Of a stretch of DNA of 64,000 nt, positions 1-64,000 are shown piece by piece. Origin of the DNA: Pelagicoccus sp. SDUM812003 (GTDB lineage Bacteria > Verrucomicrobiota > Verrucomicrobiia > Opitutales > Opitutaceae). Within the stretch, counting starts at the first letter, position 1. Every line of letters begins with the position of its first letter. The stretch lies in NCBI RefSeq assembly GCF_031127815.1, contig NZ_JARXHY010000007.1, positions 186,001 through 250,000 of the forward strand. The letters are read 5' to 3'. The notes beneath the pieces were generated by a model. That model made no database searches and was not told where the DNA came from. It worked only from the letters and a program-made list of their open reading frames with translations. A program made the position numbers and the translations under genes.

Positions 1-372
1 GTTGATGTCGATCAGGCGGGTGTTCAGGATGTCCGAGTTTTCGTTTCCCGCTTCGGGGTCGGCCGGCATCGGCGAAACCGCTAGGCTATCGGCCGCTCCC
101 TGGTTGATCAGTTCCTCGATGGAGCTCTGGTCGAGCAGGGAGTACTCCATGTTCTTCATTTGCTCGATGTAGCCCTGAGCCACGGCGGTTGCGGTGCCAA
201 GTTGGATGGACCCCTCCGTGAGACGCCGCACCTGCAGGAGTCCGCTCAAGGTCCCGAAAGCGAGAAGACTCAGAATGACGGTGGCGATCATCAGCTCGAT
301 CAGCGAGTAACCGTCGCTTCGCGACAAGGAGGCATGGATGCTTTTTTTGGGTAATGGCGGAGCAGGGTTCAT
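1..372 (-). CDS. Prepilin-type N-terminal methylation domain protein (3' end outside window)
   Basis: The first 124 codons are in the window; the gene continues past the left edge. The start is the ATG at 372. After about 20 residues comes a type IV prepilin/pseudopilin signature, GYSLIELMIATVILSLLAFG, with the +5 glutamate needed for methylation. Cleavage by prepilin peptidase would fall after the G of DGYSL, giving Tyr rather than Phe at mature position 1. The hydrophobic helix is followed by a soluble region starting LLQVRRLTEGSIQLGTATAV. The layout fits PilV/PilW-like minor pilins or type II secretion pseudopilins. Which of these it is cannot be decided from the fragment. It is divergent from metG across about 260 bp. 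Confidence 0.82.
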   Translation of the reverse strand, partial: MNPAPPLPKKSIHASLSRSDGYSLIELMIATVILSLLAFGTLSGLLQVRRLTEGSIQLGTATAVAQGYIEQMKNMEYSLLDQSSIEELINQGAADSLAVSPMPADPEAGNENSDILNTRLIDIN

Positions 373-636
373 TTTCTGAGGAACGAAGGTGTCAGCAATA
401 TCGCTTAAATTTGGCGATTTTAGATCCATCAGGGCGAAATGAGCTCCTTCCTCTAGGGCGACTTGGGCAGGAGACCTTTTTTCCGTTTGGAAAATCCCTG
501 AATTCCCCTGAATCGAAGCGCTTCCCGCATGGAGAGGCGGACGAACGACACGGCGTCGCTCGTAGAGTGGCCGGCGTCGCATTTAGATTGCGGCGAGCAG
601 ACCCTGGCCTTATGCCGTTTCGCTTTCTAACGAACC
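373..636. other. Intergenic region between divergent prepilin and metG genes
   Basis: About 264 bp without a supportable gene. It should contain the promoters for the leftward prepilin gene and the rightward metG gene. No hexamer pair stands out well enough to call, and I see no strong inverted repeat. Confidence 0.5.
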
Positions 637-2172
637 ATGAAGTCTTTCTACATCACCACCGCTATCGATTACGCAAACGGTTCGCCGCACCTTGGCCATG
701 CCTACGAGAAAGTGTTGACTGACGTCGTCGCTCGCTTCCGACGCCTCAAGGGGGAGGACGTGCGCTTTCTCACTGGCCTCGACGAGCATGGACAAAAGGT
801 CCAGCAGTCGGCTCGCCAGCGCGGTATCGAGCCCATCGAGCTGTGCGACGAAGCGGCGGAGAAGTTTCAAGGGCTTTGCAAGCGCTTGGAGATTTCCAAC
901 GACGATTTCATCCGCACCACGGAAGAGCGTCACAAGAAGGTGGTGCGAGCTCTCTTGCAGGATCTCTACGACCGCGGTGAGATTTATCAGGCCGAGTACA
1001 AGGGCTACTACAGCTCCCGCGCCGAGCAATTCCTGCAGGAGAAGGACAAGGTGGACGGCGCGTGGCCGGAGATCTACGGAGAGGTCACGGAGATCACAGA
1101 AAGCAACTATTTCTTCAAGCTCAGCAAATACCAGGATTGGCTGGTCGATCATCTCAAGAACAACGAGGACTTCATCTTCCCGCGCTTCCGCGCCAAGCAG
1201 GTGCTGGAGTTTCTCAAGGAGCCGATCAACGATCTGTGCATCTCTCGGCCCAAGGAACGCTTGGAATGGGGCATCCCGCTCCCCTTCGACGAGCAGTACG
1301 TGACCTATGTCTGGTTCGACGCCCTCGTGAACTACATCAGCGCGGTGGGCTATGGGACGCCGGATTTCGAAAAGTATTGGCCAGTGGACTACCACGTCAT
1401 CGGCAAGGACATTCTTCTGCCCCCGCACGCCGTCTATTGGCCCATCATGCTGAAAGCGTGCGGCATCGAGCTGCCCAAGGGGCTGCTGGTGCATGGCTGG
1501 TGGATGACTGGCGGTCAAAAGATGTCCAAGAGCACCGGTAAGGTGATCAACCCGCTGGATCTCATGGACGAGTTCGGCGCGGACGCCTTCCGCTACTTCG
1601 TCACCCGCGAAATGAATGTGGGGCAGGACAGCGAGTTCTCCGACGAGCTGTTCATGAGCCGCTACAACAGCGACCTCGCCAACGATCTGGGCAACTTGCT
1701 CAATCGGGTGCTGACGATGACGCCGCGCTATTGCGGCGAGACCTTTCCCGCCCGAACCATCGAGGAAGCTCCGGAGAAGGAGCTCGAAGCGGTTTGGGCG
1801 GAAACCGAGGAGCAGGTCGTGACCCTCTACGAGGAGTTTCAGTTTCACAAAGCCCTCGAGCTGACCTTCAATTTCATCCGCTCCATCAATCGCTATGCCG
1901 AGCAACGTTCGCCTTGGAAGCTGGCCAAGTCGGATGACGAAAAGGACAAGCAGATCGTGGCGACTTCGCTTTCGCTGATGGCGGAGGCCCTGCGGCGAGC
2001 GGTCGGCTTGATCGAGCCCGTGATGCCTGAAACGACCAAGCGTGTGTATTCGCTGCTTGGCTACAAGACCGATGCGGTTTGGCGCGAGCGCCTCAAGGCG
2101 TCGGACGCGTTGACTGGCTGCAAGGTGGGCGAACGCGTTATCCTTTTCCCTAAGCCGCAACGCGAAAAGTAG
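637..2172 (+). CDS. metG: Methionyl-tRNA synthetase
   Basis: Class I aminoacyl-tRNA synthetase (511 aa) that charges tRNA-Met in the cytoplasm. The HIGH-type motif is HLGH at residues 18-21 and the KMSKS loop is at 295-299. The connective insert reads YKGYYSSRAEQFL, where zinc-type enzymes have cysteine knuckles, so this looks like the zinc-less short form (MetG2-like). There is no C-terminal tRNA-binding EMAP/Trbp111 domain, in keeping with the length. The ATG at 637 gives the canonical start MKSFYITTAIDYANG. It is the first gene of a rightward run with menF (18 bp gap) and menD. The pairing with quinone genes is probably positional only. Confidence 0.95.
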   Translation: MKSFYITTAIDYANGSPHLGHAYEKVLTDVVARFRRLKGEDVRFLTGLDEHGQKVQQSARQRGIEPIELCDEAAEKFQGLCKRLEISNDDFIRTTEERHKKVVRALLQDLYDRGEIYQAEYKGYYSSRAEQFLQEKDKVDGAWPEIYGEVTEITESNYFFKLSKYQDWLVDHLKNNEDFIFPRFRAKQVLEFLKEPINDLCISRPKERLEWGIPLPFDEQYVTYVWFDALVNYISAVGYGTPDFEKYWPVDYHVIGKDILLPPHAVYWPIMLKACGIELPKGLLVHGWWMTGGQKMSKSTGKVINPLDLMDEFGADAFRYFVTREMNVGQDSEFSDELFMSRYNSDLANDLGNLLNRVLTMTPRYCGETFPARTIEEAPEKELEAVWAETEEQVVTLYEEFQFHKALELTFNFIRSINRYAEQRSPWKLAKSDDEKDKQIVATSLSLMAEALRRAVGLIEPVMPETTKRVYSLLGYKTDAVWRERLKASDALTGCKVGERVILFPKPQREK

Positions 2173-2190
2173 TCAGCGAGTCGCCACTGC

Positions 2191-3615
2191 GTGGATACGA
2201 TTCCTTTAGATCCGTCCCAAGCGGGAAGCTACGAGGCCTTGTTTCGCTTTCTGCAGGGCTGCCAAGCGAGAGCGGCGGAGCGTTCCCATCCGCAACTGGT
2301 GAGCATCGCTGCGGAAGCGGGCGCCCTCGACCCTCTGGCGGTGCTGGAGTCGATCTACGAGGAAAACGAGCCGCATTTCTACACCGAACGGCGCAGCGAG
2401 AATCTTGCGATCGCCGGGGCGGAAGACGCTGTCCGTTTCGCTCCTACGGGCCCGCGGCGCTTCGCCGAGGTGAAGGAGTGGATAGCGGATACGCTGGAGC
2501 ACACCATCGCGGTGGGCGACGACAGCCTGCCGTTTTTCGGACCTTGCTTCTTTAGCGCCTTTTCGTTCTTCGCTGATGTGGAGCAATCGGAACCGTTTCC
2601 TTCCTCAAGCGTATTCGTTCCCCGGTGGCAGGTCGCGGTCAAAAAAGGGCGCTGCGTCGCCATCGCGAACGCGTTGGTGGAACCCGAGAGCGATGTCGCA
2701 GCGGAGGCGACGCGTATATGGAACGCGAATACGAAGTTTCGCAGCTTCGACTATGCGGACTCCGAGCAACGCAGGGCCCGACCGCGGCTCGATGTCATCG
2801 AGACCTCCGAATGTGGCGGCGACGCTATTTTCAAGCAGTCCGTTTCCAAGGCGGTGGAGGCGATCAAGCGCGGCGACTTTCGAAAGATCGTGCTAGCCCG
2901 AGCGCTCGACCTCACTGCGAACCAGGCCTTTCATCCGCTTGAGATTCTGAATACGCTGCGGGAACGCTACCCAGATTGCTACGCTTTTTCCTATGCCAAT
3001 GGGAGAGGGGAGAGCTTTATCGGGGCCAGTCCGGAACGGCTTGTTTCGGTCGAGGACGCCGTGGTCAAGGTAGATGCGCTAGCGGGTACCGCCCCGCGCG
3101 GTCGTTCCGCGTCCGAGGACGCTCAACTGGGGAATCAGCTTTTACATAGCGAAAAGGATCTTCGCGAGCACGCGATCGTGTTCGAGTCGATCCGCCGGCG
3201 ACTGCAGCAACTGGGCATTTCAGCGCCCGAAAGCTGTCGGCCCTATCTCAAGAAGCTTCAGAACGTGCAGCACCTGCATGTGGATATCGAAGCGAAGAAG
3301 CGCTCAGGTATTCACATGTTGGATATCGTGGAAGCCTTGCATCCGACGCCTGCGGTGGGAGGCACCCCACGCGAAGTCGCGGTGGCCTCGATTCGCGATT
3401 TTGAGACCTTTCCTCGAGGGCTGTACGCGGGGCCGATCGGCTGGGTGAACGCCCAGGGAGAAGGCGAGTTTCTAGTGGCGATCCGATCGGCTCAGGTCTC
3501 GGGAAAGCAGGCTCGTCTCTATGCTGGCGTCGGTGTGGTGGACGGTTCTGAGCCGGAGCGAGAGTATCAGGAAACGAACTTGAAGTTTCAGGCTCTGAAG
3601 GAGAATCTCCTCTAG
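2191..3615 (+). CDS. menF: Isochorismate synthase
   Basis: Converts chorismate to isochorismate, the entry step of menaquinone synthesis (474 aa). The C-terminal half is a chorismate-binding domain with SFIGASPERLVSV, KVDALAGTAPRG, LHSEKDLREHAIVFESI and HPTPAVGGTPR, followed by the FPRGLYAGPIGW signature. The start is GTG at 2191 and a nearby in-frame ATG alternative is lacking. The stop is one base before the menD start, so the two are surely co-transcribed. It could in principle be a siderophore-type (EntC-like) enzyme, but the menD neighbour argues for menaquinone. Confidence 0.93.
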   Translation: MDTIPLDPSQAGSYEALFRFLQGCQARAAERSHPQLVSIAAEAGALDPLAVLESIYEENEPHFYTERRSENLAIAGAEDAVRFAPTGPRRFAEVKEWIADTLEHTIAVGDDSLPFFGPCFFSAFSFFADVEQSEPFPSSSVFVPRWQVAVKKGRCVAIANALVEPESDVAAEATRIWNANTKFRSFDYADSEQRRARPRLDVIETSECGGDAIFKQSVSKAVEAIKRGDFRKIVLARALDLTANQAFHPLEILNTLRERYPDCYAFSYANGRGESFIGASPERLVSVEDAVVKVDALAGTAPRGRSASEDAQLGNQLLHSEKDLREHAIVFESIRRRLQQLGISAPESCRPYLKKLQNVQHLHVDIEAKKRSGIHMLDIVEALHPTPAVGGTPREVAVASIRDFETFPRGLYAGPIGWVNAQGEGEFLVAIRSAQVSGKQARLYAGVGVVDGSEPEREYQETNLKFQALKENLL

Positions 3616-3616
3616 C

Positions 3617-5341
3617 ATGCCGGGCGGTTTTCCAAATCAAACGACTCAATGGGCGAGCGTGCTTGTGGAAACGCTGCGCCGCAAAGGGGTTGAATACGCG
3701 GTCACCTGCCCCGGCTCTCGAAGTTCTCCGCTCACTTTCGCCTTCGCCCGTTGCCATGGGGTCGAGGCCATCCCGATTCTCGATGAGCGGTCGGCGGGCT
3801 TTTTCGCTCTGGGACTTGCCAAGCGAAGCGGCAAGCCTGTCGCGCTGGTGTGCACGTCTGGATCGGCCGTGGCGAATTTCTTCCCAGCGGTGGTGGAAGC
3901 TAGCGAGCTCGGTATCCCGATGATCGTACTGACCACGGATCGTCCGCCGGAGCTGCGGCACTGCGCTGCGGGCCAGACCATAGATCAGCTGAAGTTCTTT
4001 GGTGGATACGTCAGAAGCTCGATCGAGCTGGCGGTACCGGAAAACGACTTGGAGCTGCTGCGCTATCTCAGGCAGACAGTGGCCCACCAGGTGGACAAGG
4101 CGCTGCATGGCGATCCCGGGCCGGTGCAGATCAACGCGCCTTTTCGCGACCCGCTAACTCCGACGGAAGTAGAAGGATTTCAACCGCGCCTCGAACCATC
4201 GGAGCTGGCTTCGTTCTGTTCCCAGGTGGCGCTGCAGCAAGTCGCGCCGACCGGCGAGTGGTCGTTGCCCGATGAGTGGAGTCAGTGCGGAGAGGGCATC
4301 ATCTTGGTTGGGCCGAACGCTCCGGTAGACGAAGCGTCCTGGCTTTCGAATGTCGGAGCCTTGGCGGACGCTTTGCAATGGCCGCTTCTAGCCGATGGTA
4401 TGAATCCCATCCGCTACCGAGCGAAGGATTTTCCGTCGTTGGTCAGTGGATACGAATTCCTTCTGCGCTCGGATCGATTGCGCGACGAGTTGAAGCCGAA
4501 GCGCGTGCTTGTGTTGGGAAGCTATCCCACCTGCAAGCTGCTGCGCTCCTGGCTGGCGAAACTGGATCTGCCGACGCTGATCCTTGCGGAGCGGTCTCGG
4601 AATCTGGATGCGACGCACTCCCGATCGCAAACCGTGGCGCTCGATCTCGCCAAGACAGCGGTTTCGGCCCCCACGCGCGAAAGCGGAGCGTTTCTCGAGG
4701 CCTGGCTCGCTGCGGATGCCCGGACGATGGGTCTGCTCAGCGATCGCATGCAGGCTGAAAGCGCCTTCTTCGAGGGCAAGCTCGCTTGGATGTTGGGATC
4801 GATCCTGCCCGAAAACTCGACCCTATGCGTTTCCAACAGCATGCCGCCGCGCGATCTGGAGTTCTACCTGCCCAAGAACGACCGTCGGGTTCGGGTCTTC
4901 AGTTCGCGTGGAGCCAATGGTATCGATGGAATACTGTCCACCGCATTGGGAGTGGCCCATCGGCAGGGGCCTGCCTATCTGCTGATCGGCGACCTCGCAT
5001 TGCTGCACGATAGCAACGGAGCGCTGATTCGAAACGTCTTTCGAGGCAGTCTGACCCTGTTGCTGCTCAACAACGCGGGTGGAGGGATCTTTGAAGCCTT
5101 GCCTGCGGCCCGTTTCGATGACGTGTTCGAGAAGCATTTCGCGACCGATCAGGCGATCGATTTTGCGAATTGGGCTCGAACTTATGGATTCGAGCATCGA
5201 CGCGTCGATAGCTGGAGCGAACTCGCGAAGTTGGTCCCGCAAACGAAACCGGGTATCCGGATTTTGGAGATAACGACGAATCGAAAACGAGACGTAGAGA
5301 CGCGTCGGCTTTGGTTCAGCGAGATTTCCGAGGCCTTGTGA
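3617..5341 (+). CDS. menD: SEPHCHC synthase (menaquinone step 2)
   Basis: Thiamine-diphosphate enzyme joining 2-oxoglutarate and isochorismate to give 2-succinyl-5-enolpyruvyl-6-hydroxy-3-cyclohexene-1-carboxylate (574 aa). The N-terminal TPP-binding domain shows TCPGSRSSPLTFAF and LDERSAGFFALGLAK, with the catalytic-type glutamate in LDERSAGF. The C-terminal pyrophosphate/Mg site is GDLALLHDSNGAL. ATG at 3617 follows the menF stop directly. The length is normal for MenD. The later men genes are not in this window. Confidence 0.94.
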   Translation: MPGGFPNQTTQWASVLVETLRRKGVEYAVTCPGSRSSPLTFAFARCHGVEAIPILDERSAGFFALGLAKRSGKPVALVCTSGSAVANFFPAVVEASELGIPMIVLTTDRPPELRHCAAGQTIDQLKFFGGYVRSSIELAVPENDLELLRYLRQTVAHQVDKALHGDPGPVQINAPFRDPLTPTEVEGFQPRLEPSELASFCSQVALQQVAPTGEWSLPDEWSQCGEGIILVGPNAPVDEASWLSNVGALADALQWPLLADGMNPIRYRAKDFPSLVSGYEFLLRSDRLRDELKPKRVLVLGSYPTCKLLRSWLAKLDLPTLILAERSRNLDATHSRSQTVALDLAKTAVSAPTRESGAFLEAWLAADARTMGLLSDRMQAESAFFEGKLAWMLGSILPENSTLCVSNSMPPRDLEFYLPKNDRRVRVFSSRGANGIDGILSTALGVAHRQGPAYLLIGDLALLHDSNGALIRNVFRGSLTLLLLNNAGGGIFEALPAARFDDVFEKHFATDQAIDFANWARTYGFEHRRVDSWSELAKLVPQTKPGIRILEITTNRKRDVETRRLWFSEISEAL

Positions 5342-5355
5342 AATACCTGCGTCGC

Positions 5356-6297
5356 TCAGGACAGCTTGAGGGCGCCGTGTTGCAGCAGAATGGATGCGAC
5401 GCCGTAGCGAAGGTTGTATTCGGAAAAGTATATTTCCTTGCAGCCGAGGTATTCCAGCGAGGTTTTGAGGGTGGCGACTGCGGTAGGAAAGATGTCCGCT
5501 CGGGATGCTGGTATGCCAAATCGAACCACGCGCTGATCGGAGTCGACCTCGCAGATCGATTGAGCCTTGGCGTTGAACTCCTCCATGGACAGCCCTTGGG
5601 AAAGCTGTTTCTTCGAGAGCAGCGTAGCGAAGTGTTTCGCGGAACCGCCGGTGAGTATTGCAAGAGGGGACGGCGAGGACTGCGGAGGAAAAGTGGAGCG
5701 GCTCCAGGCGCTGCGCGTGTATTCGTAGATCCGTTGAAAGTCTGAGACCGATAGCGCGGCGGCCCGATCCTTCAGAAGCAGAGATGCGAGTCGGACCGAA
5801 CCGAGCTGAAGGCTCTCCGCCCCCAATAGCTGGCGATCCTTAATCTGGATACACTCCAAACTGCCCCCGCCAAGGTCGAGCAAGGTGTAGGTATGCAGGT
5901 CCTCGAACTGGGGATCGCACTGGACGCCCTTGCCGATCAGGTAGGCCTCTTCATCGCCAGAGAGAATGCGAAGCTCGTGTCCGCAACGGCTTTCGACGGC
6001 GTTGACGAAAGCCTGCTTGTTGCTGGCGTCGCGCACGGCGCTGGTGGCCACGATGCAGAGCGTGTCGCAGGATTCTTCGCCTATGGAGACGAGACGGGCG
6101 ATGGCGGCGGCGCCGCGTTCGATGGCGTCTTCGTCGATGATGGGCGGATTGCCTGTCATGCCTTCGCCGATACGCGTTTCCTCGACATGGAATTCGACAG
6201 TTTCGGCGGTGGTTTTCGGCGACGCCTTGGCCACGAGCAGCTTGATGGTATTGCTGCCTACGTCGATTATGCCGACGGTTTCGGACCTAGATTTCAT
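5356..6297 (-). CDS. Ppx/GppA family phosphatase
   Basis: ASKHA-fold hydrolase related to exopolyphosphatase and pppGpp phosphohydrolase (313 aa). The N-terminus GIIDVGSNTIKLLVAK is the phosphate-binding loop 1. A second loop, TLLDLGGGSLECIQI, occurs mid-domain. I start at the ATG at 6297 (MKSRSETVGIIDVGSN), because an upstream in-frame ATG would add 33 residues read from inside rsmI. The gene overlaps the rsmI stop by 11 bp, which suggests translational coupling. At about 310 aa it is the short single-domain-pair form without the HD C-terminus. PolyP versus pppGpp specificity cannot be told from sequence. Confidence 0.88.
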   Translation of the reverse strand: MKSRSETVGIIDVGSNTIKLLVAKASPKTTAETVEFHVEETRIGEGMTGNPPIIDEDAIERGAAAIARLVSIGEESCDTLCIVATSAVRDASNKQAFVNAVESRCGHELRILSGDEEAYLIGKGVQCDPQFEDLHTYTLLDLGGGSLECIQIKDRQLLGAESLQLGSVRLASLLLKDRAAALSVSDFQRIYEYTRSAWSRSTFPPQSSPSPLAILTGGSAKHFATLLSKKQLSQGLSMEEFNAKAQSICEVDSDQRVVRFGIPASRADIFPTAVATLKTSLEYLGCKEIYFSEYNLRYGVASILLQHGALKLS

Positions 6298-7003
6298 AGC
6301 CTTTAGGGGCGATGAGCACCACGAACTCGCCCTTTTTGCTCGCGGTTTCCATCTCTTCGCGAATCGAGCCAATCGGTCCGCTGCGAATGGTTTCAAACCT
6401 CTTGGTCAATTCGCGGCCGATGCAGACCACGCGTTCGGAGCCAAGGGTTTCTTCCAGCTCCTTCACCATCTTTTGGATACGGTGGCAGGATTCGTAGAGA
6501 GCGATGGTGTGCTTGAACTCTCGATACTCCTCGAAGAAGCGCTTACGGGCGGCGGACTTTGGAGGCAGAAATCCGGCGAAGAAGAAGGCGTCGGTGGGCA
6601 GCCCGCTCACGCTAAGCAAGGTGATCAGAGCGCTTGGGCCGGGCACGGGCACGATGGGCAGTCCACGTTTGCGGCAGGCTCTGGCGACGCGAAATCCAGG
6701 GTCGGAGACGCCCGGCGTGCCAGCGTCGGAAACCAAGGCGATCGATTGGCCTGCCTGCAGTTTTTCCACGATCGCTTCCGCAGCCTTGGCTTCGTTGTGG
6801 TCGTGGTAGGAGAAGAGCGGACGCCGGATTTCCATGCGGGTGAGCATGGCTCCGGTGGTGCGGGTATCCTCGCAAGCGACGGCGTCCACCTGCGAGAGCA
6901 GAGACCGGGCGCGTTCGGTGATATCGGCCAGGTTGCCGATAGGGGTCGCCACGACGTAGAGGTGTCCTGGCTCTGGGCTCAAAGAGGCGTTTTCGCCGGG
7001 CAT
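6287..7003 (-). CDS. rsmI: 16S rRNA 2'-O-ribose C1402 methyltransferase
   Basis: SAM-dependent methyltransferase of the tetrapyrrole-methylase fold that modifies C1402 in the 30S decoding site (238 aa). Diagnostic segments are LYVVATPIGNLADIT near the N-terminus, ACEDTRTTGAML, the SAM site LVSDAGTPGVSDPG, and PVPGPSALITLLSVSGLPTDAF. The C-terminus KKGEFVVLIAP is typical. It sits between the small lipoprotein gene upstream and the overlapping Ppx/GppA gene downstream. Confidence 0.95.
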   Translation of the reverse strand: MPGENASLSPEPGHLYVVATPIGNLADITERARSLLSQVDAVACEDTRTTGAMLTRMEIRRPLFSYHDHNEAKAAEAIVEKLQAGQSIALVSDAGTPGVSDPGFRVARACRKRGLPIVPVPGPSALITLLSVSGLPTDAFFFAGFLPPKSAARKRFFEEYREFKHTIALYESCHRIQKMVKELEETLGSERVVCIGRELTKRFETIRSGPIGSIREEMETASKKGEFVVLIAPKGYEI

Positions 7004-7046
7004 GAGGAGGGGCGAACGTGGAGTGGCCGGGGCGAGATGCGACAGC

Positions 7047-7196
7047 TTAGCTGCTGCCCATGCCTGGAACGCCGCCTTCCCAGTCCTTGGGTCGACTCCA
7101 TGGAATGGTGGATTCGTCCGGATCCGCGCAGCCTGTGATGAACAGGCAGGTGGAGAGGCTCGCGATGGCTAGTATGAGCGATAGGAACTTTTTCAT
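7047..7196 (-). CDS. Small lipoprotein (49 aa)
   Basis: A 49-codon reading frame starting MKKFLSLILAIASLSTC. It has a lipoprotein signal peptide and lipobox FITGC at residues 19-23. The mature peptide is only about 27 residues, beginning CADPDESTIPWSRPKDWE and ending GGVPGMGSS. Coding is supported by the textbook lipobox, the clean ATG and the fit between the coiled-coil gene (start of gap 7207) and rsmI. The STIPWSRPxDWE-type tail resembles a short conserved lipoprotein I associate with Opitutales genomes; that is recollection, not a search. Function unknown. Confidence 0.78.
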   Translation of the reverse strand: MKKFLSLILAIASLSTCLFITGCADPDESTIPWSRPKDWEGGVPGMGSS

Positions 7197-7206
7197 TTTC
7201 AAAAGC

Positions 7207-7959
7207 TTAGTTTGGGCTGGCGACCGAATCCCCGGATTGTGGGGTTTTGAGGAGGGACTCTGGCAAAACTCGAGCTATGCTCAAGTTTTCCTTAACTTCG
7301 GTGACTTGAATTTTAGCGATGGGGGTGTCGCCGTGCTGCACGTAGAGCTCGCTTTGCAGGCGCACGCCTTCGTTGTAGCCGATGTCTAGAACGACGAAGG
7401 AGGCTTCCTTGCCCACGGTGAGCACCTTGCCAGCGAGGCTCGGGTTTTCCGGTATCCGCACCGAGAGCAGGGGCGATTGGGGAGCGGCGTCGGCTCGGGT
7501 TTGCTGCAGTTCGAGAATCTGGCGTTCCAAGGCTGCGATCTGCTGCTCGTAGTCCACCACTCGGTCTCTGGGCACGCTGCTCGCCCGCAGGGTGGCCAGC
7601 TCCTGGGTGAGGCGATCGTTTTCGCTTTGCAGCCGCTGCTCGGCGATGGCTTGCACATCTCGTTCGTCGACAAGGCGTTGGTTCTCCCGTTGGAGCTGGG
7701 CGAGCTGCGTCTCGGCCAGCAGGTTTTCCGAGTCGAGCCGCTCCGCCTCCTCGCTGGAGCGATCCAGTTCGGCTCGAAGATCGGACACCTCGTCCCGTAG
7801 GGTGGCGGACTTGGAGCGCTCGGAGCTGAGCTGGGCCTGCAGGGTTTCGAGCTGAGCGTCGCTCGAGATCCGGTTTTCCTGAGCAAGGAAATAGAAGGCG
7901 CCGGAGGCGATGGCTCCGCCGAGGGCGAGCAGCTGCAGGAGTCGATTGAAGGCCTTCAT
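7207..7959 (-). CDS. Membrane-anchored coiled-coil protein
   Basis: A 250-residue protein with one N-terminal membrane segment (LLQLLALGGAIASGAFYFLA, about residues 7-26). A long heptad-rich coiled coil follows, about residues 35-155, rich in Glu, Leu, Arg and Gln. A small C-terminal domain reads LAGKVLTVGKEASFVVLDIGYNEGVRLQSELYV in its core (split here only for description). The C-terminal motif, with an EGV turn and paired short strands, recalls the beta domain of MreC-like or secretion-associated proteins, but I cannot assign a family. It is upstream of the tiny lipoprotein and rsmI and probably co-transcribed with them. Confidence 0.8.
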   Translation of the reverse strand: MKAFNRLLQLLALGGAIASGAFYFLAQENRISSDAQLETLQAQLSSERSKSATLRDEVSDLRAELDRSSEEAERLDSENLLAETQLAQLQRENQRLVDERDVQAIAEQRLQSENDRLTQELATLRASSVPRDRVVDYEQQIAALERQILELQQTRADAAPQSPLLSVRIPENPSLAGKVLTVGKEASFVVLDIGYNEGVRLQSELYVQHGDTPIAKIQVTEVKENLSIARVLPESLLKTPQSGDSVASPN

Positions 7960-8099
7960 GGTGGTATCTTGGTGTGGGACACCGAATGTAGGAGAAAGTA
8001 CCCCAGCCGCTGGGGACTTAAAGCTTTTTGTGGGAGCGACTCCTCTCGCTTTCTCGAGGCTATATTTTGAAACGGCTTACGCAGTTTCGTTTTCGGGCT

Positions 8100-8758
<659 letters not shown>

Positions 8759-8759
<1 letters not shown>

Positions 8760-9427
8760 CAGGCTTCCTCGAAAGCGGCGGTTACCAAGGTGGAAACGTG
8801 ATCGACGACCTGCTCGAGCGTCATCTCGGAGGTATCGAGATAGGTGGCTCCTTCCGGGCAGGCCAGCGGAGCGGTTTTGCGGGAAGCGTCGAGCTTGTCG
8901 CGGGTCTCGATGCTGTCGGCCAGACCCTCGGCGGCGCGTCGGGCGGCGCGCTTGACGGGGTCCGCGAAGAGAAAGAGACGCAGGTCCGCGTCCGGGAAGA
9001 TGACCGAGCCGATGTCGCGGCCCTCCATCACCAGACCGGCAAAGCCTTTCGCTCGAGCCACGTTCGCCTGATCGCGCTGGTAGTCCAGGAGGAACTTGCG
9101 CAGCTCGGGGATGGCCGCGTAGTGGGAGACGTTTTCGTTGACCTGCTGGCTTCGGATGCTCTGGTCCGGTATCCAGCCATTGATGACGATGGATGCGGAG
9201 TTGCCTTCGAGGGCGGTATCGAGTTCGAGCGAGTTGAGGCCTTTTCCCAGCTCGGGACCCGCTTTGGCAGGAACGCCGAGTTCCATCAGCTTGACGGTTG
9301 TCGCTCGGTAGAAGGAACCTGTATCGACATGCATGAGCTTGAAACGCTCGCTCAAGGCTCGAGAGGTGGAGCTTTTGCCGGCTGCGGCGCCTCCGTCGAT
9401 GGCTACGATGATGAATGATTTTGACAT
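8759..9427 (-). CDS. cmk: Cytidylate kinase
   Basis: Phosphorylates CMP/dCMP with ATP (222 aa). It has an N-terminal P-loop AIDGGAAAGKSSTSRAL and the substrate region MHVDTGSFYRATT. MEGRDIGSVIFPDADLRLFL and the lid region DPVKRAARR complete the signature. The P-loop reads GGAAAGKS where most enzymes have GPxGSGKS; the lysine and Ser are intact. It lies between aroA and plsC, the order commonly seen with aroA upstream of cmk. Confidence 0.94.
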
Positions 9428-9467
9428 GGAAGATGGTTTTTTTGGGGGGGGAGGTATCGGGTGGCGC

Positions 9468-9488
9468 GGCGGCCTCGGCGATGCCGCC
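9468..9488. repeat. REP-like intergenic palindrome (aroA-cmk gap)
   Basis: GGCGGC at 9468-9473 and GCCGCC at 9483-9488 pair around a nine-base loop CTCGGCGAT. It abuts the aroA stop codon. It looks like the short dispersed palindromes with a CTCG-containing centre that I associate with verrucomicrobial intergenic space. See also 17981-18002. A run of seven T then eight G lies next to it (about 9437-9451). Confidence 0.45.
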
Positions 9489-10817
9489 CTACCTTGAGGA
9501 TTGCTGTCTCAAGTTTTCCAATACATCGAAGAAGTCGGGAAACGTCTTCTTGCAGCAGGTCGGGTCCTCGATCCGCAGCCAGGGCGATCCGTCGCCCAAG
9601 GCGTCCACGCTGCCGAGCACGCCGAAGCTCATGGCGACTCGATGGTCATGGTAGGTGGCGACTGTGGCGGGTTTCAAGGGTCGCGGTGTCACGGCAAGGC
9701 TGCCTTCGGTCTCGGCGACCTCCTGTCCGACGCGCTCCAAGCCATTCGCCATGGCTGCGATGCGATCGCATTCCTGATGACGCGTGTGGGCGATCCCCTC
9801 GATGGAGCTGCGGCCGTCGAGCAGAGGCGCCAAGGCCGCTCCGGTGAGAAAGGTGTCGGAGTAGGCATAGAAGCTGCCAAGGAGCGGAGCTGCTTTGCCT
9901 GTATTCAGATCGTAGCGACAGACTGCGCATCGCTCTTTCCATTCTATCAGTGCACCCGCTTTTTCCATACGCGAAGCGAAGGCGATGTCGCCTTGCAAGG
10001 AGTTCCTGGTGACGCCGTGGATTTCCACTTGTCCGCCGACCACTAGCGGCAGGGCGAAAAAATAGCTGGCGGCCGAGGCGTCTCCCTCGATGTGGTACTG
10101 GCCTGCTGGGAGCGCGTAGGGGCCGCCCGCTTCGATGCGGTAGCCTTCCAGGCTGGAGGACAAGGCGCTCTCCGGTATGCCGAACTGGGTCAGCATCTGC
10201 AGGGTCATGTCGATGTAGCCACGGCGCACGGAGGTGTCCTCCATGGCGATTTCGATGCCTTTTTCCGAGTAGGGAGCGGCCATGATGAGGGCGGAGACGA
10301 ACTGGCTGCTGCTGGAGGCGTCTATGCTGGCTTGCCCGCCACGGAGACCGTTCGCCTTGATGGTCAGTGGGGCGAAACCGTGGGTGGTTTCGATGTTTGC
10401 TCCAAGTCGATTGAGCGTTTCGGCCAGGTCGGCGATCGGCCGCTTGCGCATTTGAGGCACGCCGTCGATGGTGTATTCGCCATCTTGAGACAGGCAGCAG
10501 AATGCGGTCAGGAAGCGAGCGGAGGTGCCGGAGTTTCCCACGAAGAGATTTGCCCGACGGTTCGGGATGCGACCGCTCAGACCGGTGACCTGTATAGACT
10601 TGGCAGAGGGGTCGGGCAGGACCTCGAAGCCTAGATCCTGCAGGGCTCGGATCATGATTTCCGTGTCCTCGCTGAAAAGGCAGTTGTGCAGGGTGGTTTG
10701 GCCATCGGCCAGGGCCGCCATGATCAGGGCCCGGTTGGTGATGCTTTTGGAACCGGGTACCGTGACGCTGCCGTTGACTGGCGAAGTGAAGGGTGGGACA
10801 GGATAGGGATCTTGCAT
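9489..10817 (-). CDS. aroA: 3-phosphoshikimate 1-carboxyvinyltransferase (EPSP synthase)
   Basis: Sixth step of the shikimate pathway (442 aa). The N-terminal signature is VPGSKSITNRALIMAALADG, with the catalytic-type lysine in GSKS. NSGTSARFLTAF is the second substrate loop and FRKRPIAD is represented by QMRKRPIADLAETL. HRVAMSFGVLG near the C-terminus completes the family pattern. It starts 23 bp after the tyrA stop, consistent with an aromatic amino acid operon. Confidence 0.95.
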   Translation of the reverse strand: MQDPYPVPPFTSPVNGSVTVPGSKSITNRALIMAALADGQTTLHNCLFSEDTEIMIRALQDLGFEVLPDPSAKSIQVTGLSGRIPNRRANLFVGNSGTSARFLTAFCCLSQDGEYTIDGVPQMRKRPIADLAETLNRLGANIETTHGFAPLTIKANGLRGGQASIDASSSSQFVSALIMAAPYSEKGIEIAMEDTSVRRGYIDMTLQMLTQFGIPESALSSSLEGYRIEAGGPYALPAGQYHIEGDASAASYFFALPLVVGGQVEIHGVTRNSLQGDIAFASRMEKAGALIEWKERCAVCRYDLNTGKAAPLLGSFYAYSDTFLTGAALAPLLDGRSSIEGIAHTRHQECDRIAAMANGLERVGQEVAETEGSLAVTPRPLKPATVATYHDHRVAMSFGVLGSVDALGDGSPWLRIEDPTCCKKTFPDFFDVLENLRQQSSR

Positions 10818-10840
10818 GGAAGGAGTGAGCGACGGTGGGG

Positions 10841-11695
10841 CTAGAGGCTATCGCGAAACTGTTTTCCTCGGCTGAGCATGTCGAGAACTTGGGCGTCGTT
10901 TTCCGATGCGATGGCGTCGCTCACGGCGCTGAGATGGCTCTGAAAGTCGGCGATGGCCCGCAGAATCTCCTTGCGGTTTTGCGAAACGATCTGCCCCCAA
11001 AGCTCGGGGTGGCCGGAAGCGATGCGGGTCGTGTCGCGCAAGCCGTTTCCGCAGAGATCGCCCGCTCGCGGCTGGCTGCTCTGGAGGAATGAGGCCAGAG
11101 CGGAAGCGAGCAGGTGAGGGAGATGGCTGACCTGAGCCACGATGCGATCGTGATTGTCGGGCGTTTCCTCGAGCACGGTCGATCCGACGGCTTTCCAGAA
11201 GGCGACGGTGGTCTGGAGGGCCTGCGGGTCGGTGGCGTGTGAAGGAGTGACGAAGCAGACGCGCTGCTCGAAGAGGTCGCTGCAGGCGTTTTCCATGCCG
11301 GTCTTTTCCGAACCGGCCATCGGGTGGGAGCCCACGAAGCGGGCCTTGCCGGCGAGGGCGGTTTCGCAACGTTGCACGATGTCCGCTTTTACGCTGCCCA
11401 CGTCCGTGACGATGGGATTTCGGGAGAGGCCGGGAGCGATCTGCTCGGCCAAGGTGATGATGCGTTCGACCGGGGCGCAGAGCACGATCATGTCGGAGTC
11501 CTGGCAAGCGGCGGTGAGATCGGTGGAGGCGAAGTCGCACCAAGGCTGTTCGTTTAGGGCGTCGACCGCTTCCTGGCGTCGAGCGTAGATAGCGATCTTT
11601 CGGGCCAGTTTCTTTTGGTGGGCGGCCATGGCGAGCGAGGCGCCGAGCAGGCCTGGGGCGATGATGGTCAGGGTGTCAAACACGGCGCTAGGCAA
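10841..11695 (-). CDS. tyrA: Prephenate dehydrogenase
   Basis: NAD(P)-dependent oxidative decarboxylation of prephenate (or arogenate) toward tyrosine (284 aa). The Rossmann fingerprint is IIAPGLLGASLAMAA near residue 12, with Ala replacing the first Gly of the usual GxGxxG. VLCAPVE, TDVGSVKADIV, and the catalytic-region FVGSHPMAGSEKTG are all present. HLPHLLASALA matches the helical dimer domain. There is no ACT or chorismate mutase domain. It is first in the tyrA-aroA-cmk-plsC run. Confidence 0.92.
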   Translation of the reverse strand: MPSAVFDTLTIIAPGLLGASLAMAAHQKKLARKIAIYARRQEAVDALNEQPWCDFASTDLTAACQDSDMIVLCAPVERIITLAEQIAPGLSRNPIVTDVGSVKADIVQRCETALAGKARFVGSHPMAGSEKTGMENACSDLFEQRVCFVTPSHATDPQALQTTVAFWKAVGSTVLEETPDNHDRIVAQVSHLPHLLASALASFLQSSQPRAGDLCGNGLRDTTRIASGHPELWGQIVSQNRKEILRAIADFQSHLSAVSDAIASENDAQVLDMLSRGKQFRDSL

Positions 11696-11796
11696 CGGGC
11701 TTCTGAGCGCGGATCGGCCAGGCAGCCAGATCGCGCTCGCTTTCGGACTTTACTGCGTGGAGGAGCGTCATAGGGTTCGTGAGGAGGAAAGATTCA

Positions 11797-11919
11797 GTGG
11801 AAGAGCCGCCAGAAAACAGTGAACAGGCAGATCGCGCCAAGCGAATAATTTATTGGGCGATGGGAGTTTTCATCGGCTTGCCGGTCGCGCTTTTCATCTA
11901 TCAGCTGTTTTCAGATTGA
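11797..11919 (+). CDS. Small single-pass membrane protein (40 aa)
   Basis: GTG start at 11797, nine bases after a strong Shine-Dalgarno stretch (GAGGAGG at 11781-11787). The peptide begins VEEPPENSEQADRAKR, then a membrane helix IIYWAMGVFIGLPVALFIYQ, and ends LFSD. The charged N-terminal tail followed by one helix is a common layout for small membrane proteins. No family recognised. It is divergent from tyrA and 100 bp upstream of the PIN/TRAM gene. Confidence 0.55.
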   Translation: MEEPPENSEQADRAKRIIYWAMGVFIGLPVALFIYQLFSD

Positions 11920-12019
11920 ACCCATCGCCTTGGCGAGATTAAGTGACTGCTATTAAGGGGCTTATTTGTAGAAACGCCTCTGAGCTCCCCGAATCCAGCG
12001 TCCCCGTCCCGCTTTTCTA

Positions 12020-13024
12020 ATGAACCAAACCGTGCTCGTACTCCGATTGATCCTCATGGCGTTTTGCGTCTTGGCGGGTCTGGCCGTTTCCTACGCTTAT
12101 CCGGAAGTTGGCGGACCGGCGTTGACCATCACGGTGGCGATTTTGATCGGCGCTTTGCTGGTGCTGGTCGACATCCTGCTCAAGGGCTTCTCTCTGCGGG
12201 GGCTGTCGGCGATGACATTTGGCTTGCTGATGGGCATTCTGGCTTCGCATTTCATCTCCATCTCTCCGCTTTTCGAGGAAGGCGACGCTCAGGTCATCTA
12301 CATCTCGCGCATTGGAGTTTTCATCGTGATCACCTATCTGTCCGCGGTCATCGCGCTGCGGGGAAAGGACGAGTTCAACCTCGTGATTCCGTACGTCCGC
12401 TTCGAGCCGCAGCGCGTGGAAGCGCCGCTGGTGGTGCTGGACGACAGCTGCCTGGTGGATGGCCGCGTCTCAAAGCTCTGTCAGGCCCGCATGCTGGGCG
12501 ACGTGCTGTTTTTGCCGAAGTTCATTCTGGACGAGCTGAACGAGCTGAACAATTCGGCCGTCGAGGAGGAGCGCAATCGCGGAAAACGCGGCCTCAAGAC
12601 GCTGTCGGAGCTTCGCGACTTCGATCATGTGGAGGTGCGGGTGGTGGACAGCGACGTCGACCGCAAGCAGAGCCGCGAGGAGAAGCTGATGTTCGTGGTG
12701 AGCAGCCTCAAGGGGCGCTTGCTGACCACTAGCGAGGGACTGATCAGGCGAGCGCGTCAGGAGGGAATCCCTTTCGTGGACATGCTTGGCCTGTCCAAGG
12801 CCCTTTCGCGCGAAGTGGAAGTGGGCGAAACTCTTTCCGTGAAGCTGGTCAAGATCGGCAAGGAGGACAGCCAGGGGGTGGGGTATCTGGAGGACGGCTC
12901 CATGGTCGTGGTCAACAACGGAGCCGATCTGGTCGGAAGCACCGTTTTGATCGAGGTCGACAGCATCATACCCACCAGCGGCGGCCGCATGGTGTTCGGC
13001 AAGATGCTCGGCGAAGCGAATTAG
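12020..13024 (+). CDS. Membrane PIN/TRAM domain protein (YacL-like)
   Basis: A 334-residue protein with about four N-terminal membrane helices (residues 1-115), a cytoplasmic PIN nuclease-type domain and a C-terminal TRAM domain. The PIN domain starts VVLDDSCLVDGRV, with further acidic positions in LDELNEL and in the KLMFVVSSLKGRLLTT-VDMLGLSKAL stretch. TRAM covers roughly residues 265-330 (GETLSVKLVKIGKE...VVVNNGADLVG). This is the architecture of YacL. The RNase activity of such proteins is inferred from the PIN fold; the substrate is unknown. ATG at 12020. Confidence 0.88.
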   Translation: MNQTVLVLRLILMAFCVLAGLAVSYAYPEVGGPALTITVAILIGALLVLVDILLKGFSLRGLSAMTFGLLMGILASHFISISPLFEEGDAQVIYISRIGVFIVITYLSAVIALRGKDEFNLVIPYVRFEPQRVEAPLVVLDDSCLVDGRVSKLCQARMLGDVLFLPKFILDELNELNNSAVEEERNRGKRGLKTLSELRDFDHVEVRVVDSDVDRKQSREEKLMFVVSSLKGRLLTTSEGLIRRARQEGIPFVDMLGLSKALSREVEVGETLSVKLVKIGKEDSQGVGYLEDGSMVVVNNGADLVGSTVLIEVDSIIPTSGGRMVFGKMLGEAN

Positions 13025-13215
13025 GCGTTTCGAACGCTCGCTCGCTGGCGATCGGGCAGGAGCAGAGCGGTTGGCGGGTTTCGCATCCAATATTCGCTCC
13101 GCTTATAAAAGCGGGGAAATGAGGCTTGCATCGCTAATGACTTGGCTAGAATCGGGGTGGCTGCTGGAAAGCGGCGTCGGTCTTCTCTCTCAAACAAAAC
13201 GCAATTCTCTGACCT

Positions 13216-14229
13216 ATGGAGTTCTTTACGCTCGAAAACAAAAACGGCATGAAGCTGAAGCTCACCAATTTCGGTGGCATCGTATCCGAAATTCACGTAC
13301 CGGACCGTGACGGAACACTGGCGGATGTGACGCTTGGCTTCGAAACCGTCGAGGAGTATCAGGACCACAACGACGCGTATTTCGGAGCGATCATCGGACG
13401 TTTTGGAAACCGAATCGGGGACTGCTCATTTTGCCTGGACGGAACGTATGTTTCCGGATTGCACGCCAACGACGGGAAAAACCACTTGCACGGCGGCAAG
13501 CGTGGTTTCGACAAGGTGGTTTGGGATGCGGAGGAGATCTCGGGTGACGGGTTCACGGGCGTGAAGCTGAGCTACCTGAGCAAGGATGGAGAGGAAGGCT
13601 ATCCGGGCAATCTGCAGGCCACTGTGATCTACAAGCTCACCGATGCTAACGAGTGGGTGATCGAATACGAAGCCACTGCAGACAAGACCACGGTCTACAA
13701 TCCGACCAATCACGCCTATTTCAACCTCGCCGGTCATGCTGGCCCCTCGCCGCTGGATCACGAGCTGCAGATCAATTCGGAGTTCTACACCGCGACCGAT
13801 GACGGCGGCATTCCTACGGGAGCGATCGTACCGGTAGCGGGCTGTGGCATGGATTTTCGCCAAGCCAAGGCGATCGGTCAGGATGTGGACGAAGCAGGGG
13901 TGGTATCGTCCCGCGGCGGCTTCGATCACAACTGGGTCATCGACAAGAGGCCCGACGAGTTCGCTCTGGCCGCTACCGCTTGGGATCCGAAGTCAGGACG
14001 CGAGATGAAGGTCTACACCACTGAGCCAGGTGTTCAGTTCTATTCGGGCAACTTTCTCGATGGCTCGCTGAAGGGAAAAGGTGGAACGGTCTACCAAAAG
14101 CGCAGCGGCTTCTGTCTGGAGACGCAGCACTTTCCGAATTCGCCCAACATCGGCCATTTCCCGACGACGACCTTGCGCCCGGGAGAGGTTTTTAAGTCGA
14201 AGACGGTATACGCGTTCGGCGTTCGCTAG
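13216..14229 (+). CDS. galM: Aldose 1-epimerase (mutarotase)
   Basis: Interconverts alpha and beta anomers of hexoses such as galactose (337 aa). Recognisable segments: LTNFGGIVSEIHVPDRDG, NRIGDCSFCLDG, the active-site NPTNHAYFNLAGH with the catalytic-type His, and GVQFYSGNFLDG with CLETQHFPNSPN carrying the second site near the C-terminus. There is no signal peptide, so it is cytoplasmic. It stands alone; a terminator follows at 14269. A TAGAAT at 13147 with TTGCAT 15 bp upstream could be its promoter, but the spacing is poor. Confidence 0.93.
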   Translation: MEFFTLENKNGMKLKLTNFGGIVSEIHVPDRDGTLADVTLGFETVEEYQDHNDAYFGAIIGRFGNRIGDCSFCLDGTYVSGLHANDGKNHLHGGKRGFDKVVWDAEEISGDGFTGVKLSYLSKDGEEGYPGNLQATVIYKLTDANEWVIEYEATADKTTVYNPTNHAYFNLAGHAGPSPLDHELQINSEFYTATDDGGIPTGAIVPVAGCGMDFRQAKAIGQDVDEAGVVSSRGGFDHNWVIDKRPDEFALAATAWDPKSGREMKVYTTEPGVQFYSGNFLDGSLKGKGGTVYQKRSGFCLETQHFPNSPNIGHFPTTTLRPGEVFKSKTVYAFGVR

Positions 14230-14268
14230 GCGAAACGGTTTCGGAAGTAGCAGGATTTTTGATACACG

Positions 14269-14297
14269 ACGCGCCTCGCTGGAGGCGCGTCCCTTTT
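14269..14297 (+). terminator. Terminator hairpin after galM
   Basis: Perfect nine-base stem, ACGCGCCTC (14269-14277) with GAGGCGCGT (14282-14290), four-base loop, followed by CCCTTTTTT. It lies between convergent galM and tsaE. The same sequence also looks like a member of the CTCG-centred palindrome family noted in this window, so it may be a repeat doing terminator duty. Confidence 0.75.
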
Positions 14298-14315
14298 TTC
14301 TCCGACCGAGGCATC

Positions 14316-14750
14316 CTACGAGATGAGGGTGATTTTTCGCTCGTCGCCCCGGGCATCGAAGCGAAGGGTATGGGTAATGGTCCAAGGAATGAACGCCAGC
14401 TTGCTGGGCCATTCGATGGCGAGGCAGAACGGAGGCGCGATCAGCTCTTCCAGCATCAGTTCCTCCCAGATCTCGGGCGACTTCTCCAGGCGATAGGCGT
14501 CCATGTGGGCCAGCTGCCGATCGCCTTGGTATAGATTGTAGATATTGAAGGTCGGGCTCGTGATGGGCTCTTGGATACGCCAGCGCTCTGCTAGGCCTTT
14601 CACGAAAGTGGTTTTTCCGGCTCCCAGATCGCCTTCCAATGCCAGCACTGCCTCCTCGGGGAGAACGGTCGCCAGATTGCGGGCGATTTCGATCGTTTCT
14701 TCCGCTTGGGATGTGACGATGCCCCGAGCCAGCTTATCTAAGATGTTCAT
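14316..14750 (-). CDS. tsaE: tRNA t6A biosynthesis ATPase
   Basis: P-loop ATPase of the TsaB-TsaD-TsaE complex that makes N6-threonylcarbamoyl-adenosine at tRNA A37 (144 aa). Walker A is EGDLGAGKTTFVKGLAE, then SPTFNIYNLY and the conserved HMDAYRLE, and later IEWPSKL. I start at ATG 14750 (MNILDKLARGIVTSQ). A longer in-frame extension upstream is read from inside thiL and is not family-like. It overlaps the thiL 3' end by 17 bp. Confidence 0.93.
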   Translation of the reverse strand: MNILDKLARGIVTSQAEETIEIARNLATVLPEEAVLALEGDLGAGKTTFVKGLAERWRIQEPITSPTFNIYNLYQGDRQLAHMDAYRLEKSPEIWEELMLEELIAPPFCLAIEWPSKLAFIPWTITHTLRFDARGDERKITLIS

Positions 14751-15717
14751 AGCCTGAAACGTGAAGCGAGTCTGGGGCGTTGATGAGTTTGAGAGGGCTT
14801 TCCTCGGAACCGCTTCCCAAGGCGTCGAAGGTGCCGATGCGGGTAAGTGGCGTATCGAAATTCCCACTCCAAGCGGCTTCGAATTCCCGAAGATCCGCCT
14901 TTGGGTCCAGGGCGAAGAGAAGCTCGTAGTCCTCGCCATCGTTGAACGCATGGTGGAATTTCGTGTGTCCGGAATCCTTCGACGTTCGAATCGCGTCGTC
15001 GGAAATCGGAAGCAAAGCGCAGTCGATGCTGCATCCAGTAGTTGGAGACAGGATGTTCTTGAGGTCTTTTCCAAGTCCGTCGCTCAGGTCCGTGCAGGAG
15101 AGACAGGCGCCGCTTCGGGCTAGCCATCGACCTTCCTCCAGTCTCGGTTCGAAGTCGTAGTGCTTGCAGAGTCGCGTTCCTCCGATGGCCCCGGATACGT
15201 AGAGTGGACTCCCTGGCTGCGCTCGGTGGCGGAGCAAACCGGGGTGCCCGGGCTCGGTTTCGCCGATCAAGGTGAGGAATGCTCCGAGGAACCCGTCGGA
15301 TCCGGAAATGTCGCCGCCTACGATTTGAAACCGATAGCGTCTTCCGAGCTTGGAGAGCGTTTCGTAGAAACGCTGTATCCACGCGATCGAGACGTTTTGC
15401 GGAAGGGCTAGGCTGACGGTGGCGATGCGCGGCGTTCCTCCCATGGCGGCCACGTCGCTGAGGTTTCGTTTGGCGAGTTTGCCCGCGGTCTGCTCGGGCG
15501 AGAGCTGGTCATCGAAGTGGTAGCCATAGATGACCGGGTCGGTGGTGACGAGCTGCCGCACGTCGTTTCGACTTGGTTGGAAGCGGGCGCAGTCGTCGCC
15601 GATGCCCTCGGGTGGGGCGGGATTCGCGTCGCCCAGCCAGTCGCGGATCCGCTTGATGAGTTCGACTTCGCCGAGCGTGGCGATGGATTGGTGGGTATCT
15701 GAGGTGAAGGGGCTCAC
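14734..15717 (-). CDS. thiL: Thiamine-monophosphate kinase
   Basis: ATP-dependent phosphorylation of thiamine monophosphate to thiamine diphosphate (327 aa). The acidic metal site appears as GIGDDCARF, with LAKRNLSDVAAMGGTPRIATVSL and VGGDISGSDGFLGAFLTLIGE. TDLSDGLGKDL and FNDGEDYELLFAL follow toward the C-terminus. The start is GTG at 15717, overlapping the CPBP stop in a GTGA arrangement. Any longer frame upstream would run through the CPBP gene. Coupled to tsaE downstream. Confidence 0.92.
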   Translation of the reverse strand: MSPFTSDTHQSIATLGEVELIKRIRDWLGDANPAPPEGIGDDCARFQPSRNDVRQLVTTDPVIYGYHFDDQLSPEQTAGKLAKRNLSDVAAMGGTPRIATVSLALPQNVSIAWIQRFYETLSKLGRRYRFQIVGGDISGSDGFLGAFLTLIGETEPGHPGLLRHRAQPGSPLYVSGAIGGTRLCKHYDFEPRLEEGRWLARSGACLSCTDLSDGLGKDLKNILSPTTGCSIDCALLPISDDAIRTSKDSGHTKFHHAFNDGEDYELLFALDPKADLREFEAAWSGNFDTPLTRIGTFDALGSGSEESPLKLINAPDSLHVSGYEHLR

Positions 15718-16511
15718 GTGACGTCGGGAAAGAGCAGGATGATAAACAGGTTGATGGTATTGAAAACGGCGTGCAGCACCACAGCGGAGAGCAAGGAGCC
15801 GGACTCTCGATAGGCGAGCGCCAGGGTGACGCCGATCACGAAAAGGGGAGCGAAACTGTAGAGGTTGAAGTGGATCAGAGCGAAGAGGGCGGCGGAAATG
15901 GCCGTGGCGGCGGTCAGGGGGAATCTGTGGTGGAGAAATCGGAAGATCGCCCCCCGAAACACCAGCTCCTCGCACACCGGGGCGACCAGCACGATCATGG
16001 TGTAGATCATGGTTCTCTCGGCCAAAGAGCCTCCCTCTTGCACCAGACGGATCGGGTCTTGGGTCACCTGCTCGAAGCCCAACCCCTGCAGGACCACTTT
16101 CCAGATCAGGTTCACTCCAATCATAACCGGATAGGAGATGGCCAGCCACTTGAGTCCGATGAGGGCGGAGCGGCGGACCGACTTCACTTGTGACGGGCGG
16201 GAGGCGCTTTCCTGGTGCTGATGGCGGGTGATCAGGATGAACGCGGCGAAGGCCGCCACCATGCCCAGCTGGGTGCCGAGATTTCCGGCGAGGAAGACGA
16301 TCAGCGGCGGGTCGCTTCCTTCTTCGGTCGGTCCCACGGCCCAATGGGCTATTTTCGCCGCCAAAGCCGAGACGACCACCATGCTGGAAAAGAGCAGGGC
16401 GATGAAGATGCCAAAGTCGGCGGCGCCGATGTTCCATCTGGGAAGGGCGTTGGCGGCGGCGTCCGTGAGTTTCTGTTCGGTGGAATCGGCGATCATGGAA
16501 AAGACGTCCAT
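15714..16511 (-). CDS. CPBP family intramembrane glutamic endopeptidase
   Basis: Integral membrane protein with about seven to eight helices (265 aa), of the Rce1/Abi (CAAX protease and bacteriocin-processing) family. Motif 1 is CEELVFRGAIFRFL with the paired glutamates and arginine. Motif 2 is FALIHFNLYSF and a third histidine/asparagine segment is AVVLHAVFNTINL. Substrates are unknown; roles in bacteriocin immunity or membrane protein maturation are known for relatives. It leads the minus-strand set with thiL and tsaE and is divergent from mtaB. Confidence 0.88.
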   Translation of the reverse strand: MDVFSMIADSTEQKLTDAAANALPRWNIGAADFGIFIALLFSSMVVVSALAAKIAHWAVGPTEEGSDPPLIVFLAGNLGTQLGMVAAFAAFILITRHQHQESASRPSQVKSVRRSALIGLKWLAISYPVMIGVNLIWKVVLQGLGFEQVTQDPIRLVQEGGSLAERTMIYTMIVLVAPVCEELVFRGAIFRFLHHRFPLTAATAISAALFALIHFNLYSFAPLFVIGVTLALAYRESGSLLSAVVLHAVFNTINLFIILLFPDVT

Positions 16512-16636
16512 GAAGGAATGCAGATGCGAGCGCGGGGCGAGTTCAAAAACGTGTTAACCGACCTCGGATTCGGCGGGCGAAGGGAGCTTTTTGCATGACA
16601 ATCCGCGTTCTTGCTCTATGGAAGGTCGGTTTCGCC

Positions 16637-17971
16637 ATGAATGACGTCGCCAAGAAACGCGCTTGCCTGCACACCCTCGGCTGCCGCTTGAACCAGTCGG
16701 AAACGCTGCTGATTCAGCAGGGACTGGAGCAGCGTGGCTACGAGATCGTGCCCTTCGGCGAGCCCGCGGATCTCGGCATCATCAACACCTGCACCGTGAC
16801 CAACCTGGCCGACTCGAAATGCCGGCAGACCATCCGGCAGTTCGTTCGAAGGAACCCCGAAGCCTACACGGCGGTGATCGGCTGCTACTCGCAAATGGGA
16901 GCCAAGGAGATCGCCGAAATTGGCGGTGTCGACTTGATCATCGGCAACCAGGAGAAGATGAGCGTGATCGACTACGTCGGCCAGGAGAAGAACGAGAAGC
17001 CGGTCATCATCCGCGAACGCATCAGCAAGGAGGATTTCTCCATTCGGAACTTTGGCGATGTGCCTTTCAACCAGCGGGCCAACCTGAAGATCCAGGACGG
17101 CTGCAGTTTCGTGTGCAGTTTCTGCATCATCCCCTTCGCTCGCGGCGCGGCCCGGGCTCGGGACATGGAAAATCTGCTGGAAGAGGCGCGCCTCAAGGCG
17201 TCGCAGGGGATTCGCGAGATCGTGATCACCGGCGTCAACATCGGCACCTACGAGACGAAGCGTGGCGGGCTGCTCGCCGTTTTGGAAAAGCTCAACGCGA
17301 TTCCCGGCATCGATCGCATCCGCATCAGCAGCATCGAGCCGACCACCATCCCGACGGAGCTGTTCGCGTTGATGAACGATCCGCAGCACGCTTTGCTGCC
17401 GTTTTTTCACATACCGCTGCAGAGCGGTTGCGACAAGGTTCTGCGGGAAATGCGTCGCAAGTATACGATTTCTGAATACCTGGAGTTTCTTCACCTCGCT
17501 CACGACAGCGTGCCCGGCTGCTACATTGGCACCGATATCATGGTGGGGTTTTCCGGCGAAACGGACGAGGAGTTCCAGGAAACCTGTCAGGTGTTTTTGG
17601 AGAATCCCTTCGATTTCTGTCACGTGTTTTCCTACTCCGAGCGACAGGGCACGGTGGCAGCCCGGCGCGAGGATCAGGTGCCGATTCCCGAGCGCGCCCG
17701 GCGCAGCGCCTACTTGAGGCGCTTGTCAGCGAAGAAGCGCTACGACTTCTACGAGTCCCATCTCGGCAAGGAGATGCGGGTGCTCTTCGAAAACCCGAAG
17801 CCGGATAGCTGGCCGAGCTATACTGACAACTACATTCGCGTGGTGGTCCCGCGCGAGGGCGAACGGGCAGTGGATAAGGGCCTGGACTTGGCCAACCGTT
17901 GCGGGCGGGTGCGTCTGAGAACGCTCGCCGCCGACTACGTCGAGGGCGAGCTGCTGGAGATGCTGGATTGA
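16637..17971 (+). CDS. mtaB: tRNA t6A37 methylthiotransferase
   Basis: Radical-SAM enzyme converting t6A37 to ms2t6A37 in tRNA (444 aa from this start). The N-terminal MTTase domain has HTLGCRLNQSE, IINTCTVTN and VIGCYSQMGA. The radical-SAM cluster is CSFVCSFCIIPFARG (CX3CX2C). A TRAM-like C-terminal segment follows. The family usually begins just before HTLGC, so I prefer ATG 16637. ATG 16595 has a better Shine-Dalgarno (AGGGAG, eight bases away) and would add 14 residues. MtaB rather than MiaB is favoured by the N-terminal spacing; RimO is less likely. Confidence 0.9.
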   Translation: MNDVAKKRACLHTLGCRLNQSETLLIQQGLEQRGYEIVPFGEPADLGIINTCTVTNLADSKCRQTIRQFVRRNPEAYTAVIGCYSQMGAKEIAEIGGVDLIIGNQEKMSVIDYVGQEKNEKPVIIRERISKEDFSIRNFGDVPFNQRANLKIQDGCSFVCSFCIIPFARGAARARDMENLLEEARLKASQGIREIVITGVNIGTYETKRGGLLAVLEKLNAIPGIDRIRISSIEPTTIPTELFALMNDPQHALLPFFHIPLQSGCDKVLREMRRKYTISEYLEFLHLAHDSVPGCYIGTDIMVGFSGETDEEFQETCQVFLENPFDFCHVFSYSERQGTVAARREDQVPIPERARRSAYLRRLSAKKRYDFYESHLGKEMRVLFENPKPDSWPSYTDNYIRVVVPREGERAVDKGLDLANRCGRVRLRTLAADYVEGELLEMLD

Positions 17972-19413
17972 AATGTTGGGGCGGAAGTCTCGCGACTTCC
18001 GCTACGTAGCAAGCTCTTGTCTTTTTGGGGTTGTGACTCATCTGAGGCCCGGTCTAAAGTCGCGCCGAAGGAAAACTTTTGCGAGAGGTAGGGCTTATCT
18101 TGTATCCTCAGTTCCAGACGCGCTTGGTCGAGGTGGTCGTTTTGGTGGCATGAGAGGCGGAATCGGCACAGGTGTATTCCTAGCTTTGCGAGGAAGCCCT
18201 CGATAGGGGATTGGGGTGGGAGCGGGCTTGCTTGGGAGCTGCGAAGGGAATCGTCGAGTAGCAGATTAGTGGCAGAGTTCGGCTTTCGTCCGATCATTAG
18301 TATCCACGCTTCGGTGACAAGTATTCGGTCCTCATGGTTTCGAGTGGTAAAAACGCGGCTGAATCCGGATGCGATGATCAAGCGTTTCGGAAGCCCTCGG
18401 AGGCATCGGTGGATCTTGTGGCCGATTGAACGGAGCTTCGATGAGGGAATAGCCGTCCCCAATTGATCGATACGTGAGACGAGCGGATTGAGGCGTACCG
18501 ACAGTCGCGGATGGGCTACGGGTAGCTCATGCCCGTTTCCGATATGGAAACGCTGGGAGCGATAGTTGGTTGCGGTGACGACAAATCTCATTTCGTCCAC
18601 GCCTAACTCGAGGGCTTTTCGTTGGGCGAGTAGAATCTCCGCATCGGTGTCGTTGAATTCGAATAGGATGTATTTCCAGATGACCTTGGTAGCGGGCGAT
18701 CTCCGCTTCGCCTCCTCAATGAATCGGAATACCTTCTCGAGTTTGCCGTTGATACGATAGCGTTGGTAGTTCGCCTGAATCGCTCCGTCTCAAGAAACCA
18801 CGATGTCCTCCACGAAAGAGACGCCGATGGTTCGTTGAAAGTCGTAGTTGGCGTTGGTGATGACCCGTTGACGTGTTTTTGGATAATAGTGGCGAACTAG
18901 CCCCGACAATTTAGAAAAGTCGGAGTGGAGCAACGGATCGCCTTGGCCTGCCCATTCCACGTAGTCGATCGAGTATCCTTCGCGCCGAAAGCCGCTCAAA
19001 ACCCGCTCCAACAGAGATAGCGGCATGGTCCGATCTCCCTTTCGTCTGCCAAGTTGTTCACGATTTCCGCAGGCCGGACAGAGGAGCGAACAATGCATGG
19101 TAGGCTCGATTTGAAGTTTGCGGATTTTTTTGCGTAGCAGATTCGAATGCCACTGACGTGGTTGCAGGTGTGCGCAGGCTCGGCAGGTTTCGCCCCAAGG
19201 AAGTTGGCCGTTCTCGGCAGCCGTTCGGATTTTTATGAAGTTTTCGTTCCGAAAAAAGTCCGTAGGCGACCATGGCGAATCCGAATTCTCGATGATCCCT
19301 AGGGTAAGGTGCTCGCCCACATCGTCTTCGCACGGGACCTCTCCATTTGGCTTGAGGTAGAAGCTGTCAAGAATGTCGCAGTGCACGGGTGGAAGAGATC
19401 GCGAGGTCGCCAA
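17935..19413 (-). pseudogene. Radical SAM protein interrupted by one in-frame TGA
   Basis: Codons 1-207 (19413 to 18793) encode a radical-SAM protein. The [4Fe-4S] motif is CSLLCPAC (C108, C112, C115). SPASM-like cysteines precede it (C12, C28, C77, C80, as in GEVPCEDDVG and CRACAHL). EWAGQGDPLLH is the usual GGEP-like strand. After SFVEDIVVS comes TGA (18792-18790). The same frame then continues with DGAIQANYQRYRINGKLEKV and IWKYILFEFNDTD, exactly what the family shows after this point. The frame stays open to 17935, but the last stretch runs into mtaB and is probably not real protein; the true C-terminus is unclear. A nonsense mutation is the simplest reading. Confidence 0.7.
17981..18002. 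repeat. Palindrome after mtaB (REP-like or terminator)
   Basis: Perfect nine-base stem, GCGGAAGTC (17981-17989) with GACTTCCGC (17994-18002), loop TCGC. There is no immediate U-tract; CTTTTT appears about 20 bases later. The CTCGC centre is shared with the hairpins at 9468-9488 and 14269-14290. Confidence 0.5.
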
Positions 19414-19427
19414 TGGCCGGCAATGAA

Positions 19428-19460
19428 AAACCGCGCTCGGTTTCGGCGCGGTTTGGTGAT
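19428..19460 (-). terminator. Terminator for the glyoxalase gene
   Basis: Stem AAACCGCGC (19428-19436) with GCGCGGTTT (19446-19454), nine-base loop. Read on the minus strand the hairpin runs into TTTTTC, just after the stop of the gene at 19477. Confidence 0.75.
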
Positions 19461-19476
19461 TGGCGAGTGTGGCTCG

Positions 19477-19854
19477 TTAGCGATTGTTTGGCAGGATCTC
19501 GACTTCGTAGCCGTCGGGGTCGGTGATGAAGGCCATGTCGAAGCCCTCCTTTTCCTTCCAGTTGCCCGGCCAGACTTCCACGCCGTCGTCTTCGAGCTTT
19601 TGGCAGAAGGCCTTGATGTCGTCCACGCCGATGCAGGTGTGCATCAGGTCTTCGGGGAACTCGACCTTGAAGTCCGGCGAGTAGGTGAGCTCCAGCATGT
19701 GCTCGTTGCCCGGAAGTTGCAGGTGCACGATCTGGTTGCCCTGCGGGCTGGTGTTGGGGCCTTTGAAGACTTCGAATCCGCAATGCTTGCAGTAGAAGTC
19801 CATGGACTTCTGCAGGTCGGCGACACGTATGCGAGTGTGTAGGAACTTGATCAT
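19477..19854 (-). CDS. VOC family glyoxalase (lactoylglutathione lyase-like)
   Basis: Single-domain metal-dependent VOC protein (125 aa), closest in appearance to glyoxalase I, which isomerises the methylglyoxal-glutathione hemithioacetal. Likely metal ligands are H6 (FLHTRIRV), E55 (MLELTY), H72 (LMHTCIGV) and E119 (DPDGYEVEIL). All four are present. Residues W95-GNWKEK match the substrate-side loop. It is monocistronic with its own terminator. Thiol partner cannot be inferred, so I leave the gene symbol empty. Confidence 0.87.
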   Translation of the reverse strand: MIKFLHTRIRVADLQKSMDFYCKHCGFEVFKGPNTSPQGNQIVHLQLPGNEHMLELTYSPDFKVEFPEDLMHTCIGVDDIKAFCQKLEDDGVEVWPGNWKEKEGFDMAFITDPDGYEVEILPNNR

Positions 19855-19997
19855 AGGACTCTGTTTAACCGGAGCTGCTCGTCTGCGACAAGCATGGATC
19901 CGCGATGCGTTTGTAAGAACGGCGAATCGTCACGAAAGAGCGCTGATGGAGGGGTGTTTGCAGAGGCAGAGCTCTTCGACTTTCGGGAGGCGCGGCC

Positions 19998-20492
19998 TTA
20001 GGCGCTTATCGAGTCGGTGAGCTCTGCCTCTCTTCGGGAGAAGGACGGCTCCTCCTCTCGCTCGGCCGCGCTGAAAAGGTTGGTGGTGGCGAAGTCCACC
20101 GGCACCAGTCGGCAATTGGTCTCGATGAGTCGATAGGCGTCTGGCTCCGAACTTTCCTGAAGATAGAACGAGCAGAGCTTGAAGCTGTCGGTGGTGGCCG
20201 CAGTGAGGCTGATGCGATCCATGCGCGGCCTGCCGATGGGAGAGGGAAGCTCCTCCTGATAGTTCTTTGGCTCGCGATGAATTAGGATGTAGGCGATGGC
20301 TTCGCATTGCTCCAGCCACGCGTTGATAGCGGAGTTCAGATTCGGCAGAGAAATGTCGAAGGAGTGAGCGAGAAAGCGGTCGTGTATCGAATAAGCAATG
20401 ACAACGATCGTATCTTCGCTCTCCGGGATGAAGTCGCGAGAGCGACATTCGCAGAAGCGACGTCCGGTCTGAATCAGCTGCCCGAGAATCAT
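19998..20492 (-). CDS. Hypothetical protein (164 aa)
   Basis: Soluble acidic protein with no membrane segment or signal peptide. It starts MILGQLIQTGRRFCECRSRD and contains a hydrophobic core strand IVVIAYSIHDRFLAHSFDI, then a helix LNSAINAWLEQCEAIAYILI. The C-terminus (EREEEPSFSRREAEL) is charged and probably disordered. No family recognised. It lies just downstream of the heme operon on the same strand, with a 116 bp gap that contains a GC-rich palindrome near 20557-20576. Whether it belongs to that operon is uncertain. Confidence 0.6.
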   Translation of the reverse strand: MILGQLIQTGRRFCECRSRDFIPESEDTIVVIAYSIHDRFLAHSFDISLPNLNSAINAWLEQCEAIAYILIHREPKNYQEELPSPIGRPRMDRISLTAATTDSFKLCSFYLQESSEPDAYRLIETNCRLVPVDFATTNLFSAAEREEEPSFSRREAELTDSISA

Positions 20493-20608
20493 GAAAAAAG
20501 ACTAGCGAATTTCGTCGAATAAGAAAGCGCTTTTGGACGATTTTGACGGAATAAATCCCGCCTGCTTGCGGGCAGGACGAGGGAGCTAGGGAAGGCGCTT
20601 ACCGGAGT

Positions 20609-21946
20609 CTACGGTGAGCGTTCGGACTGCAGCCTGCGGAGCTTTTCCTCCACCATTTCCAGACTCTCCACATGGACTTGCGGCCGACCTTGGAAGTTGC
20701 TTCGAATCAGGTCTTGATCGGCCAGAGCGTCGATGGCGAAACCGAGTCCATGGCATTGCAAGCAGACCGGGCGTATCATCTTTTCGTTGGGGCGCAGCGT
20801 TTCGTTCTGGTTGTGCAGGACGCGGTTGGAAACCTCTCCGAACTCGTTGCGCTCGACGCGTGGGAAATGGCAGGTGGCGCAGGAAACGCCGCTATCGGGC
20901 GGCCCTTCGCCCGCGAGTTCCTTGGTCCAAAGCTCGGCGTGCAGCGATCCGCGATAGTTGTTCACATGTTCGCTATCGTGACAGCTGATGCAGGCTTGCC
21001 TTGAAGCGAACTGCACGTCCGAGCTGTGGGCGTCATGGCAAGCGACGCAGCTGAGCTCCTTGTGCGCTGCCGATTGGTGCATGGGGATTTCGGCTAGGGC
21101 GGGCGTCATGGGACTCAATCCAGCGGCCAGCCTCATACCATGCATGCTCTCGAGAAAGGTCTCGGTCTCGTAGTCGTGACAGCTCTGGCAGGCGGCGAAA
21201 CCGGGTTTTTCGACAAAGGCTGCCCCCTCCGGCTCGTGGCAATCGGAGCAGTTGACGCCAGCTTTGGCGTGGGCGCTGAGAGACCAGTCGTACACCACGC
21301 TTTGAGTGAAAGCCACGTCGTCCGGACTGTCGCGATCGCTGGCTCCTAGCGGCTGGCGCCGGTTTTCCTCGGACCATCCATGGTAGTGGTTTTTCGGTAG
21401 CTTGCGCGGATCCTCCGCAAAGGGCTTGTCGTTCAGGTGCTGCTCCAGAAAGTCTTCGTAGAGTGCGGTGTTGTCGTGGTAGTTGTGGCAGCCTGCGGTG
21501 GAGCAGCTATCGAAAGGCAGCCCTTTATGCGTCGGTCGATCCTCTTCGATGTCCTGATGGCAGAAAAAGCAGTAGTCGGCTGGAAGCGTGAGGCCCATTT
21601 CGAGCGTGGTTTCGGGACTGTGCTCGCGGTGGCAGGTGACGCAGTTTCGAGCGTCGAGGATCTCCACCCGGTCGGCATTGCGCGGATCGAGAAACTTGGC
21701 TTTGGGGTGGGAGTCGTTGGCCCGTTTCAGCTCCGCCTGGTGACAGTCCGTGCAGGCGTTCGGCCTGAGGCCCATATCGTCCGAGTGACAGGCCGAGCAC
21801 TGCAGCTCGATCTGGTGATGGCCGTGCGAGGTGGCGCCGGGGAGAAAGGCCGATTCCTGGGTCACGCCGGCTTCAGGACTGAACTGGACCAGGCAGATGA
21901 CTGGTACGATCGCTGCGAGGATCCACTGGAGCTTGTTGCTGGACAT
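20609..21946 (-). CDS. Eleven-heme c-type cytochrome
   Basis: 445 residues with an N-terminal signal anchor (about residues 8-21) and eleven heme-attachment motifs. Ten are CXXCH, starting at C50, C65, C102, C126, C233, C253, C300, C319, C356 and C395. One is CX4CH at C148 (CSTAGCH). It must be exported and matured by a cytochrome c system. The motifs split into an N-terminal group of five and a C-terminal group of six, separated by about 80 residues. It starts nine bases after the stop of the flavoprotein/cytochrome b gene, so the two surely work together. It may carry electrons across the periplasm or reduce a nitrogen oxide; I see no CXXCK active-site heme as in NrfA. Confidence 0.88.
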   Translation of the reverse strand: MSSNKLQWILAAIVPVICLVQFSPEAGVTQESAFLPGATSHGHHQIELQCSACHSDDMGLRPNACTDCHQAELKRANDSHPKAKFLDPRNADRVEILDARNCVTCHREHSPETTLEMGLTLPADYCFFCHQDIEEDRPTHKGLPFDSCSTAGCHNYHDNTALYEDFLEQHLNDKPFAEDPRKLPKNHYHGWSEENRRQPLGASDRDSPDDVAFTQSVVYDWSLSAHAKAGVNCSDCHEPEGAAFVEKPGFAACQSCHDYETETFLESMHGMRLAAGLSPMTPALAEIPMHQSAAHKELSCVACHDAHSSDVQFASRQACISCHDSEHVNNYRGSLHAELWTKELAGEGPPDSGVSCATCHFPRVERNEFGEVSNRVLHNQNETLRPNEKMIRPVCLQCHGLGFAIDALADQDLIRSNFQGRPQVHVESLEMVEEKLRRLQSERSP

Positions 21947-21955
21947 CGTTTCGAT

Positions 21956-23908
21956 TTAGTAGGCGTAGACCTTGTAGATGTGAAAGCCCAGCAATGCCGG
22001 ATAGGGCCAGAAAAAGACGATGTGCATCCTTGTCACAAAGGAACGGATACGACGCGCAAGGGGCGAGGTGAAGCGATCCTCCATAGCGACGGTGAGACCC
22101 GCTAGGGCTCCGACTAGATTTAGGGAGACGAAGACGCTCATCAGCCAAAGGTTGAGGTTGTTTCCGAAGCTCAATCCAGTATGGGCCAGCAGCGCCAGTA
22201 GGCAGATGCTGCCAAGAATGGCATGGGTCGCCCGCCACCAGCCGAAGTTTCCGAAGCGAGCGAAGGTGACTCGTTTGCGGGCGGAGAGTCCCAGAGCCAG
22301 GAGGGATGCTCCGGCCATGGTGTATCCAGAAATCTGTTTATAGAGTTCCTCGGTCCAGAGCTTGCAAAACTGATAGTAGGCGTCCTGCACCGTCGTGGGT
22401 ATGGGCAGAGGGCCGACAAGAAAGAGCGCCAGAACTATGCTGGCCGCAATCCAGGAGGCAGCCAAAAGCGCTCTCCTGCCCTTGGGGGCGAAGACGGCTT
22501 CCTCGTCGGTGGCTCCCACCAGCTGCCCGAGCAGAGGTCGGCAGGATCCGCAGACGGTGCCCGCTCCTGTTTCTTTGGAAAGTTGGGAGACTGAAGAGCA
22601 ACCGTTCGAGACGCAGGCTGAGATTTGGCCCTTGCTGATCTGAACGCAGTTGCAGATCATGGTATTGGCTGTCCAATCCAAGGCGCTTTCGCCTGCGTCG
22701 ATGAGGCCGGTCTTCTCGAACTTCGCTTGCTCGGAGGGCGACATGAATCGCTGGTCCTTCACCGCGATTTGTATTTGGTGAATTTGTCCCCAGTCTCCAA
22801 CTACAGTCGCTCCCGCGATGCAGTCGCGTTTAAGGACTAGCATGCGATAGCATTGGGCATCGCGATAGACGAGAGTCTTGCCTTCGCCAAGATTGTCGCC
22901 AAAGGCGCACACCTCGACACCTAGCAGTTTGAGTCGGCAGGAAGTGTCCGCGCCTTCGAAGCAGCGTTCAAACCCTTCTATCCGATCGGCGAGGATGTCC
23001 GCCATGTGGTAGCCGGGAGCGACCAGTCCGTAGATCTGCCCTCTATGCAAGGCGCATTCGCCGATGGCGTAGATGTCGGAATCGCTGGTTTGAAGGCTGT
23101 CGTTCACCAGTATGCCGCCGCGCGCTCCCAAGGATAAACCGGACGCTTGGGCGAGGTCATCCCTCGGGCGTATCCCAGCGGCAACTACGAGGAGGTCCGT
23201 TTCGAGAATGGTATCGTCGGAAAAGGTGATGGAGAGCCCCCCGTTTCTCCGCTGCACAGTTCTGGCTCCTTTTCCTAGAAGAGGGGTGACGCCGAGTTCG
23301 CGAACGTTTTTCTCCAAGACCATCGAGGCGTCCTGATTCAGCTGGCGTGGCATGAGTCCGTTGGCGAATTCCACCACGTAGGTCGCGAGGCCAAGTTCGC
23401 GAAGGGCGTTGGCCGCCTCGAGACCGAGAAGACCGCCACCGAGGGCGATACCTCGCTTCTTGCCTCGTGCGTATTCGATTATCTTGGACGCGTCCTCGAT
23501 AGTACGGTAGGTGAAGACACCCTCCGTATCTATACCTTCGATGGGGGGTACGAAAGGCGTGGAGCCGGTAGCGAGCACCAGCTTGTCATAGGGCAGGCGT
23601 TCGCCGGTATGGGTGACGACCTCCTTGCGCGCTCGATCGATGGCGACAGCTCGGCAGCCTTTCAGCAGCTGAACTCCGTTCTTCGCGTACCAGGAATCCT
23701 TCGCGAGCAGAAGCGACTTGTGATCCCGGTGGCGAAAGTAGGCGCTCAGGTGGACCCGATCGTAGGCATGATGAGGCTCCTCTCCAAGGATAGTGAGCTG
23801 GACGGGCAGTCGCTTCTCGGCGAGGCGCTCTGCGAAGCGTTGGGAGACCATGCCGTTGCCCACCACGAGGATTCTCATTTTCGCTGGTTTCGGTCTGCTC
23901 ATACGCAA
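21956..23908 (-). CDS. NirB-like FAD reductase fused to 2Fe-2S and di-heme cytochrome b module
   Basis: Three-part protein of 650 aa. Residues 1-400 are the NAD(P)H/FAD half of NirB-type nitrite reductase: FAD fingerprint ILVVGNGMVSQ, NAD fingerprint ALGGGLLGLEAA, and IYAIGECALH. Residues 415-460 are a BFD-like [2Fe-2S] domain with C419, C421, C453, C456. The NirB siroheme half is absent, so it should not reduce nitrite itself. Residues 480-650 have about five membrane helices. Helices 3 and 5 each carry two histidines 14 apart (H562/H576; H629/H643), the spacing that binds two hemes b in the cytochrome bc family. Predicted topology puts the FAD part in the cytoplasm. ATG at 23878 is an alternative start. 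Confidence 0.85.
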   Translation of the reverse strand: MRMSRPKPAKMRILVVGNGMVSQRFAERLAEKRLPVQLTILGEEPHHAYDRVHLSAYFRHRDHKSLLLAKDSWYAKNGVQLLKGCRAVAIDRARKEVVTHTGERLPYDKLVLATGSTPFVPPIEGIDTEGVFTYRTIEDASKIIEYARGKKRGIALGGGLLGLEAANALRELGLATYVVEFANGLMPRQLNQDASMVLEKNVRELGVTPLLGKGARTVQRRNGGLSITFSDDTILETDLLVVAAGIRPRDDLAQASGLSLGARGGILVNDSLQTSDSDIYAIGECALHRGQIYGLVAPGYHMADILADRIEGFERCFEGADTSCRLKLLGVEVCAFGDNLGEGKTLVYRDAQCYRMLVLKRDCIAGATVVGDWGQIHQIQIAVKDQRFMSPSEQAKFEKTGLIDAGESALDWTANTMICNCVQISKGQISACVSNGCSSVSQLSKETGAGTVCGSCRPLLGQLVGATDEEAVFAPKGRRALLAASWIAASIVLALFLVGPLPIPTTVQDAYYQFCKLWTEELYKQISGYTMAGASLLALGLSARKRVTFARFGNFGWWRATHAILGSICLLALLAHTGLSFGNNLNLWLMSVFVSLNLVGALAGLTVAMEDRFTSPLARRIRSFVTRMHIVFFWPYPALLGFHIYKVYAY

Positions 23909-23954
23909 GGCGCGGCGTTAGCGACGTCGAGAAGCGGATCTCGGTTGCGAAGTC

Positions 23955-24410
23955 TCAGGCCGCCGCTCCGCTTGATTTGGATGTCGAGGACGGTCCCTTC
24001 AGCTGCAGGATCATTTCGCGTATCGACGCTCCTGTTTCGGCTTTGAAGGTGTGTCCTAAGGTTTGCTGGAAAGCGTAGACGAGAGCGTCTTCGAAGCAGT
24101 CGAGATCCACCGGCTGCTCGAAAATCAGAATGCTCCGCTGATCGCGTTCGTCGGTGGTATTTGGGAATGTATCGACGGATTGACTACGAAAGACCAAAGT
24201 ACCGACCAGGTGTACGAACTGAGTGTGGCACCTGCCGAGGGCCAAAGCTCTGAGGGACCTTGTTTCCGGAAGGCGTTCGGCGAGTCGATAGAAAAGGATC
24301 TCTGCGAACGCGTCGGAAACGGGCAGGCAGCGCTTCCAGGCCGATTTCAGTTCATCGTGGTTGAGGGAACGGTTCATGGTCCAGATAGGTAGAGCGCTAT
24401 TTGCTGACAT
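23955..24410 (-). CDS. Divergent globin-like protein lacking an obvious proximal His
   Basis: 151 residues that align by eye with single-domain bacterial globins. ELKSAWKRCLPVSDAFAEILFYRLAERLPETR matches the A-B-C helices (read in two parts: ELKSAWKRCLPVSD and FAEILFYRLAERLPE). The G-H region matches DLDCFEDALVYAFQQTLGHTF. Globins normally carry the proximal His before the G helix; here the segment reads DERDQRSILIFEQ with no His. The gene overlaps the upstream cytochrome gene by 14 bp. An internal ATG at 24377 would remove 11 residues. It could be a sensor-type or heme-less globin. Family call is moderate, made without a profile search. Confidence 0.6.
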   Translation of the reverse strand: MSANSALPIWTMNRSLNHDELKSAWKRCLPVSDAFAEILFYRLAERLPETRSLRALALGRCHTQFVHLVGTLVFRSQSVDTFPNTTDERDQRSILIFEQPVDLDCFEDALVYAFQQTLGHTFKAETGASIREMILQLKGPSSTSKSSGAAA

Positions 24411-24807
24411 GGGTCATGAAACGCACGGCTTGTTTCACTTCTTCATCGCTGAGTTCGGTGAATCCTCCTTTAGGCGGCATCTCGGTGTATTTCGGTCCGA
24501 TGAAGCCGTTTAGAGCGTGGTCGTACAGCGTATCCAGTCCTTTGGCGATGCGTGGCGCCCATGCCTCGGTGTTTCCGATAATGGGAGCGCCCGTGAGCCC
24601 GGTCATATGGCAGGTCTTGCAGGTGCCGAGCCAGGTTTGTTGACCCGCAATCAAGTCGGGATCGTCGAGCGTGACGGCGGCCGGATCGAAAGGCTGGGCG
24701 ATCGTCTTCTTTTCCGGTTCCTTTCCGCAGCCCGCGAGCGCGACGGCAAGCGATAGGGCGCTAGCCGTGGCGATCGGATGGAGGCAGCTGCAATGGCGAT
24801 GGGACAT
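24397..24807 (-). CDS. Cytochrome c5-like lipoprotein
   Basis: Class I cytochrome c of 136 aa with one heme site CKTCH (C63, C66, H67) and an axial-Met candidate in EMPPKGGFTEL. The N-terminus is a signal peptide with lipobox ALAGC (Cys27), so it is probably lipid-anchored in the periplasm. AVRFMTHVSK is the typical c5/c-type C-terminal helix. It sits inside the heme operon between the truncated hemoglobin and the globin-like gene, and could shuttle electrons between periplasmic partners of the b-type module and the eleven-heme protein. Confidence 0.88.
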   Translation of the reverse strand: MSHRHCSCLHPIATASALSLAVALAGCGKEPEKKTIAQPFDPAAVTLDDPDLIAGQQTWLGTCKTCHMTGLTGAPIIGNTEAWAPRIAKGLDTLYDHALNGFIGPKYTEMPPKGGFTELSDEEVKQAVRFMTHVSK

Positions 24808-24829
24808 GCCAGGGAGGGATGAGGTGTTG

Positions 24830-25213
24830 CTACTTGTTGAGCACGTCGCCCTTGGTGGACTCGGCGATCGCCGCAGCTTCGCCGATCATATCCATCGGCA
24901 CGCCAAGCTCCTGCAGGGTGGCGCCGAGGTTTTCCATCACGGCGTGGAAATGGCTTTCGTTGAGGCCCATCTCCTCCACCAGGCGCTTGTGGGCTGCGCG
25001 CATGCTGCGACCGGTGTACTGGGGAGCTCCACCGAAGGCGTAGGTGAGAAACTTCTTCTGGTGGCCGATCTGCTTGCTCATGTCGACGCCTTCGAAGAAG
25101 TGTTTGATGCGATCGTCGGCGAGAACCTTCTTGTAGAAAAGGTCGACTGCGGCGTCCACGGCGGCTTCGCCGCCGATGCGGTCGTAGAGAGAGGGTGTTT
25201 GCGTTTCGCTCAT
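24830..25213 (-). CDS. Group I truncated hemoglobin
   Basis: Two-over-two globin of 127 aa (trHbN class). YDRIGGEAAVDAAVDLFY opens the fold with the B10-type tyrosine near residue 27. QIGHQKKFLTYAFGGAPQYTGRSM is the family centre (in two parts: QIGHQKKFLTYAFGG and APQYTGRSM). The proximal His is H75 in RAAHKRLV. Group I relatives oxidise NO to nitrate in an O2-dependent reaction; that role fits the NsrR-like site and regulator nearby. It is the second gene of the operon, 25 bp after the DUF3365 gene. Confidence 0.92.
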   Translation of the reverse strand: MSETQTPSLYDRIGGEAAVDAAVDLFYKKVLADDRIKHFFEGVDMSKQIGHQKKFLTYAFGGAPQYTGRSMRAAHKRLVEEMGLNESHFHAVMENLGATLQELGVPMDMIGEAAAIAESTKGDVLNK

Positions 25214-25238
25214 TGTATTCAGATTATGGATTTATGAT

Positions 25239-25835
25239 TTAGTCGAGAGGAATTCTGATGACGACGCCGCCCATGACTTCGCCCATCTTGAAGTCGGTGC
25301 GAGGCGAGTCCTTGTGCTCGTTGTGGCAGTCGATGCAGGCTGCGGCTACGCCTGTGTCGGCGTAGATGCCGGTGAAGTACTTGGTGCCGCCCAGCGTCTC
25401 CTCTGCGTAGTAGTTTTGACCGGGATTGTCGGCGATGAACTGCAAGCCCTCTTTTTCGGCATCGGTTTTCGGAGCGTTCTGCTTGTTGATCGGCCAGAGC
25501 GACTGTAGTGAATAACTGAATTCACCATTGCTTTTTTCGGCTACCATCTCTGCCCCCATGCGGAACATTTGAGCAGGTAGCGGCAGGGCCTTGTCATCCA
25601 CCCAATGTTCGCTAGCGGTGATGACCTTGTCCTGTTTGGTGAGTCGGTTGACCACGTTGCGGGTGTAGACGGTACGGTCGGAGCTCATCACGAGGTGCAG
25701 AGCGTCCGCCATCTTCTGCGGACTGATGCCGCTAGCAGCTTCCGAGCTGTCGTCGCAGCCCGAAAAGAGGATCGAGGAGAGGGTGAGGGTCGCTACGGTC
25801 GCAGCGACAGCCAAGGAGTTCGTTTTCTTGTTCAT
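25239..25835 (-). CDS. DUF3365 (Tll0287-like) c-heme lipoprotein
   Basis: 198 aa. The signal peptide ends in lipobox LFSGC (Cys27), so the protein should be membrane-attached in the periplasm. The rest matches the Tll0287/DUF3365 heme domain, a PAS-like fold: NPGQNYYAEETLGGTKYF, then one c-heme site CIDCH (C167-H171) and the C-terminal MGEVMGGVVIRIPL. Such domains are thought to sense redox state or gases when joined to kinases; here it is free-standing. It is the first gene of the six-gene heme operon and lies directly behind the NsrR-like operator. Confidence 0.85.
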   Translation of the reverse strand: MNKKTNSLAVAATVATLTLSSILFSGCDDSSEAASGISPQKMADALHLVMSSDRTVYTRNVVNRLTKQDKVITASEHWVDDKALPLPAQMFRMGAEMVAEKSNGEFSYSLQSLWPINKQNAPKTDAEKEGLQFIADNPGQNYYAEETLGGTKYFTGIYADTGVAAACIDCHNEHKDSPRTDFKMGEVMGGVVIRIPLD

Positions 25836-25896
25836 ATCGGATTAGGCGAGGATCAGGTTTGATTTCCTCACCAAGCTTAGCATCCGATATGCCAGA

Positions 25897-25919
25897 AAGA
25901 GGTATTTATAATGCAACTT
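25897..25919 (-). promoter_or_regulatory. NsrR-like operator
   Basis: On the minus strand the half-sites are AAGTTGCATTA and AAATACCTCTT, separated by one T. This fits the 11-1-11 pattern AAGATGYATTT-N-AAATRCATCTT known for NsrR at 19 of 22 defined positions. It sits 61-83 bp before the start of the DUF3365 gene. Its TTGCAT could be part of a -35 element, so binding would block transcription. An NsrR-like gene lies 230 bp upstream. Confidence 0.6.
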
Positions 25920-26151
25920 ATGGATTGCCTTGGAAAAAGCGCTCTTTCAGGGGCGTTGGTATTGGATTTCGCATCACGTGAAGTCTGCGATCGCTGGACC
26001 TATGAATTTCGTTTATCCGACCTATCGATTTCAGTCCGAAAACGAGATCGAAATCGAGGCGCTCAAAATTCCCCTGATCGAGATCGAGCGCTGGGGAGGC
26101 GGCGGGTTTTGGTATCTGTACCGGAAATGCAGATACGAGGTCAGGTCGAAG
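25920..26151. other. Intergenic region between nsrR-like gene and heme operon
   Basis: About 230 bp. A plus-strand frame opens at 25930 and could encode about 70 plausible residues before it runs antisense into the regulator gene, but I see no ribosome-binding site or family match. The operator and presumed promoter of the heme operon are at its left end. Confidence 0.4.
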
Positions 26152-26607
26152 CTATTCGGAAACGCGACTTTCGCTAAGGCTGGGGAACTGTCTTCGCAAG
26201 TTTTCGGGACGCTTGACGAGGTCGGCCAAAGTGAATCGTTCCAGCTCGGAATAGAAGGCGTTTTCGGCTTGTTTCAGGGCCCCTTTGAGCACGCAAGCGG
26301 GTGACAAGCAGCAGGAGTTTTTCACTGGGTCGAAGCATTCGATGAGCGGCGCGTCTCCTTCGGTGAGACGGACGAGCTGTCCTGCGTTGATGTCCCGTGG
26401 GGCTTTGGCGAGGCGCAGACCGCCTCCTTTTCCTCGAGTGGCCTGCACGTAGCCGAGCTGATTCAGGTTTCCAGCGATTTTGACCAGATGGTTTCGGGAG
26501 ATCTGGTAGGCGTCGGCGACTTCCTGGAGCGAGACCAGGCGATCGTCGTTCAGGGCGAGGTAGATGAGGAGACGAAGGCTGTAGTCTGAAAATTTGGTGA
26601 GCTCCAT
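26152..26607 (-). CDS. nsrR: Rrf2 family regulator, NsrR-like
   Basis: 151-residue winged-helix repressor with an Fe-S cluster. The N-terminus MELTKFSDYSLRLLIYLAL and SRNHLVKIAGNLNQLGYV match NsrR closely, including the recognition helix. RGKGGGLRLAK is the wing. Cluster cysteines are C91, C99 and C105, with an additional C100 (NSCCLSPAC). NsrR binds NO at the cluster and leaves DNA. The NsrR-like operator in front of the nearby heme operon supports this. IscR is excluded by the different cysteine pattern. It lies 30 bp after hisF and may be co-transcribed with it, so its own expression may not be NO-controlled. Confidence 0.85.
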   Translation of the reverse strand: MELTKFSDYSLRLLIYLALNDDRLVSLQEVADAYQISRNHLVKIAGNLNQLGYVQATRGKGGGLRLAKAPRDINAGQLVRLTEGDAPLIECFDPVKNSCCLSPACVLKGALKQAENAFYSELERFTLADLVKRPENLRRQFPSLSESRVSE

Positions 26608-26637
26608 GGGGCGAGAGGGTAGTGACGTGTAAGGGGG

Positions 26638-27393
26638 CTAGAGACGGGCGGGCAATCCGGCGTTTGCGAGGCGCTCTTTCGCTTGGCCGATAGTGTAGGT
26701 GCCGAAGTGGAAAATGGAAGCGGCAAGTACCGCGTCGGCTTTGCCCTTTTGGAGAACGTCGACCAGGTGGTCCAGGTTTCCGGCTCCGCCGGACGCGATG
26801 ACTGGTACCTCCACCGCTTCGGAGATGCGTCGGGTAAGCTCGCAGTCGTAGCCGGCGAGGGTGCCATCGGCGTCCATGCTGGTGAGCAGGATTTCTCCCG
26901 CTCCTAGCGAGACGCCCTTCTTGGCCCATTCGATGGCGTCGAGCGGGGTGGGGTTTCGTCCGCCGTGAGTGAAGACGCGCCAGGAGTCGCCGTCGCGCTT
27001 GGCGTCGATGGCCAGCACGATGCATTGGTTTCCGAACTTGCGGGCCGACTGGAAGATGAGGTCGGGATTGTTGATGGCTGCGGTATTGAGCGAGACCTTG
27101 TCGGCCCCGGAGTGCAGCATCTTGGTGATGTCCTCCACCGTTCGCAGACCGCCGCCGACGGTCAGGGGCATGAAGCACTCGGAGGCGGTTTGCTCGACCA
27201 CATCGCGCATGATCTGGCGCTCGTCGGAGGATGCGGTGATATCGAGAAAGACCAGCTCGTCGGCGCCCTGCTCGTCGTAGGCCTTGGCGCAGGCGACGGG
27301 ATCTCCCGCGTCGCGGAGCTCTTTGAACTTAACGCCTTTGACCACGCGGCCGGCGTGAACGTCGAGGCAAGGGATGATGCGTTTGGCTAACAT
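26638..27393 (-). CDS. hisF: Imidazole glycerol phosphate synthase cyclase subunit
   Basis: TIM-barrel subunit that uses ammonia from HisH to form IGP and AICAR in histidine synthesis (251 aa). [68 protein letters not shown] and [13 protein letters not shown] are all family signatures; the catalytic aspartates are those in CLDV and MDADG. Other his genes are not here. The NsrR-like gene follows it on the same strand. Confidence 0.96.
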
Positions 27394-27490
27394 TTCTCGA
27401 AAAGTGGAACCGGAAGAGCCATGACGCTAGGAGGGAGGCATGCGCTGGCAACGCATTTTTAGAGGGGGGGCAAACCTGGCGCGGCCTCGC

Positions 27491-30400
27491 CTAGCGCACG
27501 CGTCCGGTAGCGTTGAGGGCTTGGGCGAGGCTGGATATGGAGAGCGGCTTGGAGAGGTAGCCCGAGAACGGATCGTGGCTGTAGCGCTCGCGCTCGCCTG
27601 CCATGGCGTAGGCGGTTTGGGAAATGATCGGCAGGTCCGGGGCGATCTCTCGGATACGTCTGGCGGCTTCGTCGCCTTGCATTTCGGGCAGTTTGATATC
27701 CATGAGGACAGCGGAAAAGGTTCTTCGCTTGCAGAGGGCCACCGCTCGCTCGCCGGAGGAGGCGTGCACGAACGGCACGCCAAGCTGTTGCAGCATCTTC
27801 GCCATCAGGGTGGAGTTTGTCTCCTCGTCCTCCACCAGAAGCACCGGCTCCTGCGGCCTGTGGGGAATGGAGGGAGGGGGGATTTCCGGGGCTTCGGCCT
27901 GCGGAACGTCGAAGTCGCGCCGAATTCTACCATCCCAGGGTAGAGAGAAATAGAAGCGACTTCCTTTCTGATACTCCGACTCGACTCGCAAGGCGCCGCC
28001 CAGCTTGGAGACGAGGTTTTGGCTGATCGCCAGCCCCAGCCCGCTTCCTCGGTAGGTGTGGCCGAGATTGGTGTCGCCCTTTTGGAAGCGTTCGAAGATG
28101 AGCGAAAGCTGTTCCTTCTTGATGCCGAATCCCGAGTCCTCCACCGAGAACTCCAAGGCGTCTCCTTGAGCGGTCGGTCTGCAGCCCAGCTGGATGTAGC
28201 CATCCGGGGTGAATTTGATCGCGTTGCTGATCAGGTTCTTGAGCACTTGCTTGAGCCGATCGGGGTCCGTATTCAGGATGCAGCCTTCCGGGAGCTCCTC
28301 CTTGGCGACGAGAAACTGCAGGTTGTCGCGGCCAAAGCTGGTCAAGACGCCGCGAAAGGTATCGTGGGTCTGGCTAAGTATCCAATCTACGGATATGTCC
28401 TGCGTTTCAATTTCGATCTTTTCCGACTCGATTTTGGAGATCTCGATGATGTCGTCTATGAGATTGAGAAGGTCCTTTCCGCTGTTTTGGATGGTGCGAA
28501 TGAAGTCGCGCTGCTCGCCTTGGGTCTGGGTGCTGGCCATGAGCAGGTCGGAGAAGCCGATGATGGCGTTCATGGGGGTGCGAATCTCGTGCGAAACGTT
28601 GGCGAGAAAGGCCGACTTGAGGTGGTCGGATTCTTCGGCTTTCCGTTTCGCTTGCTCGAGGTCCTTGGTTCGCTCCCTCACGCGTTTCTCCAGGTCGGAC
28701 TTGCCTTGGCGGAGGATCCTATTCTGGGACTCGATGGTCGCGCGTTGGAGCTGCAGTTTTTCGTTGGCCTTGGATAGATTTGCGTTCAGCAGCTGAAGTC
28801 GGTTGTTCCGGCTTTGGGTGAGTATCCATAGGAAAATGACAAGTCCGACGAGGACGGCGATGGTGGCTTGGAACCAGGTTTGCCTCCAGATGGGAGCTGT
28901 CACGGAGAAAGTCACGGCGGCGATCTCAGGGGAAACGTTGAACCCGTGATCCCTAGCCTTGACCTGCAGGGTGTGCGAGCCGTGAGGCAAGCCGAGAAAC
29001 ATCTGGTGGTTCTGCCTGGCGAAGGGAGTCCATTGGCGATCGTTCAGCTTGTAGGAGTATTCGATTTTATCCCGGGGCGTCGCTTCGAGGTAGTCCACCG
29101 CCTGCCAGGTTATGGAGGTATTGCCGCGTTCGCTGACTTGGGGCTCGAAATGGGTGATTTCGATGCGCGGCGCCGACTTGTCCTTGAAGGCGGTGAGCGT
29201 TTGGAAGGGGATCGCGATCTCTGCGGGCTGCGAATCGTAGAGCGCTCGGCGCGTCCATTGATTGCTGACCTGCACGATGTGTATGCCATCGCTGGGACCG
29301 TCTTTTATGAACACGCCTGCCCGCGTGTAGTTCGCTTCAGGCAGCTGCATGAAGCTGCTCCAGGAGATACCGTCGAAGTGGGCGATCTGGTCGGACAGGG
29401 CCACCCAGACATCCTCTCCGCTCCTGGCGAATCCGGAGATCAGCGAATGGGAGGGCAGGTCGGTGTCGATGGTATGCCAGACCTCTCCGTGGTCGGTTAT
29501 TTGCAGAATGCCTTGATCGCGGGTGAGCAGCCACAAGTCTCCGTCGGGCTGGTTGAAGACGTAGTCGACGTAGGTGGAGAGGTGAGGGAACTGCTTGGTC
29601 CGTTTCAGCGCGTCGCTCTCAACGATCACGGGAGGACGCCCGCCGACCCAGATCCGGCCCTGTGGGTCCTGGCCTAAGCCATAGAAGCTGCCTTTGGTGA
29701 TGTTTCGAGGATCGCTGCGCAGCAGCGTCCAGTCCTCCTTGCTTCCCACGGGGCGATTGAAGCGGATGATGCCTGGCTCTTGTTCGGGGCTGGTGTCGAC
29801 GGCCGCGGCGAAATAAAGTCGGCCTGATCGGTCTTCGAACGCCGCCCGATGATCGAGCCCCCAGGAAAGGCTAGGAAAGGAAAGGATGTTCCAGTTTCCT
29901 TTCGAATCGCGATAGGAGAGGGCGGCGTCTTTTCGGTGGCTGCCGATGGCCCACAGCTCGCCATAGGATGTCAGAAACAACCTGACGGGAGCGTCGATGA
30001 GACCGTCCTCCGTGCCGTAGCTGGTCCAGACGTCGTCCGACTCTCGCGCTACGCGCCCCTCCTCGGTCAAGTAGTAGCTCTCTCCAGCCGGCGTTTCCAG
30101 TTGAAAGGCGAGGCCCTTCAGGGTTTTCCAGCTGCGGCTGGCGTAGTCCAGTCGAAAGACCTTGGAGTTGCTAGCGATCAGCCACATGGCCCCGTCGGCC
30201 GCTTCGAAGAAGTTGATGCGATTGTTCGAGGTGAGCGGGACTTCTGGCGCCGCGTACTTGGTCCAGCTTCCCGAGCGGAACACGAAGTACTGGCCGAAGC
30301 CGTCTACCCAAATGGCCCCGTCGCTCGACCGGAGGGAGTGGTAGAACAGCTCGGAGCCGGGAAAATGGTCCGTGATCCGGAGATGCGACCAAGTGGAGCC

Positions 30401-31288
30401 GTTCCAGCGGCTGATCCCGCTCACAGCGCTGTTGCTGGTTGCCCAAATCTCGCCGTCTTCGCTCTCGATGAGGTTCGATAGGCTATCGATGCTGATCCCA
30501 TCGGCCCGGAAGAAGGCGTCTTGCAGCGTGAGCTCGAAGGAGTCTGGCGCGTAGGCGAAACGCGCGATGTGGTTGTTGTCGCCATTGTTTTTCGAGATCA
30601 CCGCGTAGACGGATCCATCGCTGGCCACGAGACTCGAGGTGACGTTTAGCTCTTTCGTATCCGACATCATGATACCGATTTCCTCGGGTGGAGAAACCGC
30701 TGTCAGGTTCTGGACCGTGCCGTAGAAGTCGTCTCTGGCAGGGGTGGCGGCGGAGTAGAGTTTCATCTGGTCGCCTCGAATGAGGCCTAGGCCATGCCAG
30801 TTTCGAGGCGTGTCTTCGTTCTCTTCTCTCTCGCCGATGCCTACCAGCACGGCGCCGTCGGGCAGAAAGCTGATTTCTCGGATCTGCACGCGTCCCGGCG
30901 TGTGGCTTGCGAGCACGGGTATCCACCGCTCCCCTTCGAATCGGAAGAGCCCTTGATCGCTTCCAGCGTAGAGGTCGCCGGAGGGCGAGGTTTCGAGACT
31001 GAGGGTCGCGGTCCCGAGGAAGCCGGTTGCCGGACCGAATTCGCGCACTTCGTAGCCGTCGTAGCGGTAGATGGATCCGGCTCCGCCAAACCAGAAGGTG
31101 TTTGCCGGAGATTCGGTCATGTAAGACACTCCGCGACCGTCGAGAAAGGGAAACTCCGTCCAGCGCCAACTCTCCAGGTTCGGATCGGTTCGGGCAGGCG
31201 AGTAGGGCTGCTCGCCATAGAGGGAACGAAGGAGCAGACCAGCGACAATCGCTGCTAGTCCAAGGAAGCGGAGGAGAGAAGGGGGCAT
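27491..31288 (-). CDS. Hybrid histidine kinase with periplasmic propeller (HTCS-like)
   Basis: 1265-residue sensor. A signal peptide (MPPSLLRFLGLAAIVAG) leads to a large beta-propeller region to about residue 710, with repeated short WxGG- and DG-containing blades. A Y_Y_Y domain lies at about 725-795 and a membrane helix near 813 (IAVLVGLVIFLWIL). A coiled coil follows, then HisKA with FLANVSHEIRTPMNAIIGF (His near 899), HATPase (GSGLGLAISQNL near 1083), and a C-terminal receiver (VLLVEDEE; phospho-acceptor Asp in LMDIKLPEM near 1195). There is no AraC-type output domain, unlike classic HTCS, so it needs a phosphotransfer partner. I use ATG 31288; an ATG at 31327 would add 13 residues before the signal peptide. 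Confidence 0.9.
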   Translation of the reverse strand: MPPSLLRFLGLAAIVAGLLLRSLYGEQPYSPARTDPNLESWRWTEFPFLDGRGVSYMTESPANTFWFGGAGSIYRYDGYEVREFGPATGFLGTATLSLETSPSGDLYAGSDQGLFRFEGERWIPVLASHTPGRVQIREISFLPDGAVLVGIGEREENEDTPRNWHGLGLIRGDQMKLYSAATPARDDFYGTVQNLTAVSPPEEIGIMMSDTKELNVTSSLVASDGSVYAVISKNNGDNNHIARFAYAPDSFELTLQDAFFRADGISIDSLSNLIESEDGEIWATSNSAVSGISRWNGSTWSHLRITDHFPGSELFYHSLRSSDGAIWVDGFGQYFVFRSGSWTKYAAPEVPLTSNNRINFFEAADGAMWLIASNSKVFRLDYASRSWKTLKGLAFQLETPAGESYYLTEEGRVARESDDVWTSYGTEDGLIDAPVRLFLTSYGELWAIGSHRKDAALSYRDSKGNWNILSFPSLSWGLDHRAAFEDRSGRLYFAAAVDTSPEQEPGIIRFNRPVGSKEDWTLLRSDPRNITKGSFYGLGQDPQGRIWVGGRPPVIVESDALKRTKQFPHLSTYVDYVFNQPDGDLWLLTRDQGILQITDHGEVWHTIDTDLPSHSLISGFARSGEDVWVALSDQIAHFDGISWSSFMQLPEANYTRAGVFIKDGPSDGIHIVQVSNQWTRRALYDSQPAEIAIPFQTLTAFKDKSAPRIEITHFEPQVSERGNTSITWQAVDYLEATPRDKIEYSYKLNDRQWTPFARQNHQMFLGLPHGSHTLQVKARDHGFNVSPEIAAVTFSVTAPIWRQTWFQATIAVLVGLVIFLWILTQSRNNRLQLLNANLSKANEKLQLQRATIESQNRILRQGKSDLEKRVRERTKDLEQAKRKAEESDHLKSAFLANVSHEIRTPMNAIIGFSDLLMASTQTQGEQRDFIRTIQNSGKDLLNLIDDIIEISKIESEKIEIETQDISVDWILSQTHDTFRGVLTSFGRDNLQFLVAKEELPEGCILNTDPDRLKQVLKNLISNAIKFTPDGYIQLGCRPTAQGDALEFSVEDSGFGIKKEQLSLIFERFQKGDTNLGHTYRGSGLGLAISQNLVSKLGGALRVESEYQKGSRFYFSLPWDGRIRRDFDVPQAEAPEIPPPSIPHRPQEPVLLVEDEETNSTLMAKMLQQLGVPFVHASSGERAVALCKRRTFSAVLMDIKLPEMQGDEAARRIREIAPDLPIISQTAYAMAGERERYSHDPFSGYLSKPLSISSLAQALNATGRVR

Positions 31289-31375
31289 GCGACTGGGCAG
31301 CGTATTCGCTCTGCAGCGCAACTGCAAATGTTTCGTAACACTACGGATGCCTCGTTGGCAGAAGACCCCAAACGA

Positions 31376-31403
31376 AAACGCCGCATCCGAAGACGCGGCG
31401 TTT
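31376..31403 (-). terminator. Terminator for the 588-aa protein gene
   Basis: AAACGCCGC (31376-31384) pairs with GCGGCGTTT (31395-31403) around a ten-base loop. On the minus strand the stem runs into TTTTCGTTT. It lies between the stop of the gene at 31433 and the start of the hybrid kinase. Confidence 0.7.
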
Positions 31404-31432
31404 GCAAAGGGAGGCGACGGGCGGCGAAGCGC

Positions 31433-33199
31433 CTATTCGGTTTCGCCGACGGCGATGATGTCGGGATCGAAGGAGGCGGCGAAGCGGTAGGTCTGACCGG
31501 GACGCATGATGAGCGGATGGTCGCGCTCGAGGATCTGCAGGTAGTGCAGGTTTCCGTAGTTGGTCCGGTAGTTGCGGTCGTTGGTCACCACTTCGGTCTC
31601 CTTCCAGGTGCCCTGGAAGTCGTCCTTCTGCACGGTGCAGCGCAGGCCTTCCGCGCCAAGCATCGGGCAGGAGTCCACGCGGTAGCGGGAGTGCGGAGAT
31701 CCGATGGCCAGCACGTAGCGGAAGCGATCGAGGGTGATCTGGTTCTTCACCGTGTAGATGAACTCGCAGGAGATCTGGTTGCCAGCGAAGGTCCAGTTGA
31801 CCTTCACGGTGCCCAGACCCGGAACGATCTTCTCTTCGGTGTTGATGAACTCCGGCTGCTCGTAGCGGAAGTAGAAGGAGCGCTTGAAGCCGAGGCCAGT
31901 GGTGCACTTCTTGCCGTAGTAGGCAGGCACGAACACGTTTTCGCCAACGGTCAGCTCCGGCACCATGATAGGCAGGTAGCTGTTGTTCGGCCAGTCGAAG
32001 ACGCCCGGCGAGTGCGGGAAGGGAAGGCAGTCCGCGGTGGGAGTCCCATTGGAAGAGATCAGCGGCATCTGCAGCTGCAGCCCGGAGTCCACGTTGCGGT
32101 AGAGCAGGAGGCCTTGTTCCTTCTTGTTGGACTTGTCGAAGATGACGAAGCGGCAGCCGGACTTGAACGGCTCTGGGGCCGCGGCGGGCGGAGCGTCGAT
32201 CTGCTTGGAGAGACGCGACCATTGGCTGAGGTAGCGAGCTCCGTCGAAGTTGGCCAAACGGGTGGTGTGCTTCGGGTAGGCGGTGCGCTCCTCGTCGCGA
32301 ACCACCAGGTAGCCGTGCTCCTGGTCGAGGAAGGTCACGTAGAAGTTATAGAACAGGCGACGCAGCAGGTCGAAGTACTTGCTCTTCTTGTCTTCGGGAA
32401 CCCAGCCGTCGCGGAAGCCTTGCATGAGCAGGCTGATGAGGTGCATCTGGCCGTAGGCGCCGCCGTTGTTGGAGAAGGACCAGCCCAGACCGTCTTCGCG
32501 CACCAGATCGGGAAGCAGCTTGATGTACTTTTCGGCGAAGGTGCGCAGCGAAGGGAGCTTGCGGTCGCGCAGGCCGGGGTTGCTATGCAGCTGCAGGGCC
32601 TGGCGGATGAAAACGAAGGACATCACGCCGTAGAGGGAGAAGGAGCCGCCGATGCCTTCTTCGTCCACGTCGTCGAAGTAGCCGTTGGAGCTGGTCTCTT
32701 GGATGCGGGAAAGGAAGCGCTCGATGAGGCGGCCGGTCTCGTCCTTCTTGGAAAGACCGAGGGAGAAGCGGCATACGGCCTTGGCGATGTTGAAGGCCTG
32801 CCAGTGGTTGTTGTAGTCGCTGCGGTTGAGCAGCAGACGATCGAGGTGCTCGCGGGTCTCGTCCACCAGGCGCTCCCAGACCGGGTTGCGCTCCTTGGAT
32901 GGACCGAAGGAGAGCAGGCCGAGGGCGGCGTAGGCCAAGCCGTTTTCCTGCGGGGGATCGCGGAAGGCCTGGGCGGTGATGCAACGAGCCGCGAGATCGA
33001 TCAGGTCCTTGCCGTCCAGCTCGGTTTCTCCGGTTGCCCGATAGAACTCTCCGATGGCTAGAGCAGCGTGACCTGATTCATCCAGACGCGAATCTTCACC
33101 TTCGACAGGTGTGATGGTTCCATCGGGATTGATGGAATCCAAATTGTGGCTGAGCATGGAGCGAGCCATGTCGAGGCACTGTTCGGAGAAACTATCCAT
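31433..33199 (-). CDS. Unrecognised 588-aa protein, probable helical-barrel plus beta domain
   Basis: No signal peptide. The N-terminal ~330 residues are helix-rich with repeated aromatic and Asn/Asp motifs (DESGHAALAIGEFYRATGE, NRSDYNNHWQAFNIAKA, NNGGAYGQMHLISLLM), like the (alpha/alpha) barrels of polysaccharide lyases and unsaturated glucuronyl hydrolases. The C-terminal ~220 residues are strand-rich (GLGTVKVNWTFAGNQIS), like the beta-sandwich that follows such barrels. A carbohydrate-active role is therefore possible, but I recognise no family and see no catalytic signature. Its neighbour, the propeller kinase, may be glycan-responsive. It has its own terminator. Confidence 0.75.
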   Translation of the reverse strand: MDSFSEQCLDMARSMLSHNLDSINPDGTITPVEGEDSRLDESGHAALAIGEFYRATGETELDGKDLIDLAARCITAQAFRDPPQENGLAYAALGLLSFGPSKERNPVWERLVDETREHLDRLLLNRSDYNNHWQAFNIAKAVCRFSLGLSKKDETGRLIERFLSRIQETSSNGYFDDVDEEGIGGSFSLYGVMSFVFIRQALQLHSNPGLRDRKLPSLRTFAEKYIKLLPDLVREDGLGWSFSNNGGAYGQMHLISLLMQGFRDGWVPEDKKSKYFDLLRRLFYNFYVTFLDQEHGYLVVRDEERTAYPKHTTRLANFDGARYLSQWSRLSKQIDAPPAAAPEPFKSGCRFVIFDKSNKKEQGLLLYRNVDSGLQLQMPLISSNGTPTADCLPFPHSPGVFDWPNNSYLPIMVPELTVGENVFVPAYYGKKCTTGLGFKRSFYFRYEQPEFINTEEKIVPGLGTVKVNWTFAGNQISCEFIYTVKNQITLDRFRYVLAIGSPHSRYRVDSCPMLGAEGLRCTVQKDDFQGTWKETEVVTNDRNYRTNYGNLHYLQILERDHPLIMRPGQTYRFAASFDPDIIAVGETE

Positions 33200-33341
33200 A
33201 GAGAGAGAGAACTGTGATGGTGTCCGCTTAGGGGCGGACGACAGAGGAAACGTTCTTTTTCTTGCGAGTCCTTGTGGCAGATCAAGCGTTAAGCGCTTCG
33301 CAAGGGGTTTATTATGTAGAGATGGCGCTCTTGGCGCCGTT

Positions 33342-34472
33342 TTAACGACTGATCAGATCGAGGAGGTCTTGATTGGATTCAGTCTTGGAGAGTCGAGTGA
33401 GCATGGTTTCGGCGGCCTCTTCGGGCTTTTGCTGAACCAGGGCGCGGCGGAAGAAGTGGATGCCTTCGAGCTTTTCTTCCGGGATGAGCAGCTCCTCGCG
33501 GCGGGTGCCGGAGGTGGCGATGTCCATGGCTGGGTAGATGCGCATGTCGGCGATCTTGCGGTTGAGCACCATCTCCATGTTGCCGGTGCCCTTGAATTCC
33601 TGGAAGATGAGTTCGTCCATGCGGCTGCCGGTTTCGATCAGGGCGGAAGCTACGATGGTCAGGCTGCCGGCTTCTTCGGTGTTGCGAGCCGCCGCGAAGA
33701 TCTGACGCGGCTTTTCCAAGGCCCGGATGTCCAGACCGCCTGACATGGTGCGTCCGGACTTCTTGGCGGAATTGTGAGCGCGAGCCAGTCGAGTGATGGA
33801 GTCCATCAGGATGACCACGTCCTTGCCGCATTCCACCAGGCACTTGGCCCGCTCGATGCAGAGGTCGGCTACGCGCAGGTGGCTTTGCAGATCCTCGTCA
33901 TTGGAGGAGGCCCAGACTTCCGCCTCGATGTTTCTGCGGAAATCGGTCACTTCCTCCGGGCGCTCGTCGACCAGCAGGATCATCAGGTGGATCTCCGGGT
34001 GGTTGGCGTTGATGCCTTGGGCGATGTGAGTGAGCAAGGTGGTCTTGCCTGTTCGTGGCGGGGCCACGATAAGACCGCGGGTGCCTTTGCCGATGGGGCA
34101 GAAGAGGTCCATGGCGCGAGTGGTCATGCGCTTGCCATCGGTTTCCAGACGAATCTGCTCCTCCGGCGTGATGGTGGTGAGCTGGGTGAAGGGCATCACC
34201 TTTCGGCGCTCGTCCACCGGCATGCCGTCCACGCTTTCCACGTAGCGAACCTTAGGGTTCTGGAAGCGGGGATCCGCGGTGGCTTGAGCGACGATGTAGT
34301 TTCCGGAACGGAGCTTGAAGCGGCGGATCAACTCCTTGGGTACGAATGGATCGGTGGGGCGCTGGCGGCCGTTTTTGCTCATGTCGAGCAGCTGGCCGGT
34401 CTTCTTCTTAGTGACTTCGAGGACGCCCTCGACGGTGATGGTATTGTCTGTTTGCTCGTTTTCGCTATCCAT
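33342..34472 (-). CDS. rho: Transcription termination factor Rho
   Basis: Hexameric RNA helicase (376 aa). The RNA-binding domain starts [20 protein letters not shown]. Walker A is [17 protein letters not shown], with [11 protein letters not shown] (Walker B/catalytic region), [10 protein letters not shown] and [21 protein letters not shown] (in the Q- and R-loop region). It lacks the long N-terminal extension and the helix bundle of E. coli Rho, starting close to the primary RNA-binding fold. Divergent from acs. A weak GC hairpin at 33324-33338 follows the stop. Confidence 0.96.
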
Positions 34473-34678
34473 TGAGAAGCGTTGTTGGGAGGCTGATTAG
34501 GAGTGTATCGAAAACCGAATACGCGACCGATGAGGGTTGAGAGTCGTGGTTCGTATCCAATCCGTGTATAAAGTATAGTGCGTCAGTGCTTTCCGAGGCT
34601 TGACCGGGAGGGGGAAAGGGCGGCAATGTAGGGGCTTGTGCTTAACCCCAATAACCCTAACCAGCGAGGATTGACCTA
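34473..34678. other. Divergent rho/acs promoter region
   Basis: About 205 bp, AT-richer than its surroundings. TATAAAGTATAGT-like sequence near 34567-34579 is a plausible -10 region for acs, but no well spaced -35 partner is convincing. AGCGAGGA at 34663-34670 serves as the acs ribosome-binding site. Confidence 0.35.
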
Positions 34679-36625
34679 GTGGCAGAAAAGATCACTTCTA
34701 CGTCGAAGGATGGTGAAAGAATTGCACCTTCGTCCGAATTTAAGAAGCAGGCTACCATTTCGAGTTTGGCCGAATATAAACGGCTTTACTCGGAGTCTGT
34801 AAACGCTCCGGAAAAGTTCTGGAATACCCAAGCGAAAGAATTGCTGAAATGGCGCAAGCCATGGCGTAAAACGCTCGAGTGGAAAGAACCCCATGCCAAA
34901 TGGTTCGTAGGAGGCAAGCTAAATGTTTGCGAGAACTGCGTAGACCGACATCTCGGCACCCCTCGGGAGAACAAGGCCGCCCTGATTTTCGAAGGCGAGA
35001 CCGGCGACCAGAAGACCTTGACCTACAAGCAGCTCCATGTGGAGGTTTGCAAGTTCGCCAACGTGTTGACGGGCCTCGGAGTGAAGAAAGGCGACCGTAT
35101 CGCCATCTACATGCCGATGAATTGCGAAGCGGTGGTGGCCATGCTGGCCAGCGCTCGCATCGGCGCTGTGCACACGGTGATTTTCGGCGGATTCAGCTCC
35201 GAGTCCATCAAGGATCGCGTCAACGATTGCCAAGCGAAGGTCATCGTGACCGCGGATGGCGGCTGGCGCCGCGGCTCCGTGGTGGAGCTCAAGAAGAACG
35301 TCGACGACGCGGTCAAGGGTTGCCCGAGCATCACCAACGTAGTCGTGGTCAAGCATATCGGACACCGCGTATCCATGAAAGTAGGACGCGATGTTTGGTA
35401 TCACACCCTGATGAACGACGCCAGCCACAAGCACGCCGCCAAGGCGTTCGATTCGGAGACGCCGTTGTTCGTCCTTTATACCAGCGGGAGCACGGGGAAG
35501 CCGAAGGGCGTGCTGCACACCAGCGGCGGCTACCTGCTGGGAACCACCATGACGTCGAAGTACGTTTTCGATCTTAAGGAAACCGATACCTACTGGTGCA
35601 CTGCGGATATCGGCTGGATCACCGGCCACAGCTACGTGACCTACGGCATCCTCAGCAACGGAGCGACCAACGTGATCTACGAAGGAGCTCCCAACTACCC
35701 GGAGGTCGACCGATTTTGGGATATCGTGGAACGCCACCGCGTGACCATCTTCTACACCGCCCCGACTGCGATTCGCGCTTTCATGAAGTGGGGCGACGAG
35801 CCGATCAAGAAACATGATCTCAGCTCCCTGCGCCTTCTCGGCACCGTGGGCGAGCCCATCAACCCGGAGGCTTGGCGCTGGTACTATAAAACCATTGGCG
35901 GCGAGCGTTGTCCAATTGTGGATACATGGTGGCAGACCGAAACGGGCGGTATCATGATCACTACGCTCCCAGGAGCGGCCCCTTCGAAGCCCGGCTCGGC
36001 AGGACTTCCTTTCTTTGGCGTGGTGCCCAAGGTTTTCGATGACGCGGGAAACGAGGTGAAGAAGGGGGAAAACGGCAAGCTGGTGCTCACCACGCCGTGG
36101 CCTTCCATGCTGCGCACGCTTTACGGCGACAACAAGCGCTACAAGAAAGTCTACTGGAGCGAATACAAGGGCGTCTATTTCTGTGGCGACGGCTGCAAGC
36201 AGGACAAGGACGGCTACTTCTGGATCATCGGTCGCATCGACGACGTATTGAACGTTTCAGGACACCGCATCGGCACCGCCGAAGTGGAAAGCGCTTTGGT
36301 GAGTCATCCCTCGGTCGCGGAGGCTGCCGTCGTCGGCCGTCCGCACGACATCAAGGGCAACGCCATCGTGTGTTTCGTGACCCTTAAGCAAGGACTCGAA
36401 GGCACCGACGAATTGCGTCGCGAGCTGCGCGACCACGTGGGGCACGAAATCGGAGCGCATTCCAAGCCGGATGAGATTCGCTTCGCCGCGGCCTTGCCGA
36501 AAACGCGCAGCGGCAAGATCATGCGGCGCCTGCTCAAGGACATCGCGGTCGGCAAGGAGATCAAGCAGGACACCACCACCTTGGAGGACCTGAGCGTGGT
36601 CAAGCAATTGCAGGCCCAGGACTAG
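34679..36625 (+). CDS. acs: Acetyl-CoA synthetase (AMP-forming)
   Basis: Activates acetate to acetyl-CoA through acetyl-AMP (648 aa, normal length). Signatures: [18 protein letters not shown] (A3 P-loop), [26 protein letters not shown] (A5), [20 protein letters not shown], and [12 protein letters not shown] with the acetylation-type lysine. The start is GTG at 34679 with a Shine-Dalgarno eight bases upstream. A terminator follows at 36668. Allows growth on acetate and links to regulatory lysine acetylation in relatives. Confidence 0.96.
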
Positions 36626-36667
36626 CCGCCGCCACGCGTTTTTCGCCAAGGCGACGGATTTTTTCCG

Positions 36668-36691
36668 AGCGGGCCCGCGGGCCCGCTTTTT
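36668..36691 (+). terminator. Terminator after acs
   Basis: GC-only stem: GCGGGCC (36669-36675) pairs with GGCCCGC (36680-36686), four-base loop, followed by TTTTTCG. About 40 bp after the acs stop. Confidence 0.75.
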
Positions 36692-36785
36692 CGTATCGAC
36701 AAATTCAGCCCCGACGATGCAGTCCGAAATATGCGGCGCGGGGTGACTTTTCTAGGAACGCGTCTATTGTTTAGATTTGAGAGCT

Positions 36786-37997
36786 GTGAAAGAGAACGAA
36801 CCGAAACACATCGTCGTTGGTAACTCTTCGGATGACCCTTTCGCCATCGACGTGGCGTTCGCCATGGGGCAACTGGAGGACGTGTCCGACATGATCAGCA
36901 TGAAGCTGTTCGCCAACTCGGAATTCTGCCCCCGCTTCATTTCCGACGAAAACGACCGCTCGAATATCGGCAACAAGCTGCAGGGCAAGAGCATCATCAT
37001 CGTCAGCACCAGCAATCCGAACATGAGCAGGCAAAGCCTCGCCATGCGCACGCTCATGATCGCTCGAGCGGCCAAGGAAAACGGGGCGTCGAAGGTCACG
37101 CTGGTGGAGCCGGATCTCTACTACAGCGCCCAGGACCGCGGAGCCCGCCCCGATTTGGGGGAAACCGGCTTCGAGCGCGACACCGACGACCTGAAGAAGT
37201 TCGATGGCCAGCCTTTCACCGCGAAGCTCTACGCGGAGATGCTGAAGCTGGCCGGCGTCGACCGGGTGGTCACGGTGCACAACCACTCCACCTCGGTGCA
37301 AACCATGTTCACGCGGGTGTTCGAAGGGCAGTTCTACAACCTCATCCCCTACGACATCTACGTCGACTACCTGCTGAACTCGAACATCGTGAGCTACGGT
37401 CCGGAAGGCGAGGGCCTGGCCCTCTGCGCTCCGGACAAGGGCGCCCGCGATTTCGTGAGGGAGATCCACCGCCGCTTGGGGCTGCCCAAGGCCAAATCCA
37501 TACTGCTCGACAAGGAGCGCACGGGAGAGCGGGAGGTGGAGATCAAGCTGCACGCGGAGAGCGAAGACACCTTTGAAAGCATTTCCGGCCATGACGTGGT
37601 GCTGTTCGACGACATGGTGCGCACGGGCTCAACCGTGGTCAAAGCCTGTCAGTTCCTTCGCCAAGGCAATCCGGGCCGCACGGTTTTCGCTCTGACGCAC
37701 TTCTACGCCAGCGGCGAGGGCCGCGTGAAGATGGCGAACACCGCCATCAACGAGATTCTTACCCTCAACACCATTCCAACCATTCTCAATCGCGACGTGC
37801 AGGGTCGCCTGCGCAAGAAGCTGGTGGTTCTCAAGATCGAGAAGTGGATCGCCCAGGAGCTATGCAAGATCCTCGGCGTCCAGTCGCCCGATCAAGGCAA
37901 GAGCTTCTATCAGATCGACATGTCCTCGAAGAATCTGCGCTGGAAACGAAAGATCTGGCTGAGCGAGCAACTGCAGTCGCTCAAGTCCGAAGGATAG
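36786..37997 (+). CDS. Long-form ribose-phosphate pyrophosphokinase homologue
   Basis: 403-residue member of the PRPP synthetase family, which transfers pyrophosphate from ATP to ribose-5-phosphate; canonical enzymes are about 315 aa. N-terminal fold: IVVGNSSDDPFAIDVAFAMG. The catalytic His region is VTVHNHSTSVQTMF. The PRPP loop is VVLFDDMVRTGSTVVKA, where R replaces the D found in usual DDMxDTxGT, although both Asp and the TGST are kept. About 60 extra residues at the C-terminus and an insertion mid-protein add length. GTG 36786 is the likely start; TTG 36777 is in frame. A second standard prs may exist elsewhere. Confidence 0.82.
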   Translation: MKENEPKHIVVGNSSDDPFAIDVAFAMGQLEDVSDMISMKLFANSEFCPRFISDENDRSNIGNKLQGKSIIIVSTSNPNMSRQSLAMRTLMIARAAKENGASKVTLVEPDLYYSAQDRGARPDLGETGFERDTDDLKKFDGQPFTAKLYAEMLKLAGVDRVVTVHNHSTSVQTMFTRVFEGQFYNLIPYDIYVDYLLNSNIVSYGPEGEGLALCAPDKGARDFVREIHRRLGLPKAKSILLDKERTGEREVEIKLHAESEDTFESISGHDVVLFDDMVRTGSTVVKACQFLRQGNPGRTVFALTHFYASGEGRVKMANTAINEILTLNTIPTILNRDVQGRLRKKLVVLKIEKWIAQELCKILGVQSPDQGKSFYQIDMSSKNLRWKRKIWLSEQLQSLKSEG

Positions 37998-38023
37998 CGA
38001 CGCCACAGCAAGGAAGGGAAACG

Positions 38024-38428
38024 GTGGCGAATCCGAAGGGAAAAACCGTAGCGGCGCTGCTGGCCGAGGTCGAGGATCCGGAGCTGCGTCGCGACGCCAA
38101 GGCTCTGCATGCCTTGATGAAGGAGCTCACTGGCCTAAAGCCGTCGGTATGGAGCGACAGCATGATTGGCTACGGAAGCTATCGGTATCGCTACGCCAGC
38201 GGTCGTGAAGGCGAGTGGTTTCGCATCGGTTTCGCCCCGCGGGCTCGCGGATTGAGCCTTTACCTGATGTCGGACTTCGAAGGCGAAGAGCAGCTGATGC
38301 AACGCATCGGAAAGCGCAAGATGGGAAAATGCTGCATGACCTTCCGTCGCTTGTCGGATTTGGACGAGTCCGTTTTGAAGGAGCTCGTCTACAAGTCAGC
38401 CCGGGGCGCCATCCAATCCGAAGTATGA
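38024..38428 (+). CDS. DUF1801 domain protein
   Basis: 134-residue protein of the YdhG/DUF1801 family, whose function is not established. Family features: TVAALLAEVEDPELRRDAKALHALM, WSDSMIGYGSYRYRY, IGFAPRARGLSLYLM and the C-terminal LSDLDESVLKELV. The start is GTG 38024 preceded by AGGAAGGG; an upstream in-frame extension reads nonsense from inside the PRPP synthetase gene. Confidence 0.87.
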   Translation: MANPKGKTVAALLAEVEDPELRRDAKALHALMKELTGLKPSVWSDSMIGYGSYRYRYASGREGEWFRIGFAPRARGLSLYLMSDFEGEEQLMQRIGKRKMGKCCMTFRRLSDLDESVLKELVYKSARGAIQSEV

Positions 38429-38470
38429 GCTTCGCGGAGTCTTCTGGCGGCGCCCGTGATCAGAGGTCCG

Positions 38471-39556
38471 CTACCAGTTTCCGTTTTCGCCGGCTTTCAG
38501 GCTCTTCGAAAACGCGACCAGAAGTTGGATGCAGTGCTCGACGTCCTGGAGGTCGACCACCTCGCTTGGCGTGTGCATGTAGCGCAGCGGAAGACTGATC
38601 AGTCCGGTCGCCACGCCCGCTCCGGCGACTTGGATGGCCCGAGCGTCGGTGCCGGTGGGGCGAGGATCGCCTTCGAGCTGGTAGGGAATGCCGTTCGCTT
38701 CCGCGGCCTCGATCAGTTTTTTGAATACGATCGGATTGATATTGGGACCGCGGGTTATGATAGGGCCCTTGCCCAGCTTGAACTCGCCAAACTTGCGCTT
38801 GTCGCAGTCGGGGTGATCCGTGGCGTGGCCGACGTCGACGGCCACAGCGAAGGTCGGCTTGGCGTTGTAGCTGGAGATGGTCGCTCCGCGAACGCCGACT
38901 TCCTCCTGAGCGTTGCCTACGGAGATGATCTTCGCCTGAAGCTGATCCTTCTCCTTGGACAGGCGTCGCAGGGTTTCGCCTACGATGTAGGAACCGCCCT
39001 TGTTGTCGAAGGCGCGCGCTGTGGCCACGCTGCCGTTTAGAAACGCGAACTCGTGATCGTAGGTGGCGACGTCTCCCACTTGCACGCGGGACTGGGCGTC
39101 GGCCCGGTCCTTGGCCGCGATATCGATCCACATCTCGTGGATTTGCGGCACCTTCTCGCGTTCCTTGCTATCCATTAGATGCACGGCGCGTTTGCCGGTG
39201 ACGCCTTTTATGATGCCGTTTCTGGTTTGGATGAGCACGCGACGGCCGGAGATGACGACGCGATCATGTCCGCCCAGCGTCTTGAAGTAGAGGAATCCGT
39301 TTTCGTCGATGTAGTTGATCTGCAGTCCGAGCTCGTCGAGGTGGCCAGCGAATAGGGCGGAAGTTTCCGATTCCGGATTGAGGATGGCGATGCGGTTGCC
39401 GATGGTGTCCTTCAGGTAGACGTCCGCCGACGGTTGTACGTACTTATCGAATACAGCCTGCGCTTGGGTTTCGGCTCCGGATGGGCTCTTGGCTTCGAGC
39501 AGTTCGAGGAGGAATTCAGGCGCTTGATAGTCGGAGGACATAGGTGATGCTTTCAA
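38471..39556 (-). CDS. M42 family metallopeptidase
   Basis: Cobalt/zinc aminopeptidase of the glutamyl-aminopeptidase/endoglucanase-M type (361 aa), usually a dodecameric cytoplasmic shell. Metal and catalytic positions seen: AGHLDELG (His, Asp), ARAFDNKGG (bridging Asp), NAQEEVGVRGA (catalytic and metal Glu), VDVGHATDHPD (Asp) and the C-terminal MHTPSEVVDLQDVE (His). ATG 39541 (MSSDYQAPEF) is an equally good start. It ends 43 bp from the convergent DUF1801 gene. Confidence 0.92.
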   Translation of the reverse strand: MKASPMSSDYQAPEFLLELLEAKSPSGAETQAQAVFDKYVQPSADVYLKDTIGNRIAILNPESETSALFAGHLDELGLQINYIDENGFLYFKTLGGHDRVVISGRRVLIQTRNGIIKGVTGKRAVHLMDSKEREKVPQIHEMWIDIAAKDRADAQSRVQVGDVATYDHEFAFLNGSVATARAFDNKGGSYIVGETLRRLSKEKDQLQAKIISVGNAQEEVGVRGATISSYNAKPTFAVAVDVGHATDHPDCDKRKFGEFKLGKGPIITRGPNINPIVFKKLIEAAEANGIPYQLEGDPRPTGTDARAIQVAGAGVATGLISLPLRYMHTPSEVVDLQDVEHCIQLLVAFSKSLKAGENGNW

Positions 39557-39577
39557 TTTTACTAAACTCTGGTGGCG

Positions 39578-40315
39578 CTATTTCTTGTAGTTCGCGAGGG
39601 TATAGGTCTTGCCGTTTTCCAGGGAGGATATGTCGGATATGAGGTCTTTTATGCGTTCGGCGATCGTATCGGGCGAGGGCACGCGTCCTTCTTCCTTCAT
39701 CTTGATGAACTCCTGCACTTCGGGAAAATCGTCAGGCGATAGTTTGCGGATGGCCACTTGCATGGCGGTTTCCATCACGCCGGGATTGATATTGATAAAA
39801 CGGCTGGGATAGTCCGCGGCATCCTGTTCGATAGCGATGGCTCGCACCAGCTGTTCCTGGCCCGCCTTGCAGGCGCAGTAGAGCGACCAGCTGCCCTTGG
39901 CTCGGTCTGGCAGGGCGGCTCCGGACGATATCTGTATGAAAAGCTTGGGTACGTCTAGAAACTCCGTGGCGCGAAGGAACTGGGTGGCGGCGATGGTGGA
40001 TCCGCAAAGGTTCGCGGTGATGGTCTGCTCGATGTCGAAGGTGTCGAGTTGCTGGGCCTTGCCGATCGGGCCGAGCGTGCCGGCGTTGCTGATGAAGACG
40101 ATGGAGCTCGCTCGCGAAAGGTCGGCTTCCTTCAAAGCGGACGCGAAGATGCTCGAGGCAAGCTGAGCCTTGGAAAAGTCGCATGAGTGAAACTCGCCCT
40201 TGAAGTCTCCCTGGGTGCGACCGAAGCCGATGAGTCGCGTATCGGAATCGTTCAACGCTTTCGAGAGCGCTTGTCCAAGTCCTCTGGATACGCCGGTTAT
40301 GAATATGGTTCGCAT
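39578..40315 (-). CDS. Short-chain dehydrogenase/reductase (sepiapterin reductase-like)
   Basis: Classical SDR of 245 aa. NAD(P) motif IFITGVSRGLGQALSKAL (TGxxxGxG), FISNAGTLGPIG (NAG), catalytic IQISSGAALP...WSLYCACKAGQE with Ser, Tyr and Lys in Y-C-A-C-K, and ININPGVMETAMQ. The NPGVMET exit resembles yeast Irc24/sepiapterin-reductase-type SDRs. Substrate unknown. 22 bp upstream of the M42 gene's start, hence probably the same transcript. Confidence 0.88.
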   Translation of the reverse strand: MRTIFITGVSRGLGQALSKALNDSDTRLIGFGRTQGDFKGEFHSCDFSKAQLASSIFASALKEADLSRASSIVFISNAGTLGPIGKAQQLDTFDIEQTITANLCGSTIAATQFLRATEFLDVPKLFIQISSGAALPDRAKGSWSLYCACKAGQEQLVRAIAIEQDAADYPSRFININPGVMETAMQVAIRKLSPDDFPEVQEFIKMKEEGRVPSPDTIAERIKDLISDISSLENGKTYTLANYKK

Positions 40316-40381
40316 GATGATTTGAAGTCCTATGGCAGGTTGATCACTGAGACGGTTCCGAGTCCAGAGGCCATCCTGCCT

Positions 40382-41761
40382 CTAGAGCTCGTCGACGATG
40401 TCTTCAAGCGGGTAGCTGATGATTTCCGCTAAGGTAGGATGATACCAATGAGTTTTCAATAGATCAGCGGCGGTTAAATTGTTGGATACAGCGACCGCAA
40501 GGGCGTGGATAAGTTCGCCTCCGTCCTTGGAGACGATCTCGGCTCCCAGAATGCGGCCGGAGGGTTTCTCGGCGAACACCCGCACGAAGCCGTATTTCGC
40601 TTCCATGAGGATGGATTTTCCATGGTCGTCGAAAGGGTAGTCGGCAGCGATGAAGTCGATGTCGCGTTCCTTGAGCGCTTTTTCGGTCAGCCCGACGCGC
40701 GCCACTTGAGGGTCGGTGAAGACCACATCCAGCATGTGGTCGTAGTTGAGCGGTCCGGGGCCGGGCTTGCCAAACGCGTGTCGAGCGGCGTATTCGCCCT
40801 GCAGTACGGCGGTGTGCACGATCTCGTACGGCCCGGCGCAATCGCCTGCGGCATAGATGTCGGGATTGCTGGTCTGCTGGTGCTCGTTGGTGGCGATCTG
40901 GCCGTTTGGCTTCAAATCGACTCCTGCCGCATCCAAGCCCAGCCCTCGAGTGGCCGGATAGCGCCCCAGCGCGTTGACGAGATGCTGAGCGAAAACGGTT
41001 TTTGATTCCCCTTGGAGCTTGAAGGTGACGGAGTAGCCGGTGTCCGTTTTTTCGATACGCTCGAGTTGCGTATCGGTGAAGAGGGAAACGCCTTCGTCGC
41101 GGAACGCGGTTTCCACGACTTCAGAGACGTCTGGGGCTTGGTCCTTGAGAATGTGCGGGCTACGCTGGATTTGGGTGACCTGGCTTCCCACGCGATTCAG
41201 GAACTGGGCGAGCTCGCAGGCCACTACGCCGCCGCCGAGCACGATGACGGACTCGGGCAGAAAATCCAGCTCCAGCACGTCGTCGCTGGTCCAGATGCCG
41301 TCGTCGTCGAGTCCTGGGATGGGCGGCTTCGCAATCTTGGAGCCGGTGGCCAGTATGAACTTTTTGCCGCGCAGCTGGACGCCGTCGTCGAGCTCGATGG
41401 TGTTCGGGCCGATGAAGCGGGCCTGGTTGCGGTAGAGGTCGTACTTTCCGCTGGTCATGGACTCCACGCGGTAGTCGGTGAATTCCTTGATGATTTCCAG
41501 TTTTCGCTGATGCAGCGCGGGCATGTCGACCTTGGCGCTTGGAATGTTCAGGCCGAACGCTCGAGCGTTCTGGGCGAGGTGCAGGACTTCCGCCGAGTAG
41601 ATCAGCGTTTTCGAGGGCATGCAGCCGCGCAGGATGCATAGGCCGCCGAGCTGGCGGGCGCCGTCGATGACGGCGACGTTGTCGGAGAATCCGCGGGCGA
41701 CGCGAGCGGCGTTGAAGCCGCCGCTGCCGCCGCCGATGGCGATGAAGTCGTATTCTTTCAT
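40382..41761 (-). CDS. Dihydrolipoamide dehydrogenase-like flavoprotein disulfide reductase
   Basis: 459 aa. FAD fingerprint AIGGGSGGFNAARVA. Redox disulfide C42/C47 in GGLCILRGCMPSKTL, with the dehydrogenase spacing though CILRGC replaces the usual CLNVGC. NAD fingerprint VIVLGGGVVACELAQF. The C-terminal acid-base pair is in THWYHPTLAEI (His and Glu). No lipoyl or 2-oxoacid dehydrogenase subunits are nearby. It could be a soluble transhydrogenase, mercuric reductase-like or an Lpd paralogue; the substrate disulfide is unclear. Confidence 0.85.
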   Translation of the reverse strand: MKEYDFIAIGGGSGGFNAARVARGFSDNVAVIDGARQLGGLCILRGCMPSKTLIYSAEVLHLAQNARAFGLNIPSAKVDMPALHQRKLEIIKEFTDYRVESMTSGKYDLYRNQARFIGPNTIELDDGVQLRGKKFILATGSKIAKPPIPGLDDDGIWTSDDVLELDFLPESVIVLGGGVVACELAQFLNRVGSQVTQIQRSPHILKDQAPDVSEVVETAFRDEGVSLFTDTQLERIEKTDTGYSVTFKLQGESKTVFAQHLVNALGRYPATRGLGLDAAGVDLKPNGQIATNEHQQTSNPDIYAAGDCAGPYEIVHTAVLQGEYAARHAFGKPGPGPLNYDHMLDVVFTDPQVARVGLTEKALKERDIDFIAADYPFDDHGKSILMEAKYGFVRVFAEKPSGRILGAEIVSKDGGELIHALAVAVSNNLTAADLLKTHWYHPTLAEIISYPLEDIVDEL

Positions 41762-41795
41762 TAGGTTAGGCTGAAGCGAGCGCTAGTGGGGGAGG

Positions 41796-42350
41796 TCAAG
41801 ATTGGTAGTGGATGGAGGCGGCGATTTTGTCGGCGAGCTCCTTCGATTTCATCCTACCAACGAGCGCGAGTGAAAATTCGACTGCGGTTCCGACGCCTTG
41901 GGAGGTGATTATGTGACCGTCTTGCACAACGGGTTCTTCCGAGGCGATGGGAAGATCGTCGCGGACGGAGGCGTGCGAGGTGGCGCTGCGGTTGTTGAGC
42001 AGTCCGCAGTTCGCCAGCAGCTTCGGGGCGGCGCAGATAGCGGCCAGCAGACCGCCGCGCTTGTCCTGCGCCTTGAGCGCCGCGGCGAGTTCGGAATTAT
42101 CCAGTTGCTTCAGGACTCCAGGACCGCCGGGAAGCAGCACTAGGTCGAATTCGTTCTCTGCCACTAGGGAGAGGGAGGTGTCGGCGGCGAAGGTGATGTC
42201 GTTGCGGCCCTTGACCTGGCTGTTGCCGTCGACCGACGCCACTGTCACGTCGATCTCGGCCCGTCGAAGGATGTCTACGGGAGTGAGGGCTTCGATTTCC
42301 TCGATGCCATCGAACACGATGACGAGGGCGGTGGGAGTTGGCTGGCTCAT
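41796..42350 (-). CDS. DJ-1/PfpI family protein (YajL-like)
   Basis: 184 aa. Nucleophile C106 in LLAAICAAPKLL, with E17 in the FDGIEEIE loop and His in SHASVRDDL: the DJ-1/YajL arrangement. PGGPGVLKQL is the nucleophile-side glycine loop. Family members are reported as chaperones and as glyoxalase-type or deglycase enzymes; the exact role is debated. A 34 bp gap separates it from the disulfide reductase gene downstream, suggesting a common redox-stress transcript. Confidence 0.9.
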   Translation of the reverse strand: MSQPTPTALVIVFDGIEEIEALTPVDILRRAEIDVTVASVDGNSQVKGRNDITFAADTSLSLVAENEFDLVLLPGGPGVLKQLDNSELAAALKAQDKRGGLLAAICAAPKLLANCGLLNNRSATSHASVRDDLPIASEEPVVQDGHIITSQGVGTAVEFSLALVGRMKSKELADKIAASIHYQS

Positions 42351-42513
42351 GACGAACGTTGTCTGAAAAAGGGGGCGCTGCAGGCAAACATATATTGGCG
42401 CGGCGCCACTGCTTAGGGCGGATAGGCTGACGATGGATTCCGATGCTCGCTCGGCTGGCGAGCTGAGAGCTGCAGGCTTGCGAAAGGGCGAGCGCGCCTG
42501 CGATGCTGGGGAA

Positions 42514-43437
42514 ATGTCGAATGAATCGAGCAGGACCTTGTTGGTATTGGGTTGCGGCTATCTCGGAAGGCGAATCGTGGCGACTGCATTGGAGCAGGGG
42601 CTGCGCGTGAAGGCCGTTTCCAAGAACGAAGCGAGTTTGGAGGAGGTCGCGCGACTGGGGGCCGAGACCTGCCAGGCTTGGGTGGACGGAGCGACTTGGC
42701 ATGCTTTCGCGGGCGAAGGAGTCGATTGGGTGGTCAACTGCGTCAGCTCGGCTGGAGGTGGTTTGGAGGGATATCGCCGCTCCTACGTCGAGGGCAATCG
42801 CTCCCTGGCGGCGTGGGCCCGCTCTGCTGGGTTTGGCGGAAAGGCGATCTATACCAGCAGTGTCAGCGTGTATCCAGATGCTGGAGGCGGGTGGGTGGAC
42901 GAACGCTGCTCCAGTGAGCCGAGCAACGAAAGAGGAAAGATCGTGCGCGAGTCGGAGCAGGTTTTTCTCGATGGAGTGGCGAGAGGCAGCGGCTATGTTC
43001 TGCGTTTGGCGGGACTCTATGGTCCGGGGCGTCATCTGATGCTGAATACGTTGCGAGAGGGCCCGGAGGAAATCCCTGGATGGGGGGACTACCATTTGAA
43101 CTTGGTGAGGATCGAGGACGTGGAATCTGCGGTGTGGAGCGTCCTGAATGAGAGCGAACTTAAGCCGGGCGTCTACAACGTGATCGACGACAGGCCGAGC
43201 CTCAAGGAGGAGATGGTGGCGTGGATCGCGGACCGATTGAAGATCGCCAAACCGCGTTTCACGGGCAAGCCAGGGGGCGGACGGGCCAGTTCGCGGCGAT
43301 TGGGCGAGGGAGGCAGGCCGGCGGATCGTCGCATTTCCAACGCGTCCCTGAAGGCCAGCTCCGGTTGGCGGCCTCGCTATTCGGACTACCGGAAAGGCTT
43401 TGGCGAACTGATAGACAGGCCACTAGATAGTGTTTGA
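42514..43437 (+). CDS. NAD-dependent epimerase/dehydratase-like protein (YeeZ type)
   Basis: Extended-SDR of 307 aa. N-terminal LLVLGCGYLGRRIVATAL is the GxGYxG motif of the YeeZ/NAD(P)-binding group. TSSVSVYPDAGGGWVDE matches the family's catalytic-strand region with Ser and Tyr; LRLAGLYGPGRH and YNVIDDRPSLKEEM are typical. I start at ATG 42514 (MSNESSRTLL). The frame extends 27 residues further upstream without family character. Function not established. Confidence 0.85.
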   Translation: MSNESSRTLLVLGCGYLGRRIVATALEQGLRVKAVSKNEASLEEVARLGAETCQAWVDGATWHAFAGEGVDWVVNCVSSAGGGLEGYRRSYVEGNRSLAAWARSAGFGGKAIYTSSVSVYPDAGGGWVDERCSSEPSNERGKIVRESEQVFLDGVARGSGYVLRLAGLYGPGRHLMLNTLREGPEEIPGWGDYHLNLVRIEDVESAVWSVLNESELKPGVYNVIDDRPSLKEEMVAWIADRLKIAKPRFTGKPGGGRASSRRLGEGGRPADRRISNASLKASSGWRPRYSDYRKGFGELIDRPLDSV

Positions 43438-43515
43438 CGCACCCCCGGGCTGGCGGCAGCGTGACGGCCGTTTTTTTCGTCTCATTTCAACCCAATCTAT
43501 TCGAGGAACGAAACC

Positions 43516-43824
43516 ATGGCAGGTGTAGGAAAATTGCTCAAGCAGGCTCAGAAAATGCAGAAGAAGATCGAGAGCATGCAGGAGGAGCTGGCCAAGGCGG
43601 AGCTTGATGTCACCAGCGGCGGCGGCGCGGTCGCGATCAAGATCAATGGCCAGGGCGAGTTTCTGTCGCTGAAGATCGATCCGGAACTGCTCAAGGAGGA
43701 GGCGAGCTTGGTGGAGGAGACCTTGCTCGAGGCGGTCAAGGAAGCCGCGGCCAAATCCAAGGCGTACAACGAGGAAGAGATGTCCAAGGCCACGCAGGGC
43801 TTCAACATGCCCGGTCTGATGTAG
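43516..43824 (+). CDS. ybaB: YbaB/EbfC nucleoid-associated protein
   Basis: Small DNA-binding dimer (102 aa) with LLKQAQKMQKKIESMQEELAK coiled-coil start, the GGGAVAIKINGQGEFLSLKIDPELL core, and the C-terminal KATQGFNMPGL. It is 20 bp before recR, the classic ybaB-recR pairing. Confidence 0.95.
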   Translation: MAGVGKLLKQAQKMQKKIESMQEELAKAELDVTSGGGAVAIKINGQGEFLSLKIDPELLKEEASLVEETLLEAVKEAAAKSKAYNEEEMSKATQGFNMPGLM

Positions 43825-43843
43825 CTTCGAGCGTAGCCCGACG

Positions 43844-44437
43844 ATGACACCCGCCTTCGAAGCCTTGCAGAAAGAGCTGAAGCGATTGCCTGGCGTGGGC
43901 TTTCGCTCCGCTGAGCGCATGGCGATCTACCTCCTGCTGGAGCGCCCTGAAGCGGCGGCTTCACTAGCCGACGCCATCCGTAGCGCCTCCGAGCGCGTGC
44001 GTAGCTGCTCGGTGTGTGGCAACGTCTGCGAGGAGGAAGCGTGTTCCATCTGTCAGGACGAGCGTCGTTCCGACAGCGGTCTGCTCTGTGTGGTGGAGCA
44101 TGTCAGCGACCTGATGGCCTTAGAGAAATCGGGAGCCTATCGCGGACGGTACCACGTGCTGCATGGCAAGCTTTCGCCCATAAACGGAATTGGTCCGGAG
44201 CGGCTGAATTTGTCGGGGTTTACCGACCGGTTGAAGAGGGAATCGATCGAGGAGCTCATCCTGGCCCTGCCGAACGATGTGGAAGGGGAGGCTACGAGCC
44301 ATTACCTGACCGATCTGGTAGGAGAAGGCTCGGTCAAGGTGTCGCGCATCGGATTTGGACTTCCGAGCGGGGCGTCCGTTCTGTACGCCGACACCGTTAC
44401 CTTGAAAAGCGCCCTCGAAGCGCGTAAGGCTTTTTAA
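43844..44437 (+). CDS. recR: Recombination mediator RecR
   Basis: Ring-forming protein of the RecFOR pathway that helps load RecA on gapped DNA (197 aa). Helix-hairpin-helix LKRLPGVGFRSAERMA. The C4 zinc knuckle is CSVCGNVCEEEACSIC. The Toprim domain has LLCVVEHVSDLMALEKSGAYRG (in the DLMALE region) and the C-terminal DTVTLKSALEARK. Directly downstream of ybaB. Confidence 0.96.
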   Translation: MTPAFEALQKELKRLPGVGFRSAERMAIYLLLERPEAAASLADAIRSASERVRSCSVCGNVCEEEACSICQDERRSDSGLLCVVEHVSDLMALEKSGAYRGRYHVLHGKLSPINGIGPERLNLSGFTDRLKRESIEELILALPNDVEGEATSHYLTDLVGEGSVKVSRIGFGLPSGASVLYADTVTLKSALEARKAF

Positions 44438-44469
44438 GAATCCTTTCTTCGATCTAGACCCCGTTTCCC

Positions 44470-44850
44470 ATGCTTCCAGATGTATCAAACGAAGACGTTT
44501 ATCGGCAGAGGACGATAGACGAACTGTTGCTAAGAGAAAAGGACGGTCGGCCGCTGCTGCGTCGCCTGTTCGAAATCTACCTGCAGGAGACGCCGCGTTT
44601 GCTGGAGGAGCTGGAAGCGTCGCTGATGGCGAGAGACTCCGAGGCGTGCTACGATGTCATTCATCAGATGAAGGGTTCGGCTGCCGCTCTTGGGGCATTG
44701 CGGGTGTTCAAGTTGACCGAAGCCGCTCTCCCGCTCTGCCGAAACGGACAGGTGCTGCAGATCGATGATATCGTCGAGCGAATCGAGTCCGAATCCGACG
44801 CGTTCGTGCAGAAGGTGGCGGAGATCCTCGATGGGCACGCAAAGGGCTAG
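44470..44850 (+). CDS. Histidine phosphotransfer (HPt) domain protein
   Basis: Single-domain four-helix phosphotransfer protein (126 aa). The phospho-acceptor His is in YDVIHQMKGSAAALGALRV, the HxxKGSA signature. FEIYLQETPRLLEELEASL is the preceding helix. It has no kinase or receiver attached, so it could relay between the hybrid kinase encoded at 27-31 kb and a response regulator. A response regulator gene lies next to it, convergent. Start ATG 44470. Confidence 0.88.
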   Translation: MLPDVSNEDVYRQRTIDELLLREKDGRPLLRRLFEIYLQETPRLLEELEASLMARDSEACYDVIHQMKGSAAALGALRVFKLTEAALPLCRNGQVLQIDDIVERIESESDAFVQKVAEILDGHAKG

Positions 44851-44881
44851 GTCCTCCTTCCGTAAGATCGGCGTGAACGAA

Positions 44882-44909
44882 AAAGGCGACCCTTTGAGAG
44901 GTCGCCTTT
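44882..44909. terminator. Bidirectional terminator between HPt and response regulator genes
   Basis: AAAGGCGACC (44882-44891) pairs perfectly with GGTCGCCTTT (44900-44909). A-run before and T-run after let it act on both convergent genes. Confidence 0.8.
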
Positions 44910-44937
44910 CGCGTGCTGAAAAAGTGATGGGCGTTCG

Positions 44938-45573
44938 CTAGTCCTGGCTGACCAGCTTGAGTTTCACCGCGAGGCGGGTCATGTCGGTGGCTCCGCGTAG
45001 GTTGAGCTTGCGCATGATGTTGGAGCGGTGGGCGTCGATGGTGCGAACGCTCAAATTGAAGGACCGAGCGATCTCCTTGGAGCTGTAGCCTTCCCCGACC
45101 ATCTGCAGCACGTCGGTCTCGCGAGGTGTCAGCATCTTGAGGCTGTCGTTGTAGTCCTTGTTGGTGATCGGCTGGCGGAGCAGCTTGTACGCTTCTGGAG
45201 AGTAGTAGACGGCGCCCTTGAGGATCTGGCCGATGGCGTCCTTCAGGCTCTCTATGGAGCTGTTTTTGGTGACCAAGCCGTTCACGCCGCGCTCCACCGT
45301 GTTCTTGACGATTTCCGGAGTGAAGTGAGCGGAAACCAGAATGACCTTGCACTCGGGCATGCGGTCCTTGATGCGGTTGAAAACGGTGAGTCCTCCGAGC
45401 TTCTTGATCTTGAGATCGAGGATTACAAGGTCGGGTCGGAGGTCGAGACAGGCCTGAAGTCCTTCTTCGCCGTCTTCGTACTGTCCAACTACCTCTAGAT
45501 TGAAATCCGCCTTCACAATCGATTCGGTAAGCTCCCGGAACAGGATCTGGTCTTCGATGAGTATGACTTTCAT
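44938..45573 (-). CDS. NarL/FixJ family response regulator
   Basis: 211 aa from ATG 45573. Receiver domain: KVILIEDQILFRELTESI (acidic pocket), phospho-acceptor Asp in LVILDLKIKKLGG, and VSAHFTPEIV. The C-terminal LuxR-type helix-turn-helix is LTPRETDVLQMVGEGYSSKEIARSFNLSVRTIDAHRSNIMRKL (read as LTPRETDVLQ...VRTIDAHRSNIM). No kinase gene is adjacent; the neighbouring HPt gene suggests a phosphorelay. An upstream in-frame ATG at 45603 would add ten residues. Confidence 0.92.
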   Translation of the reverse strand: MKVILIEDQILFRELTESIVKADFNLEVVGQYEDGEEGLQACLDLRPDLVILDLKIKKLGGLTVFNRIKDRMPECKVILVSAHFTPEIVKNTVERGVNGLVTKNSSIESLKDAIGQILKGAVYYSPEAYKLLRQPITNKDYNDSLKMLTPRETDVLQMVGEGYSSKEIARSFNLSVRTIDAHRSNIMRKLNLRGATDMTRLAVKLKLVSQD

Positions 45574-46182
45574 TGGGTCGGTAGACTGGTTGGGAGTGAG
45601 CACGTGGTTTACTTTCTAGGTGGAGTATTGCGTCGATCGGTAATTCTACCGTGTATGGTTAACGTCTAAATTTGGGCGAGACTGCAAACTTAGCAACAAG
45701 TTTGTTCATTCTTTGTGGTTAATTATGTCGTAAACTTTGGAAAAAGAGAAAGCTATGCGGGTCTAGCCCGTGGCAAGTCGTTATCTTATATCTAGTTGCG
45801 GTCTATGAAATGGCTTTCGCTGCGATGCGCGATTTGTATGTCCAGGTGGCTGTTTTTTGGCTCACGATCCTGTGAGGACTCTCTAAGTACCTGGAAGTCG
45901 CTGGCGAGCCGGGCTAGGTGTAGCGTTGCTTTTCCTTCGCGAGCTCGTGTGCAGGAGGGCCACGACGAGGGAAGGAAACGGGCGAGTGGTCGAAAGCGTT
46001 GCGCGAATTTGGCATAAGGGTAACTTTGTAAGATGCCCGTCGGAGCCCCGTTCGGCGCGGGGTGTCGCCCGCGCTTGGCGTTTCGGCTTCGAATTGGGTA
46101 TCTCGCTCGGGTTTAGTATTGAATGGGAGAGAGAATTGGCTACGCCCAATGAGCTCGCAGCGAGAGAAAGCAATCTACTAAC
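45574..46182. other. Long intergenic leader before the ketosynthase gene
   Basis: About 600 bp with no supportable gene. The left third (45604-45790) is AT-rich and should hold the response-regulator promoter and perhaps the ketosynthase promoter. The right half is GC-rich with several possible hairpins (for example CCCCG at about 46057 with CGGGG at about 46068). Short frames at 45796-46017 and 45926-46192 lack family character. It could contain a long 5' leader or an unrecognised RNA. Confidence 0.4.
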
Positions 46183-47418
46183 ATGGCACTAAGCAGAGTC
46201 GTAATCACCGGCGTTGGGCTGACAGCCCCCAACGGAAACAGTTTGAGCGAATTTCGCAGCAACCTTCTAGCGGGCAAGGCGGGTATCAGCCGGATCGACA
46301 TGCGCTACATGGGGCAGGTGCTGGCTGGCGTGTGCGACTTCGATCCTTTGGCCTACCAGAAACGAAAGGAGCTGCGGGTCGGCACACGCGCTGGCAGCGT
46401 GTCTATCTACTGCGCTCGCGAGGCTCTCAAGGATGCTGGCATCGAGGTCGCGGACTTGGTTTCGGACCGCACCGGTATCTACGTGGGCACCACCGAGCAT
46501 GGCAATGTGGAGACGGAAAACGAGGTCTACAACATTTCCCAATTCGACTACGATACCAAGTATTGGTCGCACCATCACAATCCCCGTACCGTTTCCAACA
46601 ACCCGGCGGGCGAGGTGTCGCTGAATTTGAAGATCCATGGTCCCGCCTACACCGTAGGAGCCGCTTGCGCCGCTGGAAACCTGGGCCTGATCCAAGGGCT
46701 ACAGATGCTGCAGCTGGGAGAAGTCGACCTAGCGATCGCGGGGGGCGTTTCGGAGAGCATTCGCTCCTTCGGCATTTTCGCGGGGTTCAAGAGCCAGGGA
46801 GCTCTGGCTGAGAACGAGGATCCGAACAAGGCCTCGCGCCCGTTCGACCTCAAGCGAAACGGAATCGTGGTCAGCGAGGGCGGGGCCCTCTACACTTTGG
46901 AACGTCTCGAAGACGCCCAGGCTCGCGGAGCGAAGATCTACGGAGAGATCGTGGGCTATCACATCAATTCCGATGCCACCGACTACGTGCTGCCCAATCC
47001 CGAGCGCCAGGCTCAGTGCATGCGAGGGGCTCTCAAGAAGGCCGGCATGCGCCCCAGCGAGATCCATATCGTGAGCACCCATGCCACGGCGACTCCCATG
47101 GGCGACATTCAGGAGTGCACCGCGGTGCGCGAGGTGTTCGCGGACTGCCCGGAAACCTATGTCAATAACACCAAAGGCTTCATCGGGCACGCCATGGGCG
47201 GAGCCGGAGCTTTGGAGCTGGCGGGCAATCTTCCGTCTCTGGAGGACGGCCTGGTGCACCCGTCGATCAACTGCGAGGATCTCGATCCAAAGTGCGCTCT
47301 TCCCGGGCTGGTTCTCGGGCAGCCAAAGCAATCGAAACAGGTTGACGCCATTCTTAATAACTCCTTTGGTATGCTCGGTATTAACTCGGCGCTGATCGTA
47401 AAGCGCTTTTCGAACTAG
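46183..47418 (+). CDS. Beta-ketoacyl-ACP synthase (FabF-like)
   Basis: Condensing enzyme of 411 aa with an intact Cys-His-His triad: C162 (VGAACAAGN), H300 (STHATATPMGD) and H336 (GFIGHAMGGAGAL). VVITGVGLTAPNGNS is the typical start. The nucleophile motif is AACAAG rather than the housekeeping TACA/S-ASG, and the two genes behind it are an ACP and a CrtI-like oxidoreductase rather than fab genes. I therefore read it as a pathway-specific KAS for a special acyl chain rather than primary fatty acid synthesis. Confidence 0.88.
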   Translation: MALSRVVITGVGLTAPNGNSLSEFRSNLLAGKAGISRIDMRYMGQVLAGVCDFDPLAYQKRKELRVGTRAGSVSIYCAREALKDAGIEVADLVSDRTGIYVGTTEHGNVETENEVYNISQFDYDTKYWSHHHNPRTVSNNPAGEVSLNLKIHGPAYTVGAACAAGNLGLIQGLQMLQLGEVDLAIAGGVSESIRSFGIFAGFKSQGALAENEDPNKASRPFDLKRNGIVVSEGGALYTLERLEDAQARGAKIYGEIVGYHINSDATDYVLPNPERQAQCMRGALKKAGMRPSEIHIVSTHATATPMGDIQECTAVREVFADCPETYVNNTKGFIGHAMGGAGALELAGNLPSLEDGLVHPSINCEDLDPKCALPGLVLGQPKQSKQVDAILNNSFGMLGINSALIVKRFSN

Positions 47419-47433
47419 ATAAAGACGACGTAC

Positions 47434-47688
47434 ATGACCAAAGACGAATGCAAACAAGTGGTGCTCGACATCATTTCGGAAATTGCTCCAGACGAAGACC
47501 TTACAGATATCAAAGGAGATGTTGCCCTGCGTGAGCAGCTCGATCTCGACTCCATGGACTTTCTTGATATCGTGATGGAGCTCCGTAAGCAGCACAGCAT
47601 CGAGGTCCCCGAAGCAGACTATGGGCATCTCGCGTCACTGGACAGCTGCGCGGAGTACCTTACGCCGAAGTTCAACGCCTTGGTCTAG
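47434..47688 (+). CDS. Acyl carrier protein
   Basis: 84-residue four-helix carrier. The phosphopantetheine serine is S40 in QLDLDSMDFLDIVMEL, with DSM instead of the common DSL. It starts 15 bp after the ketosynthase stop, so it is that enzyme's dedicated carrier. A terminator follows. Confidence 0.92.
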   Translation: MTKDECKQVVLDIISEIAPDEDLTDIKGDVALREQLDLDSMDFLDIVMELRKQHSIEVPEADYGHLASLDSCAEYLTPKFNALV

Positions 47689-47720
47689 AGCGAGTACCTG
47701 CAAGCAAATTGACTTTCCGA

Positions 47721-47752
47721 ACGGTCCGACTGGCAGGTCGGGCCGTTTTTCG
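47721..47752 (+). terminator. Terminator after the ACP gene
   Basis: ACGGTCCGAC (47721-47730) pairs with GTCGGGCCGT (47737-47746) with one G-U pair, then TTTTTCG. It may be leaky, since the next gene continues on the same strand 90 bp later. Confidence 0.7.
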
Positions 47753-47842
47753 TTTCGCCTCGATGCGGGAAGCTCGCTGGTTCGAGAGTGGGATCTTGAC
47801 GACTAAGCGGGCGACGGAAAGCGTAGCAAGGTTCTAATTACG

Positions 47843-49249
47843 ATGGAGCGGTACGACGTAGCGATCATAGGCGCGGGCATGTCCGGTTTGACAGCGGGCA
47901 TACGTGCGGCGCATTTCGGCAAGAAAGTGGTGATCCTGGAGCAGCACAACGCCCCTGGAGGGTTGAATAGCTTCTACGCCAAGGACGGTCGCAAGTACGA
48001 CGTCGGGCTGCACGCCATGACCAATTTCGTGCCCGCCAGTGAGCGGCGAGCCATCTTCAGCAAACTGCTGCGGCAGTTGCGCATCGATCGAGCCGAGCTC
48101 GACTTGATAGAACAGAAGAGTTCCCGTATCGCGTTTCCGAATACGGATTTGAGGTTCAGCAACGACGAGGCTCTGCTGGAGAGCGAAATCGAAAGAGAGT
48201 TCCCTAGCCAGATCGATGGATTTAGGCGACTGAGCGAAACGATTCGCAACTACGCTGATAGCGACTTGGAAAAACCTTATCAGTCTGCCCGCGAATGGCT
48301 GCGGGGATTTATCACCGACCCACTGCTGGAAGACATGCTGTTCTGCCCACTGATGTACTACGGTTCCTCGGTGGAGGACGATATGGATGTAGGGCAATTC
48401 GTCATCATGTTCCGTTCGCTTCTGCACGAGGGCTTCGCTCGACCGGTGGACGGCATTCGCGTGCTGATCCGGGTGGTGCTTGATCGCTATCGAAAGCTAG
48501 GCGGTATTCGAAAAATGAAGACGGAGGTGAAGCGCCTAGTGGTCGACGCGGGCAAAGTGTCGCGAATCGAGCTCGCCAGCGGTGATGAGATCGCCGCCGA
48601 GGTGGTGCTTTCCTGCGCCGGGCTGCCGGAGACGTATCGACTGGTGGAGCCGAGCTTAGGCGTCGAAACTCCCGCGCTCGAAGGGCGTCTGGCCTTCGCG
48701 GAAACGATTTCCGTTTACCAGGATCTTCCTGAGACTTGGGGGTGGGGCGATGATACCATCGTGTTTTTCAATCGAACGGACCGTTTTTCGTTTCGAAATC
48801 CGGATACGCCGATCGACCTGAACAGTGGGGTGATTTGTTTGCCGAGCAACTTCGAGTACGGGGATCGCAAGCCGGACGAGGGGTTGGTGCGCGTGACCTG
48901 CCTAGCCAACAACCGTGACTGGTTCGAGTATTCGGAAACGAATTACGCTAAGGCGAAGGAAGATTGGTTTGCCCGGATCCAGAGCGCCATCTTGCCTATG
49001 ATGCCGCGGCCTACGCGTGCGTACCAGGGCGGGCTGCTGGCTACTGACATGTTCACACCGAAAACGGTTCACCGTTTCACGCGCCGGTCCCGCGGAGCGA
49101 TCTACGGTTCGCCAAACAAGATCAAGGATGGGCGCACGCCGGTGGATAACCTCTTCCTCTGCGGAACTGACCAAGGCTACCTCGGCATCGTAGGCAGCAT
49201 GCTCAGCGGCGTGGTGATCGCCAATCAGTACGTGCTCAAGGGCGGTTGA
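47843..49249 (+). CDS. Phytoene desaturase-like FAD oxidoreductase
   Basis: 468 aa of the CrtI/amine-oxidase flavoprotein superfamily. Dinucleotide fold VAIIGAGMSGLTAGIRAAHFG at the N-terminus, then EQHNAPGGLNSFY, and a C-terminal FAD contact NLFLCGTDQGYLGIVGSMLSG. The relatives desaturate, isomerise or saturate polyene chains (CrtI, CrtN, retinol saturase). Behind a ketosynthase and its ACP it may act on an acyl chain. Such trios occur in ladderane-type and related lipid loci, but I cannot prove membership. Own start ATG 47843. Confidence 0.85.
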   Translation: MERYDVAIIGAGMSGLTAGIRAAHFGKKVVILEQHNAPGGLNSFYAKDGRKYDVGLHAMTNFVPASERRAIFSKLLRQLRIDRAELDLIEQKSSRIAFPNTDLRFSNDEALLESEIEREFPSQIDGFRRLSETIRNYADSDLEKPYQSAREWLRGFITDPLLEDMLFCPLMYYGSSVEDDMDVGQFVIMFRSLLHEGFARPVDGIRVLIRVVLDRYRKLGGIRKMKTEVKRLVVDAGKVSRIELASGDEIAAEVVLSCAGLPETYRLVEPSLGVETPALEGRLAFAETISVYQDLPETWGWGDDTIVFFNRTDRFSFRNPDTPIDLNSGVICLPSNFEYGDRKPDEGLVRVTCLANNRDWFEYSETNYAKAKEDWFARIQSAILPMMPRPTRAYQGGLLATDMFTPKTVHRFTRRSRGAIYGSPNKIKDGRTPVDNLFLCGTDQGYLGIVGSMLSGVVIANQYVLKGG

Positions 49250-49374
49250 GCGGGGCGGAGCTGGAGAGTTTTCTTTGGTAGGGCTCCTCTCGGCCCAAGG
49301 TTGCCGAAGGAGCTTGCCCGGAGGTCCCGCTCCACCATTTGAATGCAGCGCCCTGGTGTCTGGCGGCCCCAAGG
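49250..49374. other. Intergenic imperfect palindrome region
   Basis: 125 bp with a long imperfect hairpin: GGGCTCCT at about 49280 can pair with AGGAGC at about 49309. Probably a dispersed repeat or terminator between convergent genes; no gene seen. Confidence 0.35.
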
Positions 49375-49728
49375 CTAGTAGGCGTAGTAGATGTAGGCTA
49401 CAAGGCCACCGAAGAGAGCGAAGAACAGGACGCTAAAGAGCAAGCAGCCGCGGCGGGTCTGCTGGGCGGCGGATTTTGTGTCGGGCCCTAGCTGTTCGTA
49501 GATGTCGGTAGCGACTTGCTCTTTGGGAAGGGATTCCGGGTCTTTAATCTCCAGTTTCCGCGATATCGGGCGGTCCGGTTCGAAGGTTTCCAGCAGACGG
49601 CTCGTCTTGGGGCTAGGTGATGGTTTCTCGTTTAGGCATTCTCGATCGATCTGTTGGTCGATCCAGTCGAGATGCTTGAGAAGTAGCTCCTTTTGTTGTC
49701 GGAGTTGCTTGAGGTAGTCGCTTTCCAT
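49375..49728 (-). CDS. Hypothetical C-terminal-anchored membrane protein (117 aa)
   Basis: Charged coiled-coil-like N-terminus (LKQLRQQKELLLKHLDWIDQQI), a proline-rich middle (EKPSPSPKTSRLL), and one membrane helix close to the C-terminus (LLFSVLFFALFGGLVAYIYYAY). The tail-anchored layout suggests a cytoplasmic domain on the inner membrane. No family recognised. ATG 49728. Confidence 0.65.
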   Translation of the reverse strand: MESDYLKQLRQQKELLLKHLDWIDQQIDRECLNEKPSPSPKTSRLLETFEPDRPISRKLEIKDPESLPKEQVATDIYEQLGPDTKSAAQQTRRGCLLFSVLFFALFGGLVAYIYYAY

Positions 49729-49841
49729 TTTTGCCGCTAGCTAAGTGCCTTCCATCGGCGCGCAATGGCAGGAATTGAGTGATAGCGAAACAGCCCGAAG
49801 TGCAGCCAAAAGCGTCCTAGCGATAGCCGGTGACGCAAAAA

Positions 49842-49866
49842 AAGCCCTTCCGCGAGGGAAGGGCTT
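49842..49866 (-). terminator. Terminator after rpmA
   Basis: AAGCCCTTCC (49842-49851) with GGAAGGGCTT (49857-49866), five-base loop. On the minus strand the stem is followed by a run of T (TTTTTGCG), 30 bp after the rpmA stop. Confidence 0.88.
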
Positions 49867-49896
49867 CGGAGAGTGTTGTTGTATCGCGCCAGGTCT

Positions 49897-50139
49897 TTAG
49901 GCTTCGACGGCTACCTTGCGGTGAGCTTTGTCGAAAACGACCTTGCCGTCGCTGAGAGCGAAGAGGGTGTGGTCGCGACCCATGCCGACGTTCTTGCCAG
50001 CGTGGAAACGGGTGCCGCGTTGACGAACGATGATGTTGCCTGCGATGACGTCTTCTCCGCCAAACTTCTTAACGCCGAGGTTCTTCGGGTTCGAGTCGCG
50101 TCCGTTCTTGGAAGTACCTTGTCCTTTTTTGTGTGCCAT
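49897..50139 (-). CDS. rpmA: 50S ribosomal protein L27
   Basis: 80 aa. [29 protein letters not shown] is the diagnostic N-terminus (read as [16 protein letters not shown]), which reaches the peptidyl transferase centre. There is no cleavable N-terminal extension of the Firmicute kind. 43 bp after rplU on the same transcript. Confidence 0.97.
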
Positions 50140-50182
50140 ATCGGTTAGGAGCTAAAAATGGGCTCGTCGGTTGAGGTTTCGC

Positions 50183-50497
50183 TTACGACTCGATGGAGTC
50201 GATCTTGATGACGGAGAGTTCCTGACGGTGGCCGCGGCGACGTTCGTAACCCTTTTTCGCCTTCTTCTTGAAGACGACGATCTTACGACCGCGCTTGTTC
50301 TCAAGGATGGTTGCGGAAACCTTAGCGCCATCGACATATGGAGCGCCGAGCTTGAACGCTTCGCCTTCGCCTACAGTGAGGACTTCGTTGATTTCGAGCT
50401 TGGAGCCAGCCTCCGTCTGCGGGTAGCGGTTCACGATGAGAACGTCGCCCTCTTGTACGGTGTACTGTTTGCCCTGTGTCTGGATGGTTGCTTTCAT
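50183..50497 (-). CDS. rplU: 50S ribosomal protein L21
   Basis: 104 aa with the L21 core: [56 protein letters not shown]. First gene of the usual rplU-rpmA operon; its promoter lies in the 79 bp shared with the divergent methyltransferase gene. No obg gene follows. Confidence 0.97.
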
Positions 50498-50576
50498 TTG
50501 GAAAAAATTGGAAACCGCGTAATAAGGTCGCTTTGCGGCGTTTGATCAATCTTTTTATCCGGAAATTTTCCGGAAT

Positions 50577-51311
50577 ATGGATGTAGAAAGAGTGCGGGGT
50601 TATTTCAATGAAGCGGGTTCAGTGCAACACTATGCTCGCGCTGTGGCCAACGTGGGCCTTTGGAAATCCGAGAAGCTATTGCTGGAGAAGCATTTCGGAA
50701 AAAAAGAATTTTTGCTGGATCTCGGCTGCGGAGCAGGACGAGTGGCGATCGGACTTTGGGAGGAAGGCTTCGAGTCGGTGATTGGAGCGGATCTGGCGGA
50801 AGAAATGGCCCGCGAGGCCCGCGAAATTGGGGAGTGTCTAGGCTGTCCGTTTCGCTTCGAACGTCAGGATGCGACGAATTTGACCTATCCGGCCGGGAGC
50901 TTCGACGGGGTTATCTTCGCCTTCAACGGGCTGATGCAGATCCCAGGAAAGGCGGTCCGTCAGCTCGCCTTGCAGCAAATATATAGAGTGTTGCGTCCGG
51001 GAGGACGGTTTTTCTTCTGCACCCTTGATCGAGAGGACCGGCTGTACTCGAAGGTATTCGCGGTGGCGGACGACCCGGAGCACGATCACGCGCAGAACCC
51101 GCATCTGATCGATTTCGGGGACCGGCATTTCGAGACAGAGCATGGGACAACCTTTATGCATGTGCCGACGCGAGCTGAGGTTGAGGCGGCTCTCGGTGAG
51201 GCGGGATTCGAGCTGATCGAATCGGCGATGCGCAGCGAGCTGGCGCGAGAGTCGGCGGCGGTGCTGGATTTTTCAGAGGACTGCCGCCTTTGGGTGGCTA
51301 GGAAAAGTTAG
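50577..51311 (+). CDS. SAM-dependent class I methyltransferase
   Basis: 244 aa. Motif I LLDLGCGAGRVAIGLWEEGF, motif II region VIGADLAEEMAREAREIG, then DATNLTYPAGSFDGVIFAFNGLMQIPG and VLRPGGRFFFCTLDRED. This is the Methyltransf_11/25 pattern used on small molecules or lipids. Substrate unknown. It starts close to divergent rplU. ATG at 50577. Confidence 0.88.
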   Translation: MDVERVRGYFNEAGSVQHYARAVANVGLWKSEKLLLEKHFGKKEFLLDLGCGAGRVAIGLWEEGFESVIGADLAEEMAREAREIGECLGCPFRFERQDATNLTYPAGSFDGVIFAFNGLMQIPGKAVRQLALQQIYRVLRPGGRFFFCTLDREDRLYSKVFAVADDPEHDHAQNPHLIDFGDRHFETEHGTTFMHVPTRAEVEAALGEAGFELIESAMRSELARESAAVLDFSEDCRLWVARKS

Positions 51312-51323
51312 GAGCGAGTGGAA

Positions 51324-51355
51324 AAGTTTTTGCTACAACGTTGTAGCAAAAACTT
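51324..51355. promoter_or_regulatory. Perfect 32-bp palindrome upstream of ilvC
   Basis: AAGTTTTTGCTACAAC at 51324-51339 is followed directly by its exact reverse complement at 51340-51355, with no loop. The centre is AACGTT, with the CG step typical of LacI-family operators. It is 13 bp after the methyltransferase stop and about 146 bp before ilvC. It could be an operator or a weak terminator (no U-tract follows). Confidence 0.6.
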
Positions 51356-51501
51356 AGGCTGCGAGGAGGTGGGCGAATCGTGCGATGGGCGGATCGCTTT
51401 GTTCGGATTGGAAACTCTGTTTGGCTGTTCGAAAAAGCGCTTTACCCGAGGGGAGAGGCGTCCATAGTGCGGGGTTTTCCAAATTCTAGAGACCTCGCAC
51501 C

Positions 51502-52986
51502 ATGAGCAGAAAAAACTACTTCAATACGCTGACGCTTGCCCAAAAGCTCGATCAGCTCGGCCGCTGCCGTTTCATGAATCCCTCCGAGTTCAACGGAGTC
51601 GAAGCCCTCAAGGGCAAGAAGGTGGTCATCGTCGGTTGCGGAGCTCAAGGGTTGAACCAGGGCCTCAACATGCGCGACTCCGGTCTCGATGTTTCCTACA
51701 CCTTGCGCAAGGCGGCCATCGACGAAAAGCGTCAGTCTTGGAAGAACGCCACTGAAAATGGGTTCACCGTTGGCACCTACGAAGAGTTGCTTCCCACCGC
51801 TGACCTCGTGCTCAACCTCACTCCGGATAAGCAGCACACCGCCGTCATCAACGCGGTGCAGCCGCTCATGAAGAAGGGCGCCACTCTCGCTTACTCGCAC
51901 GGTTTCAACATCGTGGAAGAGGGCATGGAAATCCGCAAGGACCTGACTGTGATCATGGTCGCTCCTAAGAGCCCCGGCACCGAAGTGCGGGAGGAGTACA
52001 AGCGCGGCTTCGGCGTTCCGACCCTCATCGCGGTGCACACCGAAAACGATCCGGAAGGCAAGGGCTGGGATATCGCCAAGGCCTACGCTTGCGCCACTGG
52101 CGGCGATCGCGCTGGCTGTCTCGAGTCCAGCTTTATCGCTGAAGTGAAGTCCGACCTCATGGGCGAGCAGACCATCCTTTGCGGTCTCCTGCAGGCCGGT
52201 TCTCTTCTCGCTTATGACAAGATGATCGCCGAAGGCATCGAAGCCGGCTGGGCATCCAAGTTCGTTCAGCACTCCTTCGACACCATTTGCGAAGCCCTCA
52301 AGCACGGCGGCATCACCAACATGATGGATCGCCTCAGCAACCCGGCCAAGCTCAAGGCTTTCGAGCTTTCCGAGCAGCTGAAAGACATCATGCGCGACCT
52401 GTTCGACAAGCATCAGGAGGACATCATGTCCGGCGCTTTCTCTAGCGGAATGATGGCTGACTGGGACAACGACGACAAGGACCTGCTAGCCTGGCGCGAA
52501 GCGACCAACGAAACCGCTTTCGAAAAGTCCACCGCTGGCGACGTCGAAATCTCCGAGCAGGAATACTTCGACAAGGGCATCCTCATGGTGGCCTTCGTTC
52601 GCGCTGGCGTGGAGCTGGCATTCGAGTCCATGACCAACGCAGGCATCAAGGAAGAGTCCGCTTACTACGAGTCGCTGCACGAAACCCCGCTCATCGCCAA
52701 CACCATCGGCCGCAAGAAGCTCTACGAGATGAACAAAGTCATCTCCGACACCGCTGAGTACGGTTGCTATCTCTTCTCGAACGCCGCGATTCCTCTGCTC
52801 GCCGACTTCATGTCCGGCATCAAAACCGACGTGATCGGCAAAGGTCTCGAGGTGAAGGACAACGCGGTCGACAATCAGGAGCTCGTCGCTGCCAACGCCA
52901 AGATCCGCAGCCACGGCGTGGAAAAGATCGGCGCCGTGCTGCGCGGCCACATGCGGGCCATGAAGAAGATCGCGGTTGGCGGTTAA
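51502..52986 (+). CDS. ilvC: Ketol-acid reductoisomerase (class II)
   Basis: Isomerises and reduces acetolactate and acetohydroxybutyrate in branched-chain amino acid synthesis (494 aa). The length fits the long class II enzyme of E. coli rather than the ~330 aa class I. NADPH motif [21 protein letters not shown], with [30 protein letters not shown], and two knotted-domain regions after residue 215. No other ilv gene is adjacent. A bidirectional terminator follows. Confidence 0.96.
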
Positions 52987-53018
52987 GCGCTGACGTATCC
53001 GATTTTTGGATTTTTAAG

Positions 53019-53052
53019 AAAACGCCCTGCTCGAACGAGTGGGGCGTTTTTT
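53019..53052. terminator. Bidirectional terminator between ilvC and the LRR gene
   Basis: AAACGCCC (53020-53027) with GGGCGTTT (53042-53049), extended inward by CTCG/CGAG, followed by TTTTTT on the plus strand and by TTTTC on the minus strand. Confidence 0.8.
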
Positions 53053-53065
53053 CTGTCTCCAGTCT

Positions 53066-56000
53066 TTATGGATACAAGGCTTGGCTCGTTGCGTTTGGAA
53101 TGAAGCGAAGGAAGAGCGGGGAGTCGGCGATGTCGAGAGTCGCCGTTTTTCGGCCTAGCAAGTCGGTGGTATCGAACTGGATATCTTCGCTCTTCCAATC
53201 TGCCAGATTGTGGCTGCTTTGGAGAATGAACTCGGGCTCGAAGGCTTTGCTGTGGGCTACGATACGCAGCTGGTTTTCTTGGTGGATGAATTCAAGTGGT
53301 TCGAAGGGAAGATGTATGCTGACGATGTAGTCAATTTTATCGGATGAACTCGGACCTAGGCTGACGGCGTTGTCGAAATGATGGAATGACTCGAAAAGAT
53401 ACTCTGAATCGATTCGGTCTTCTTCCTCTTGTTCCCAGGTGTATCCGCGTTTGTCTTCAAAATAGTAGAAGGTAGGTATTGGCGCGTCGAATACAGTCCA
53501 AGATTCCGTTCCCCAGAGTGGAGTATAGAGAAACGTATAAAGCGTCGGCGCGTCTCCGAGTAGAAAAACTTTGCGAAGCTCCGGGCAGTGGAAGAAGGCT
53601 GACCTGCCGAAATCTACCCCATCGGGAACGACGATGCTCACGAGGTTTGAGCAATGCATGAAGGCGTTTTCGCCGATGCTCGTGACGGAGTCGGGGATCA
53701 CTACTTTTCTAAGGTGTGAGGAGCCGTAGAAAGCTGAGTCTCCGATGGCGCTGGCGGATTCTGGGATCTGGTATGAGGGGGTTTTCTTTCCGGGCGGGTA
53801 GGCTAGGAGATGTCCCAAGCCATTGTTGAAAAGTACGCCGTCGCTGCTTTGGAAAAGTCCATGGTCCGCTCCGACCATGATCTCTTCGAGGTTTGCGCAA
53901 GTTCCGAAGGCGCCAGCGGGGAGCGTTTCCAGGGAGTCGGGAATTTCGATTTGGACAAGGTGGAAACAGAGGTAGAAGGCGAATTCGTGGATGCTCGTGG
54001 TTGTGTCGGGCAGTTGATATCGTTCCATTGGCTTCCCAGCGGGATAGGAGATGAGAGCGCTTTGCTCCTTGTTGTAGAGAGCTCCATCGAGGCTAGAGAA
54101 GTAGGCGTTTTCAGGGTCCACTACAATTTCCTCGAGATTGTAGCAGCTTGTGAAGGCGCAGGAAGAGTTTAGGCTTCCCGGGAGGTCTTCAAGGGAACCG
54201 GGAAGCTCGACTCGCGTAAGCTTCGAGCAGTTCCAGAAGGCGTTCGCTCCGATGGTTTTGAGCAGGTCGGGAAACGCGATGCGTTTCAGAGATGAGCAGC
54301 CAGCGAAAGCTCCTGTGTCGATGATATCGAGCGAGCTGGGGAGATTTATGTTTTTCAGAGAGGCGCAGTTTGCGAAGGAAGCGACTCCGATGGAGGTGAG
54401 TTGGCTAGGGAGTACGACTGACTCTAGAGAGCTGCAGTCTTCGAAGGAGGAAAGCTCTGTTGTCGTTATCTTCTCAGGGAGCTGGACAGTCGTGAGACTC
54501 TCGCAGCCATGGAATGCGTAGGCGCCAATTCGCTCAAGAGTATCAGGAAATTCGATACCGTTTAGATCTGCGCAACCCTTGAAGGCGCTCGCCCCGATTT
54601 CGATCAAGGTGTCGGGCAGGTCGATGTTAGTCAGACTCGAGCAGCCTTCGAATAAACTGACGGCAAGAGTATCGACCTTCGCCAGAAAGGTCACTTCCGA
54701 GAGGCTGGAGCACTGGGAAAAGGCTGAGCCACCGATAGTCGAAATCGCGCTTTTCAGATCGATCGATTGGAGACTCTCACACCCGGCGAAGGCTCGGGCT
54801 CCTATTTCGACTAGACCATCCGGCAAAACGACAGACACGAGACCGCTGCAACCCGCGAAGGCGTCTTGCTCTATGGTTTTTACGGAGCTGGGCAGGGTGA
54901 TGCTGGTCAGATTTGAACAGCCTTCGAAGAGGCCGGCGCTGATCGTTTCGACCTTTGCCAGAAGGGTGACTTCGGAAAGGCTAGCAATATCCGAAAACAC
55001 GCGACTACCGATGCTTGTGACAGAGCTTGGTAGGACGATCGATTCGAGGGCGTCGCATCCCGAAAATGCGGAAGACTCAATTTCCACTAGGGTCTCTGGG
55101 AACTCGATGGAGCTCAGGCTGTTGCAGTTGGTGAAGGCGCCTTGTTCGATGATCTGAACGGAGCTGGGCAGAGAGATGCGCGCGAGGCTCGAGCAGCCGG
55201 AGAAAAGGTTTTGGCTGATAGTATCGACGCTCGCGAGGAAATCGACTTCAGAGAGGGCGACGCAGTTTGAGAAAACGCCCGCTTCGATGCTGGTGATCGA
55301 GCTCGGCAGGTTGATCGATTCGAGGCTTTCGCAGCCACTGAAGGCTCCATTTCCGAGGCTTAAGGTGCCGTCTGGCAAATTGATCTCACGTAGGCTGCTA
55401 CAGTTTCGGAATGAACTCGCTTCGATCGTCTTAATCGATTCGGGCAACGTGACGCTGGTCAGGCTCGCGCAGTTTGAAAAGAGCGAGTCACGAATGGTGT
55501 CTACGTTGGCGAGAAGCGTTGCTTCGGTAAGGGCGGAGCAGTTTGAAAACGCCGCGACGCCGATGCTGGTAAGGCTTTGGGGTAAACTAAGAGATTCCAA
55601 GCTCCTACACCTGTCAAAGGCTCGTTCGCCTATGCTGCTCATTGAGTTCGGAAAGTTGATCGTCACCAGGTTTTCGCATCGACCGAAAGCGTGCTCGCCG
55701 ATGGTGGTAAGGGAGTCAGGAAGAACGACCTGAGTTAGGCTCGTTTGGGCCAGAAACGCTCTTGGCGCGATCGAGGTAACCCCGGAAGGAAGCGAATAGT
55801 CGGCCTCGGTTTTAGCGATGGGGTAGGCGATGAGGGTATCCTTCGCTCGATTGAAAAGGATGCCGTCTTCGGAAGTAAAATGAGCGTTGGACGGATCTAC
55901 GGAGTAAGAGGCGAAGGCGAAGCAACCTTGGAAAGCGGTTGGGTCCAAGCTTTGGAGGGAGACAGGCAAGGTGATGCCTGTTAACCCTGAGCAGTCGGCG

Positions 56001-56605
56001 AAAGCGTACTGCTTTATGGATACGAGGGCGTCGGGCAGGTTTATTTCAGTCAGCTTCCAGCAGTCGCCAAACGTTCGTTCCTCGATGGAGGTAAGGTTTG
56101 AGGGGAGAGTGACCTGCTCGAGATTGTAGCAGGACTCGAAGCAGAACTCTCCCAAGAAGGAGAGGGAGTCGGGCAAGCTTATGGCCTCGAGGTTGTAGCA
56201 CTTTGCGAAAGCGAAATCGCCTATCGATTCGATGGAGTGGGGAAGACTTATTTCCTCAAGTCTTCTGGCTTGGAGAAAAGCCTCTTCAGCTATGTGAGAG
56301 ACCGTGCTGGGGAGCGTGATAGAGCGAATCGTCGACGAAGCGAAGGCCCTTTTTCCGATCCGAGTGACCGTTTTCCCTTCGATGGTGTCTGGGACGGTGA
56401 CAGCGGAGAGATTGCCCGTATACTCAGTGATCGTGACGCCAGCGTCGTTTTCGATTGTTTTGAAGTCCGAATCGACTTGGGCTTGAGAGGCGGCAGGGGC
56501 AATGGCGAGTATGAGAATCGCGATGAGAAGCAGGGCGGCCGGTAAGCTCCTTGGGGAGTGGTGAGAGCGGGATGTCGCCGCCGACGGAGGGTGTGATTGA
56601 GTCAT
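53066..56605 (-). CDS. Giant BspA-type leucine-rich repeat surface protein
   Basis: 1179 aa. Signal peptide to about residue 40 (LPAALLLIAILILAIAPAASQAQ in the hydrophobic part). From residue 60 to about 1030 there are some forty 23-residue LRR_5 repeats of the form LxxIxLPxSLTSIGxxAFxxCxx. Three of the BspA-type inserts that read DGILFNRAKDTLIAYP and similar interrupt them. The C-terminal ~90 residues (FEPEFILQSSHNLADWKSED...LFLRFIP) match the small 'SxDLxxW' domain found at the end of many exported verrucomicrobial proteins. Such proteins bind surfaces, proteins or glycans; the partner is unknown. No cell-wall anchor is seen. Confidence 0.92.
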   Translation of the reverse strand: MTQSHPPSAATSRSHHSPRSLPAALLLIAILILAIAPAASQAQVDSDFKTIENDAGVTITEYTGNLSAVTVPDTIEGKTVTRIGKRAFASSTIRSITLPSTVSHIAEEAFLQARRLEEISLPHSIESIGDFAFAKCYNLEAISLPDSLSFLGEFCFESCYNLEQVTLPSNLTSIEERTFGDCWKLTEINLPDALVSIKQYAFADCSGLTGITLPVSLQSLDPTAFQGCFAFASYSVDPSNAHFTSEDGILFNRAKDTLIAYPIAKTEADYSLPSGVTSIAPRAFLAQTSLTQVVLPDSLTTIGEHAFGRCENLVTINFPNSMSSIGERAFDRCRSLESLSLPQSLTSIGVAAFSNCSALTEATLLANVDTIRDSLFSNCASLTSVTLPESIKTIEASSFRNCSSLREINLPDGTLSLGNGAFSGCESLESINLPSSITSIEAGVFSNCVALSEVDFLASVDTISQNLFSGCSSLARISLPSSVQIIEQGAFTNCNSLSSIEFPETLVEIESSAFSGCDALESIVLPSSVTSIGSRVFSDIASLSEVTLLAKVETISAGLFEGCSNLTSITLPSSVKTIEQDAFAGCSGLVSVVLPDGLVEIGARAFAGCESLQSIDLKSAISTIGGSAFSQCSSLSEVTFLAKVDTLAVSLFEGCSSLTNIDLPDTLIEIGASAFKGCADLNGIEFPDTLERIGAYAFHGCESLTTVQLPEKITTTELSSFEDCSSLESVVLPSQLTSIGVASFANCASLKNINLPSSLDIIDTGAFAGCSSLKRIAFPDLLKTIGANAFWNCSKLTRVELPGSLEDLPGSLNSSCAFTSCYNLEEIVVDPENAYFSSLDGALYNKEQSALISYPAGKPMERYQLPDTTTSIHEFAFYLCFHLVQIEIPDSLETLPAGAFGTCANLEEIMVGADHGLFQSSDGVLFNNGLGHLLAYPPGKKTPSYQIPESASAIGDSAFYGSSHLRKVVIPDSVTSIGENAFMHCSNLVSIVVPDGVDFGRSAFFHCPELRKVFLLGDAPTLYTFLYTPLWGTESWTVFDAPIPTFYYFEDKRGYTWEQEEEDRIDSEYLFESFHHFDNAVSLGPSSSDKIDYIVSIHLPFEPLEFIHQENQLRIVAHSKAFEPEFILQSSHNLADWKSEDIQFDTTDLLGRKTATLDIADSPLFLRFIPNATSQALYP
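54428..55531 (-). repeat. Four tandem 92-residue super-repeats inside the LRR protein
   Basis: Residues 359-450, 451-542, 543-634 and 635-726 form four 276-bp units, each of four 23-residue LRRs in the same order. The first repeat of each unit is the special LSEVTxLAxVDTIxxxLF type without the LPSS motif, which recurs exactly every 92 residues. Confidence 0.8.
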
Positions 56606-56720
56606 GCGGTGTGGGGTTGGGCGATAGGAAAAAATACCTAATACTGGGTGTCAAGTACCGCCGGTCTGCGAGACAGTCTTTACTTGCGTGGCAGCTGATG
56701 GCCCGCTTGCGTTGGAGGCC

Positions 56721-57671
56721 ATGAATCGCATCGACAGGCTGATGGGGACGTTGCTTCTGCTGCAGAGTCGGCGGGTGATCCGGGCGGAGGATATCGCGGA
56801 TCATTTCGAGATCAGCCTGCGCACCGTGTATCGCGATGTATCCGCTTTGAGCGAGATCGGAGTGCCGGTGATCGCGGAGGCGGGCATTGGCTATTCGCTG
56901 ATGAAAGGCTATTTGCTTCCGCCTATCATGTTTAGCGAAGAGGAGGCGGCTGCTTTGGGCACAGCTGCCATGGCTTTGAGCAAGACCAGCGATCCGTCGC
57001 TCGACGCGACGATGCAGACTGCATTGATGAAGATCCGAGCGGCTTTGCCCGAGCCCCAGCGTCGCCGTCTGGAGCGGGTGGAGCAATCGGTGGTGTTCGG
57101 CTGGAATGGATACGGGGAAAAGCCTGTCAAGCAGGTGGCTCGCCTCGTTGACCTGCAGCGAAGTCTCGCGGAATCGAAGGCGTTGCGAATCGACTACCAG
57201 ACCGGAGGGCGAGGCGAGGTGACGACCCGGGAAATCGAACCGCTGGGTCTTGTGCACTACCTCGAGTACTGGCACCTCATCGCCTGGTGCGGCTTGCGCG
57301 AAGACTATCGTGACTTTCGATTGGATCGTATTCAAAAAGTGGAGCAGCTCGATCGACGGGTTTCCCGACGTCGCGACTTTGATCTGCAGGCGTACCTGCA
57401 GAAGCAACGCGAGCTTCCGGCGGTGCTGGAAACGCGAATCTTCTTCTCCGCCTACTCCGTGGCGCGAGCCAAACGGGAGTGGTCGCTGGGTTTTGTGGCG
57501 GAGGAGGAGGTGGAAGGCGGCAGTGTCGTGACGCTGCGAACGGGCGACTGGAGGTGGATCACCGGCTGGCTGCTTTCCTTTCGCGAAAACGTCCGGGTAC
57601 TCGAGCCATTGGAACTGCAGCGAGAACTCGCCTCGACGGCCCGGCGAGTGGCGGAGCATCACGCGGTCTAG
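56721..57671 (+). CDS. WYL domain transcriptional regulator (YafY-like)
   Basis: 316 aa from ATG 56721 (MNRIDRLMGTLLLLQSRRV); a GTG at 56688 would add 11 residues. N-terminal HTH_11: AEDIADHFEISLRTVYRDVSALSEIGVPV. The WYL region follows, with the signature degenerate as LEYWHLIAWCGLREDYRDFRLDRI. A C-terminal WCX domain is present. Relatives are ligand-sensing regulators of stress or defence genes. It is divergent from the LRR gene and upstream of the ECF sigma gene; either may be its target. Confidence 0.9.
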   Translation: MNRIDRLMGTLLLLQSRRVIRAEDIADHFEISLRTVYRDVSALSEIGVPVIAEAGIGYSLMKGYLLPPIMFSEEEAAALGTAAMALSKTSDPSLDATMQTALMKIRAALPEPQRRRLERVEQSVVFGWNGYGEKPVKQVARLVDLQRSLAESKALRIDYQTGGRGEVTTREIEPLGLVHYLEYWHLIAWCGLREDYRDFRLDRIQKVEQLDRRVSRRRDFDLQAYLQKQRELPAVLETRIFFSAYSVARAKREWSLGFVAEEEVEGGSVVTLRTGDWRWITGWLLSFRENVRVLEPLELQRELASTARRVAEHHAV

Positions 57672-57776
57672 CATGTCGCCGTCGCGATAGTCGCGTTTGC
57701 TTTGACGGAATATCTCGCATCGCGGCCCCTTTTTTCGAACCGATCCTGCATGAGGAGCGACTCCTAGGAAAAGGAC

Positions 57777-58334
57777 ATGAAGCGAGACGCGAAACAGGTT
57801 TTTACGGAGCTGCTGGTCTACAAGGCCCAGGACGGAGATGAAAAGGCCTTCGCAGACCTGTACGAGCTCTGGAAGCTGGACCTCATTCGTCTAGGCCGAT
57901 CGGTTTTGCGAGATCGAGAGGGGATGAAGGATGCGGCCCAGGACGCCTGGATCGCTATCGCTCGTGGTATCCGGAAACTGGATGATCCGGCGCGCTTTCG
58001 AGCTTGGGCATTCAGTATTCTTCGCGGCAAGTGCATCGATCGAATCCGTCGTGAATCGAGAGAACGCGCTCGTGACGAGTCGTATTTCAGAGCGAGTCAG
58101 ATGGAGACGACCGACACCGTATCTGGTCCGAAAATCGAGGCCGCGGCTGACCTCGCCGAAGCGATCAGTAAACTGGATACGGACGCTCGCATACTGCTGC
58201 ACCTTTACTACGAAGCGGAGCTATCCGTTTCCGAAATCTCCGAAGCGATGGAAATCCCGGAGGGGACAGTGAAATCACGGCTCCACGCGGTGCGGAGGCA
58301 ATTGAAAAAGCAACTAGAAGGGTTACAAAAATGA
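57777..58334 (+). CDS. ECF-type RNA polymerase sigma factor
   Basis: 185 aa. Sigma2: QDGDEKAFADLYELWKLDLIRLGRSVLRD, EGMKDAAQDAWIAIARGI and the -10 binding RFRAWAFSILRGKCIDRIRR. Sigma4: LDTDARILLHLYYEAELSVSEISEAMEIPEGTVKSRLHAVRRQL (seen in two pieces, ARILLHLYYEAELS and EIPEGTVKSRLHA). The stop overlaps the start of the next gene (ATGA), a layout usual for sigma/anti-sigma pairs. Confidence 0.92.
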   Translation: MKRDAKQVFTELLVYKAQDGDEKAFADLYELWKLDLIRLGRSVLRDREGMKDAAQDAWIAIARGIRKLDDPARFRAWAFSILRGKCIDRIRRESRERARDESYFRASQMETTDTVSGPKIEAAADLAEAISKLDTDARILLHLYYEAELSVSEISEAMEIPEGTVKSRLHAVRRQLKKQLEGLQK

Positions 58335-58702
58335 GTGAAATAGATGATAGAATTCGGGAGGCGTTGAGATCGTCTGAATCGGACGACGAGCTGCTAAAGG
58401 AGCGTTCGATGTTTTCGGAGGTGGTGACGCCATTTCGCGGCAAGCGACGTTGGGTAAACTGGCTAGGGCTCCTCTACGGCTCGATTGCCAACGTGGCCTT
58501 CTTTTACTCAGCGTATCAGTTTTTCACTACAGATGATACCAACGAGAAACTGAACTGGATAGTGATCGGCGGATTCGCGCTTATGTTCGTAGCGTTCTCT
58601 AAACTCTATTTTTGGCTTGAGATGCAGAGCAACCGTGTCTTGCGCGAAGTGAAGCGAGTGGAGCTGTTGATCGTCAGCGGGAGGGAGGGGAGCGATGACT
58701 AG
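58331..58702 (+). CDS. Two-helix membrane protein coupled to the ECF sigma factor
   Basis: 123 aa. Charged N-terminus MSEIDDRIREALRSSESDDE, two membrane helices (about residues 42-64 and 75-96) and a cytoplasmic tail FWLEMQSNRVLREVKRVELLI. It resembles the DUF6768-type proteins often found behind ECF sigma genes. By context it is a candidate anti-sigma factor, but it lacks a zinc-binding anti-sigma motif. It overlaps the sigma gene by four bases. Confidence 0.8.
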   Translation: MSEIDDRIREALRSSESDDELLKERSMFSEVVTPFRGKRRWVNWLGLLYGSIANVAFFYSAYQFFTTDDTNEKLNWIVIGGFALMFVAFSKLYFWLEMQSNRVLREVKRVELLIVSGREGSDD

Positions 58703-58799
58703 TCTGTGGTCGCATCTGATGGAACGCAGCGAACAGGCTTTGCTGTTTTTGGACTGGGTTTGGAGAACCCGTGAACTTTTTCAAGCGCTGCTGACATAG
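58695..58799 (+). CDS. Possible 34-aa peptide after the sigma operon
   Basis: ATG 58695 overlaps the previous stop and has GGGAGGGGAG immediately upstream. The peptide MTSLWSHLMERSEQALLFLD is amphipathic-hydrophobic with several Trp. Short length makes chance likely; the strong ribosome-binding site is the main support. Confidence 0.25.
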   Translation: MTSLWSHLMERSEQALLFLDWVWRTRELFQALLT

Positions 58800-58834
58800 G
58801 GTTGTCAGTGGAAGGCGCTAGAGTGGCTTCCGAT

Positions 58835-59692
58835 ATGAAAAACCATACTGTTACTATCACTGTTGCCGCTTCCATCGACGAAGTGTTTTCCTTCCTCGCC
58901 GATCCTAAAACGCTTCCCGAGTGGGCCCATACCTTCAGCAAGAGCATCGCCCCGAAGGATGGAGCTTGGGAGGTGGAAACGCCTCAAGGACATAAGCTGG
59001 CCTTCGCTCTGGAGGCGGATCGTTCGAGCGGATGCATCGATATGCTGGCTGGACCGACACTTGAGCAAATGGAGAGTTTTCCGATCCGCGTCTACAAGGT
59101 GGACAGCGGGCAGACCGCGGCCTCGTTTACCATGTTCAAGTCGCAGCGTCCCGATCTTACAGATGCCATGTTCGAGACTCACTACCGGCAGCTGGTGAAG
59201 GAAGTGGAGGCGCTGGTGGAGCGCTTTGGTGGCGGGGAGATTAGCCGCGGTTTGCCGGAAGGTGGAAGGCTGTTGCCCGGACTGGTGACCGATAGGATCG
59301 AGGAGACGAGGGATTTTTATGTATCGCACTTCGGCTTCAAGGCGGTGTTTGACGCGTCTTGCTACGTGCACCTGGTGCGTGAGGTTGGCGGAGAGCAGCT
59401 CGGGTTGATGGCGACGAGCGCGGAGGCGGGACAGGCGGAGTTTGAGGTGGCGACGACCGGAAGCGGTCTGTGGTTTACCCTAGAAGTCGAGAGCGCGGAC
59501 GCGGAGTTTGAGCGACTCAAAGCCGAGGGAGTCACGGTGAGAGAGGAGCCGAAGGATCAGCCATGGGGCGAGCGAACCTGCGTGGTGGTCGATCCGAATG
59601 GAGTGCTGATCTACGTGTCTCATACGACGGGGAAAGTGGACGAATCGCTCAAACCGTTTTTCGTCGCTTCCGAGCCGGAGCTCGTTTCCTAA
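58835..59692 (+). CDS. SRPBCC-VOC fusion protein
   Basis: 285 aa from ATG 58835 (a TTG at 58802 would add 11 residues). Residues 1-130 are a START/SRPBCC-like lipid-type pocket: VTITVAASIDEVFSFLADPKTLPEW, and a C-terminal helix HYRQLVKEVEALVERF. Residues 145-270 are a glyoxalase/bleomycin-resistance (VOC) domain: DFYVSHFGFKAVFD, WFTLEVESADAEFERLKAEGVTV, DPNGVLIYVSH. Metal ligand positions of VOC are only partly conserved. Joining two small-molecule-binding folds suggests a binding or detoxification role. Not in an operon with sigma, as far as can be seen. Confidence 0.82.
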   Translation: MKNHTVTITVAASIDEVFSFLADPKTLPEWAHTFSKSIAPKDGAWEVETPQGHKLAFALEADRSSGCIDMLAGPTLEQMESFPIRVYKVDSGQTAASFTMFKSQRPDLTDAMFETHYRQLVKEVEALVERFGGGEISRGLPEGGRLLPGLVTDRIEETRDFYVSHFGFKAVFDASCYVHLVREVGGEQLGLMATSAEAGQAEFEVATTGSGLWFTLEVESADAEFERLKAEGVTVREEPKDQPWGERTCVVVDPNGVLIYVSHTTGKVDESLKPFFVASEPELVS

Positions 59693-59704
59693 ACAAGCCG
59701 GCGA

Positions 59705-61186
59705 TTAGTTGAACAGGCTCACCATGAGCTGAACGCTGGACTTTGAGAGTCCGGAATCCACGGGAAGCGAGTTGTTCAGGAAATGGTGGGCCTGTATTCC
59801 GATGGTCGCTCCTTCGCTAAGTTTATGACGATAGGATGCGAAGAGCCCCGCGGTCTGATAGTGGGTGGGGGAAACCGTATTTCTCGCTTCGATGCCGTCC
59901 CGGTTGAGCGATGCGTAGTGCGCTTTCCAGGTGAACGAATTGCCGTCGCCGACTTCCTGATACCCGCCTAGTGTGAGGAGTCGGGAGTCGTTGTCGATGG
60001 ATGCTCCGATTGCGTCGCCATAGTAGCGATAGCCGCTCCTGTAGATATGGTGATTGTAGGTGGAGTTGAACATGGTGCCGTTCAGGAAATTCATGCCGGT
60101 ATCGCTTGCTTCGGCGAATAGGAATCCTTGCGAGAAGGGCGTCTCGAAAGGCGTATCCAGACCGATCATACCGATTTCGCGCGAAGGCAGGCCGCCCGCT
60201 TCGTCTTCGCCGATAAGCTGACCGTAGAAGGAAATCCGACGTGCGGCGATGTGGGTGGTCCAGCGAAAGTCGACGCCGCCCAGCTGATTGCCCGGTTCGT
60301 TGGAACCGTCGAGGTCGATTCCGTCGCTGCCTACGTTGTCGTGGCCGAGGATGAGGTCCACGAGGTTGCTCCATGATTCGGGACGACCGTCTCCGCCCCA
60401 TTGAGCGGTGCGGGAGAGCCCCAGCTCGAGGCTTTGCAGTGGCTTGAAGGTGAAGCGGGCGCCCAACAGCTTGGCATGGGGCACGTGGCGATCGCCTTCC
60501 AGCTGATTGAAGAAGCTGGTGAAGTGCCATGGACCGAGCCATTTGACGATTGGCCGTTCGCTGGCTCGGTGGGTGTTTCGTTCGAAAAAGAATCCCGGGG
60601 ACGGACGGGCGTTGTTTGAGAGGATGAGGCTGGTTTGCCAGCCCGGACCCCACCAGCGATCCACTTGGCCGAAGCCAAGCGTCCAATCGCTCCAATCGAC
60701 CGCCAGGTAGCTTCCGTCGAGGCGAAGCGATTTGTCATCGCTCGGGGCGTCGACCCAGGAGGCGGAGAGTTTGGCTCGAAAGGGACCGAAACGATCTTGG
60801 CGGGCGATTTGGAGCTCGGTGGCATTGCGCGAGTCGCTATCGAAGGCGCGAAACGGCAGAGCGTCGCTGCCTAGCTGGAAGCTGAGGGATTGCGTCGCGG
60901 TGTTTGAAAGCGGCTTGGAGCTGTCGAAGGAGCTCGAATGGGGGTGGTTTGCTGAATCGGAGAGCGAGTTCAGCTCTATGTTTACGGCCTGAAGCCTCAT
61001 GGGCCAGACGGAGGTGAGAAGCTCGGCCTGGCCTTGATCGCTGAGTTGGCTCAGCCGGTAGCGGGCTGCTTCATCGCCGGGCGCGATGGTATCGCTGGGT
61101 GCGGCGAAAAGGGAGGGGTACGAGACGCTGATCCCGAGAACGAAAGCGGGCAGAGAGCGTGAGAGACGTGAAATGAAATGGGTCAA
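59705..61186 (-). CDS. Capsule assembly Wzi-like outer-membrane protein
   Basis: 493 aa with a signal peptide (LPAFVLGISVSYPSLFA) and an extended stretch of alternating beta strands. FGQVDRWWGPGWQTSLILSNNARPSPGFFFER is the family hallmark (in part, GQVDRWWGPGWQTSLILSN). RMGF-like and SFYGQLIGEDEAGGLPS follow, with SVQLMVSLF as a C-terminal strand ending in Phe-Asn. Wzi proteins are 18-stranded barrels that attach capsule polysaccharide. No other capsule gene is nearby, so the role here is inferred. Confidence 0.82.
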   Translation of the reverse strand: MTHFISRLSRSLPAFVLGISVSYPSLFAAPSDTIAPGDEAARYRLSQLSDQGQAELLTSVWPMRLQAVNIELNSLSDSANHPHSSSFDSSKPLSNTATQSLSFQLGSDALPFRAFDSDSRNATELQIARQDRFGPFRAKLSASWVDAPSDDKSLRLDGSYLAVDWSDWTLGFGQVDRWWGPGWQTSLILSNNARPSPGFFFERNTHRASERPIVKWLGPWHFTSFFNQLEGDRHVPHAKLLGARFTFKPLQSLELGLSRTAQWGGDGRPESWSNLVDLILGHDNVGSDGIDLDGSNEPGNQLGGVDFRWTTHIAARRISFYGQLIGEDEAGGLPSREIGMIGLDTPFETPFSQGFLFAEASDTGMNFLNGTMFNSTYNHHIYRSGYRYYGDAIGASIDNDSRLLTLGGYQEVGDGNSFTWKAHYASLNRDGIEARNTVSPTHYQTAGLFASYRHKLSEGATIGIQAHHFLNNSLPVDSGLSKSSVQLMVSLFN

Positions 61187-61380
61187 AGTGAAACGTTTTT
61201 TCGGGTTGGGAGATGGATCCTAGCGAGTATCGCTAGTGTGAAAAGGAGTTTTGCTTAGATTCATCTACGTAGAAAAGGTGGTTTCGGTTTCGGATCGATC
61301 CTGAAATGGAAAACTTCAGCTCTTCCCTCCTGCTGACTCTCGGCTTGCCCTTGCGGGGCGTATGGGCAGAGCTTAAGGGG
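61187..61380. other. Intergenic region between wzi-like and trhO genes
   Basis: 194 bp, divergent. It contains the short perfect inverted repeat CTAGCGA-GTA-TCGCTAG at 61220-61236, which could be an operator. A plus-strand start at 61306 in frame with trhO is possible but unlikely. Confidence 0.4.
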
Positions 61381-62385
61381 ATGTGCCAAGAAAAGACTTT
61401 GATCGTTGCCTACTACAAGTTCGTGGACTTGCCAGACTTCGAACTCCGCCGAGACCTCTTGCAGGCAATTTGCGAGGAGAACGAGGTGAAGGGTACGATC
61501 CTGCTCGCTCGCGAAGGCATCAACTCCACCATGGCAGGCCCGGAAGCGGGAGTGGAGGCGGTTTTGGACTTTCTGCAGAGCGATCCTGCCATCGGACCAC
61601 TGACCGTGAAGCGTTCTTGGGCGGAGGAGCCTCCGTTTTATCGCATGAAGGTGCGGCTGAAAAAGGAGATTGTGCGCTTGGGCATGCCGGAGGTGAACCC
61701 CAATGAGCAGGTGGGCGAGTACGTGCCGCCGGAGAAGTGGAACGAACTGATCAGCGATCCCGACGTGGTGCTGATCGACACGCGCAACGACTACGAATAC
61801 GAGATCGGCACCTTCAAGGGAGCCGTCGACCCGAAGACCAAGAGCTTCCGCGAGTTTCCCGAATACGTGAAGAGGGAGCTGGCGGACAAGAAGGACAAGA
61901 AGGTGGCGATGTTCTGCACAGGCGGCATTCGTTGCGAAAAGTCGACATCGTTGCTGCTCAAGGAAGGTTTCGAGAAGGTGTATCACCTGGAGGGCGGAAT
62001 CTTGAACTATTTGGAGAAGGTGGATCCTGCCGAGAGCATGTGGGAGGGGGACTGCTTCGTTTTCGACAATCGGGTGGCGGTCGACCACAAGCTGCAGAAG
62101 GGCGATTACGAAATGTGCCGTGCCTGTCGTCATGCCCTGACCGAGGAGGACCTGAAATCGGAAAAGTTCGTGGAGGGAACGAGCTGTCCCCATTGTTTCG
62201 ATACGTTGAGCGAAGAGCAGCGGGTGCGGGCGGCGGAGCGACAGAAGCAGGTGGAAATCAGCAAGGCTCTCGGACGAAAGCACATCGGGGCAACGCAGCT
62301 CGAACGCGAGGCCTGGCGCGAGCTAAAGCTTGCCGAGCGTAAGAGGAGCAACGAGAAGCGAGCCGAAGAAGACGCTGGCGAATAA
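61381..62385 (+). CDS. trhO: tRNA uridine(34) hydroxylase, rhodanese-related
   Basis: 334 aa. The N-terminal acylphosphatase-like domain (VAYYKFVDLPDFELRRDLL, KGTILLAREGINSTMAG) is followed by a rhodanese domain with DVVLIDTRNDYEYEIGTFKGA and the active-site loop MFCTGGIRCEKS. TrhO (YceA) makes 5-hydroxyuridine at position 34 of tRNA using O2. The C-terminal region has a zinc-type set C-X2-C...C-P-H-C (CRAC, CPHC). I start at ATG 61381 (MCQEKTLIVAYY); the longer frame from 61306 lacks family character. Confidence 0.92.
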   Translation: MCQEKTLIVAYYKFVDLPDFELRRDLLQAICEENEVKGTILLAREGINSTMAGPEAGVEAVLDFLQSDPAIGPLTVKRSWAEEPPFYRMKVRLKKEIVRLGMPEVNPNEQVGEYVPPEKWNELISDPDVVLIDTRNDYEYEIGTFKGAVDPKTKSFREFPEYVKRELADKKDKKVAMFCTGGIRCEKSTSLLLKEGFEKVYHLEGGILNYLEKVDPAESMWEGDCFVFDNRVAVDHKLQKGDYEMCRACRHALTEEDLKSEKFVEGTSCPHCFDTLSEEQRVRAAERQKQVEISKALGRKHIGATQLEREAWRELKLAERKRSNEKRAEEDAGE

Positions 62386-62399
62386 GCGAACGCCTTCCG

Positions 62400-64000
62400 C
62401 TATTGCAGGTCGAAAACGATCAGCGACACGCCTTGCCGCGGTAGTTTGAAGGCAAGGCGAGCGGCGCCGTTTTCGAGCGACACCTCTTCTGGCGATTCCT
62501 CCAAGGTCGCGAGTTCCGCGGCTGTTTGCAGCTCCGCGTATTCCTCTTCGTTTGGAGCGACCGGCTGGCCCATGCGCAGCCACAGATCGTAGGCGTTGCT
62601 ATGAAATTCGTCGATGCGATAGTGGGTGAGCTCGGCTTTGGTGGCGTCGCTGGGCAGGTGATCGAGCGTCAATGAAACTTCTGCGACGGGGCCTTCGAGA
62701 TCGTCGTCATGGTAGTGCCAGACCATGATGGAGAGGCGATCGCCATCCCGGCTCGCGAATGCGGCCACGTCCGGATGCTGGCGCACGCCGACGTCGATCA
62801 TTTCCTGCAAGTCCACCTCCGATGTGCTGGACGTTTGGATACGGTTGCCGCTCATTTCGCTGAACATGCGAAACACGTTGAGCACCGGCAAGGGCACGCC
62901 GTTGGAGGCGAGTTGACGAAATCCAGCGAAGTAGGCCTGGTCCTCGAAAGTGAATGCCCAGGTCAGGGCGCCTTCGAGGTTGACGCCATGCCGGTCGGCG
63001 AGATCGTGCTTTCGGACGAAGCTCGCAGCTGTGTAGCTGGAGTAGACGGTGCCGTTGCGGTAGGTGAACATGCCTCCTTGGCACGCGGCGCAGCCTTCCG
63101 GGTCGGATTCGCCGATAACGATCGGGGTGTCTTTGAGTTCCGGATACGACGCGATTTTTCGAAATCCGTTGTCGATGGCCTTCAGCTGGTTGGCGATTCC
63201 CATCTGGATGCGTCCATCCACCACCTTCGGATGTCCTTTTGCATGGAAGGAAACGAAATCGAGCTGCGTACCGTTTTCCCCCGTAGCGTAGTTGGTGCCG
63301 TAGAGGCAATGATCGAAAAAGCCGAGCAGGAAGTCGCCACCGCTGCCAGCCACGTCCGGCCCGCCGACGCGGGCCTTGGGGATGGCCCGTTGCACGCCTG
63401 CGATGGCGTAGTCATGCAGCTTGTTGAATTCTTCCAACGTGCCTTGCCAGTAGCCGATGTTCGGTTCGTTCCAGGTCTGCCAATACCATTTCTCCACTTC
63501 CTCCATTCCGTAGCGTTCGACGCAGTGTTTCGCCCATTGGTAGCAGAGTTCGCCCCATTTCTCGTAGTCCTTTGGGGGATACGCCCAGCCAGTATAGACT
63601 TTCTCGTAGCGAAAGCCCGGCCGCCACTCGTGTTTGTAGGGAGTCGGGTTCGTGGAGAGGGCTTCCGGCATGAAACCCATTTGGACGTAGGGACGAACCC
63701 CGTTCTCCAGATAGGTGTCGAAAATCAGATCCACTAGGGTCCAGTCGTAGATCGGATTCCCATCGTCATCCTCGGTGTACATGTTGGTGCTGCCCCATTT
63801 GAGCGCGGGCGAACCATCGCCTGTTGTCATCAGATTATGGGTACGGAAATAGATGTCTCCCTCCTTGAGATCGCCGAGCTGCCCGATCAAGCGCTTGCCG
63901 TCTTTCATGTAGGCGTAGTTGGGTTCGTCGGCGCCGAAGAAGCGCCAGATCTGGCGCAGGGGCCCGAGCTCTTTGTCGGCCTGCACTGTGATTTCCACGG
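62400..64000 (-). CDS. GH39 family glycoside hydrolase (5' end outside window)
   Basis: At least 532 residues, with the N-terminus at or beyond the right edge (a GTG at 63998 is the last in-frame start visible). Retaining beta-xylosidase/glycosidase fold. The acid/base Glu is in WYWQTWNEPNIGYWQ (about residue 178) and the nucleophile Glu in IVIGESDPEG (about residue 297). WRFFGADEPNYAYMKDG is the usual entry motif. A C-terminal beta-sandwich follows after about residue 400. No signal peptide is visible in the part present. Substrate may be xylan-type, but GH39 also contains other specificities. Confidence 0.9.
   Translation of the reverse strand, partial: VEITVQADKELGPLRQIWRFFGADEPNYAYMKDGKRLIGQLGDLKEGDIYFRTHNLMTTGDGSPALKWGSTNMYTEDDDGNPIYDWTLVDLIFDTYLENGVRPYVQMGFMPEALSTNPTPYKHEWRPGFRYEKVYTGWAYPPKDYEKWGELCYQWAKHCVERYGMEEVEKWYWQTWNEPNIGYWQGTLEEFNKLHDYAIAGVQRAIPKARVGGPDVAGSGGDFLLGFFDHCLYGTNYATGENGTQLDFVSFHAKGHPKVVDGRIQMGIANQLKAIDNGFRKIASYPELKDTPIVIGESDPEGCAACQGGMFTYRNGTVYSSYTAASFVRKHDLADRHGVNLEGALTWAFTFEDQAYFAGFRQLASNGVPLPVLNVFRMFSEMSGNRIQTSSTSEVDLQEMIDVGVRQHPDVAAFASRDGDRLSIMVWHYHDDDLEGPVAEVSLTLDHLPSDATKAELTHYRIDEFHSNAYDLWLRMGQPVAPNEEEYAELQTAAELATLEESPEEVSLENGAARLAFKLPRQGVSLIVFDLQ

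Follow-up and report, generated by a model that had tools for sequence, protein, structure and literature searches.

A NirB-type fusion protein, multiheme cytochromes and globins as a candidate accessory module of nitrate assimilation in Verrucomicrobiota

Globins paired with flavin cofactors are known to deal with NO during nitrate use. Specifically, the narK-bjgb-flp-nasC genes of Bradyrhizobium encode a globin, Bjgb, and a flavoprotein, Flp, that handle NO arising from nitrate assimilation (PMC4724949), and Chlamydomonas THB1 is an NO dioxygenase that, during nitrate use, receives its electrons from the nitrate reductase FAD (PMC4620153). In regard to regulation, the published NsrR consensus is gATGyAT-N5-ATrCATc (PMC1274295) and the ligands of the NsrR cluster have been identified (PMC5411485, PMC9338935). 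DUF3365 heme domains that are fused to signalling modules bind NO, the tested one lacking an axial Cys, whereas a stand-alone DUF3365 protein showed weak NO binding with or without its axial Cys and stand-alone members have been assigned redox roles (PMC12889525).

Here we analyze a set of heme protein genes from a 64,000-nucleotide stretch of the Pelagicoccus sp. SDUM812003 genome (the window), for which gene content, conservation, domains, cofactor ligands and promoter-like elements were established by computation, as were its linkage to nitrate assimilation genes and its co-occurrence with them. We propose, with moderate confidence, that this module serves nitrate assimilation in an accessory role, dealing with NO and related by-products of cytoplasmic nitrate and nitrite reduction.

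Gene set, fusion protein and globins

Six heme protein genes and an Rrf2-family gene are all located on the minus strand of the window. The gaps within the six-gene row are 25, 22, -14, 46 or 52 (there are two possible starts) and 9 bp, which confirms both the coordinates and the short gaps or overlaps reported in a preliminary description of this DNA. The Rrf2 gene is separated from the module by 316 bp and thus is probably its own transcription unit. Three of the genes, coding for a NirB-type/BFD/di-heme b fusion, an 11-heme cytochrome c and a DUF3365 heme lipoprotein, constitute a core that is present together in all 12 loci found in Verrucomicrobiota. These 12 loci, which include the window, strain DG1235 (L010) and two Cerasicoccus loci, underlie the conservation counts given below, and they show that the gene order, which the preliminary description had proposed to follow across relatives, is conserved. 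Carriers are rare, amounting to 9 of 387 genomes in a sample of the phylum. A literature search, with subscription journals outside its scope, returned no paper joining nitrate assimilation with multiheme proteins and a hemoglobin, and none on an operon with NsrR, a truncated hemoglobin and a multiheme protein.

The fusion protein (21956..23908, minus strand) is composed of a NirB-type FAD/NAD(P)H half (Pyr_redox_2, 1.5e-54), a BFD [2Fe-2S] domain (Fer2_BFD, 1e-9) and, in the membrane, a di-heme b domain with about five helices. Four BFD Cys and four His are invariant in all 12 fusion proteins, and the structure model has a pLDDT of 84.5. Against the NirB model TIGR02374 the protein scores 465 bits, aligning with positions 1-471 of the 794 in the model, which does not reach the cut-off of 578, and a Pfam scan detected no siroheme/NIR_SIR domain, the C-terminus being the membrane cytochrome b domain. 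This domain make-up renders plausible the NAD(P)H-linked trans-membrane redox chain that had been suggested earlier. The cytochrome b domain itself gave no Foldseek match at E ≤0.001, no profile match in the PDB up to E 1 and no match in a plasmid collection, with weak Pfam matches to b561 (5/12), DUF4405 (5/12) and ferric reductase (1/12). A wider class scan matched 29 of 384 genomes, five of which are known carriers scoring 239-268 bits; the other 24 were set aside by score and coverage (~29-44 bits over ~70-80 positions) as other cytochromes b.

Two of the six genes code for globins. The first (24830..25213, minus strand; PF01152 Bac_globin, 2e-17) is a group I truncated hemoglobin of the cyanoglobin (GlbN)/THB1 type in which no signal peptide is seen. 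In the PDB it comes closest to cyanoglobins (1e-43), with HbN at 6e-19, so that the trHbN assignment made earlier is right as to group I while the type is that of cyanobacterial GlbN and algal THB1, mycobacterial HbN not being the closest. Residues His75 and His51 align with what we take to be the proximal and E10 His, respectively. The second (23955..24410, minus strand) matched no Pfam model at E 1 and no PDB chain, and is recognized as a divergent single-domain globin by its homology (21% identity, 2e-8) to a PF00042 globin encoded at the equivalent position of the DG1235 locus. In the alignment, all five intact relatives have His at the F8 position where the window protein has Ser, and the window protein is also without the CD1 Phe; the second globin of the window has thus lost its proximal His. 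This loss, the nitrate assimilation link and the sigma-54-like element presented below are absent from the preliminary description. Overall, a globin is encoded in 8 of the 12 loci, as a single-domain form in five, as a GlbN-type form in two and as both in the window. The examined stretches of L024, L025, L026 and L028 contain the core and no globin, indicating that globin reduction is not the function of the core there unless a globin is encoded elsewhere.

Nitrate assimilation and the periplasmic cytochromes

An assimilatory nitrate reductase is present in all nine module carriers of the phylum sample as compared to 47 of the 387 genomes overall (hypergeometric 2.8e-9 by genome and 1.4e-5 by genus, 6/6 versus 33/198, neither value being corrected for ancestry). 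All 12 carriers have this enzyme, and in eight of them a NIR_SIR reductase is encoded nearby. Nrt nitrate transport genes lie next to the module in seven of the 12 loci, and three of these seven (L022, L027 and L029) also have NasA and NirA-type genes beside it, accompanied by a CysJ-like reductase in two and a lone flavodoxin in L022; the stretches examined in the other five loci contain no nitrate genes. The module is missing from 38 of the 47 genomes that have this nitrate reductase, which indicates that assimilation can proceed without it. In the eight of 12 carriers whose NasA cluster was examined, a Fer4/DmsC-type protein is always encoded by NasA, and a CysJ-like reductase (six carriers) or a lone flavodoxin (one more) by NirA. 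These adjoining genes suggest that NasA and NirA have donors of their own. It is for this reason, and given that most NasA genomes lack the module, that we regard as doubtful the idea that the module chiefly supplies electrons to nitrate assimilation, with the NirB-type half serving nitrate reductase and the membrane and periplasmic arm balancing with the respiratory chain. This idea would account for the NasA linkage and co-occurrence and for the four loci where the core has no nearby globin, and it has a precedent in Bradyrhizobium, where Flp serves NasC and growth on nitrate requires flp (PMC4724949).

The undecaheme cytochrome c (20609..21946, minus strand; Cytochrom_c3_2, 8e-17) has ten CxxCH motifs and one C-x4-CH motif, all 11 of which are kept in 12 of 12 sequences, and is probably exported, as judged from its N-terminus and c-type hemes. 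An AlphaFold model of this protein was discarded at a pLDDT of 48. Its profile relatives in the PDB are octaheme nitrite reductases and NrfA, the best match being 4e-9 over 55 positions. The usual catalytic heme form of these enzymes is CxxCK, which is found in none of the 12 undecaheme sequences. These sequences also share 14 invariant His outside of the heme motifs, as compared to 11 hemes, so that all 11 hemes may be bis-His carriers. The remaining two cytochromes are probable lipoproteins. The mono-heme cytochrome c (24397..24807, minus strand; PF13442 Cytochrome_CBB3, 2e-12) has an orthologue in 5 of the 12 loci, and the DUF3365/Tll0287-like (sCache_heme) c-heme protein (25239..25835, minus strand; PF11845, 9e-19; lipobox identified by eye) has one in every locus, with a domain match that includes CxxCH. 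Cys occurs in all 12 DUF3365 proteins only at the N-terminus (signal/lipobox) and in CxxCH, indicating that the axial Cys of the Tll0287-type redox class is missing throughout.

The profile relatives of the undecaheme cytochrome, together with NapA-like and NrfA genes in the same genome as the window, would be in line with dissimilatory NO or nitrite respiration in which this cytochrome is an NADH-fed periplasmic reductase. We consider such a role unlikely, given the absence of CxxCK, the possible bis-His carriers and a genomic tie that is with assimilation genes. Furthermore, a search for the dissimilatory enzymes NirK and NrfA found NirK above cut-off in none of the 12 carriers (weak matches occur in four genomes) and an intact full-length NrfA in just five. 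NrfA does exceed the cut-off in eight carriers, three of them on short or interrupted matches only, the module cytochrome itself gives short matches, and the DG1235 match is weaker with a stop codon inside. Thus, where the preliminary description inferred NO or nitrite detoxification or respiration, the NO link is plausible in view of the NO-related globin, the Rrf2 ligands and site A (see below), and respiration is not favored. Periplasmic sensing, with the DUF3365 lipoprotein and cytochromes signalling NO or the redox state and no bulk flow of electrons through the chain, is improbable. The module protein does resemble the NO-binding signalling-fused domain in lacking the axial Cys, but the module has no signalling domain, the stand-alone protein bound NO weakly even with the axial Cys substituted, and stand-alone members were given redox roles (PMC12889525). 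Moreover, a sensor would hardly call for an NADH-driven di-heme b domain plus 11 hemes.

Rrf2 regulator and promoter-like elements

The Rrf2-family regulator (26152..26607, minus strand; PF02082, 3e-37) is of the NsrR/RirA subgroup and contains Asp8, Cys91, Cys99 and Cys105. Its best PDB match is ScNsrR (5n07, 4e-24), with the cluster ligands aligned. An Rrf2 gene adjoins the module in 4 of the 12 loci, and the NsrR [4Fe-4S] ligand set of Asp8 plus three Cys is present in all four, namely in the window protein and in the DG1235 and both Cerasicoccus counterparts. Against the NCBIfam equivalogs the window protein scores 130.8 bits for NsrR (cut-off 182) and 121.9 for RirA (cut-off 193), and thus cannot be filed as NsrR; nor does the ligand set separate the two, since RirA likewise has a [4Fe-4S] cluster. 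The NsrR-like gene noted earlier is next to the site and has the NsrR ligands, with a score that falls below the NsrR equivalog cut-off. This protein presumably senses NO.

Site A (25897..25919, minus strand; gene strand AAGTTGCATTATAAATACCTCTT) is an NsrR-like imperfect palindrome that matches the published consensus at 12 of 14 positions. The 23-bp site is thus present as previously described, with agreement at 19 of 22 positions to what we take to be the extended NsrR consensus. Allowing up to two mismatches, the NsrR pattern occurs once in the whole window as compared to 0.31 expected, and at least once in 27 of 100 shuffles, so the site is not significant on this scale. Across 5.75 Mb, the genome has 27 NsrR-like sites as compared to 6 for a control pattern, which corresponds to ~0.0015 NsrR-like sites per 316 bp, indicating that it is the position of site A, in the gap beside the Rrf2 gene, that is unlikely. 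Regarding relatives, the DG1235 locus has a counterpart (18/22 of the same assumed extended consensus) and the two Cerasicoccus loci have none despite their adjacent Rrf2 gene; accordingly, one of the other three Rrf2-linked carriers has an NsrR-type site, and site A is kept in two of the four. Eight of the other 26 genomic sites were inspected and all eight are inside predicted reading frames, so that no NsrR regulon is visible among them.

Site B (25878..25895, minus strand; CTGGCATATCGGATGCTA) is a sigma-54-like -24/-12 element whose geometry is found in all four Rrf2-linked module promoters. It has the GG-N10-GC spacing that we assume for the sigma-54 consensus, and all 12 carriers encode RpoN. 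Like elements precede nirA in the window genome and in DG1235, and nrtA in C. maritimus, which amounts to three of the four Rrf2-linked genomes. A strict site B pattern occurs 8 times in the four genomes versus 11 times for its reversed control; this pattern was derived from the module promoters themselves, leaving the nirA and nrtA matches as the only independent ones. We prefer sigma-54 over a reading of site B as a second Rrf2 palindrome because of the GG-N10-GC spacing and the like elements at nirA and nrtA. Given its GCA-N7-TGC symmetry, site B may also be an operator. Both sites are presumably in use as promoter elements.

Proposed function and comparison with known systems

In our best reading, the module takes the globin/flavoprotein systems that are known to detoxify NO in nitrate assimilation and extends them through the membrane. 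We infer that the NirB-type half would draw electrons from NAD(P)H, and that the [2Fe-2S] domain would relay them to a cytoplasmic globin, the likely client of the flavoprotein, which once re-reduced would oxidize NO to nitrate for reuse by the assimilatory enzymes. The di-heme b domain would send electrons outward to the 11-heme cytochrome c and to the DUF3365 and mono-heme lipoproteins, a reducing arm that may act on periplasmic NO or nitrite or else provide electron overflow. A sigma-54-type promoter like those of nirA and nrtA would drive transcription in the four Rrf2-linked carriers, with the NsrR-like regulator adding an NO-responsive layer. Weighing against this reading are the four loci with no globin, the five with no nitrate genes, the many nitrate reductase genomes that lack the module, the absence of site A in Cerasicoccus, the site B count that does not exceed its control, and the weak NO binding of the stand-alone DUF3365 protein (PMC12889525). 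A more specific version, which we advance only tentatively, is a two-sided NO/nitrite defense in which a NirB-derived flavoprotein swapped its siroheme domain for a trans-membrane di-heme b domain. A single supply of NAD(P)H would then serve both to recharge an NO-dioxygenase globin in the cytosol and to drive an undecaheme NO or nitrite reductase in the periplasm, with sigma-54 switching the system on together with nitrate assimilation. The globin slot would be exchangeable between single-domain and truncated forms, and the window organism would be partway through such an exchange, its original globin having decayed.

These results connect nitrate assimilation with Verrucomicrobiota proteins that had been uncharacterized, namely multiheme, DUF3365 and NirB-like ones, and place stand-alone DUF3365 proteins in a physiological context that can be tested. 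They also suggest that the control of NO during nitrate use may extend to the other side of the membrane. Being small and occurring in the named strains Cerasicoccus frondis, C. maritimus and DG1235, the module lends itself to direct tests of this idea.

When compared to NirB, the large subunit of NADH-nitrite reductase, the fusion protein shares the N-terminal FAD/NAD and BFD half and has a membrane cytochrome b domain in place of the siroheme/4Fe-4S nitrite reductase domain. The undecaheme protein is a distant profile match to octaheme nitrite reductase and NrfA, covering 55 profile positions at best, and differs from them in having 11 hemes without CxxCK. The truncated hemoglobin is a close sequence relative of GlbN and Chlamydomonas THB1; however, its gene lies in a cytochrome operon and the protein is without the His that we presume to attach heme covalently. 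The NsrR regulon (PMC1274295, PMC5411485) is similar in cluster ligands, type of site and an NO-related target, whereas the regulator described here is below the equivalog cut-off, its site is missing in Cerasicoccus and there is no further member among the 8 of 26 other sites. Finally, the module resembles Bradyrhizobium narK-bjgb-flp-nasC, as described, in its nitrate assimilation setting and in combining a single-domain globin with an FAD/NAD(P)H flavoprotein. In contrast to Flp and to the NasST control of that system (PMC4724949), the module flavoprotein is fused to BFD and di-heme b domains and followed by periplasmic 11-heme and DUF3365 cytochromes, and its promoter is probably sigma-54-like.

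Gene content and distribution of the module

The six minus-strand genes and their adjoining Rrf2 regulator gene lie where the preliminary description had placed them. Specifically, the operon reads DUF3365 lipoprotein, truncated hemoglobin, cytochrome c lipoprotein, globin-like protein, NirB/BFD/cytochrome b fusion and multiheme cytochrome, with the Rrf2 gene in the same orientation 316 bp further upstream. The multiheme protein contains 10 CxxCH motifs and one C-x4-CH motif and therefore eleven hemes, as previously counted.

Searches for the module with the fusion's membrane domain as probe found it in 3 of 132 genomes of the order sample and 9 of 387 genomes of the phylum sample. One run of a contig scan with two peptide patterns returned three loci, those of Cerasicoccus frondis, C. 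maritimus and Verrucomicrobiae bacterium DG1235. The two Cerasicoccus contigs are identical to two from the order sample, and the total is 12 loci including the window, from five families (f1, f20, f29, f33 and f59) and DG1235. The fusion, undecaheme cytochrome and DUF3365 protein are grouped together in all 12, so the gene arrangement is indeed conserved in relatives. A mono-heme cytochrome is present in five, and an Rrf2 gene adjoins the module in four (window, DG1235 and both Cerasicoccus). The module is real and rare, and no description of it was found in the literature searched. A small gene without a Pfam match lies downstream (window 19998-20492) and is retained in the equivalent position in DG1235 (L010:11017-11508), with 55% identity across 144 aa.

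Cofactors and globins

The fusion retains four BFD-cluster Cys and four His (562, 576, 629 and 643, spaced H-x13-H twice) in 12/12 sequences. In its structural model (pLDDT 84.5) a single helix carries the first His pair, and two successive helical segments carry the second, an arrangement that would suit two stacked b hemes, a heme number that we infer. There is no siroheme domain in the fusion, and it is therefore not a nitrite reductase. The undecaheme protein conserves all 11 heme motifs and 14 further His across 12 sequences, which by count would be enough for bis-His ligation of every heme. It has no CxxCK motif, and profile comparison with proteins of known structure relates short stretches of it to octaheme nitrite reductases and NrfA.

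The DUF3365 protein has Cys only at its N-terminus and in CxxCH. In a 2026 preprint (PMC12889525), NO binding by a stand-alone member was weak whether its axial Cys was present or replaced, whereas a signalling-linked member that lacks this Cys bound NO tightly. The window protein stands alone and lacks an axial Cys, and therefore fits neither of these classes cleanly; a missing axial Cys does not by itself predict NO binding. Elsewhere in the window genome, two larger DUF3365-domain proteins (L009, G000:C8:135509-137921; open frames of 557 and 714 aa) may be signalling proteins of the NO-binding type described in that preprint.

Eight of the 12 loci contain a globin: a PF00042-type single-domain globin in DG1235, L022, L023, L027 and L029, a truncated hemoglobin in both Cerasicoccus loci, and both kinds in the window; none is present at L024, L025, L026 or L028. 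The DG1235 single-domain globin is 60-66% identical to those of the four other carriers. The window copy shares only 21% identity with it, whereas Rrf2, DUF3365, cytochrome c, fusion and undecaheme proteins are 61-76% identical between window and DG1235. The window copy also has Ser aligned to the proximal His of the five other globins and lacks the CD1 Phe. The window truncated hemoglobin is of the cyanoglobin type (match 1e-43 versus 6e-19 for HbN) and 68-71% identical to the Cerasicoccus ones. Thus, the window organism appears to have acquired one globin as its other one degenerated, although the His-less globin could have a new function that needs no heme.

The control region

An NsrR-like palindrome (site A, 25897-25919) lies between Rrf2 and the operon and matches 12/14 of the published NsrR consensus (PMC1274295). 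Such matches are not rare across the window or genome (0.31 expected in the window; 27 genome-wide versus 6 for the control), but one within the Rrf2-operon gap itself is (chance about 0.0015). The site has a counterpart in DG1235 but not at either Cerasicoccus locus. Aligned to ScNsrR, the Rrf2 protein keeps Asp8 and three Cys, as do three related Rrf2 proteins, yet it scores below both the NsrR and RirA cut-offs. The NsrR link proposed earlier is thus supported in part, with the ligand residues, site A and its DG1235 counterpart in its favor and the low score and the Cerasicoccus loci against it, and we call the protein a putative NsrR/RirA-type regulator.

Site B (CTGGCATATCGGATGCTA) lies 22 bp downstream of site A, centre to centre, and reads GG-N10-GC, which is the geometry of sigma-54 -24/-12 elements. 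This geometry is present in 4/4 Rrf2-linked module promoters. The exact pattern TGGCAY-N5-RTGCTA occurs once in the window genome, once in C. frondis, twice in C. maritimus and four times in DG1235 (reversed control 3, 0, 3 and 5), and in each genome the module promoter is among these sites. One of the three other DG1235 sites is 80 bp before nirA, where a short opposite-strand predicted frame is taken to be spurious. One-mismatch copies lie 92 bp before nirA in the window genome and 35 bp upstream of nrtA in C. maritimus; a site B-like sequence in C. frondis falls within a 3.4-kb stretch by Nrt genes. A strict pattern, which also misses both Cerasicoccus sites, picks up no site B element at the module in the remaining eight carriers. 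RpoN is encoded in 12/12 carrier genomes, and at L024, L026 and L028 a sigma-54 activator is encoded next to the nitrate transporter.

Nitrate assimilation and possible NO handling

Nitrate-transport genes adjoin the module at 7/12 loci. L022, L027 and L029 additionally have a molybdenum nitrate reductase, a Fer4/DmsC protein and a NIR_SIR reductase by the module; a CysJ-like flavoprotein accompanies these at L027 and L029, and a lone flavodoxin does so at L022. No nitrate gene occurs within the stretch examined for the window (64 kb), DG1235, both Cerasicoccus and L023, and all five genomes have a nitrate-assimilation cluster elsewhere. When the assimilatory nitrate reductase of the window genome served as the query, with matches accepted at E 1e-150 or lower, the enzyme was found in 47/387 phylum genomes, including 9/9 module carriers. 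Taking the two 387-genome samples as identical (their listed handles agree), the hypergeometric probability is 2.8e-9 when genomes are counted and 1.4e-5 when genera are, both uncorrected for ancestry. The converse fails, as 38/47 nitrate reductase genomes lack the module. Overall, the module is very probably tied to nitrate assimilation. At loci L060, L061, L062 and L064, assimilatory nitrate reductase is paired with a Fer4/DmsC-type membrane protein, which suggests a quinol-linked form of this enzyme in the phylum.

The preliminary description had proposed NO or nitrite detoxification or respiration. Respiration is not favored: the dissimilatory partners covered, NrfA and NirK, are inconsistent, with full-length, intact NrfA present in five of the 12 carriers, to which DG1235 adds one interrupted match, and NirK above cut-off in none. 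The interrupted NrfA-family frames have in-frame stops inside the match, two TAG at G000:C12:23643-25154 in the window genome and one TAA at G483:C6:702788-704260 in DG1235; an uninterrupted match is at C4:288832 of the window genome. On contig C3 of that genome (L065:5619-12534), a NapA-like nitrate reductase just under cut-off (885.7 bits versus 904) has tetraheme cytochromes, DsrO- and DsrP-like proteins and a further Rrf2 regulator in its neighborhood, which is an unusual setting for a periplasmic nitrate reductase.

The NO idea is plausible, and the odds that NO handling is the purpose of the module appear about even. Electrons would pass from NAD(P)H through FAD to the [2Fe-2S] cluster of the fusion, and from there either to a cytosolic globin for NO dioxygenation or, as its anatomy suggests, through the two b hemes to periplasmic cytochromes; flow is probably outward. 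Bjgb/Flp (PMC4724949) and THB1 (PMC4620153) are precedents for the flavoprotein-to-globin branch, and the module is best read as a new form of such nitrate-assimilation NO-handling systems.
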